Shown piece by piece: positions 1 through 31,761 of a stretch of DNA of 31,761 nt; the first letter of the stretch is position 1; every line of letters begins with the position of its first letter. Source of the stretch: a virus; IMG/VR virus record IMGVR_UViG_3300027722_000021, positions 1-31,761 of that record. One strand, written 5' to 3'. A program made the translations under genes and the position numbers. The notes beneath the pieces are model-generated. The model was not told the DNA's origin. It saw only the letters and a program-made list of their open reading frames with translations, and searched no databases.

Positions 1-13
1 GGGCCGGAGGTTC
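1..13. repeat. Left copy of 13-bp terminal redundancy
   Basis: The first 13 bases (GGGCCGGAGGTTC) are identical to the last 13 of the window. This is what an assembler leaves at the ends of a circular or circularly permuted molecule. It could also reflect a short physical terminal repeat or cohesive end. The small reading frame starting at 31573 continues in frame through the joint and stops at 29-31, which supports a real circular join. Confidence 0.8.
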
Positions 14-77
14 GGCCTCAAATCCTCGTGAAATCATTAGTCCGACCCATTTCCGTTTCCGTTTCTGACCGCGGGGC

Positions 78-641
78 ATGAAGCGTCGAGAGGTCGCCGG
101 CCAGTTGGGGAAAACTATCGACGCCGAACAACTCTGCACGCTCACCGGCCTGACCGATCGCCATCACCGAGGACTCGCACGGGCTGGATGGTTCCCGTCG
201 CCCGTTCGCGGGCAGTACCAGCTCACCTCGACCTTGCAGGGACTTTTCAAGTACTACCGGACCGCAAGCCTCGTGAAGGCCCGGTCCGAGTACGAGACGG
301 CCAGGACGCGGGAAGCCTCCCTGCGGGCGGACCTGATGGAGCTCGAACGGTCCCACAAATCCGGCGACCTGATTCCATCCGACCAGGTCGTGGCAATCGT
401 CCGCGCCGCTTTCCAACCCGTGCGCGAGGCGCTCATCTCCCTGCCGGTTGCGATGGCGGCGCGGACCAATCCATCGGACCCGATGTTCGCCCGCGAGGCC
501 TTGAGCCAATGGACCGATGACGCTCTTAGGACGTGCCGCGAACAAGCCGTGAACGGCAACGGTTCCGCCCATGGCAACCGACGGGGACGTCATTACGGGT
601 CGCCCAAAAAGGCGCACAAGATTGCGGGGGTGCCGGCATGA
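78..641 (+). CDS. terS: Terminase small subunit (Nu1-like)
   Basis: 187 residues. The small terminase recognises phage DNA and recruits the large subunit for packaging. The N-terminal ~50 residues look like a winged-helix DNA-reading domain (DAEQLCTLTGLTDRHHRGL followed by GWFP), as in lambda Nu1. A long charged helix follows at about residues 65-95 (ARSEYETARTREASLRADLMEL), likely for oligomerisation. The region 98-155 (GDLIPSDQVVAIVRAAF) matches the usual Nu1-family middle. Its stop overlaps the ATG of the large terminase (ATGA), the standard order in gpA-type phages. The ribosome site before this ATG is weak. Family assignment is good; the precise DNA target is unknown. Confidence 0.8.
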   Translation: MKRREVAGQLGKTIDAEQLCTLTGLTDRHHRGLARAGWFPSPVRGQYQLTSTLQGLFKYYRTASLVKARSEYETARTREASLRADLMELERSHKSGDLIPSDQVVAIVRAAFQPVREALISLPVAMAARTNPSDPMFAREALSQWTDDALRTCREQAVNGNGSAHGNRRGRHYGSPKKAHKIAGVPA

Positions 642-2533
642 AGCGGGGACACGAATCATTCATCCGCGCCGCCATCGCCCGGTGGTTCGCGCCGCGCCCG
701 ACCGGCACCGCGTCCGCCTGGGCGACTGAACACCTGGTCATCCCGCCGCCGCAGACCCAGAGGCCGGGGCCGTTCAGCCTGGCCGGGTGCGAATACCTGC
801 GCGAGTTCATCGACTGCTTCAGCGACCCCTTCGTGACGGATGTCGTGCTCGTGAGCGGGACCCAGGCCGGCAAGACCACGGGCGTCATGGCGGGTGTCGC
901 GTGGCTCCTGGTCTGTGAGCCGTCCGGGGTCCTCTGGGTCCTCCCGTCCATCGACCTTGCCCGGTCATTCTCGGCCACGCGCTGGATGCCGCTCGCCGAG
1001 GCGACCCCCGCCATTGAAGCCTTGCTCCCGCGCGGCGGCCGCCGGCATGAGTTCGCCAAGAGCGAGCAGCAGATCGGCGGGAGCGTCATCAACTTTGTCG
1101 GCTCGAACAGCCCGGCGAACCTGTCGAGCCGGCCGGCTCGCGTCGTCGTCCTCGATGAGGTGGACAAGTTCCCCTCCGATGGGGGCGACGAGGCCGACGC
1201 CATGACCCTCGCGGACCAACGCGCCAAGAAATTCGATTCGCCCAAGCGGGTCAAAACCTCAAGCCCCACCCTGGCGACTGGCCTCATCTGGCAGGAGTTC
1301 GAGAAGGGCGACCGGCGGCAATGGTTCGTTCCCTGTCCGGCTTGCGGGAAGTTCGTCTTGTTGGCCTGGTCGCCGGCCTTCCTCACGATGGCAGGCACGG
1401 GATCCGAGGCCTTCATCCATTGGGACCAGGCGGCGCGGCGAGAGGGCGGGGGCTGGGACCTGGACCGCGTCGAGCGCAGCGCCCACGCGATATGTCCCCA
1501 TTGCCATGGTGAGATCCGCGACGAGCAGAAGACGCGGATGAACCGGGCCGGCGAGTGGCGCCCAAGCGTGACCAGCGCCTACGGGTTCCGCTCCTACCAT
1601 CTGCCGAGCCTCAACGCGTGTTCGCCGCAGACCTCATTCGGCAAGCTGGCGGTCCAGTTCCTCCAGGCCAAGCGGTCTCTCCTGGGCCTTCAAGGATTCA
1701 TCAACGGCACGCTCGCCCAGGTCTACCAGCGACAGGAGACCGTGGGCGAACGGACCGAGCTCGTCACCGCGAAGCTCGAGGTGTCGGGCGAGTGGAAGAA
1801 GATTCTCTCGGTCGATTGCCAGGCGCGCGCGCCGTACTTCTGGCATGTGGTCCGCGCCTGGACAGAAGGCCGGTCCGAGGCCGTCGCCGCCGGCCCACTG
1901 GATACCTGGGAGGAAATCGAAGCGGTCCAGCGCGAGCACGGGATCCCGCACGTCGGGGTGTTCATCGATTCCGGGTTCGGCGCCCGATCCGATGCCGACG
2001 TGTACTCGGTCTGCGCGCGCCACTGTGAGCTTGAGCCGCGGCCCACCGGCGGGCTCCCGGCGGCGATCGGCTGGCAACCGTGCAAGGGGTTCCCCGGGCG
2101 CAAGCGGTGGAAGGACCAGGCCTCGAACCTTTGGCTGCCTTATTACCTGCGGCCCCTCGACCCGTTCCTCGGGACCTCCCATGCCGGGGAGGTGGAGATG
2201 ATGCTCTTCGAGTTCAGCGCCGACTTCTTCAAGGACATCCTCGAAATGCTCCGTCGCCGGCAGGGCCCGCACCAGTGGAGCGTCCTCGAGGCCGTGGCCG
2301 GCGATGTCTACTGGCGGCACCTGGACGGCGAGAGCAAGGAGCTCGTGAGGAACACCAAGACCGGGCAGACATCCTATGCCTGGAAGCGGCGCTCGGCCCA
2401 CTGGCCGAATCACCTGTTCGACTGTGAGGTGATGCAACTGGCCGCAGCAGCTTTCTATGGGCTGCTCGATCTGGGCCCGGTGGAGGAAGGGAGCGAGCGC
2501 GACACGCTCGCGGAAACTCTCGTCCCGGCATGA
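638..2533 (+). CDS. terL: Terminase large subunit (lambda gpA family)
   Basis: 631 residues, close to lambda gpA (641). This is the ATPase/nuclease motor that pumps DNA into the prohead. The Walker A motif is G74-T81 (GTQAGKTT), Walker B is VVVLDE at 169-174, and a zinc-like CPAC...CPHC pair lies in the middle. The C-terminal nuclease half begins near LSVDCQ (D393 is a candidate metal ligand) and includes VFIDSGF. The ATG at 638 was chosen because it overlaps the small-subunit stop by ATGA; the frame is open further upstream, but that stretch lies inside the small-subunit gene. gpA-type terminases normally cut at cos sites, so the virion DNA may carry cohesive ends. Confidence 0.95.
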   Translation: MKRGHESFIRAAIARWFAPRPTGTASAWATEHLVIPPPQTQRPGPFSLAGCEYLREFIDCFSDPFVTDVVLVSGTQAGKTTGVMAGVAWLLVCEPSGVLWVLPSIDLARSFSATRWMPLAEATPAIEALLPRGGRRHEFAKSEQQIGGSVINFVGSNSPANLSSRPARVVVLDEVDKFPSDGGDEADAMTLADQRAKKFDSPKRVKTSSPTLATGLIWQEFEKGDRRQWFVPCPACGKFVLLAWSPAFLTMAGTGSEAFIHWDQAARREGGGWDLDRVERSAHAICPHCHGEIRDEQKTRMNRAGEWRPSVTSAYGFRSYHLPSLNACSPQTSFGKLAVQFLQAKRSLLGLQGFINGTLAQVYQRQETVGERTELVTAKLEVSGEWKKILSVDCQARAPYFWHVVRAWTEGRSEAVAAGPLDTWEEIEAVQREHGIPHVGVFIDSGFGARSDADVYSVCARHCELEPRPTGGLPAAIGWQPCKGFPGRKRWKDQASNLWLPYYLRPLDPFLGTSHAGEVEMMLFEFSADFFKDILEMLRRRQGPHQWSVLEAVAGDVYWRHLDGESKELVRNTKTGQTSYAWKRRSAHWPNHLFDCEVMQLAAAAFYGLLDLGPVEEGSERDTLAETLVPA

Positions 2534-2742
2534 GTTCAGGCGACACCAACGGGGACGTGCCGCAGTTCTATTCGGCCAAGCAACTGGCCTCCATCTTCCG
2601 CCGGAACACCTCCTGGATTTACGCGGCGAAAAGTCGCGGGTTCGAGATGCCGGGCGGACGGGCGACCGTGGAAGGTTTGGTGCTCTGGCTCTCCCGGAAT
2701 CCGAGGCCGCGGTCGAGAAGGGCCTGGAACGGGCGCGAATGA
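2530..2742 (+). CDS. Small helix-turn-helix protein
   Basis: 70 residues, starting at an ATGA overlap with the large terminase stop. The segment FYSAKQLASIFRRNTSWIY, followed by GGRATVEGLVLWLSRNP, reads like a MerR/excisionase-type winged HTH of the kind that introduces short DNA-binding proteins. The C-terminus is arginine-rich (PRPRSRRAWNGRE). Between terminase and portal it could be a structural protein or a regulator co-transcribed with late genes; the sequence does not decide. No named family is recognised with certainty. Confidence 0.65.
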   Translation: MSSGDTNGDVPQFYSAKQLASIFRRNTSWIYAAKSRGFEMPGGRATVEGLVLWLSRNPRPRSRRAWNGRE

Positions 2743-2792
2743 GCTACTAGCGACGTTGCGTCCCAGGCGTTTAGCAAGGCACCGATATCTTC

Positions 2793-3191
2793 GTGCCGGT
2801 CACCGCTGCCCTTCGGAGAGCCTATTTACGCAATGCCTGCAGGGCATCCAAGGCGGCAAACCTCCCCTTGGATGAGTACCTGGAAGGTGTCCAGGCCAAG
2901 AACCCCGCCCTGACCGGCCGGCCCCTGATTCAGTCCTCGAGCTACGGCGGTCAATCGTCCTCCTACTTCACTCCCGGGGAGGATGGCGGGATGACTCCCA
3001 GCGACCAGGCGGAGCTGATTGAATTGGCTCTCGAGTGGCTGCCTTGCATTGAAGCCTCGCTCGAGGATGAACTGGGACGGCCCCCGACCCATGACGAGAT
3101 TTGCGCGGCCCTGATCTCGAGTGTTCTCCCGGGGCTCACCGAGGTGAGGAATGACTACTCTGCCCTGCGTTCCGGGTGCGGGTGCTTCTGA
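2793..3191 (+). CDS. Hypothetical protein in the gpW (head completion) position
   Basis: 132 residues from a GTG start; no better in-frame start lies nearby and no strong ribosome site is visible. It lies between terminase and portal, where lambda-type phages keep the head-completion protein gpW. The middle (GRPLIQSSSYGGQSSSYF) loosely resembles the Ser/Gly/aromatic loop of gpW-like proteins. It is followed by an acidic helical half (SDQAELIELALEWLPCIEASLEDELG) and a Cys-Gly-Cys end. It is longer than gpW (68 residues), so the role is inferred from position only. Its last 41 bases overlap an upstream extension of the portal frame that is probably not used. Confidence 0.55.
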   Translation: MPVTAALRRAYLRNACRASKAANLPLDEYLEGVQAKNPALTGRPLIQSSSYGGQSSSYFTPGEDGGMTPSDQAELIELALEWLPCIEASLEDELGRPPTHDEICAALISSVLPGLTEVRNDYSALRSGCGCF

Positions 3192-3204
3192 CGAACACGA
3201 GCCC

Positions 3205-4698
3205 ATGTTCGACAGCCTCCGTCAGAAAGCCAGGGCCTGGTTAGGACTCAAGAATCGGTACGAGGGCGCCCAGCACTCCATCGACCGGGCCTGGATCCCG
3301 AACGTCCTGCAGCCGCCCCGGCTGGACCTCTCCTCGATGGCGCGGACGGCGCTCCAGTCCAAGGCCCGCTACTGGGAAAAGAACTCTGCCCTCCTGACCA
3401 GGATGGGGGACCTGTTCGAATCATATACGGTCGGCACTGGCCTGGTGCTACAGCCCGCGAGTTCGTCCCCGGAATTCAACGCGGCCGCGAAAGACTATTG
3501 GGCGGAGTGGTCGAGAATGCCCGACATCGGATCGCGCGCGCCTTTCGGCCTCCTTCAATCGGTCATCGCGCGGGCCTACTTCGTCGACGGCGAATCGTTC
3601 GTCCTCCTGGTCAAGGACGAGAATGGCAACCCGCGCATCCAGATCCTCGAGGCGCAACAGGTGAAGACGCCGCAGGACAAGGCCGACTCACCCCTCCTGG
3701 TGGATGGGGTTGTGATCAACAAGCCCGGGATGCCGCAGGCCTACTACGTCGACACCAGCCCGGACCCGATCCCGGCCGCCGACGTGGTGCATGTCTTCGA
3801 GCCCAAACGCGCCGGCGATGTTCGCGGCCGGCCCTTCCTTCACGCGGTCCTGAATGACCTCGGGGACCTCGAGGAGGTCCAGATCTTGACCAAACAATGC
3901 GTCAAGAATGACGCCACCCTCTGGAGCATCATCAAGACGGCGACCGGGGAACTGACCCCAGCCATGATGCGGGCCGCGAAGTTCGGGATGGTGAAGCCAT
4001 CAGCTCCGGGTGCGGCGGGATCGAACTGCCCGACTCAAGAGGCGCACGCCTATTACAACGGGGTGTTCGGGTCCACCGCGAAAGTCATCCGAACCTCCGA
4101 CAGTTGGGAGAGCTACCACTCAGACCGGCCTTCCACGAATGCGCAGGCATTCATGCGGGGCCTCGCCGAGAAGGTCGCCGCGGGCACGGGCTTCCCCCTC
4201 GTCCTGGTCCTCCCGGAGAGCCTCCAGGGCACTGTCGCCCGCGGGACCTACGAGATGGCGAACATGTGGTTCCGAGGCAAGTCCCTCGTCCTCGCGCACA
4301 ACTTCGCGGCCATCTACGAATACGTGATTGCCGCCGCGCGGTTCAAGGTGCCGGCCTTGCGCGATCCGCCGGACGACTGGCGCAGGGTCACGATTCGCCC
4401 GCCCCGCAGCATCAACGTCGATCCGGGCCGCAGGAGCACAGCCGCCATCAATGAGCTCAAAGCCGGGGTCACGAATTACGAGATCCTTTACAGCGAGCTC
4501 GGTCTCGATTGGCGGCAGGAGTTCGGGAAGCTCAAGGAGCAGCAGGACTACGCCAAGGAGATCGGGCTGACCCTCGAGATGCCTGGCCTCGAGGAACTGC
4601 CGCCTGACGACCCGCCGCCTGGGACCGAGGACGACCCGCTGGACGAGCCCCCCCCGAAGCCAGGAGACGAAGAGGACGAGGAAGAGGTGGCGCCATGA
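3205..4698 (+). CDS. Portal protein (lambda gpB family)
   Basis: 497 residues from the ATG at 3205 (MFDSLRQKARAWLG). The frame is open back to 3151 but would overlap the preceding gene. Typical lambda-family features are the N-terminal YEGAQ segment, the LTRMGDLFESYTVGTGLVLQP stretch, the VDGESFVLLV strand and the VVHVFEPKRAGDVRGRPFL block. The C-terminus is a long acidic/proline tail (DEPPPKPGDEEDEEEVAP). The portal forms the dodecameric vertex ring through which DNA enters and to which the tail joins. It overlaps the protease start by ATGA. Confidence 0.93.
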   Translation: MFDSLRQKARAWLGLKNRYEGAQHSIDRAWIPNVLQPPRLDLSSMARTALQSKARYWEKNSALLTRMGDLFESYTVGTGLVLQPASSSPEFNAAAKDYWAEWSRMPDIGSRAPFGLLQSVIARAYFVDGESFVLLVKDENGNPRIQILEAQQVKTPQDKADSPLLVDGVVINKPGMPQAYYVDTSPDPIPAADVVHVFEPKRAGDVRGRPFLHAVLNDLGDLEEVQILTKQCVKNDATLWSIIKTATGELTPAMMRAAKFGMVKPSAPGAAGSNCPTQEAHAYYNGVFGSTAKVIRTSDSWESYHSDRPSTNAQAFMRGLAEKVAAGTGFPLVLVLPESLQGTVARGTYEMANMWFRGKSLVLAHNFAAIYEYVIAAARFKVPALRDPPDDWRRVTIRPPRSINVDPGRRSTAAINELKAGVTNYEILYSELGLDWRQEFGKLKEQQDYAKEIGLTLEMPGLEELPPDDPPPGTEDDPLDEPPPKPGDEEDEEEVAP

Positions 4699-5774
4699 TC
4701 GAGATCCTTCTCGTCGGGGAGGTCGGCAACCCGAACGACGGGATGACGGCGTCAGAATTTGCGCGGCAACTCCGAGCCGCCAAGGGCGAGGCAGTCACCA
4801 TCCGCATTGCGAGTCCCGGCGGCGACCTGTTCCAGGGCCTCGCGATGTACGACTACCTCCGCAGCCTGCCGGAGACGACAGTGGTGATCGATGGAGTCGC
4901 GGCATCGATCGCCACCATCGTCGCCCTGGGGGCGCGCCGCGTGGTCATGCCCGCGAACGCCATGCTGATGGTGCACGCGCCGCGCGCGGAAAAGGACGGG
5001 GTCGCCGAGGAATTGCGTAGCACGGCGGACCTCCTCGACGGCATGGCGGCCAGGCTCGCCGCCATCATCGCCATGGAGACGGGGGCCCCCCTCGAGCAGG
5101 CGAAAGCCTGGCTGGAGGCCGAGACCTGGTTCAGCGCCGAGGAGGCGCTCGCCGCCGGTTTCATCGATGAGGTCGGCGCTGCCACCCCTGTCCGCAATCA
5201 AATCAATCTCTGTCGCCTCGGCAACGTGCCGGACCGGGTGAGCAGAGTTCTCACTGAGTCGGCACGCATCCCCACAATTCCCATGACCAAACTCCTTACC
5301 GCGCTGAACGACCTCCGGCTCGTCAATTGCGGCTGTGGTGGCGGCGCTGCTGCCCCGAACGAAGACGACGTTGTCAGCCAACTCAAGGCGAGCATCGCCG
5401 CCCTGGCTGCCGAACGTGACACCATCAAGGCAAAGCTCGAGGCCACCGAGACTGAACTGCAAGGGCTCAAGGGCCAGTCCGCGACCACGCTGCAAAACCG
5501 CGCCGCCATTGCCGTCGATACCGCGATTGCCGATGGCCGGCTAGCGCCCGCGCTCAAGGACTCGATGGTCGCCGCCTATGTCGCCAATGAGTTGCCCACG
5601 GTGAAGGCCCTGGCGGATCTCCCGAGGACCTCGGCGGGGACGGCCCCGGTCGCGCGCGGTTCCTCCACCGATGACGCGAATACCTTGAGGGCGCGCATAG
5701 ACAGCGAACCGGATGCGAGGAAGCGCCTCGCCATGCGGATCGGGAATTGGGACGCCCTCGTGGCGGCCGGCTGA
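4695..5774 (+). CDS. Head maturation protease (ClpP/S49 fold) with scaffold-like C-terminus
   Basis: 359 residues. Residues 1-165 form a ClpP-type serine protease: SPGGDLFQGLAMYDYL, the nucleophile in GVAASIA (S71), the histidine in LMVHAPR (H94) and a likely aspartate at D115. Residues ~197-359 differ in character: a short CGCGGG linker, then a coiled coil (SQLKASIAALAAERDTIKAK) and a helical C-terminal segment like prohead scaffolds. This matches the lambda C/Nu3 layout, where the scaffold is the C-terminal part of the protease. An in-frame ATG at 5283 (MTKLLTALNDL) lies at the domain border and could give a separate scaffold, although no good ribosome site precedes it. It sits between portal and capsid genes as expected. 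Confidence 0.9.
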   Translation: MIEILLVGEVGNPNDGMTASEFARQLRAAKGEAVTIRIASPGGDLFQGLAMYDYLRSLPETTVVIDGVAASIATIVALGARRVVMPANAMLMVHAPRAEKDGVAEELRSTADLLDGMAARLAAIIAMETGAPLEQAKAWLEAETWFSAEEALAAGFIDEVGAATPVRNQINLCRLGNVPDRVSRVLTESARIPTIPMTKLLTALNDLRLVNCGCGGGAAAPNEDDVVSQLKASIAALAAERDTIKAKLEATETELQGLKGQSATTLQNRAAIAVDTAIADGRLAPALKDSMVAAYVANELPTVKALADLPRTSAGTAPVARGSSTDDANTLRARIDSEPDARKRLAMRIGNWDALVAAG

Positions 5775-5828
5775 TTCTCCGCCCCTCCCTACTAGAAAAG
5801 AAGAGTTCACCTCCAACGACACCCCTCC

Positions 5829-6713
5829 ATGCCAAACACCTTTCCCGCCGCGCTCATCTGCAGCGTCTGCTGCGACGTTGCACTCACCGGCATCTGCCAG
5901 ATCCTGGCGCCCCTCACGAACTTTGCGAACGATTGCTCGAGCGATCCCCTTGCCCCCGGCAAACCCGTGGTCGTGCCGGTGGCTACTGCCGGCAGCAATA
6001 CCCTGACGAACCCCTCCGATTTCGAGCAGGGCGACGGCACGCTTGAGAGCCGTACTATCACCCCGGACTACGTCAGCCAGCCCTTCCACATCACGGCTCA
6101 ACAGTATCAGCAGGGCTACAGGCTGGAACAACTGGCCAAGATCAACGCGGAAGTTTTTGCCGCGGCCATCTGGGCGAAGGTCATGCCCCTCATCAAGAAC
6201 GCCGCGGCCCATGTCCCGCCCGCTCCTCCCACGGGTTTCCCGCTTGCCAATGTTCACGTCCAGGGAATCGCCGGCTTCACCCCGGCCACGGTCGGCGTCC
6301 TCTATGGGCTCCTCAAGTGCATGCCCAAGCACCTGATCCTCGATCCCGCTGCGATGTCGAAACTCCTCTACGTGGCCGGGGGGTGCTGCTTCCCGATGGG
6401 TGGATCCGGCCCGACCGGATTCGGTTTCCAGACCATTACCGAGCACACGCAATGGGCGGGAGCGGACGCGAACACCTACGGATTCGCCTTCTGCCGCGAG
6501 GCCATCGCAGTCGTGTCCGGAGTGCCAGTGAGCCCGCCCGAATGCGGGCAAATGATCGCTCAACGGAGCGTCACCCTGCCGGGTTCCGGGCTGACGGTTC
6601 AGTTCAACATGTGGTGCTCGAGCAAGACCCGGTCCGTCTGGGGCTCTTACGACATCATGTTCGGCGCCGCCCTCGGCGTCCCCTGCAAGGGCGTCCTCCT
6701 CAAGAGCGCGTAA
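5829..6713 (+). CDS. Major capsid protein
   Basis: 294 residues. Assigned by position directly after the protease-scaffold gene, by size, and by the domain flow: an N-terminal arm, FEQGDGTLESRTITPDYVSQPFHI (E-loop-like), a helix containing AKINAEVFAAAIWAKVMPLI (spine), then a mixed C-terminal half ending MFGAALGVPCKGVLLKS. It should form the HK97-fold shell. It is odd in having 12 cysteines (C11, C14, C15, C23, C36 near the N-terminus, then paired CC in GGCCFPMGG and others), far more than usual for phage capsids. The exact capsid family is not certain from reading alone. Confidence 0.82.
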   Translation: MPNTFPAALICSVCCDVALTGICQILAPLTNFANDCSSDPLAPGKPVVVPVATAGSNTLTNPSDFEQGDGTLESRTITPDYVSQPFHITAQQYQQGYRLEQLAKINAEVFAAAIWAKVMPLIKNAAAHVPPAPPTGFPLANVHVQGIAGFTPATVGVLYGLLKCMPKHLILDPAAMSKLLYVAGGCCFPMGGSGPTGFGFQTITEHTQWAGADANTYGFAFCREAIAVVSGVPVSPPECGQMIAQRSVTLPGSGLTVQFNMWCSSKTRSVWGSYDIMFGAALGVPCKGVLLKSA

Positions 6714-6735
6714 CGGCTCAAGGGGACCTTCGTCC

Positions 6736-7170
6736 ATGAGCCAGGCGCGCGAGTTGCTGGACGCGGGCTGGGCCGTGTCCATGGAAGAATTCGCCATCCC
6801 CTTTACGGTGGATGGCTACGGCGCCCATTCATTCTCGGGCCTGTGCGACGAGGTGCGCTACTCGAATGAACTGGGGGCCGGCGGCTTTGCCCTCGACGCC
6901 GATGCGACGATCGGCGTCGAGGTGTCGGAATTTGCAGCCGTCGGCCTGACTCCCTACCCCGGAATGCGGATGCAGGTCTATGGGGTCAACTTCATCGTGG
7001 ATCGGGTCGGCAAGAACGATCACCGCTGGAATCTGACGCTCGAGGAAGCCCAGACGAAGAAGGCCCCTGCCGGTCCGCCTCGCATCATCGTGAGCGCACC
7101 AGGATCCCGGGCAAGCCGCCTGATCCCGACCCGGGCCCTGATCTCTCAACCCTCTCCTCCGACAACCTAG
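6736..7170 (+). CDS. Head-tail joining candidate
   Basis: 144 residues directly after the capsid gene. The core (FSGLCDEVRYSNELGAGGF through YPGMRMQVYGVNFIVDRVGKNDHRWNLTLEE) is rich in beta-strands and resembles small head-tail connectors (FII-like) that begin with a recessed loop and end in a strand pair. A proline/serine-rich unstructured tail follows (~residues 115-144). No catalytic motif is present. The function is inferred from gene order and general shape; a minor capsid or decoration role is equally possible. Confidence 0.6.
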   Translation: MSQARELLDAGWAVSMEEFAIPFTVDGYGAHSFSGLCDEVRYSNELGAGGFALDADATIGVEVSEFAAVGLTPYPGMRMQVYGVNFIVDRVGKNDHRWNLTLEEAQTKKAPAGPPRIIVSAPGSRASRLIPTRALISQPSPPTT

Positions 7171-7171
7171 A

Positions 7172-7840
7172 ATGGCCACCGTTTCCGGCAGCGTCACGAC
7201 TCACGATGGCAACCCCTATGTGGGGGAGGTCCGCTTCGACAACTTGAGCGCGCCGTCCGTCGTCGGCGCGGACGTGGTCGTGGGCATCCATGACGGGTTC
7301 AGGGTCCTCACCGACAGCTCCGGCCGGTTCAGCACGACATTGAGGGCCGGCTATTACCTGGTGTCGATCGCGGCGGCGAAGGCCTTCCGCACGTCGGTCC
7401 CCGACGATGGCGGCACCTACGACCTGGGAAGGATCGGGGTGCCGGGCCTGCCGCACTACCCTGGCATCGGAACGCAAACCGCGATGCCGGTCTTTTGGGG
7501 CAAGAACGATCTGCCCAACCTGGTCCTGGCTTCCGACGTCGAAGGCCTGGGCTCCTCGAGGAGCCAGACGAGCGCCAAGAACAGCTACGACTTCCCAATC
7601 ACTTCTGCGCCCGAGTACTCATACCTCGCCATCCCTGCGACCTGGCAGGGCCCGGTCGCTCCCAATGGGATCCTGATTAACGGATTTCCCGCCGTGATGG
7701 CGGGACCAGGCGAGGCCTACGGGACCGAGGAAGCCTCCGGCTACTGGCGCGAGAAGGTCGTCGTTCAATCCCTCGTTTACGCCCTCTACCGGCTCGCCAA
7801 TCCAACGACGGGTTCGTTCTCCATGAACGTCATCCTATGA
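7172..7840 (+). CDS. Virion surface protein with Ig-like/carboxypeptidase-regulatory-like N-terminus
   Basis: 222 residues starting two bases after the previous stop. Residues 1-75 (ATVSGSVTTHDGNPYVGEVRF ... LTDSSGRFSTTLRAGYYLVSI) follow the pattern of a carboxypeptidase-regulatory-like or Ig-like beta-sandwich, common on phage surface proteins. The rest is Gly/Pro/aromatic-rich with no family I recognise. It precedes and overlaps (ATGA) the large SGNH fibre gene, so it is likely a fibre adaptor or decoration protein. There is no signal peptide. Confidence 0.6.
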   Translation: MATVSGSVTTHDGNPYVGEVRFDNLSAPSVVGADVVVGIHDGFRVLTDSSGRFSTTLRAGYYLVSIAAAKAFRTSVPDDGGTYDLGRIGVPGLPHYPGIGTQTAMPVFWGKNDLPNLVLASDVEGLGSSRSQTSAKNSYDFPITSAPEYSYLAIPATWQGPVAPNGILINGFPAVMAGPGEAYGTEEASGYWREKVVVQSLVYALYRLANPTTGSFSMNVIL

Positions 7841-10065
7841 GCGACCCAATCCGCGTCTCCAGTTTCTTCGCCCCCTTGGCCGACGAGGACAATTACGCGG
7901 TCACGGACGAGGAGTTCCACCGCGGCGGGTATCAGACGCTTGCCGACCTGGCCGCGCGCGACCGCATCCCCCCGGCCCGGCTCAAGATTGGGCAACACGT
8001 CAGGACAGCGGCGGACGGCAAATTCTGGCGCCTCCAATCGGAGGCCCCCGTGCAATGGATCGAGGTGGACCTCGAGGCCATCCAGGCCAAGGCGGCCGCG
8101 GACCAGGCCGCTCTGCTCGCGCAGGATGCGGAAGCCAGCGCGGCAAATGCGCAGGTCATCGCAGAGAACGCCATCGCCGAGGCCGGCGCCGCCACGCAGG
8201 AAGCCGAGGACGCAAGCGTCGCCGCCGCGGAAGCCAAGGACCTGGCCGAGCAGGCCCTCCAAAGCGCCGCGGGCTGGCCGATCGACGAGTTCCTGGGCAC
8301 CATCACCACTCTCGGCCAGGACCCCGGCACTGCCGCCACTCTCAGTGGCAAATGGTGGCAGATTGGCATCACTGGAACCTTGTCGCACGCCAATGCCGGG
8401 GGCCTGGTCGTCACCATCGGGGACCGGTTGCTCTCGGACGGCACGCCTGCCTGGAAGCTCTACAAGCAATCGCCGGCCTTCATTCCGGACGCATCGATTG
8501 ACGCGCCCAAACTCACCGCGAACACCCAGGCCCGCTATGGCGCCCTCGACAATTTCGAGGGCTGGCAGCGGGTCGTCGTGACGCCGGCGGGTGTCCTCGG
8601 GTACGGCGTCAAGAATGACGGGACCTTCGTTGCCAAGCTGCCCATCACCGTCGCCGTGAGCAACGGGCTGGTCCTCACCCGCAACCCGGACTTCACCTAC
8701 AGCCTCAACCTCGGCGCGACGCAGGGCATCCTGCCCATCGGCGCTGCCAGCGAGATCCGCGAGGACCCGGCCTTGTTCCCCGGCACCCTCTGGTCGGTCC
8801 ATACCCCGGCCGGCAAGTACGGAATCAAACTGACCAGCGACGGCACGGTGGTCATCCCCAAGGCTCAGATCCTTTCTGGCTTGCCGGCGCCCGGTGAATC
8901 GCAGGAACTCATCGACGCCCGAGGGTCCCGCCCCAGCCTCGACCTTCGCTTAAGTGAGTCTCTCGATGACTACGGGCTGCCGGCAACTTCGATTCTTTAC
9001 CGGGACCGGATGCGCGAGACTCGGCAGCGCCTCATGACCATTGAACACGCGCAACCCGCGCGATTCGTTTGGGCATGCGTCGGGGACAGTTGGACGCAAG
9101 CCGGCTTCCGGTACGTGACCCCGAGCGTCAAGAAACTCATGGCCCGCTATGGGTCCGCCGGTCCCGGGTGGGTCGGGTTCGGGATGGCCAGCGGCACGCC
9201 CAACAATTCCGCGGACGAAGCGCACGCAACCGTCACGGCGCGGACGGGACTCTTCGGGACCAACGCCACCGCGAACTACATCAATCAAACCTCGCCGGAT
9301 TGCGCGGGCGTTGTCAGCGACCAGGCCGGGGACCAGGTCACGGTCAGTTACCACGCCCTCCATGGGAACGCCTCGGTTGCGACCATTCACTACCGCCAAA
9401 CGCCCGGGGGCGGAATCTTCCAATTCCGGTTCAACGGCGGCGCGTGGACCCCTCAAAGCACGTCCGGCACCGAGGGACCTGCGCGCCTTCAAATTACCGG
9501 CGAACCCGTTGGCGATTGGACGATGGATATTGCCGTGGTCAGCGGGGCCGTGAGCCTTTACGGGCTCGACATTCGGACCGGCAGCCAAGGGGTCATCGTC
9601 CACAAGTTGGGCAACTCCGGAGCCCGGGCGTCCCGGTTTCTCGCCATCGACGCTAACTCCTGGCAGTTGGAACTCTCCGCGCTCAACCCGAACCTTGTTT
9701 CAATCTGCCTCGGGACAAACGACCAGGCCGGGCAAATCGGGGCCGCGGCTTGGCGCGCGGATCTGGGGGCACTCATGGGGCGCGTGCGCGCCGCAGTCCC
9801 CGCGGCGGATCTGCTCGTGGTGATGCCGTGTGAGAACGGGCTCGGGCTCTCGCCCGTGATGCGCGATTATACCTTGGTTTCGCGCGAGCTCGCCGCGACC
9901 GGCGACGCGGCTTTCCTCGACTTGCAATCTTCCTTCGGGCGTCAGTTCACCGACTACGGGCCGGGAAGCAATCGTCCTTGGTTCGCCTCGGATAACGTCC
10001 ATCCCAACGCGGCGGGCGGGTACGCCATCACGGCCGCCGTCAACCAACTCTTCGACTTCGACTAG
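7837..10065 (+). CDS. Tail fibre/spike with C-terminal SGNH (GDSL) hydrolase
   Basis: 742 residues. The N-terminal ~75 residues look like a fibre attachment domain. An alanine-rich coiled coil follows (about residues 76-150, AAAD/AEASAANAQ), then repeated beta-rich segments. The last ~330 residues are an SGNH hydrolase: block I CVGDSWT with nucleophile near S417, block III ICLGTNDQ near 628, and block V DNVHPNAAG with Asp/His near 719-722. Such domains remove acetyl or other esters from surface polysaccharides, so this protein probably trims host glycans during adsorption. It lies between head and tail genes, an unusual position for a fibre. The fold assignment is firm; the substrate is unknown. 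Confidence 0.85.
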   Translation: MSDPIRVSSFFAPLADEDNYAVTDEEFHRGGYQTLADLAARDRIPPARLKIGQHVRTAADGKFWRLQSEAPVQWIEVDLEAIQAKAAADQAALLAQDAEASAANAQVIAENAIAEAGAATQEAEDASVAAAEAKDLAEQALQSAAGWPIDEFLGTITTLGQDPGTAATLSGKWWQIGITGTLSHANAGGLVVTIGDRLLSDGTPAWKLYKQSPAFIPDASIDAPKLTANTQARYGALDNFEGWQRVVVTPAGVLGYGVKNDGTFVAKLPITVAVSNGLVLTRNPDFTYSLNLGATQGILPIGAASEIREDPALFPGTLWSVHTPAGKYGIKLTSDGTVVIPKAQILSGLPAPGESQELIDARGSRPSLDLRLSESLDDYGLPATSILYRDRMRETRQRLMTIEHAQPARFVWACVGDSWTQAGFRYVTPSVKKLMARYGSAGPGWVGFGMASGTPNNSADEAHATVTARTGLFGTNATANYINQTSPDCAGVVSDQAGDQVTVSYHALHGNASVATIHYRQTPGGGIFQFRFNGGAWTPQSTSGTEGPARLQITGEPVGDWTMDIAVVSGAVSLYGLDIRTGSQGVIVHKLGNSGARASRFLAIDANSWQLELSALNPNLVSICLGTNDQAGQIGAAAWRADLGALMGRVRAAVPAADLLVVMPCENGLGLSPVMRDYTLVSRELAATGDAAFLDLQSSFGRQFTDYGPGSNRPWFASDNVHPNAAGGYAITAAVNQLFDFD

Positions 10066-10073
10066 GAATCCCT

Positions 10074-10949
10074 ATGGCCACGCTTTCAATCAGGCTCCCG
10101 GGCGAGTTCACCGATCCGTCGATGCCGATTCTTACGCGGGACCCGCTCCTGGACGGGGACAACGGCGGGGTCCAGTGCCTCTATGACCTAGCCAGTCTCT
10201 ACTCGTGGCCTTCGCAGGGGGCTCCCACCACCGGCCAGGTCGTCTATGACCTCACCACCAAGAACCGGAACGCCACCTGGAACGTGGACCCCTCGTCAAT
10301 CGCCCCCCAGTGGAAGGCGGCCGTCAAAGGCATGCGTTTCGACGGTTGCACGCGCGGCGCCATCGATTCAGGGACAGGCATTCGGATTCCGCCCGCCGTG
10401 ATGGCGGCCATCTGGAACGGAGGCTCGGTCCGGCAGGCCATGCTTGTTGCCTACCTCGAGCTCCCGACGAACGCGGACTACTATCAGAATGCGGGAATCC
10501 GAGCGTTCAGCGACGTCGATGAAGCCTACACGACGGCGGGCAAGAGTTGGATGATCCTGGGGCAGACCTATCCTGCGGTTCGACGGCTGGCCTCTCGGCG
10601 CGTCTATGGAGTCAACCTGATCAACGCGATCGAGGCCGACGTCACCGGGCACGTCGGGCTTCTCTGCCAGGTGGCGAGTTGGTGGAACGGGACGCAACTC
10701 CACCTTCGACTCAAGAGCACTGCCGGGACGACGACCGCGACTCCCGTCGCCGCAGCGCAGCCTGCGACGGTCGACTTCTCCGGGGAGCACTACGACTTCG
10801 GAATGGTCGGCGCGTTCCCATGCACAGCCACCGACCGCAACTGGGGCGTTTGCCGCGTCTTTATCGAGGACACCCAGACCTCCAACCGGATTATCACCAC
10901 CGTCCTCGATGAGGACTGGACCCGGTTCGCCGCATCCCGAGGGATCTGA
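10074..10949 (+). CDS. Probable tail fibre or receptor-binding protein
   Basis: 291 residues, with an AGGAA ribosome site 7 bases before the ATG. The first ~100 residues contain the pattern LYDLASLYSWPSQGAPTTG...VYDLTTKNRNATW...MRFDGCTRGAI, which resembles the start of LamG/concanavalin-like phage domains ('drawn interval' opening). The middle and end are beta-rich with many Trp and Tyr (SWWNGTQLHLRLKSTAG). There is no catalytic motif. Next to the SGNH fibre it probably completes the adsorption apparatus. The assignment rests on composition and context. Confidence 0.6.
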   Translation: MATLSIRLPGEFTDPSMPILTRDPLLDGDNGGVQCLYDLASLYSWPSQGAPTTGQVVYDLTTKNRNATWNVDPSSIAPQWKAAVKGMRFDGCTRGAIDSGTGIRIPPAVMAAIWNGGSVRQAMLVAYLELPTNADYYQNAGIRAFSDVDEAYTTAGKSWMILGQTYPAVRRLASRRVYGVNLINAIEADVTGHVGLLCQVASWWNGTQLHLRLKSTAGTTTATPVAAAQPATVDFSGEHYDFGMVGAFPCTATDRNWGVCRVFIEDTQTSNRIITTVLDEDWTRFAASRGI

Positions 10950-10952
10950 CTG

Positions 10953-11762
10953 ATGATCCACGTCGAATTCGACAACCGGAGGTGGCAGCAGACGCTTGAG
11001 AAGCTCGCTGCGACCACGCGCAAGACCACGCAGGAAGTGCTGAAGCAAACAGCGCGCCTGGTCGTCGAGGACGCCATCGCCATGACGCCGCCGATCCCGG
11101 GGCGGCGTGGATTCGGGAAGGGAAACGCCAATGTCGGCGAACGGACGATCGTAGGAAGGAACGCGGTTCGACGGGACATCGAGAAAACCATGTGGCCGGT
11201 TGGTCAGCTGACGATTCTTTCCAAGAAGGGAAAGGAAACGAAGGCGTCAGCTTCCCTGAGAAGGTATCTCAACAAGGGGGATGCCGGGAAACTCACGGAG
11301 CTTTTAAGAACGCTCGGGTTTCACCGGTTCAAGGACGTTGCCGTTAGCGCGCAGCGCCACATGCACGAAGACCAGCGATTCAACGGACGCGTACACTCGA
11401 ACTTCTCCGAACCCAATCTCATCATCAGTGGCGCCTCGATCCGCAAGTATGTCGCGGAAAGGCAGAAGATGGTCTGGAAGGGCGTGAGTGGCTGGAACAA
11501 GGCGGCCTTCCGACTCAAGGCCAGGCCCCGTTACTGGCCCGCCGCCGCGCGCAAACTCTACCAGCCCGGCCACTACGCCGAGAGCGCCAAGGGTTCAAAC
11601 GATGTCTGGTACGAGTTCGCGAATAAAAGCCGGTACATGCAAAGCAAGGGCCGGGAGATGAACATCATGCGGTCGGCCTTCCAGGGCGTGCAGAACCGGC
11701 TCATCAAGGATCTCGAGGTCAAACTCCAGATGGCTCACGCGAAGGCCGCGTACCCGCCATGA
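10953..11762 (+). CDS. Tail completion protein candidate (gp10-like)
   Basis: 269 residues; a GAGGGA ribosome site precedes the ATG. The N-terminus (HVEFDNRRWQQTLEKLAATTRKTTQEVLKQTARLVVEDAIAMTPP) is the usual opening of HK97 gp10/minor tail completion proteins: a helix of spaced hydrophobics, then A..M/L.PP. The protein is longer than classic gp10 (~110-150) because of a basic middle section (~65-220). It is strongly basic throughout. It would join the tail tube to the head-tail connector. It overlaps the next gene by ATGA. Confidence 0.65.
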   Translation: MIHVEFDNRRWQQTLEKLAATTRKTTQEVLKQTARLVVEDAIAMTPPIPGRRGFGKGNANVGERTIVGRNAVRRDIEKTMWPVGQLTILSKKGKETKASASLRRYLNKGDAGKLTELLRTLGFHRFKDVAVSAQRHMHEDQRFNGRVHSNFSEPNLIISGASIRKYVAERQKMVWKGVSGWNKAAFRLKARPRYWPAAARKLYQPGHYAESAKGSNDVWYEFANKSRYMQSKGREMNIMRSAFQGVQNRLIKDLEVKLQMAHAKAAYPP

Positions 11763-12271
11763 TCGGACTCGATGTCGAACGGGCTTTGGCGACCTGGATC
11801 CAGTTCATCGGCGATCCGGCAACGGGCGAGATTTCCTACCGGCACGGGGACGATCGGCAGATTGTCGAAGTAAGGATGGGCGTCGACGATCGGGAGCGGC
11901 CGATCCCCTGCATCATCTGCCAGTCGGTCGATGAATCCTGGGAGCAGGATTACCCGGCGGCGAACTTCCGCGGCCTGGCCGCCGTCGCCTTCCTTTACGC
12001 AGCCGACCCGGAGGAACAAGTCAGTGGCCCGGCGGATGAGGCCCTGCGCCTCGCGCGCGTCATCAATGGGGCCCTGCACCGGATCGATCTCCTTAAAGCC
12101 TTGACCGACGCATCTGGCGGCGCCCTCCACTTTTCCGGGTTCACGGGCGGCATCCAGCACACGGCCGGGATGGAACAACGCCACTGGTTGCACGTCTGGG
12201 CGCTGCCTCTCTATGTCTGCAGTCTGACTCTCAACCCCTCACAGGATCCCGAACCATGTCCTTTGAAATAG
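11759..12271 (+). CDS. Tail terminator-like protein
   Basis: 170 residues. The opening (MIGLDVERALATWIQFIGDPATG), then VEVRMGVDDRERPIPCIICQ, and a C-terminal strand set with HVWALPLYVC resemble the alpha/beta layout of tail terminators (gpU-like), which cap the tail tube. The position between tail completion and tube candidates agrees. It overlaps the tube gene by 16 bases. There are no motifs that prove it. Confidence 0.5.
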   Translation: MIGLDVERALATWIQFIGDPATGEISYRHGDDRQIVEVRMGVDDRERPIPCIICQSVDESWEQDYPAANFRGLAAVAFLYAADPEEQVSGPADEALRLARVINGALHRIDLLKALTDASGGALHFSGFTGGIQHTAGMEQRHWLHVWALPLYVCSLTLNPSQDPEPCPLK

Positions 12272-12681
12272 ACCATGCCCCCGGCCAACTCCCGGTCTAT
12301 GGCGTCGATCTCATCATCAAGACCTCGGCTAGCGCGGTCCTCGGCGTCATCGTCCAGGACATCTCAAATATCGAATACACGGGCGAGCGCGTCACGGCCA
12401 AGGACGGCCAAGGCAAGGACGTTGCGAGGATCTATTACAACCGTGACTACAAGAGCTTCACCCTGAATTGCTGGCCGGTGGGCACCGATGAAACCGAGGC
12501 GATCGGGGTCGACACGCTATTCAAGCACGGGACCATCATCGAGGTTTCGGCGTCGGCGACATACCCCGCGCTCATCGGTTTCTGGCGGGTGACCCAGGCC
12601 CAGACCACCGGCAGCAACACCGACAAGAAGATGGTGTCGCTCTCACTCGAGGAGAGCATCAAGAAGTCCTGGACTCCGTGA
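12256..12681 (+). CDS. Tail tube protein candidate
   Basis: 141 residues. Alternating strands run through it (GVDLIIKTSASAVLGVIVQDI; IEYTGERVTAKDGQGKDVARIYYN; TIIEVSASATYPALIGFWRV), matching the compact beta-barrel plus loop layout of tail tube subunits. It sits directly before the chaperone and tape-measure candidates, as in siphophages. Sequence similarity to named families is not evident to me; the role is inferred from size, strand pattern and gene order. Confidence 0.6.
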   Translation: MSFEIDHAPGQLPVYGVDLIIKTSASAVLGVIVQDISNIEYTGERVTAKDGQGKDVARIYYNRDYKSFTLNCWPVGTDETEAIGVDTLFKHGTIIEVSASATYPALIGFWRVTQAQTTGSNTDKKMVSLSLEESIKKSWTP

Positions 12682-13238
12682 CTTTCGCGGACCTCTACGC
12701 GCGGACGCTTTGGCGGCAGCCCTTCCGGGTATGCGGCGAGGTCCTGATGCCGCTTACGATCGGGCACGCAAGGGTCCTGGACGCGTTCGGTTTCTGGGAT
12801 CCGGCGACCTGGATTGAACTGATGACCAGCGTCTGGATCTGCGGCCGGCCGTGCCGGGAATTCCGGATGCCCACCGGGTGGTGGGAGGCCTTCAAATGGC
12901 GCGTGCGCCTCCTGCGCCTCTCCAGCGAATTCTTTCCCCTCCATCGGGCGGCCTGGCGCCAGTACATCGACGTCCACTTGTCCGTGCCCGTCGTGACCTG
13001 GCAGGGCAATGGAAAGATGCCGGGCACGCCGGCCTTCCACGGGCTCCGGCTGTCTCTCATCCGGCTCGGCTACGCCCCGGAAACGGTGGATGACGTGCCG
13101 GTTGACCAGGCTTTTCTCGACCATTATGGGGCGATGGAATCGGAGGGGCGGCTCGAGATAGCTTCCTATTCGCAGGAGGAACTGGACGCGCGATTCCAAG
13201 AGGCAAGACACTATGTTCAATCTCTGGGGAAAAATTAG
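12678..13238 (+). CDS. Hypothetical tail-module protein (tail assembly chaperone position)
   Basis: 186 residues from a GTG that overlaps the previous stop (GTGA). It is helical and tryptophan-rich, with no recognisable motif (for example WRQPFRVCGEVLMPLTIGHARVL and RLRLLRLSSEFFPLHRAAW). It lies between the tube and tape-measure candidates, where tail assembly chaperones are normally encoded, and overlaps the next gene by 26 bases. I looked for a slippery heptamer making a -1 frameshift product and did not find a convincing one. Confidence 0.6.
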   Translation: MTFADLYARTLWRQPFRVCGEVLMPLTIGHARVLDAFGFWDPATWIELMTSVWICGRPCREFRMPTGWWEAFKWRVRLLRLSSEFFPLHRAAWRQYIDVHLSVPVVTWQGNGKMPGTPAFHGLRLSLIRLGYAPETVDDVPVDQAFLDHYGAMESEGRLEIASYSQEELDARFQEARHYVQSLGKN

Positions 13239-13974
13239 GCTGGATGGCGGCGAGGCCAAGAAGGACGCCGAGAAGGCCGGCAAGGGGATTGGCCAATCGA
13301 TTGGGAGCACGGTCCAGGCTCAGTTCAAGGGAACTCTGTTGAGGTTTCTGGGCGCCGGCGCGGTTATCGGTGTCGTCAAAAACATCATGCAGCAGGCTGT
13401 CCAGATTCAGCGTGACGCCTTGAAGGAAGGCATCAGCGTGGAAGCCTTCCAGGAATTGTCGAAGGGCGCGGAGCGCCTCGGGATCTCGGTCGCCGAACTG
13501 CGGAAGGCGGCGCCTGATATTCCATCTTTCGGGCGATTCATGGAACTCATCCAGAGCCGGGGCGGCATCATGGATCAGAAGACGATCGATGCCTTCAACC
13601 GGCTGAGCGACTCACTGGTCACCTTCACGGCCGCGGTCGCGCCCTACATTGCCCGTGTTCTCGAGGACGCCACCAACATCCTTGGCGGGGCGCCTGGTGC
13701 CTATTCCGGATTCGGAACGGCCGCTCGGGGGGCCTTGTCGGGAAATCCCATGATGATGCAGGCCGGCTACGATACCTGGCTCAAGGGCGTCGATCGCATC
13801 GTTCATGGCGACCGGTTCAAGACGCCGCAGGGCGGGGGGTCATCGAGTGAGCTCGTCAACGTCACCCGTGATGTTCAGAACGCGATCAACAAGCAGGGGG
13901 AGAATCAGACCCGGGAGTTGAAGGGAGTCCGCGAGGCTCTGAGTCCGTCATCTGGCGCGTCGGGATTCTGGTGA
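13213..13974 (+). CDS. Short tape-measure-like protein
   Basis: 253 residues. The N-terminal half has the hallmarks of tape-measure proteins: an amphipathic coiled helix (GGEAKKDAEKAGKGIGQSIG), then a hydrophobic stretch at about 46-60 (RFLGAGAVIGVVKNIM), then GISVEAFQELSKGAERLGISVAEL, typical of tape-measure Leu/Gly helical blocks. The C-terminus is Gly/Ser-rich. If it sets tail length, 253 residues at about 0.15 nm each would give a tail of only ~35-40 nm. It could instead be a fragment of a split tape measure, or a minor tail protein, with the real ruler elsewhere. Confidence 0.6.
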   Translation: MFNLWGKIRLDGGEAKKDAEKAGKGIGQSIGSTVQAQFKGTLLRFLGAGAVIGVVKNIMQQAVQIQRDALKEGISVEAFQELSKGAERLGISVAELRKAAPDIPSFGRFMELIQSRGGIMDQKTIDAFNRLSDSLVTFTAAVAPYIARVLEDATNILGGAPGAYSGFGTAARGALSGNPMMMQAGYDTWLKGVDRIVHGDRFKTPQGGGSSSELVNVTRDVQNAINKQGENQTRELKGVREALSPSSGASGFW

Positions 13975-13978
13975 TTCC

Positions 13979-14788
13979 ATGAGCACGGAGATCGAGATCG
14001 ATGGCGACCTCAGCGCGGCGATTCAGTTGCCCGACGAACTGACCGGCGCCCTCTTCGGCCCGGATATTTCCCGCGCCTATATCGGGACGCGGGAGGCCCT
14101 GGAGGCCAAGGGCGTCGAGTTGAAGCTCGACCAGCGCGGCGTCAGCTACAATCTCAGCAGGCAGGGTGAGTCGCCCATGTGGAGCCTGGTCCTGCAACTG
14201 ACTCAAGGCCTCGAATCCGACGATCCAAGCGACCCGGGGTGGGAGGCCAATCTTGAGTTGCCGATCGAGATCATCTGGCGAATGACCGATGAGCGGACCG
14301 AGATCGACTACCGCAAGGTCGGCCGGTTCGAGAAGATGATGAACAATGACCTGTCGTCGGAGGAACGGCGGGACTTCAACAAGCTCCTTGAGGAGTTACT
14401 GGCCGGGACGGCGACCACGTACCCCTCGTGGATCGCGGACAAGCCACCGGCCGTTTCCGATCTCATTTATCGAATTGCCTGGAGGTTTGAGCGCGGGAAG
14501 AACACGACCTTCATGGCGCTGCCTGTCCTCGCTCGCGACGCGAGTTTCCGGAAAGGCGCGAACTACCGATCGAAGATCAATGACCTCAATCGCCTTTATA
14601 CCAGCGCGGTCCTGAAAACCACCTACCCGGAAATCCCCCAGCAGATCAAAGACCGGATGCCGAATAACGGCGAATGGAAGGTGAGCCGGAACGAGTGGGA
14701 TTTCGAATCTGGCGGCCAGGGCCGGGAAAGCCTCCTGTTTGTCTGGTCGGAATGGAACGATCCGGAGGACACCGTCGATTTCACTTAG
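13979..14788 (+). CDS. Hypothetical tail-tip protein
   Basis: 269 residues, four bases after the tape-measure candidate. Residues 1-95 are acidic and strand-rich (STEIEIDGDLSAAIQLPDEL ... GVELKLDQRGVSYNLSRQGE), suggesting a jelly-roll or Dit-like domain. The rest is mixed, with WIADKPPAVSDLIYRIAWRFERG. It occupies the position of the distal tail or baseplate protein in siphophages. I do not recognise a named family. Confidence 0.55.
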   Translation: MSTEIEIDGDLSAAIQLPDELTGALFGPDISRAYIGTREALEAKGVELKLDQRGVSYNLSRQGESPMWSLVLQLTQGLESDDPSDPGWEANLELPIEIIWRMTDERTEIDYRKVGRFEKMMNNDLSSEERRDFNKLLEELLAGTATTYPSWIADKPPAVSDLIYRIAWRFERGKNTTFMALPVLARDASFRKGANYRSKINDLNRLYTSAVLKTTYPEIPQQIKDRMPNNGEWKVSRNEWDFESGGQGRESLLFVWSEWNDPEDTVDFT

Positions 14789-14794
14789 GACGTC

Positions 14795-14980
14795 ATGGCC
14801 CTCTCAACCGGCGGCAAAAGTTGGATTTCGCGTGGTATCGGGAAGCTCAAGACCAAGGTGCGCGAGCAACGCCTCAACCGCAGCGCCGGCCTCGCCATCC
14901 GTACCGGGCCGCAGGGAACAACGATTGTCGTCAAGAAGGCCAAGGGCGCAGGCGGCGGCGGCGGCGCCGTCTGGCTCTAA
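14795..14980 (+). CDS. Small basic protein with glycine-rich end
   Basis: 61 residues, strongly basic N-terminal two-thirds (SRGIGKLKTKVREQRLNRSAG), followed by a strand (TTIVVKKAKG) and a GGGGGAVWL end. It lies six bases after the previous gene and nine before the next, within the tail module. Function unknown; it may be a small tail-tip assembly factor. The G-run at its 3' end is DNA-level low complexity (GGC repeats). Confidence 0.55.
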   Translation: MALSTGGKSWISRGIGKLKTKVREQRLNRSAGLAIRTGPQGTTIVVKKAKGAGGGGGAVWL

Positions 14981-14988
14981 GGGATCCC

Positions 14989-17787
14989 GTGGCCTTCGTC
15001 GCGCCAGGCAACCCGATCACGGCCGCGCAACTGACGGCGCTGACGGCGGACCTGGACGCCATCCTCACCGCGGCTTTCGGGGGGCTCTCATGGCTCGCTT
15101 ATGACCGCGGCGCGGTCCTGCCCCGGTCCACCACGATCTACCTTGGCCCGACCTCCTCGAGGTTCTTCTTTCCGGGTGAGCCCGAATATGACCACCAAAC
15201 CTTCGTCGATTGGATAGCGGGCTCGACGATCCGCGATTATGACGACGAACGGGAGTTGGCCATCATCGGTGTCCCTGCGCTTGGCTGGCCCCTCGACGAT
15301 TCGGTCGAGGCTCACACGGTTGACCACGTCCCAACGGGCGCGACCGACGCGAAGAAATATTGGCTCGCCAAGTATTACGATCCCCTCGATTCGACATCCT
15401 TCAGGGAGCGCGAACGGTTCCGGCGCTTCGACACCCTCGACGTCGTCTTCGATGGCGGGACCTATCCGGGTGACGCCTTCACCTGGCCGGCGAACTGGGA
15501 CAAATACCATTGCCTCCGGTTCCATAACCTGCGGGATTCGCCGCTCACGATCAACCTGCCACCCGGTGGGCAATTCCTCACGCTGCCGCCCTTCGGGATT
15601 CACGCGGTCCGCCGCGACTATCCCGCGGGCGCCGTTTGGCGCGCCTCGTACCGTTACCTCTGGGAACCCGTCTCCGGCGATCAACTGGTTTTTGAAACCG
15701 TCCCACCGCAGAACTGGACGCCAGACGAACCTCGCTTCTCCAACCTCACGACCCTCTCCTATTTCTCGCATGCCATCACCCTCCTGAGCACGCAGCCGAT
15801 CCTCTTTTTCGATCCGTCGAAACGATGGAAGCCCGCCAGCGTGAGCCCATACCCGCCCATCGCGGACGAGCGGCGCGTGATCGATTACCAGGTGGCGCCG
15901 GGCACCATTCATTCGGTGCGGGCCGCCTCAGCGGCGCCCATGATCGACACCCTCACTTGGGCAACCTGGCCCCAGCTCGAGGCCGGGATCGGCGACATAG
16001 GGGACGGGACGCCCGTCCTGCGCGCGGTCCCCATCGCGGACGGCTGGCAGCTTACGGGGCACGGGACGGACCACGATTGCATGGGTATCTCTTCCGAACT
16101 CTTCCCCGAGCTTCGCCCGGTGACTCTGCCCCAGACCGTGCTCTACGGATTCGGCGGCGCCTACTCGGTCACAGGCGCCCGCGTGGTCATGCAGACGGTC
16201 GAAGTCAAATGGCGGCCGGACCCGAACGATCCGCCCTTCGACCCAGATTCATTCGTGACCGTCTCGGTGGACGCGCCCTTGTTCGCTGATGGGCTGCATA
16301 CCACGACCATCGGCGGCGCAACCACCTTCGGGGAATCGAAGACGCTGACAACCGCGGGGCTCGTCTCGCGCCCTTCCGTCCTCACCTTCGCCTGGGACAA
16401 CTGGGAGCTCGCCGCGCGGGGGGTCGTGGAGTTTGACGCCGGACCGGCGGAAATCTTGGACGCCATCGCGCCGCCAATCTCACGCATCTACGTGCCCCGG
16501 GACTTTTGGGAAGGCGGCGTCGCGGATCAATTCGGGCTCACCTTCAAACTCCCGCTGGAAATTGACGCCCTCCCCGTCAGCCAAGAGACCGACATTGCCC
16601 CGGTCCGGATCCCGCGCCGGATCCAACTCGGCCGCGGCTTCGAGGATTCGTTCGGTGTCTGGCATCACACGGGACACCCCGACCTTGAAGGAGACGAAGG
16701 GCTCGCCGGCGGGATTGAATGGAACTTCGAACGGCTCCCCTTCGAGGATTCCAAGATTGCGCGCCGCGGGATCACGGCCGGCGGAATCTCGACCCGGAGC
16801 CTCCCCGTCCGGCCCCTCGCCGATTCAGCGGACCGCATCCTCGGACTTTCCCCGTCTGCCTACCGTGCCCAGCGGACCGCGATACTCGCCGGTGAACTCA
16901 CCGACGCGGAGCTCGGGCGGATCGTCCGGATCCCGGTGACGGCCGAGCAATACAACATCATCGCAGGATTGCTGGCGTCGGTCGTCTTCGTGGCACCCCA
17001 GACGATTGCGCTCTCGTCATGGTGGGACCTGGGCTTCGGCGGCTCGCCTGTCGATGGCGCCTACGTGCCCGAGGACCTGGGATCCTTCGCCGATCCCGCG
17101 GGGCGCGCCACCCTCCTCGGGCTCACGGTCCGCTCCGCATCCATCGGCGGCTTTGACGTGACCTACGTCACCCATGCCGACCTCGCCGCCGCGGCCGCCG
17201 CCAAGGGATGGCCCTACCAGGCCGCCACGCTCGAGGTTCCGGCCGAGCTCGACGAATCCGGGGATTGGATCCGCGGGACTGGCGCTTGGTGCGTGCAACT
17301 CCTCCTCGGCGCCCTTGTGCTGAAGTGGACGAAGGAAACGGAAGTGCAGGGCTTCCCGCCGCAACCGCCTATCATCTACGGATCCCATGACGCCTACGCC
17401 GCGGTTCCTGGATACCCCCAGCAAGACACCGGCTTCCCGTCCCCCGTGGTCCGGATCGTGGATTCTTTCTGGAGCCCCGCCGCGCCGCCCGGGTGGCAGA
17501 TCAAACGGGATACCCGCCTCGTGACCCGGCCGGTGGAATGCATCATCTACGATCACGCCGACCCGATTCCCGCGACCATCGCCCTCGACACCGTGCCCCG
17601 GATCGTGCAACCCGCCGAGACCGAGGAATCACGCGCATGGCTGGTCTCCTACCTGACGACCGCCCTCGGCGGCGCCAACATCACCCCGATCCAGCTCGCG
17701 GGGCTTTACGCGGGCGATTGGGATCCGCGGTCCGCAACCCTGCTCACCCTCATCCCTCGCTCCGGGTTTGTCCGGACCACGTCATGA
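14989..17787 (+). CDS. Very large tail-tip/central fibre protein
   Basis: 932 residues from the GTG at 14989, chosen because AAGGGA lies just before it and the preceding gene ends at 14980; the frame runs open further upstream inside other genes. The sequence begins AFVAPGNPITAAQLTALTAD. It is Trp/Pro/Asp-rich with long beta segments and no transmembrane part. It is the largest protein in the genome and the last big one of the tail module, so a central tail hub or fibre is likely. I recognise no catalytic motif. It overlaps the next small gene by ATGA. Confidence 0.7.
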   Translation: MAFVAPGNPITAAQLTALTADLDAILTAAFGGLSWLAYDRGAVLPRSTTIYLGPTSSRFFFPGEPEYDHQTFVDWIAGSTIRDYDDERELAIIGVPALGWPLDDSVEAHTVDHVPTGATDAKKYWLAKYYDPLDSTSFRERERFRRFDTLDVVFDGGTYPGDAFTWPANWDKYHCLRFHNLRDSPLTINLPPGGQFLTLPPFGIHAVRRDYPAGAVWRASYRYLWEPVSGDQLVFETVPPQNWTPDEPRFSNLTTLSYFSHAITLLSTQPILFFDPSKRWKPASVSPYPPIADERRVIDYQVAPGTIHSVRAASAAPMIDTLTWATWPQLEAGIGDIGDGTPVLRAVPIADGWQLTGHGTDHDCMGISSELFPELRPVTLPQTVLYGFGGAYSVTGARVVMQTVEVKWRPDPNDPPFDPDSFVTVSVDAPLFADGLHTTTIGGATTFGESKTLTTAGLVSRPSVLTFAWDNWELAARGVVEFDAGPAEILDAIAPPISRIYVPRDFWEGGVADQFGLTFKLPLEIDALPVSQETDIAPVRIPRRIQLGRGFEDSFGVWHHTGHPDLEGDEGLAGGIEWNFERLPFEDSKIARRGITAGGISTRSLPVRPLADSADRILGLSPSAYRAQRTAILAGELTDAELGRIVRIPVTAEQYNIIAGLLASVVFVAPQTIALSSWWDLGFGGSPVDGAYVPEDLGSFADPAGRATLLGLTVRSASIGGFDVTYVTHADLAAAAAAKGWPYQAATLEVPAELDESGDWIRGTGAWCVQLLLGALVLKWTKETEVQGFPPQPPIIYGSHDAYAAVPGYPQQDTGFPSPVVRIVDSFWSPAAPPGWQIKRDTRLVTRPVECIIYDHADPIPATIALDTVPRIVQPAETEESRAWLVSYLTTALGGANITPIQLAGLYAGDWDPRSATLLTLIPRSGFVRTTS

Positions 17788-17942
17788 CCCGGATCGCCGC
17801 GATCGTCCTGGTGCTCGCCATGGCCATCGCCGCGGCCGGCTGCTCGGTCATCTACGCCTCCAAGGGATCATGCGTCACCACGCACGACGGGGATATCCTC
17901 AACGGGACAAACCGGGCGGTCCGGATCGAGATCACCAGGTGA
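17784..17942 (+). CDS. Small lipoprotein
   Basis: 52 residues starting at an ATGA overlap. The N-terminus is a clear lipoprotein signal: positively charged MTR, the hydrophobic run IAAIVLVLAMAIA, then the lipobox AAGC with the cysteine at residue 20. The mature part is only ~33 residues (CSVIYASKGSCVTTHDGD...). As the last gene of the tail module it could be an outer-membrane spanin component (Rz1-like, but without the usual prolines) or a superinfection-exclusion lipoprotein. A lipidated product implies a host with an outer membrane or similar envelope. Confidence 0.7.
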   Translation: MTRIAAIVLVLAMAIAAAGCSVIYASKGSCVTTHDGDILNGTNRAVRIEITR

Positions 17943-17947
17943 GGCAT

Positions 17948-18586
17948 TCAGACGGTCGTCACCAGTGGCACCTTCGGCCGATCCATGATCGCCATTATCC
18001 AGGCTCCGATCCAGCCGATCAGAGTCCACCCGACCAAGGTGTTGACGAGTGCGATGGCTCCTCGGCTCGGGCAATTCCAATTGCTGGCGCAAATCCACGG
18101 GGCGAAGTAGACGGCGATTACGAGGGCCAGGAACAAAAGGCCGAGGCCCAACCCTGCTAGCCCGTCAGACCAATCCAGACGGCCGGGGCGTGGCTGTTTC
18201 AGGAGCGCGTCAATCCTCGCCTCGATCTCGTGAACCCTCTCATCGGAAATCGCCGGCTTCGCCTCCAGTTTCTCTTCCGGCTTCTTGATCACGCCGTCCA
18301 TGGCGTCGAGGCGCTCGAGGACCTTACGCTGCTCCTCGGTGATGTCCGCGGCGCGTTTCTCGGTCGCTTCGTCGACGGCTTCCCGCATTACCTTGGATCG
18401 GGCCGCCTTAGTTCGGGCATCCTGGAGCGCCAATGGCTCGGCACCCGTGCGGAGGGCGACCTGGTCCGCCGGTTCCGGCACCGTTCGAGTCGACGGTGTC
18501 CCGCGTGCGACGTACTGCGCGCGTGCCTGGAAGGAAGCAAAGAAGGCGATGGCGGCGGTAACGGTCAACAGGGTCAGCTTCTTCAT
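17948..18586 (-). CDS. Membrane protein with superinfection-immunity domain
   Basis: 212 residues. The start (MKKLTLLTVTAAIAFF) is a signal peptide ending near ARA at residue 23. A charged, coiled-coil-prone region follows (~55-130, AADITEEQRKVLERLDAM), then two membrane helices (about 143-165 and 178-200). The second contains NTLVGWTLIGWIGAWIMAI, the signature of the superinfection immunity family typified by T4 Imm, which blocks DNA entry of related phages. The ATG overlaps the integrase stop (ATGA), so the two genes are co-transcribed and translationally coupled, which suits expression in the prophage. The large periplasmic-type insert before the domain is unusual. Confidence 0.75.
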   Translation of the reverse strand: MKKLTLLTVTAAIAFFASFQARAQYVARGTPSTRTVPEPADQVALRTGAEPLALQDARTKAARSKVMREAVDEATEKRAADITEEQRKVLERLDAMDGVIKKPEEKLEAKPAISDERVHEIEARIDALLKQPRPGRLDWSDGLAGLGLGLLFLALVIAVYFAPWICASNWNCPSRGAIALVNTLVGWTLIGWIGAWIMAIMDRPKVPLVTTV

Positions 18587-19752
18587 TGCGGATAAGGTCG
18601 GCTCAGTCGGGGCTCCCGGACAGACGGGCAATCGTCTCGATCGGTTGTCGGGTGTTCACCCGATGGGGCAAGGGCCCAGAACTTTGCGGCCTCGATCGGA
18701 TTGACGATCGCCCGGTAGTGGAGGTTGAGCATTCGTTCCTCGTGCCCGGCTGCATTTGCGGCCCAGCCAGGGCCGAACGTGGGAACGGCATACGAGCAGA
18801 ACGAATGGCGCAGACAGTTGGGAGGCCAGGGGACGCCAGCGGCTCTCCGCACCCTCTTCATCCGCTTCGCCAGGTTCTTCACCGGCAGGTCGCCCTTCAA
18901 GTTGAGCCATTGACCCAGGCAGGGGACGATGGGCACAAGGCGACGTCGGTGCATCTTCGCGATCTGCGCTGGGACATCGATGAGGTCATCCTTGATCCAG
19001 GACCATTCGGCTTTGCTCGCCTCAGACGTTCGCATTCCGGCGAAAAGCGAGATGCCGAGAAACGGGATCAGGCCGGCGTCCATTTCGGTGGCGCATTTCA
19101 GCAACCGCTGGCATTCGGGAACCGTGAGAATCCCCGGCGGTCTCTGTGGCGGGGTCGGCTTCTCGACGGCCTCGGCTGGATTGGTCGTCACGTAGCCACG
19201 CTTCAACGCAAACGAGAACAAGGTTCGGATATCGATCAAATATCCGCGGCGCGTCCGAAGGGACCACTGGCTGGCAGACAGCCAGCGTTCCACTTCCATC
19301 GGTGTGATGTCCTCGACCAGCACTTTGGAATGGGCGTCTCCGAATCGCTCGAGGGTCGAACCGAGCGCGATCAAATACCGGGCCCGTTTGCCGCTGGCTG
19401 CCTTCTGCTGGAGACATTCGGCCACGACTTGCGGCACGAGCTTGCCTGACGAGACGGGACGCATGCGCAGGAAGTAATCGACCGCCTCCTCGACTCGGCC
19501 CGCGTCCCCGTCCATCCGCTGCAATGTGCGGATCAAGGTCGCCTGGGAACTCTGAGGCAGGTTCATGAAGTCGCTCGTGTTCCCGCCTCGTTCCGACTGG
19601 AGGTCCCGCGCGAACGAAGTGGCGTCGATCTTCAGCTTGAAGTAACGGGCGGACCCGACTTTGCCGCCATTCATGTCGGCGGGAATGAGGACCCGCCACC
19701 GCTCTTTGCCCTTCCGGATGACCAGGTGGGCTTCAACTTTCTTGGTTGCCAT
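18583..19752 (-). CDS. int: Tyrosine site-specific integrase
   Basis: 389 residues. Catalytic set: R241 in FAGMRTSE, K267 in AKMHRRRLVPI, N312..R315 in NCLRHSF (the usual box II histidine is Asn), H337 in AAGHEE and nucleophile Y346 in LHYRAIV. The N-terminal ~200 residues carry the arm- and core-binding parts. The ATG at 19752 (MATKKVEAHL) was chosen; the frame is open to 19836 but without a better start. The attP, a tRNA-Met 3' half, lies ~180 bases upstream. The phrases NCLRHSFCSY and AAKFWALAP recall integrases of Verrucomicrobiota and relatives (from memory). It overlaps the downstream immunity gene by ATGA. Confidence 0.95.
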   Translation of the reverse strand: MATKKVEAHLVIRKGKERWRVLIPADMNGGKVGSARYFKLKIDATSFARDLQSERGGNTSDFMNLPQSSQATLIRTLQRMDGDAGRVEEAVDYFLRMRPVSSGKLVPQVVAECLQQKAASGKRARYLIALGSTLERFGDAHSKVLVEDITPMEVERWLSASQWSLRTRRGYLIDIRTLFSFALKRGYVTTNPAEAVEKPTPPQRPPGILTVPECQRLLKCATEMDAGLIPFLGISLFAGMRTSEASKAEWSWIKDDLIDVPAQIAKMHRRRLVPIVPCLGQWLNLKGDLPVKNLAKRMKRVRRAAGVPWPPNCLRHSFCSYAVPTFGPGWAANAAGHEERMLNLHYRAIVNPIEAAKFWALAPSGEHPTTDRDDCPSVREPRLSRPYPQ

Positions 19753-19848
19753 AGTTTCTTGGAGCCCAAAAGCGGGCCAATGAGGCCAACCAGTACCACC
19801 TAGAGCGGCTCTTTTCCACCAAGATCCGCAAAGCATGGCAAAGACTTG

Positions 19849-19877
19849 TGGTGGGGCTCAATCGGGATTGAACCAAT
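19849..19877 (-). other. tRNA T-arm-like remnant
   Basis: Read on the - strand, ATTGG-TTCAATC-CCGAT forms a T-stem and loop (one G-U pair), followed by TGAGCCC and, after two more bases, CCA. This is one base out of register for a functional tRNA end, and no anticodon arm precedes it. It lies 53 bases from the intact tRNA-Met piece. It may be a decayed scar of an earlier tRNA-targeted integration, or chance. Confidence 0.35.
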
Positions 19878-19881
19878 GAAA

Positions 19882-19912
19882 AACCCCTGAAAACTTGCGA
19901 TTTTCAGGGGTT
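19882..19912. terminator. Strong intrinsic terminator hairpin
   Basis: A perfect 12-bp stem (AACCCCTGAAAA paired with TTTTCAGGGGTT) with a 7-base loop. On the - strand it is followed directly by a run of T (TTTTC), on the + strand by TTCTT. It lies 17 bases beyond the 3' end of the tRNA-Met half. After integration it would therefore end transcription of the rebuilt host tRNA gene and shield the integrase gene from it. Confidence 0.85.
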
Positions 19913-19929
19913 CTTCGCCGACTCGAAAT

Positions 19930-19976
19930 TGGTTGCGGGGCCTGGATTTGAACCAGGGACCTTCAGGTTATGAGCC
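19930..19976 (-). other. attP: attP core: 3' half of tRNA-Met (CAT)
   Basis: On the - strand this reads as the 3' half of an elongator-type tRNA-Met: GG, anticodon loop CTCATAA, CCTGAAGG, variable region, T-arm CCTGG-TTCAAAT-CCAGG, acceptor strand CCCCGCA, A, then CCA. The anticodon-stem 5' side does not pair (GAAAGG instead of TCAGG), so homology starts at the anticodon loop, the usual crossover position for tRNA-targeting tyrosine integrases. Integration would leave an intact tRNA, because the phage copy replaces the 3' half. An unsplit site shows the molecule is in its excised or virion form. Confidence 0.88.
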
Positions 19977-20032
19977 TTTCATTCCTTCCTGATTTGCAAG
20001 CACTTGCGAGTCAGGGGCCAATATGGGGCCAA

Positions 20033-20362
20033 TCACTCATCGCCCGCGTCCCTTGGTGTAGCGCCGGCCCGATCGGCGTTGTGAATCTTGAGATTCAGGC
20101 CGTGGATCAGCCCGGTCAGGTATGCAAAGTCCCTCTCTTGCGATGGTGTTCTGCTCCTGCCCCTGGCCGCTAGTCGGGCATGGGGAATCTCAATGAATCT
20201 CCGAAGGAGAACCGCGATGGCGCCGCTTGGCCCAAGGCCCGACTCTTTTCCCAGTTTCCTCAGCCACTCCATCATCAATGGCGTGTCTCGATACTGCATC
20301 TGAGCCTTCCCACCGGAATTTGATTTCGCTAACGCCTTCAATTTCTTCGGTTTAGTCTTCAT
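20033..20362 (-). CDS. Small basic protein, possible ribbon-helix-helix regulator
   Basis: 109 residues, very basic N-terminus (KTKPKKLKALAKS). Residues ~22-58 (MQYRDTPLMMEWLRKLGKESG then LGPSGAIAVLLRRFIE) fit a strand-helix-turn-helix layout as in ribbon-helix-helix DNA-binding proteins. The rest is Arg/Gly-rich. It is divergently transcribed from the RHH gene at 20426 across a 63-base gap containing an inverted repeat, and it lies next to attP. A repressor or directionality role is plausible but not shown. No CI-like HTH protein exists elsewhere in the window. Confidence 0.6.
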   Translation of the reverse strand: MKTKPKKLKALAKSNSGGKAQMQYRDTPLMMEWLRKLGKESGLGPSGAIAVLLRRFIEIPHARLAARGRSRTPSQERDFAYLTGLIHGLNLKIHNADRAGATPRDAGDE

Positions 20363-20410
20363 TACGACACAATCGGTGGGTTCTTTGAATTGCTAGATTT
20401 AACGAGGCTT

Positions 20411-20437
20411 GCCTAGGATTGCACAATGAAACTAGGC
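20411..20437. promoter_or_regulatory. Inverted repeat over start codon, candidate operator
   Basis: GCCTAG at 20411-20416 is mirrored exactly by CTAGGC at 20432-20437 with 15 bases between. The ATG of the + strand RHH gene (20426) lies in the spacer. The site sits in the only divergent gap of the lysogeny region, so a dimeric protein bound here could block expression of the early genes. Promoter hexamers nearby are not convincing. Six-base arms alone could be chance. Confidence 0.45.
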
Positions 20438-20671
20438 GATGAGGGGATCGCTCGAGTTGTTCAGAGCGGGAACGGTCAATCTCACCAACAGAAAGACCGA
20501 CGCCACATAAAGTCCGGCCGAAAAACCGGGGGAAAACAGGCGGCAACTTGGTTGGACGAAAACGACCTCGCCGAGATTGACCGCCGCGCAGAACGCCGCG
20601 GTCGGAGTCGTTCCGAGCAGCTACGCCAGATGCTTAAACCCGCCCTTGGTGTCAAGGATCTAGACGTTTGA
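20426..20671 (+). CDS. Ribbon-helix-helix (CopG/Arc-type) DNA-binding protein
   Basis: 81 residues. After a basic, low-complexity N-terminus (~1-36) comes a clear RHH domain: strand QAATWLDE, helix DLAEIDRRAERRG, the RSRSEQ turn (typical R-S-R-S-E at the second helix start) and helix LRQMLKPAL. It is the first gene of the rightward early operon and is preceded by the GCCTAG/CTAGGC inverted repeat. It is therefore the best candidate for an autoregulated lysogeny or early-gene repressor, as Arc is in P22. Confidence 0.75.
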   Translation: MKLGDEGIARVVQSGNGQSHQQKDRRHIKSGRKTGGKQAATWLDENDLAEIDRRAERRGRSRSEQLRQMLKPALGVKDLDV

Positions 20672-20681
20672 GGATTGCTCT

Positions 20682-20891
20682 ATGAATGAACCATCTGTGC
20701 TAGATCGGCTGACCGACGATCCCGAGTACACCTTCGAGGAAGCGGCCCAGGTCTTCGGGCAGCCCATGACCCATTGGCGTCTGCGGTCGCTCGCCCGGCA
20801 GCGGATCCTCAAGGTCGTGGTTTATGGACCGCGCCTGAAGCGGATCCGCAGAAGCGACCTCCTCAAGCTCAAACAGCGGTATTCAAAATGA
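20682..20891 (+). CDS. Small winged-HTH protein (excisionase-like)
   Basis: 69 residues. YTFEEAAQVFGQPMTHWRLRSLARQRILKVVVYGPRLKRIRRSDLLKLKQRY shows the helix-turn-helix plus wing of MerR/AlpA/Xis-type proteins; RRSDLLKLK is the usual closing segment. It follows the RHH gene by 10 bases. Xis-like proteins bend attachment-site DNA and favour excision, which would fit its position near int and attP. A purely transcriptional role is also possible. Confidence 0.7.
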   Translation: MNEPSVLDRLTDDPEYTFEEAAQVFGQPMTHWRLRSLARQRILKVVVYGPRLKRIRRSDLLKLKQRYSK

Positions 20892-20912
20892 CCGCGGAAC
20901 GCTGACCCGGGC

Positions 20913-21437
20913 ATGTTCCTCCGGAATTACACCTCTGACGTTCCTGTGGCCCGCACGGTTGAACGGATCGTGAAGGTCCTGCTCCGGTGCGGCGTCACGG
21001 CGATCGAGATGGAATACGGGCCCGGCGGCGAGGTGGCGGCCCTGACGTTTCGCATGCCGGTGGCCAACGGCACCATCGTTTCCGTCCGGCTTCCCGCGAA
21101 CAAAGCCAAGGCCCACGCCGCGCTATGGAACGACTACATCGACGGCGAGAAGCTGACTCGGGACGGGGAGCTTCCTTGGAACACCCGCAAAAAGAAGAAG
21201 CGGGCCGCCTTTGCCGAGCAGGCCGAGCGGACCGCCTGGCGGATCGTCCAGGACTGGGTCGAGGTCCAGCTCTCGATGGTCGAGCTCGGCCAGGCTGAAG
21301 TGGAGCAGGTCTTCCTCCCGTACATCTGGGACGACCGCCGAAAGGTCAGCTTCTACCAGTCGATCCGCGACAACGGTTACCTGGCATTTGCGCCTTCCTC
21401 TGAGGCCCCGGCCCAACTTCTGGAGCATTCGGCATGA
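20913..21437 (+). CDS. Conserved phage early protein of unknown function
   Basis: 174 residues. The N-terminal part (TSDVPVARTVERIVKVLLRCGVTAIEMEYGPGGEVAALTFRM) and the C-terminal part (AWRIVQDWVEVQLSMVELGQAEVEQVFLPYI) match a family I have seen repeatedly in phage early regions of soil and freshwater bacteria, without an assigned function. The alpha/beta N-terminal half is joined by a basic linker (NTRKKKKRAAFAEQAERT) to a helical C-terminal half. It overlaps the next gene by ATGA. Confidence 0.7.
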   Translation: MFLRNYTSDVPVARTVERIVKVLLRCGVTAIEMEYGPGGEVAALTFRMPVANGTIVSVRLPANKAKAHAALWNDYIDGEKLTRDGELPWNTRKKKKRAAFAEQAERTAWRIVQDWVEVQLSMVELGQAEVEQVFLPYIWDDRRKVSFYQSIRDNGYLAFAPSSEAPAQLLEHSA

Positions 21438-21748
21438 CCCCCGGCATCTGGATCATCCGGCCTGGAGACACCGACTTTCGTCGCCAGTTCGGGACCATGA
21501 GCCAGGCCGAGCAGGTGATGAAACCGCACGACCTGGTCATCAACGTCGGAACCGACGGCCGCGAGCAAGGCCGCTGGATCAAGACCGAGGACGGGCGCCT
21601 GGTCGTGGTCAAGAAGATGAACCGGGCTCCCTACTTCCTCCGCCGACGATATCGCGACCGATTCGGCCCGCCGCCCGCCGGAGGACGAGGGCCGGACGGA
21701 CATCCCATCGGCTCGTCAATGCCGCAAAACGATTCCGCGGTGGGCTGA
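21434..21748 (+). CDS. Hypothetical early protein
   Basis: 104 residues beginning at an ATGA overlap. The first ~75 residues are compact and basic (GIWIIRPGDTDFRRQFGTMSQAEQV ... RLVVVKKMNRAPYFLRRRY); the end is Pro/Gly-rich and likely disordered. No recognised family or motif. Gene order suggests an early function linked to the neighbouring recombination and replication genes. Confidence 0.6.
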   Translation: MTPGIWIIRPGDTDFRRQFGTMSQAEQVMKPHDLVINVGTDGREQGRWIKTEDGRLVVVKKMNRAPYFLRRRYRDRFGPPPAGGRGPDGHPIGSSMPQNDSAVG

Positions 21749-21863
21749 GAACCGGCGGGTGTTCCTTAACCGAAGCGCCCTCTGGCCGGCGTGTGCCGGA
21801 TTCGGAGGGGTAACAACTCAAGCCGGCATGGTCGGCCTGCCGCGGTCCCCATCCACAAAACCC

Positions 21864-22985
21864 ATGAACAATTCACCCTTCGAACCCGATGAACGATCGA
21901 CTGAAGCCGTCCCGGTGACACCCGGCGCCCTGGAGGTGATGGAGCGCGCCCAGATCGATCTGCAGATCGCCACCGCGAAGCGTTACCCGCGCACCCTTTC
22001 TCGCGTGAAGGCCGAGATGATGACCTTCGCCACCCTCGACGAAGAGACGGCCTCCTCCTGCTTCTACACGATCCCGCGCGGCGGGAAGGTCATTCAGGGG
22101 CCATCGGTGCGGCTCGCGGAGATTGCCTTCTCATGCTGGACCAATGTCCGCGCCGCCACGCGGATCCTCGAGACGGTGACCGACGGGCCGACTCCGCACG
22201 TCGTGGTGCAGTCGATGGCCTTCGACCTCGAGAAAAACACGTCGGTGATGATGGAGAAGCGGCGGCGGATCACGAAGAAGAAGAACAAGGGCGCACCCGA
22301 CGAAGATGACATTAACCTGGCCGCGAACGCCTGCGCCGCCATCGCCTTCCGCGATGCCGTTCTGAAGGTCGTGCCGAAGGCCTTGATCACGCCGGTATGC
22401 CAAGCCGCCATGCGCGTCGCTGTCGGCGAGGTCAAGAGCCTTGCGACCAAGCGCACGGCCGTCATCAAGCGCCTTAACCAAATGGGCATCACGGAGGACC
22501 GGATCCTCGCCGCCGTCGAGTGCGCCAAGGTTGACGACATCGGATTGGATCAGCTCGGCACGCTCATCGGCCTGGGAACGGCGCTGAAAGACGGAGAGAC
22601 GACCGTTGAGGAGGCTTTCCCACCCATTGCAAAGACGCAGGCGAAACCGGCGACGCCGGGGCAGGGTGAACCGCCGGACGACATCCCGATGGGATCCGGC
22701 CCAGCGACAGCGCCGCAGGCTGCACCCTCGACCGGACCGGCCGGCGACCGGCAGCAAGGGCCGATTGCCAAGCCCGAGCACGAGCAACTCGAGGCAGTGG
22801 TCGTCGGGGGCGGGTTCAACTTCGATGACTTCCGCGACTGGGCGAGCCGCACCGGGAACATCACCGACGCTGATTCCCTGGCCTCCTTCGAGGACATCCC
22901 CCCGAAGGTGGCGGCGCGAATTCTCAAGGCCAAGACCGGGCTCCTCCAGGCCCTCGCTCAAGGACGAAAGGAGGCGGTCGCGTGA
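21864..22985 (+). CDS. Conserved phage protein, possible recombination function
   Basis: 373 residues from the ATG at 21864; an in-frame ATG at 21828 lies 14 bases after a GGAGGGG and is an alternative. Residues ~20-260 form the conserved part, with FYTIPRGGKVIQGPSVRLAEIAFSCW, a motif shared by a widespread unnamed phage family, then a basic block (EKRRRITKKKNKG) and AANACAAIAFRDAVLKVVPKALI. The Pro/Gly/Ala linker (~275-325) leads to a small C-terminal helical domain (NFDDFRDWASRTGN...). Its place before a coiled-coil protein and RusA resembles recombination operons. I cannot show that it is an annealing protein. Confidence 0.7.
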   Translation: MNNSPFEPDERSTEAVPVTPGALEVMERAQIDLQIATAKRYPRTLSRVKAEMMTFATLDEETASSCFYTIPRGGKVIQGPSVRLAEIAFSCWTNVRAATRILETVTDGPTPHVVVQSMAFDLEKNTSVMMEKRRRITKKKNKGAPDEDDINLAANACAAIAFRDAVLKVVPKALITPVCQAAMRVAVGEVKSLATKRTAVIKRLNQMGITEDRILAAVECAKVDDIGLDQLGTLIGLGTALKDGETTVEEAFPPIAKTQAKPATPGQGEPPDDIPMGSGPATAPQAAPSTGPAGDRQQGPIAKPEHEQLEAVVVGGGFNFDDFRDWASRTGNITDADSLASFEDIPPKVAARILKAKTGLLQALAQGRKEAVA

Positions 22986-23848
22986 GCACCACCACCACCG
23001 ACATCGAGCTATTCCACGTGGAACAGGGTGCGGTCGCGGTCCATGCCGATGCCGAGCGAATCAAGGAGGAGGCCCTTGCTCTCGGCGCCCTCATCGGCGT
23101 CGTGGCATCGGAGGAAACCAACAGGCAGGCCGTGGAGGCCCTGAAGGGGATCCAGACGGTGCTGAAGCTGGCCGAGGAAACGCGGACCCGGGTGAAAGCG
23201 CCCGTCCTCGACCTGGCCCGCGCGATCGATGCCCGGGCCAAGGAGTATATCCGCGACCTGGACGTGGAATTCCGCCGGCTCTCTTCAGCTTGCGCCGATT
23301 GGCAGACCGCGCAGCTCGAGCGTGTCCGTGCCCAGGAGCGGGCCCGCGCCGAAGAGCTCGCCCGGATCGAGCGGGAGAAGGCCGAGGCCCTGCGCAAGAT
23401 CGAGGAAGAGGAGCGGAGGAAGGGGGAGGAGGCCCGGCGACGTGCTGCCGCCGAGGCCGCCGCAGCCAGGAACGAGGCAGAACGTCAGGCCGCCGAGGAA
23501 CGGGCAAAGAAGGAGGCCGTCCGCATGGCTGCCGAGGCCGAGGCCCGCCTGAAGGCCGAGGAGGAACGTCGGGCCCAGGAGCAAATGGCATTGGCGCCAA
23601 CGCCGGCGCCGATCCGCGCCGAGGGGCAAATCTCGAAACCCGTCTGGCTCTGGGAGGTCACCGACATCTGGACGCTCGCCAGGACTCAGCCTGGCCTCGT
23701 CGAAATCACCCCGCGCCGGCAGCAGATCAACGAGGTGATCGTTTCCCTCGCCTCCGCCGGGCCGCCCAAGATCGCGGGCCTCCGCATCTGGGAGGAGATG
23801 AAGGTCGGCGTCCGTCTTGGCCGAACCCCCCAACCGATTGACGTATGA
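22982..23848 (+). CDS. Coiled-coil early protein
   Basis: 288 residues from a GTG overlapping the previous stop (GTGA). The N-terminal region (LALGALIGVVASEETNRQAVEALKGIQTVLKLAEETRTRVKAPVLDLARAID) resembles the opening of DUF1351-type or related phage proteins. A very long Glu/Arg/Ala coiled coil spans ~105-200 (RARAEELARIEREKAEAL). The last ~80 residues (KPVWLWEVTDIWTLARTQPGLVEITPRRQQINEVI) form a small conserved domain often found after such coils. Probably it is part of the recombination cassette together with the upstream gene. Confidence 0.7.
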   Translation: MSTTTTDIELFHVEQGAVAVHADAERIKEEALALGALIGVVASEETNRQAVEALKGIQTVLKLAEETRTRVKAPVLDLARAIDARAKEYIRDLDVEFRRLSSACADWQTAQLERVRAQERARAEELARIEREKAEALRKIEEEERRKGEEARRRAAAEAAAARNEAERQAAEERAKKEAVRMAAEAEARLKAEEERRAQEQMALAPTPAPIRAEGQISKPVWLWEVTDIWTLARTQPGLVEITPRRQQINEVIVSLASAGPPKIAGLRIWEEMKVGVRLGRTPQPIDV

Positions 23849-24066
23849 CCTTCAAACAGCCGAACCCTTTCGCGCCATCCGACCGCCCCCGGACCACGCC
23901 CGAGATGCAGGAGGCGGCGGACATCGCCAGGATGCTCCTCCGCTTCGACCTCGCGCGGAAGTGGGGCCTCATCGATTGCAAGGGCCGCACCAACCGCAAG
24001 CTGTGCGAGGAGATCCTCGGCCGCGCGTTCAATGAAGGCATTCAGCCGAGGGATGGGGCGCGATGA
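23845..24066 (+). CDS. Small hypothetical protein
   Basis: 73 residues, ATGA overlap with the coiled-coil gene. The content is helical and charged (TTPEMQEAADIARMLLRFDLARKWGLIDCKG). No motif is recognised. It is the last gene before the first repeat modules, and its stop lies only 14 bases from the first NNGGC unit. Confidence 0.6.
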   Translation: MTFKQPNPFAPSDRPRTTPEMQEAADIARMLLRFDLARKWGLIDCKGRTNRKLCEEILGRAFNEGIQPRDGAR

Positions 24067-24079
24067 ATCGATTTCCTGC

Positions 24080-24216
24080 AGGGCGTGGCCAGGCGTGGCA
24101 TGGCGCGGTGCGGCATGGCAAGGCAAGGCGCGGCAAGGCAGGGCTCGGCCCGGTTTGGCAAGGCTCGGTGTGGCGAGGCTACATCACGACCCCTTCGCAA
24201 GAGGGGGTCGAAGTGT
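24080..24216 (+). repeat. Pentamer-hairpin module 1 (20 NNGGC units)
   Basis: Twenty uninterrupted 5-base units fill 24080-24179 exactly. In each, positions 3-4 are GG and position 5 is C or T, while positions 1-2 vary freely. The array ends with GTGGCGAGGCTACAT. A hairpin follows: outer ACAT/GTGT (24181-24184 with 24213-24216) and inner CGACCCC/GGGGTCG (24187-24193 with 24204-24210). The 3' arm GTGTGG already starts the register of module 2. There is no gene here: the open frames across it arise because NNGGC seldom makes a stop. Confidence 0.9.
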
Positions 24217-24370
24217 GGCTTGGTCTGGTTTGGCCAGGCCCGGCGGTGCCGTGCGCTGCGGGTCATGGCGTAGCCGGACGGGGCACAGCCAGGCGCGGCG
24301 CGGCGCAGCGGGGCGGGGCGGGGCTGGGCGAGGCTACACACGGCGCCGGTCAACCGGCGTCGCAGTGTGT
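24215..24370 (+). repeat. Pentamer-hairpin module 2 (24 units)
   Basis: Twenty-four units at 24215-24334 keep the 5-base register. Eight units have lost one G of GG (for example GTAGC, ACAGC), but position 5 is nearly always C. The boundary is TGGGCGAGGCTACACAC. The hairpin pairs ACACAC (24336-24341) with GTGTGT (24365-24370) and CGCCGG (24344-24349) with CCGGCG (24354-24359) around a TCAA loop. CCTTGCGGG follows, and the next gene starts 47 bases after the hairpin. Modules 1 and 2 fill the whole 351-base gap between genes. Confidence 0.9.
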
Positions 24371-24417
24371 CCTTGCGGGAGGAAACCGGAACAACTGACG
24401 GAAGGAAAAAAACACTC

Positions 24418-25041
24418 ATGCGAACCATCACAGCCACGCTCACCGGAATCCGGCCCCTGCTCCTGCACAACGGATCCCTGGTGGACCGGCGCAATCCCTA
24501 CACGACCGAGATCCGCGAGATCAACAAGACGCGTGGCAAGGACGTGACCGATGCCGCCGCTGAACGGCGCGACTACCTCGAGTGGCTCGGCTGCCTCTAC
24601 TTCGAGGGCTACGGCAGCCTCCAGCCGACCGGCAAGGCCAAGCTCTACATCCCAGCCGACAACATCGACGCCATGCTAGTCCAGGGCGCCAAGGGCGTTC
24701 GCCTGGCGCCCAAGTTCAAGGCCGGCGTCATCTGCGATTCAGGCGACTTCCCCTTGGAATGGGCCGGCCCGCAGACCTTCGAGAAGATGATCGGCAACCA
24801 GGAGTTCGAGCATCGGTGCCCGGTCATCATCGGGAAAATGCGGGTCATCAAGGTGCGGCCGATTCTCAAGCCCGGCTGGAAGCTGAAGATCTCGATCAGC
24901 GTCGCCGAGGAAGTCATTAACCCGAAGGAGGTCGCCAAGGTGCTCGTCATCTGCGGGAGCCTCGTCGGGCTCGGTGACTGGCGGCCCAAGTTCGGACGAT
25001 TCTCCGTCGATGACATCACTATCGCCAACAACGGGGGCTGA
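24418..25041 (+). CDS. Conserved phage protein flanked by the repeat modules
   Basis: 207 residues from the ATG at 24418 (GGAAGG lies upstream); a GTG at 24367 is in frame but lies inside the module hairpin. It begins TITATLTGIRPLLLHNGSLVD, carries AKLYIPADNIDAMLVQGAKG in the middle and ends VGLGDWRPKFGRFSVDDI. The family is widespread in phages without known function, as far as I recall. The opening strand with PLL.HNG and the glycine-rich C-terminal loop recall RAMP/Cas7-type RNA-binding folds, but this is only a resemblance. Pairs of pentamer-hairpin modules stand both before and after it, so it may act with or on them. Confidence 0.75.
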   Translation: MRTITATLTGIRPLLLHNGSLVDRRNPYTTEIREINKTRGKDVTDAAAERRDYLEWLGCLYFEGYGSLQPTGKAKLYIPADNIDAMLVQGAKGVRLAPKFKAGVICDSGDFPLEWAGPQTFEKMIGNQEFEHRCPVIIGKMRVIKVRPILKPGWKLKISISVAEEVINPKEVAKVLVICGSLVGLGDWRPKFGRFSVDDITIANNGG

Positions 25042-25047
25042 TTTGCC

Positions 25048-25149
25048 GCGGCGGGGCTTGGCCAGGCAGGACCCGGCCCGGCTTGGCGGGGCGTGGCCAG
25101 GCGAGGCGAGGCTACACATGGCCCCTCTTTACGGGGGGTCACAGTGTGT
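25048..25149 (+). repeat. Pentamer-hairpin module 3 (13 units)
   Basis: Thirteen units at 25048-25112, twelve with intact GG (one is AGGAC), begin six bases after the preceding stop. The boundary is AGGCGAGGCTACACATGGC. The hairpin pairs ACACA (25114-25118) with TGTGT (25145-25149) and TGGCCCC (25119-25125) with GGGGTCA (25135-25141, one G-T pair). The sequence CCTTGCGGGCA follows, the same as after module 2. Confidence 0.9.
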
Positions 25150-25161
25150 CCTTGCGGGCAC

Positions 25162-25307
25162 AAGCCAAGGCCAGGCGCGGCGCAGCCAGGTTCGGCGAGG
25201 CGAGGCGCAGCGCGGCGAGGCGTGGCGAGGCTTGGCGAGATCCGGGCCGGGCTTGGCGGGGCCGGGCAGGGCGAGGCTACACACGGCGCTTTGGAAACAT
25301 GGCGCCG
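25162..25307 (+). repeat. Pentamer-hairpin module 4 (23 units)
   Basis: Twenty-three units occupy 25162-25277, with a single extra base at 25242 after which the register resumes. The boundary AGGGCGAGGCTACACACGGC matches the others. The hairpin is CGGCGC (25284-25289) with GCGCCG (25302-25307) and a 12-base loop. The outer GTGTGT arm is missing, replaced by AAGTTTTCG. The next gene starts 28 bases on, so this hairpin may influence its translation start. Modules 3 and 4 fill the 293-base gap. Confidence 0.88.
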
Positions 25308-25334
25308 AAGTTTTCGAGGAAAGCAGGTATCGCA

Positions 25335-25823
25335 ATGAAGACCGACATCACTGATCCGGCAGTCAATCCAAAGCGACTCCCGCTTTGGAAATCGGCCTTG
25401 GAGGACCTTCGCGCCAAGGGCATCGCCTATGGTCAGACAATCCCTTTGCCGGAACTTGAGGAAGCCCTTTGCTCCCGGGATCACGAGCGAGAATTCAACC
25501 TCGCGATTTCCAAGATCCGGCGTGAACTCGAAAAGGACGGTTTCTACCTGTCGGGGCGCGGCAAGAAAGCCAGCGGCGTCTTCACGGTCATTCCCGCGAG
25601 ATCGAACTTGGGCATCGCCAAGAATCGTCAGCACCAGGCAAGCGATGAACTCGCGCGCGCCGTTGTCCTGCTCACCAACACTCTCACGGATGGCTGGACG
25701 GTGGAGGAGAAGCGCAAGCTCACGTCATCTCTCGAAAGATTGCAGACCAAGCGCGCCCTCGAAACCAAGGCCGTGAAGATCCTTGAGGTCCTCAAGACCC
25801 ACTCACCGAAACTTCTGGAATGA
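25335..25823 (+). CDS. Hypothetical early protein downstream of modules 3-4
   Basis: 162 residues. The first half (LPLWKSALEDLRAKGIAYGQTIPLPELEEALCSRDHEREFNLAISKIRRELEKDGFYLSGRG) looks like a winged-helix region. The second half is helical and charged (TVEEKRKLTSSLERLQTKRALETKAVKILEVLKTH). It has no recognised name. An AGG lies 10 bases before the ATG. Its leader contains the fourth hairpin. It overlaps the next gene by ATGA. Confidence 0.65.
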   Translation: MKTDITDPAVNPKRLPLWKSALEDLRAKGIAYGQTIPLPELEEALCSRDHEREFNLAISKIRRELEKDGFYLSGRGKKASGVFTVIPARSNLGIAKNRQHQASDELARAVVLLTNTLTDGWTVEEKRKLTSSLERLQTKRALETKAVKILEVLKTHSPKLLE

Positions 25824-26137
25824 CCATGAACGAGGAACTCAATCGGAAGTGGGATGAAGCTGCGCGCACGGGCGCCGCGATCCCTGTCGGCGACATCGTC
25901 GTCTGCGACGTTTGCAATGACGACTACACGCACCGAGCCGATCCTGGGGGGTTCCTCTTCGGCACCTACGCCTACTGTCCGCACTGCGCGATTACGCACC
26001 TCCAGAGAATCCAGGAGTACGGCGAAGCGCACTTGATCCGTGCGTTACCTCTACCGGGCGAGGCCTTCGCCGACTTCGTGCGGAGGATTCGCGGTCCTGA
26101 CGCAGCCATCCGGATTGGCCCAATGCCCCAGCCATGA
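25820..26137 (+). CDS. Small zinc-binding protein
   Basis: 105 residues. CDVC (near residue 31) and CPHC (near residue 56) are spaced as in a rubredoxin/zinc-ribbon knuckle pair and probably bind one Zn(II). The region between is YTHRADPGGFLFGTYAY. The C-terminal part (FADFVRRIRGPDAAIRIG) is helical. ATG 25820 overlaps the preceding stop; a second ATG two codons on is an alternative. The function is unknown. Confidence 0.65.
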   Translation: MTMNEELNRKWDEAARTGAAIPVGDIVVCDVCNDDYTHRADPGGFLFGTYAYCPHCAITHLQRIQEYGEAHLIRALPLPGEAFADFVRRIRGPDAAIRIGPMPQP

Positions 26138-26628
26138 AATCCCCCCAACAGGAGATCAACGACGCCTTCAACGACTTCGTCAAAAAGTTCTCTCCCACGG
26201 TCGTCAAAGACTCGCCCAAGCACCAGGCCCTCCACAAAACCTTCATCGCCGGCGCCTTCACGATGGTTGAGTTCATGAGCCGGCCCCACGAAGGCATCGC
26301 CCAGGCGGACTGGGTGGCCGCAATCATGCAAATCTGTGAGAAGCTCGCGGGTGTGGTGGATGAGGGCAGACGGAGCTCTGCGGAAACTCCGCACGCCGAC
26401 GTGAACGAGGACCAATTCGTCCGCGATCACCTCCAGGAGATCGCCAGGGGCATCAAGGCGGCACTGCCCGAGGGCTGGGCCCTGTTCGTGTTCTGCGCGC
26501 CGAGCAATGAACGGCCAGGCCGCGCCAACTACCTCAGCAATATGACGCGCAAAAGCGCCCTTGCCTGCATGAAGGAGTTCATCGCCAAACAAACTGACGG
26601 GACAGGCTTCGGGACTCACGAACCATGA
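26134..26628 (+). CDS. Hypothetical protein with two conserved phage segments
   Basis: 164 residues. Two segments are recognisable as separately recurring phage sequences: an N-terminal helical one (KHQALHKTFIAGAFTMVEFM, residues ~30-65) and a C-terminal one (LPEGWALFVFCAPSNERPGRANYLSNMTRKSALACMKEFIAKQ). The second resembles short proteins usually encoded alone, so this may be a fusion. Functions are unknown. Both ends overlap neighbours by ATGA. Confidence 0.65.
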   Translation: MKSPQQEINDAFNDFVKKFSPTVVKDSPKHQALHKTFIAGAFTMVEFMSRPHEGIAQADWVAAIMQICEKLAGVVDEGRRSSAETPHADVNEDQFVRDHLQEIARGIKAALPEGWALFVFCAPSNERPGRANYLSNMTRKSALACMKEFIAKQTDGTGFGTHEP

Positions 26629-26837
26629 GAGAGCCCGAAACCCGCACGGTGAAGCTCTGGCTTCTGGAGGACAGCCCGAAGGCCAGGAAGTTCCGAGTTC
26701 ATCCGCCTGGTGATCCGAACAATAGGGAAGTGTGGGTTCCACGGAGCGTCACGCACCACCTCTCGAACCACGGAGGGACGCCCCCCGCTTGCGCAGTCGA
26801 GGTCGAGGAGTGGTGGCTGGAGAAGAACTCATTATGA
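26625..26837 (+). CDS. Small hypothetical protein
   Basis: 70 residues, with ATGA overlaps at both ends. It has strand-rich content with PETRTVKLWLLEDSPKARKFRVHPPG and EVWVPRSVTHHLSNHG. No family is recognised. It is part of the tightly coupled early operon. Confidence 0.6.
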   Translation: MREPETRTVKLWLLEDSPKARKFRVHPPGDPNNREVWVPRSVTHHLSNHGGTPPACAVEVEEWWLEKNSL

Positions 26838-27076
26838 GCCCCTCGGAATTCAACCTCAGCGCTCAGGTCGCCTGCGCTCGTCGTGAGCTCGGCAAACGCT
26901 GTTTCGTTTATCCCAGGCTGATCGCATCCGGGAAAATGACGGCCAACGACGCCGAACGGGAAACGGCCTGCATGGAGGCGATCCTGGTTACGCTCACCAA
27001 GCTCCTGATGGAGGAGGACCAGCGCGGCATGCTCCCTCTCTTCGACCGCACCAGCACCGACACAAAACCCAAATGA
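26834..27076 (+). CDS. Small hypothetical helical protein
   Basis: 80 residues from the ATG at 26834, chosen because it overlaps the previous stop. An opening in the same frame reaches back to 26732 inside the preceding gene, without support. The first part reads AQVACARRELGKRCFVYPRLIASGKMTANDAERETACMEAIL, which resembles a short phage family that follows the arrangement R.ELg.R..vYP..V..Gkm....a..E...M.aI. No function is known. Confidence 0.65.
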   Translation: MSPSEFNLSAQVACARRELGKRCFVYPRLIASGKMTANDAERETACMEAILVTLTKLLMEEDQRGMLPLFDRTSTDTKPK

Positions 27077-27390
27077 ACGTTGACCACGACAGACTCACCA
27101 AGGACGGCGCCGTAAATTTCGCGGAGCTCATGAGAGAATCCCGCCAGGAGATCGAGGACGCCTGGGACGGAGCGTTGGCGGAAGCCGAACTGCAGGAGAC
27201 GACGCCGAAGCTCAAGGTGGGATTCGGCATCGTCGTCGACATCGAGGAGCACGAGGTCGAGTACTTCCTGACGTTCGCAGTCCGCCACAAGCGCAGCATC
27301 AAAGCCGCCCTGCCCGATCCCAACCAGACCGAGCTCCCCATCACCGACGATCCCCCTGGCATCAAGCGCAAGAGGGCGAGGGCGAAATGA
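27073..27390 (+). CDS. Hypothetical early protein
   Basis: 105 residues beginning at an ATGA overlap. An acidic helical N-terminal half (FAELMRESRQEIEDAWDGALAEAE) is followed by strands (LKVGFGIVVDIEEHEVEYFLTFAVRHK) and a basic tail (IKRKRARAK). The layout suggests a small DNA- or RNA-associated protein. No family name is recognised with confidence. Confidence 0.6.
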   Translation: MNVDHDRLTKDGAVNFAELMRESRQEIEDAWDGALAEAELQETTPKLKVGFGIVVDIEEHEVEYFLTFAVRHKRSIKAALPDPNQTELPITDDPPGIKRKRARAK

Positions 27391-27701
27391 AGTTCAACGC
27401 TGCATACATCCCGGGCCCCGGTGGATTTGGCCCGCTTTATTGGCGCAACGAACAATCCGGAGTGCTGGCGGCCGCCGTCCAAGAATACCTCGTCTCGGCT
27501 CTCCGTCAGCGCGAGATGCCAGAAGGCCAGCTCAACCTGGTGAAGGAGTACTGCATCTATTGGATCGAGGCACCGTGTTGGGTTTGGGGTGACGGAGCCG
27601 AATTCAAGAAGGCCGCTGGAGCCCTGCGTGCTGCGACGACTCGTGAAGCCTTTACCCTGGCGATGCAGGACCTCCTCGTGTTCGGCGTTGACCCCTTCTG
27701 A
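27387..27701 (+). CDS. Hypothetical early protein
   Basis: 104 residues, ATGA overlap with its neighbour. The N-terminus is Gly/Pro/aromatic-rich (AAYIPGPGGFGPLYWRNEQSG). A helical centre (LAAAVQEYLVSALRQREMPEGQLNLVKEYCIYWIEAPCW) and a final helix (LRAATTREAFTLAMQDLLVFG) follow. It is reminiscent of short phage proteins of unknown function encoded just before resolvase genes. No motif gives a role. Confidence 0.6.
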   Translation: MKFNAAYIPGPGGFGPLYWRNEQSGVLAAAVQEYLVSALRQREMPEGQLNLVKEYCIYWIEAPCWVWGDGAEFKKAAGALRAATTREAFTLAMQDLLVFGVDPF

Positions 27702-27716
27702 CCGCTTGAACCCTCG

Positions 27717-28226
27717 ATGCCATCGCCCGCCGTCAGCTTCTGGGTCGCCGGTCATCCCCGGCCCCAGGGCAGCAAGCGGGCTTTCCCGATCCGGAAACGC
27801 GACGGCCAGGTCGTAGGCTATTCGGTCGTCGATTCGTCCGGCGAGGAGGGCAGGGCGTGGCGTAGCCAGGTCAGGGATGCCGCGGTGACGGCCTGGGGCG
27901 ACTTCCGCCCCGTTCTCAACGGCCCCATTTCAGTCGCGTTCACGTTCCATCTCCTCCGTCCGAAGGGGCATTACGGCACAGGTCGGAATTCCGAGCATCT
28001 AAAGCCTGGCGCCCCATCGCATCCCCTGGGCCCGCCCGACGTCCTGAAGCTCGCTCGCGCGGTTGAAGATTCCCTGACGTCGGTCGTCTGGAGGGACGAC
28101 GCCCAGGTCGTCTCCGAGCTCCTCCTCAAACGCTACGGCCCGACCGAGGGCGTCCATGTCGAGGTCTTCGCCGAGCCCGAAACCGTCCTGCAACTGCCCG
28201 AGGCGAGGCAGCTCGCGCTCTTATGA
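27717..28226 (+). CDS. rusA: RusA-family Holliday junction resolvase
   Basis: 169 residues, starting 15 bases after the previous stop. The N-terminal strand FWVAGHPRPQGSKRAF (G.P.PQGSKR) and the active-site block PPDVLKLARAVEDSLTSVVWRDDAQVVSELLLKRY, with paired acidic residues (D of PDV, D of VED, DD of RDDAQ), are diagnostic. RusA enzymes cut branched DNA formed in phage recombination and replication, clearing DNA before packaging. It sits directly upstream of the replication initiator operon end, consistent with this role. Confidence 0.93.
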   Translation: MPSPAVSFWVAGHPRPQGSKRAFPIRKRDGQVVGYSVVDSSGEEGRAWRSQVRDAAVTAWGDFRPVLNGPISVAFTFHLLRPKGHYGTGRNSEHLKPGAPSHPLGPPDVLKLARAVEDSLTSVVWRDDAQVVSELLLKRYGPTEGVHVEVFAEPETVLQLPEARQLALL

Positions 28227-28227
28227 T

Positions 28228-28236
28228 GAAGGAGGT
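28228..28236 (+). promoter_or_regulatory. Perfect ribosome binding site deciding a GTG start
   Basis: AAGGAGGTG matches the full anti-Shine-Dalgarno complement. It lies just after the RusA stop and 10 bases before an in-frame GTG at 28247. Most genes here rely on overlapping stops and weak sites, so this one stands out and argues for strong independent initiation. Confidence 0.7.
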
Positions 28237-28246
28237 GAACAACCCG

Positions 28247-28564
28247 GTGAATTGTGGGAAGGCTGTGAAGAACGCGGCCTTCCTTTTTTCGCCTATGGCC
28301 CTGCGAGAATCCCCTGTTATGCAAGTCCCCGACAAAAGAGTGTGCTACTGGGGCAGGCCGTCGCGCGAGGAACTGGATTCGTGCCTGCGTGTTCGCATGC
28401 CCGCGATGCCTGCAGTCATCCGCGCGAAGGCAATTGATGGCTGGCTGCGCCGGCTGGACAAGAAGGGGCAGGTAGGCAGCGACGGATTTCCACTTCTGGA
28501 CTGGCGACCCCATTTCGCCAACTACGCCAACGCAACCTGGCGCGGCATCCTCCTCGAATCGTGA
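28247..28564 (+). CDS. Hypothetical early protein
   Basis: 105 residues from the GTG at 28247, preferred because of the perfect ribosome site before it. The ATG at 28223 (ATGA overlap with rusA, 113 residues) is the alternative. The content includes DKRVCYWGRPSREELDSCLRVRMPAMPAVIRAKAIDGWLRRLDKKGQVG and DWRPHFANYANATWRGIL. No family is recognised. It overlaps the replication gene by GTGA, so the two are coupled. Confidence 0.6.
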   Translation: MNCGKAVKNAAFLFSPMALRESPVMQVPDKRVCYWGRPSREELDSCLRVRMPAMPAVIRAKAIDGWLRRLDKKGQVGSDGFPLLDWRPHFANYANATWRGILLES

Positions 28565-29337
28565 GCCAGCCGCTCACAGGGGTGATTCGACGCCGGCTCA
28601 AGGAACTGAGCGTTCCCGAGGGATGGTTCCTCCTGGCGCTCGCGGACATGGTCGACAGCGAAACCCGGCAATGGCGCGAATCGTGGCATCGTCTGGCGCT
28701 GCGACTGGGGCGGAAGCATGACCGGAAGATTAGGCAAACGGCCTACCGACTGCGGGACGACGGCTGGCTCACCATTCAATCGGATGGGCGCTCTGTGCTT
28801 CTTACGTTGACACCTGAACGTGGGTGCAGGAGGGCGGATTCCTCATCAGCTGAGGTAGGTACCAAAGGTGCCTACCAGGTAGGTACCAAAAGTGCCTACC
28901 AGATAGGTACCGGGAGTGCCGAGGAGGTAGGTACCATCGGTGCCACGATTGACAGCCCCCTTAATAATCCCCTTGGGCGGAACGCCCCTGTAACGCCTTC
29001 TTCGCTTTCCGAGTCCGTTTCGGCTCCCATGGGGGGAGACGAGGGTAGCAATGGAATGCCTTCCCCCCTTGGTTCTGAAAAAGGCCCGGGGAGACCAATC
29101 CCACCGAAGCCCACGCCAGAGCCCAAACGGCGCCGCCTGGGCCTGAGCGAGAGAATCAGCTTCGAAAGGGAAATCGCCCGCTTGACCAAGGAAATTGATC
29201 GAGTACGCGACCGGCACGAATCGAACGAGGATTGGACTGTCCGCGAACGCCAGAACGTGAAGCGGTGGAAGCTACGGGTCGACGAGTGCTGCCTGCAGAT
29301 CGACCAGGAACCGGTTTACAATGCGCCGCCGGCGTGA
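28561..29337 (+). CDS. Replication initiator-like protein (lambda O-like layout)
   Basis: 258 residues from a GTG overlapping the preceding stop. The N-terminal ~90 residues are a winged-helix domain (SWHRLALRLGRKHDRKIRQTAYRLRDDGWLTI, followed by a wing GRSVLLTLTPERG). Residues 99-130 are four 8-residue repeats (VGTKGAYQ, VGTKSAYQ, IGTGSAEE, VGTIGATI) that result from DNA iterons. A Pro/Ser/Gly linker (~130-190) and a charged helical C-terminus follow. DNA-binding head, internal iterons and linker mirror lambda O, which binds its own gene to start replication. No helicase gene is evident, so host DnaB would be recruited. Confidence 0.72.
   Translation: MSQPLTGVIRRRLKELSVPEGWFLLALADMVDSETRQWRESWHRLALRLGRKHDRKIRQTAYRLRDDGWLTIQSDGRSVLLTLTPERGCRRADSSSAEVGTKGAYQVGTKSAYQIGTGSAEEVGTIGATIDSPLNNPLGRNAPVTPSSLSESVSAPMGGDEGSNGMPSPLGSEKGPGRPIPPKPTPEPKRRRLGLSERISFEREIARLTKEIDRVRDRHESNEDWTVRERQNVKRWKLRVDECCLQIDQEPVYNAPPA
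28855..28947 (+). repeat. Four 24-bp iterons: candidate replication origin
   Basis: Copies start at 28855, 28879, 28903 and 28927, exactly 24 bases apart. Each has the dyad GTAGGTACC-N3-GGTGCCTAC; copies 3 and 4 are degenerate at the right arm. A small A/T-richer patch (TTAATAATCC) lies shortly after at 28961-28970. Iterons inside an initiator gene define the origin in lambdoid and many other phages. They are in frame (24 = 8 codons), so the protein carries an 8-residue repeat as a by-product. Confidence 0.78.
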
Positions 29338-29385
29338 AGGTCCAGACTCAAAGAACTGATGGCGGCCTTGGGATGGAAAGCATGA

Positions 29386-29661
29386 CTACCGCAGGCCGTG
29401 GACGTGAAAGATGCCCCCGATCAGGTCGCCGTTGGGTGTGTTCCGCCACTCGTTTTCCCCCTTGATCCTGTACCAGGTCAGCAGCGAACCGGTCTTCCGC
29501 TGCATGTACCCAGGCACCCGGCTGCCGTCGTGAAGGGCCAGCGTCACCTTGGTGCCCCACCTCGCCTCAACCCGCTGCCGGCCCAGAGCCGACCGGCTTT
29601 CCTTAGTGGTTTTTGCCCAGCGCTTTCGCGCTATCGCGGCCTGGTGCTCGGAGAACGTCAT
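29386..29661 (-). CDS. Small basic hypothetical protein
   Basis: 91 residues. It opens with TFSEHQAAIARKRWAKTTKESRSALGRQRVEARWG (very basic, helical) and ends NTPNGDLIGGIFHVHGLR. A TGA/ATG overlap joins it to the upstream DUF1640-like gene on the same strand, so both come from the promoter at 29892-29919. No named family is recognised; a nucleic-acid-binding role is possible from the charge. Confidence 0.6.
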   Translation of the reverse strand: MTFSEHQAAIARKRWAKTTKESRSALGRQRVEARWGTKVTLALHDGSRVPGYMQRKTGSLLTWYRIKGENEWRNTPNGDLIGGIFHVHGLR

Positions 29662-29879
29662 GGAAAAAAGAGTTGCTTTGCGGCAACCAAGAGCAATGCC
29701 GCGACCCCGGCCATGATGGCCTTCATTTGCATCTCCAGCTTGGCTAAGCGGGCGTCGAGGTAGTCCTTTGTCACGAGATCGCCGCCGCGCTCGTGAACCA
29801 CCTCGACGATGGCGTCGGCCGACTGTTCAGTGACGCCTGCCTCGATGAGTCTCCGCCTGGATGCGATGGGGTTGATCAT
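29658..29879 (-). CDS. Small membrane protein, DUF1640-like
   Basis: 73 residues from the ATG at 29879. The region SRRRLIEAGVTEQSADAIVEVVHERGGDLVTKDYLDARLAKLEMQMKAIM is typical of DUF1640/CCDC90-type proteins: helix, T-K-D/E-x-L, coiled coil. A C-terminal membrane helix follows (AIMAGVAALLLVAAKQLFF). The upstream ATG at 29900 was rejected because the -10 box of the promoter lies inside that stretch. The short 5' leader suggests near-leaderless translation. A second, expressed - strand cargo unit is implied. Confidence 0.72.
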   Translation of the reverse strand: MINPIASRRRLIEAGVTEQSADAIVEVVHERGGDLVTKDYLDARLAKLEMQMKAIMAGVAALLLVAAKQLFFP

Positions 29880-29891
29880 AACAACGCGGCG

Positions 29892-29919
29892 AATATACAT
29901 GCCGGCACGTATGAGTCAA
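29892..29919 (-). promoter_or_regulatory. Strong sigma70-type promoter
   Basis: On the - strand, TTGACT (29919-29914) and TATATT (29897-29892) are separated by 16 bases, close to consensus and unusual in such GC-rich DNA. The start point would be near 29885, only about six bases before the ATG at 29879. It drives the two - strand genes, independently of the phage early and late operons. Confidence 0.7.
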
Positions 29920-29976
29920 GGGGGCGGAACGTCAATTGTCGCGGGACGGCCGCCGGTGCTGTAGAACGCCCAAAAA

Positions 29977-30300
29977 ATGACCCCGCTCCCCACCTCCACC
30001 AGCCGATCGGGATGGCCCGAGTTCCTCTACGACTCCAAGGGCGACCTGTTCGTCCGTCTGCGCGATGGAGTGCCCACGGGGGAATTCACCGGACACGCTG
30101 TCCAGTACGGCCTCGTCGATCCGGAGACGGACATGCTCGTCCGTGAACATCTGTTCACCCCGACCATCCTTTCCACGACCGTAGATGTTCTGATGTCCGG
30201 CGGCACCTGGATGGACCCCGAGCAGATGCAGTCGGCCGGGATCCCACCCATCACAATCCCCGAGGAACCCATAACCCCACCAATCGGCAACCCGACATGA
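29977..30300 (+). CDS. Hypothetical protein
   Basis: 107 residues. The core (GWPEFLYDSKGDLFVRLRDGVPTGEFTGHAVQYGLVDPETDMLV) is strand-rich, and the end is Pro/Ile-rich (IPPITIPEEPITPPIGN). No family is recognised. It is the first of a run of small + strand genes running to the terminase, and it overlaps the next one by ATGA. A weak promoter-like pair (TTGTCG at 29936, TGTAGA at 29960) lies upstream. Confidence 0.6.
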   Translation: MTPLPTSTSRSGWPEFLYDSKGDLFVRLRDGVPTGEFTGHAVQYGLVDPETDMLVREHLFTPTILSTTVDVLMSGGTWMDPEQMQSAGIPPITIPEEPITPPIGNPT

Positions 30301-30443
30301 GCCCGCCCGAGATCCAGGTCGTCCTGGTCATCCTGCACCTGCTGGTGATCGCCAACCTCCTCTTGGTCTGGAGGCTCGACCGCAAGGTCGATGCAAAAGT
30401 TTCGCCCGCCGAAAGCGGCGGGCATGACGGGACAGGGATTTGA
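30297..30443 (+). CDS. Small single-pass membrane protein
   Basis: 48 residues, beginning at an ATGA overlap. It consists of a short N-terminus, one hydrophobic helix (VVLVILHLLVIANLLLVW, residues ~8-25) and a charged tail (RLDRKVDAKVSPAES). Size and topology suit an antiholin-, holin-like or spanin-associated peptide, but nothing is diagnostic. Its 3' part contains the hairpin at 30404-30423. Confidence 0.65.
   Translation: MSPPEIQVVLVILHLLVIANLLLVWRLDRKVDAKVSPAESGGHDGTGI
30404..30423 (-). terminator. GC hairpin, possible terminator of the proline-rich gene
   Basis: Perfect 8-bp stem GCCCGCCG/CGGCGGGC around AAAG. On the - strand it is followed by GAAACTTTT, a weak T-rich tract, and lies 30 bases past the stop of the - strand proline-rich gene. 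It is inside the coding part of a small + strand gene, so it may be only coincidental. Confidence 0.4.
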
Positions 30444-30452
30444 GACAAGCAA

Positions 30453-30950
30453 CTACTTCGGCTCCGGCTTCGGCGGAAGTTCAGTCCATGCCCACTGAAC
30501 CAGACCGCCGCCCACTGCGACCAGAAGCCAAGCCCCAGGCTTGCTAGTGTCCGGCACTTCAGGATGCGACCCCACGTTCTGCTCCGTCACCGCAGGATAG
30601 GCCCCGCCGGGAGCAATCGGGTGGGACGGAAACGGAGGCAAACCTTGCGACGGGTGGGGCGGAATGACCGGCCCTTGGCTCGGGTACGGCGGAAGCCCTT
30701 GGCTCGGGTAGACCGGGTAGACCGGCCCTTGGGATGCGTAGGGAGGCAAGCCCTGGCTCGGGTAAGGCGGGGAAACCGGCCCCTGTGACGGATAGGGAGG
30801 CAAGCCCTGCGACGGATAAGGCGGCGCGCCGGCGATTGGATGCGACGGATAGACCGGCAGACCCTGGCTCGGATACCCCGGAAAACCTGGCAGACCTTGG
30901 TCGGGATACTGACCGCCGGGGACGGGATGACCTTGAACGATAACCCACAT
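30453..30950 (-). CDS. Proline-rich tandem-repeat protein with C-terminal membrane segment
   Basis: 165 residues. After MWVIVQGHPVPGG come about ten variations of PPYPSQGLP and GPV.P.YPSQG. A short linker and a hydrophobic C-terminal segment follow (AWLLVAVGGGLVQWAW), then TELPPKPEPK. The ATG at 30950 has AAGGA eight bases before it; an in-frame ATG at 30992 overlaps the promoter at 30990-31018 and is rejected. Pro/Tyr/Gln/Gly repeats give an extended chain; with a membrane anchor this may reach across the envelope. Related repeat-type proteins occur in many phages without known role. It is transcribed against all neighbouring genes. Confidence 0.7.
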   Translation of the reverse strand: MWVIVQGHPVPGGQYPDQGLPGFPGYPSQGLPVYPSHPIAGAPPYPSQGLPPYPSQGPVSPPYPSQGLPPYASQGPVYPVYPSQGLPPYPSQGPVIPPHPSQGLPPFPSHPIAPGGAYPAVTEQNVGSHPEVPDTSKPGAWLLVAVGGGLVQWAWTELPPKPEPK

Positions 30951-30989
30951 AAATTTTCCTTCTGTTGTGTTCGGATTTAACCGCAGATC

Positions 30990-31018
30990 CATCTACCAGA
31001 TCACGGCAGGGTCGGCAA
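30990..31018 (-). promoter_or_regulatory. Candidate promoter for the proline-rich gene
   Basis: On the - strand, TTGCCG (31018-31013) and TAGATG (30995-30990) are 17 bases apart, a fair sigma70 match. The start point would fall near 30983 and give a ~33-base leader with AAGGA before the ATG at 30950. Confidence 0.45.
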
Positions 31019-31108
31019 CGAGCGCTTGGTTTGCGCTGCGAAAGGGCATCTACTCCCCATGATGAGCTGTGGCTTTAGTTCGACAACACCCATCAACCCC
31101 TCCCTTCC

Positions 31109-31282
31109 ATGACCCTCGCCCTCCTGTTCTGGATCCTCATGCTGCTCTGGCTGGTTTTCGGATTCTGGACGAACTGGCCGGCCACTGGCGCTGCACCCTG
31201 GCCCCTCGGATCGCATATCGTCCTTTGGGTCCTCATTGCCATCCTCGGTTGGCGCGTGTTCGGGCCTGCCCTCCACGCCTGA
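31109..31282 (+). CDS. Small two-helix membrane protein (holin candidate)
   Basis: 57 residues, mostly two hydrophobic helices (TLALLFWILMLLWLVFGFW and HIVLWVLIAILGWRVF) separated by a Trp/Pro/Gly loop. Holins form such small two-helix membrane proteins, and it sits in the late-end gene cluster before the terminase. No endolysin is recognisable beside it, so the holin role is only inferred. The next gene starts seven bases after the stop. Confidence 0.65.
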   Translation: MTLALLFWILMLLWLVFGFWTNWPATGAAPWPLGSHIVLWVLIAILGWRVFGPALHA

Positions 31283-31289
31283 CCCCGCC

Positions 31290-31550
31290 ATGATCCCTAC
31301 CGGCATGAACATCGTGATAAGCGACGCAAGCTGGACGGTTGCTGGCGATGTTTCGGTGGCCGATTCGGGGTGGGTCACGGTGTCGGGCGCTCACCTCGTC
31401 AAGCAGTGGGGAGCTCGAGGTCTGGGCCACCTCGCCAAGCATGGCCCATCCAAGGATACCCAGCTTGAACCCCTCGGCGAGGTCGTCCTGCATTCCGCCG
31501 CCGTCGCCCTCATGATCCCCTGCAAGACGGACTGGACCGAGTGCCCTTAG
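31290..31550 (+). CDS. Conserved small phage protein
   Basis: 86 residues from the ATG at 31290. The central WVTVSGAHLVKQWGARGLGHLAKHGPSKDTQLEPLGEVVLHSAAVALMIPC matches a short family often found in phages, with SGAH.V..WGT.RGLG.L...GP...T.LDP.G....p. The function is unknown. It follows the two-helix membrane protein closely and may belong to the same transcript. Confidence 0.65.
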   Translation: MIPTGMNIVISDASWTVAGDVSVADSGWVTVSGAHLVKQWGARGLGHLAKHGPSKDTQLEPLGEVVLHSAAVALMIPCKTDWTECP

Positions 31551-31572
31551 AATGCGCCAGGGGGGCCACCTT

Positions 31573-31761
31573 ATGTTTTCCCTGACCTACACCATCAACG
31601 TCTGCCCACGAGGCGCACGGAAGCGGCGCGGGCCATCCTCGGGGGGCAGTCAATTCCCACGGCGCACCGGCCCTTGCTCCGTACCCATACGCGCCCCGGC
31701 CCATACCAATAGCGGCCAGGGAGTCTCCTGGAACGATCGGAGCGGGCAGGGCCGGAGGTTC
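31573..31761 (+). CDS. Small basic protein crossing the circular joint (partial)
   Basis: 63 codons here (MFSLTYTINVCPRG...), preceded by AGGGGGG at a suitable distance. When base 31761 is joined to base 14 the frame continues GLKSS and stops at 29-31, giving 68 residues and ending 46 bases before the small terminase. An in-frame ATG at 31552 is an alternative start. Low complexity, Arg/Gly/Ser-rich, no family recognised; it may not be expressed. Confidence 0.45.
   Translation, partial: MFSLTYTINVCPRGARKRRGPSSGGSQFPRRTGPCSVPIRAPAHTNSGQGVSWNDRSGQGRRF
31749..31761. repeat. Right copy of 13-bp terminal redundancy
   Basis: Exact copy of bases 1-13. Joining 31761 to base 14 gives a continuous sequence, so the window most likely represents one whole phage genome of about 31,748 bp. 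Confidence 0.8.

Follow-up and report, generated by a model that had tools for sequence, protein, structure and literature searches.

Introduction

VIPR was recently described as a phage-encoded, CRISPR-related system of RNA-guided DNA recognition (PMC13142463; bioRxiv, April 2026, version 2 June 2026). In the published systems, the vipr gene is flanked by vrRNAs that are composed of 9-16 YNNGG repeats, in which GGY is conserved and NN is hypervariable, and a structured 3' tail; the VIPR RNP binds dsDNA via the NN dinucleotides with a 1-nt skip and represses competing phages, and the Vipr homologue of Escherichia phage SUSP1 was shown to bind GGY/NN repeat RNAs (PMC13142463). Seven VIPR types (I-VII) have been published, as have the accessory genes vap1-6. 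Two further kinds of system bear comparison with the locus reported herein. The class 1 CRISPR-Cas effectors share with it the RAMP fold (Cas7/Csm3-type) and a C-terminal G-rich loop, whereas its presumed guides are pentanucleotide repeats and no conventional repeat-spacer array is formed. TIGR-Tas resembles it in being phage-encoded and RNA-guided with tandem interspaced guide arrays, while Tas is a different protein family, reportedly found from an RNA-interaction domain of Cas9 (PMC12045711).

The window analyzed here, the whole 31,761-nt stretch of viral DNA, contains four hairpin-bearing modules, placed in pairs on either side of a gene at 24418-25041. Like the VIPR locus of SUSP1 (PMC13142463; KT454805), it combines a phage-borne RAMP vipr gene, flanking predicted GGY/NN RNAs, a structured 3' tail, and an adjacent putative accessory gene. 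We estimate the probability at about 95% that the window carries a VIPR system, in which the four modules would represent vrRNAs or their precursors, with the NNGGC run as the guide and the hairpin as the 3' tail. The locus is thus a further member of VIPR, a kind of system described in 2026.

Results

The gene between the modules encodes a Vipr-family RAMP protein

The gene flanked by the modules (24418-25041, plus strand; phrog_4652) encodes a protein of 207 aa, P0002, which matched the PDB entry 36pp "SUSP1 Vipr protein" in both profile (E = 4e-53) and phmmer (4e-20) searches and aligned with the SUSP1 gene in hhalign with a probability of 100% (E 4.9e-46). The Foldseek neighbours of its AF2 model (mean pLDDT 91.6) were subunits of class 1 CRISPR effectors; those of Csm, Cmr, and type VII matched with a probability of 1.00 and E-values down to 1.5e-6, and others came from types III-D and IV. 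The residues GDWRPKFGRF are among the invariant ones, and because of the fold match we read this segment as the putative RAMP G-rich loop (GLGDWRPKFGRF). P0002 is therefore a Vipr-family RAMP. Pfam has no family for it or for P0001, the product of the accessory gene candidate described below.

Every hairpin caps an NNGGC array

The original prediction had listed four hairpins in this region without mentioning that each of them caps the 3' end of an NNGGC run, in which a variable NN and a fixed GGC recur in a 5-nt phase; all four runs lie on the plus strand. The variable region of vrRNA 1 (24080-24179) consists of 20 in-phase, unbroken NNGGY units with hypervariable NN, the final GAGGC of which is also included in the tail stem. 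That of vrRNA 2 (24215-24334) comprises 24 in-phase 5-nt units, eight of which are degenerate (GGTGC, CGTGC, GCTGC, GGGTC, GTAGC, CGGAC, ACAGC, and GCAGC), only ACAGC and GCAGC falling within the 11 units at its 3' end (24280-24334). The vrRNA 3 region (25048-25112) has 13 units, namely 12 NNGGC and one AGGAC, and the vrRNA 4 region (25167-25277) has 14 units (25167-25236) followed by a 6-nt phase break, GAGATC (25237-25242), and another seven units (25243-25277). First-order Markov versions of the window gave no run longer than 5 units in 300 trials. Every one of the four modules has GAGGC as the unit adjoining its tail; in modules 2 and 3 this unit is part of the tail, since it forms pairs with the 3' side (GCGAGG/CCUUGC). 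Apart from the NNGGC families, no high-copy direct repeats were found at the locus, and no conventional CRISPR repeat-spacer array. An Rfam search of the window returned no match, nor did searches of the literature for pentanucleotide repeats or for NNGGC yield anything useful.

Stems and stability of the four tail hairpins

The four hairpins, all on the plus strand, were compared individually with 200 dinucleotide shuffles. T1 (24177-24221) is formed by an outer stem (24177-24184/24213-24221) and an inner stem (24187-24195/24200-24210), and T2 (24328-24376) by an outer stem GCGAGG-C-UACAC / GUGUG-U-CCUUGC and an inner stem CGGCGCCGG/CCGGCGUCG. The folding z-scores of T1, T2, and T3 (25106-25155) were -6.8, -4.8, and -4.3, respectively, no shuffle being equally good in any of the three cases. 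T4 (25271-25319) retains the inner stem without the canonical outer arm and was marginal (z -2.0; 7/200 shuffles equally good); it adjoins the ribosome-binding region of the downstream gene, the start of which (25335) lies 15 nt beyond its end.

As originally predicted, the inner stems pair in all four hairpins. Their sequences do not, as had been stated, differ completely from one another: while the 5' arms are CGACCCCTT in T1, CGGCGCCGG in T2, TGGCCCCTC in T3, and CGGCGC in T4, the first six bases, CGGCGC, are common to T2 and T4. Since modules 2 and 4 thus start with the same inner arm, the covariation claimed among the four copies is only modest, even though pairing is kept in all of them. 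The outer arm was likewise said to be shared by three of the four, and it is indeed found in T1-T3, but in two forms, UACAC/GUGUG lengthened by GCGAGG/CCUUGC in T2 and T3 and CUACAU/GUGUGG with two G-U pairs in T1. The suggestion that module 4, having lost this arm, may behave differently was borne out structurally by its z-score, and the sole alternative to a UACAC/GUGUG-type arm in T4 is the G-U-rich CGAGG/UUUCG. Tail 4 and its interrupted array probably represent a decaying or atypical guide.

The tail fold is maintained by compensatory changes in relatives

An exact-pattern search of IMG/VR for the window tail gave no match. We gathered tails from relatives, obtaining 23 distinct sequences from 12 IMG/VR loci, which were aligned by sequence alone (MAFFT) and examined for the two-helix structure taken from single-sequence folds (14 pairs, 322 pair cells). 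The window's own four tails stand outside this pair count, having a linker of 1-2 nt versus 3, with which sequence alignment shifts the outer arm. Standard pairs occupied 98.8% of the 322 cells, 10 of the 14 pairs showed two-sided changes, and cells with such changes numbered 52 as against 14.7 +/- 3.0 in shuffles (0/500). Kinship among the sequences inflates shuffle tests of this sort, and the motif used for tail collection itself holds the 3' AG and a portion of the outer arm constant. When the partners were slid by 1-3 columns as a control, pairing fell to 35-48%, and RNAalifold, applied to the same alignment, recovered both helices and added two pairs. G-U pairs were frequent in the covarying stems. 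The proposal that compensatory changes maintain a functional fold, for which homologues with broken stems had been named as the counter-evidence, is thus supported by these 23 tails. Taken together, the comparative data provide clear evidence for a predicted hairpin fold preserved by selection in relatives from other phages.

Arrays and vipr genes co-occur across viruses

A search of IMG/VR with P0002 gave 61 vipr loci, 47 of which contain arrays. In the reverse, protein-independent direction, a bare 9-unit GGCNN pattern gave at least 120 loci in IMG/VR; among the matches listed, 115 have high-entropy arrays, and a Vipr homologue is encoded in 80 of these 115, compared with neither a Vipr homologue nor an array in any of 45 control viral loci, a set smaller than that of the array loci and chosen by unrelated patterns (Fisher P about 1e-17). 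Among 5,225 units, 92% have GGC and 7% have GGT as the fixed triplet, and NN took all 16 dinucleotides. The arrays lie almost always on the same strand as vipr, and the locus G+C content spans 0.39 to 0.76, indicating that they are not a by-product of base composition.

Some of the loci deserve separate description. In L010, many guide modules stand in tandem (5589-7165), with near-identical tails and a different array in each. High-entropy NNGGC arrays together with a Vipr homologue were also found in bacterial genome assemblies (L195, L201, L257, L288, and L291), and such assemblies include MAGs of Fibrobacteres, Patescibacteria, and Alphaproteobacteria. A tRNA-like sequence with the T-arm motif GGTTCGAGTCC or GGTTCGACTCC was seen 3' of the NNGGC arrays in actinobacteriophage-type loci, namely Mycobacterium phage LittleE (L305; 3673-3867 and 5263-5322), Gordonia phage Trine (L306; 4611-4670), L067, and L078. 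ARAGORN reported an odd 'tRNA-???' at 4768-4836 of L306 and a 'tRNA-Pro' at 1719-1811 of L141 that overlaps an array. The main text of PMC13142463 makes no mention of a tRNA-like vrRNA tail.

A putative accessory gene travels with vipr

The gene downstream of module 4 (25335-25823, plus strand) encodes P0001, a protein of 162 aa that is probably the vap (VIPR accessory) product of this clade, as judged from its co-occurrence with vipr. Homologues of P0001 were found in 44 of the loci examined, 43 of which also contain vipr, a proportion that is conditional on most of the loci having been fetched via Vipr. The P0001 model (pLDDT 90.3) resembles a winged helix, after which come two long helices, and its Foldseek matches were weak, several being MarR-type regulators. 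In hhalign, P0001 showed no clear homology to the neighbour gene of SUSP1 (probability 5%) or to the Felixounavirus counterpart of that gene, and Pfam searches with P0001 homologues gave weak, implausible matches only. Searches for the P0001 family, run without a positive control, found no member among 399 genomes from the L257 phylum or 294 from the L263 phylum, and gave only one weak match in 388 genomes from the L221 phylum.

Three other genes of the window may be recorded here. A 408-aa protein (21759-22985) belongs to phrog_3657, of unknown function (E 8e-50), and shares 54% identity across 353 aa with a product of L040, which also has a VIPR locus. A RusA recombination gene lies near the modules at 27717-28226. 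On the minus strand, a 179-aa open frame (30453-30992) encodes a low-complexity repeat protein with GLPxYPSQG-like repeats.

Target searches

The four window guides were scanned against IMG/VR for eight or nine exact units with the 1-nt skip, and no full-length exact target was found there for any of them. Extension of the guide matches was at chance level except in L316 and L348. The former, a 22/24 match to module 1, lies within a bacterial-type dnaK gene and was judged a coincidence. The latter agrees at 23/24 with the 12 units that close the 14-unit run 25167-25236, the skip coinciding with the wobble position in one open frame that overlaps it; being an approximately 1% event over 28 matches and picked among several guides, it is not claimed as a target. 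In an all-against-all test of 319 guides against a small target set, the mean score at skip 1 was 6.62 versus 6.50 in shuffles, a slight excess, and skips of 0, 2, and 3 differed little from shuffles. These searches neither support nor refute the published skip code, for which a target set from the same community would be the right one.

Discussion

The assignment of this locus to VIPR rests on findings made here, namely the Vipr assignment, the RAMP fold, the arrays, the covarying tail, the array-vipr linkage, and the co-travelling putative accessory gene. The features by which VIPR is recognized, a RAMP Vipr with its G-loop, intergenic GGY/NN repeats flanking vipr, and a conserved structured 3' tail, are all present in the window. 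Despite the similar layout of the SUSP1 locus (L362), the two differ in several respects: the window Vipr is only about 31% identical to that of SUSP1, its units are GGC where those of SUSP1 are mostly GGT, its tail is a two-stem hairpin devoid of the SUSP1 tail sequence GTGGGTGGATGGTAGTAGCC..., and its vrRNAs also sit between vipr and the putative vap, P0001 being not clearly related to the SUSP1 neighbour. Counted from the sequence, module 3 with 13 units falls within the published range of 9-16 repeats, and module 1 with 20 exceeds it; modules 2 (24 units, some of them degenerate) and 4 (14+7) are irregular. The dissimilar tail, the lack of clear homology of P0001 to the SUSP1 neighbour, and these module counts weigh against the assignment.

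The position of the modules, in same-strand intergenic gaps ahead of gene starts with T4 only 15 nt before 25335, would also be expected if the hairpins were cis-acting mRNA leader elements controlling how the two adjacent genes are translated or transcribed, rather than parts of guides. Arrays of the same kind, however, occur serially away from any start codon, for example in L010, the NN positions are hypervariable while GGC is fixed, and the neighbouring protein is a Vipr RAMP whose SUSP1 homologue binds such RNAs (PMC13142463), all of which makes a leader function very improbable. We give even less credence to a DNA-level element, such as an origin, a recombination site, or a nucleoprotein-binding array, the hairpins of which would function in single-stranded DNA. 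The long, direct arrays and the nearby RusA gene could be accommodated by such an element, but the frequent G-U pairs in the covarying stems favour RNA, and the arrays go together with a RAMP-fold protein, almost always on the strand that encodes it.

A less remote alternative, though still an unlikely one, is that the guides are vrRNAs by descent at a decayed locus that has lost its function, as the degenerate units in modules 2 and 4, the phase break and broken tail of module 4, and the failure to find a target might suggest. Against such decay, all 20 units of module 1 and 12 of the 13 in module 3 are perfect, the tails of these two modules are stable, and vipr and the putative vap are intact with their invariant residues kept. 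Whether the clade defined by the covarying two-stem tail and the P0001 winged-helix accessory family constitutes an unpublished VIPR type or subtype is a more speculative matter; we regard it as possible but doubtful that it does so and that the tail-adjacent unit, with its NN fixed as GA in the four modules, has been recruited into the stem and does not guide.

By analogy with the published SUSP1 work, from which transcription, RNP assembly, the 1-nt-skip code, and repression are inferred for this locus, the GGC of each unit would anchor one Vipr subunit while the NN would read the target, and the structured hairpin tail would end the guide at its 3' side. In the published model, the Vipr subunits would assemble along the run, and the resulting RNP would bind dsDNA through pairing of the NN dinucleotides with the target, one base being skipped between dinucleotides, so that transcription, usually of a competing phage, would be repressed.

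VIPR is a very recent proposal for a CRISPR ancestor that reads DNA via a gapped code. The present locus and its relatives offer an independent, sequence-only check of its anatomy, in which arrays and vipr are found together whichever of the two is searched for first, and a clade far removed from SUSP1 shows a 3' tail whose RNA fold covaries. This covariation shows which tail positions to mutate, and the P0001 family provides a candidate accessory protein.
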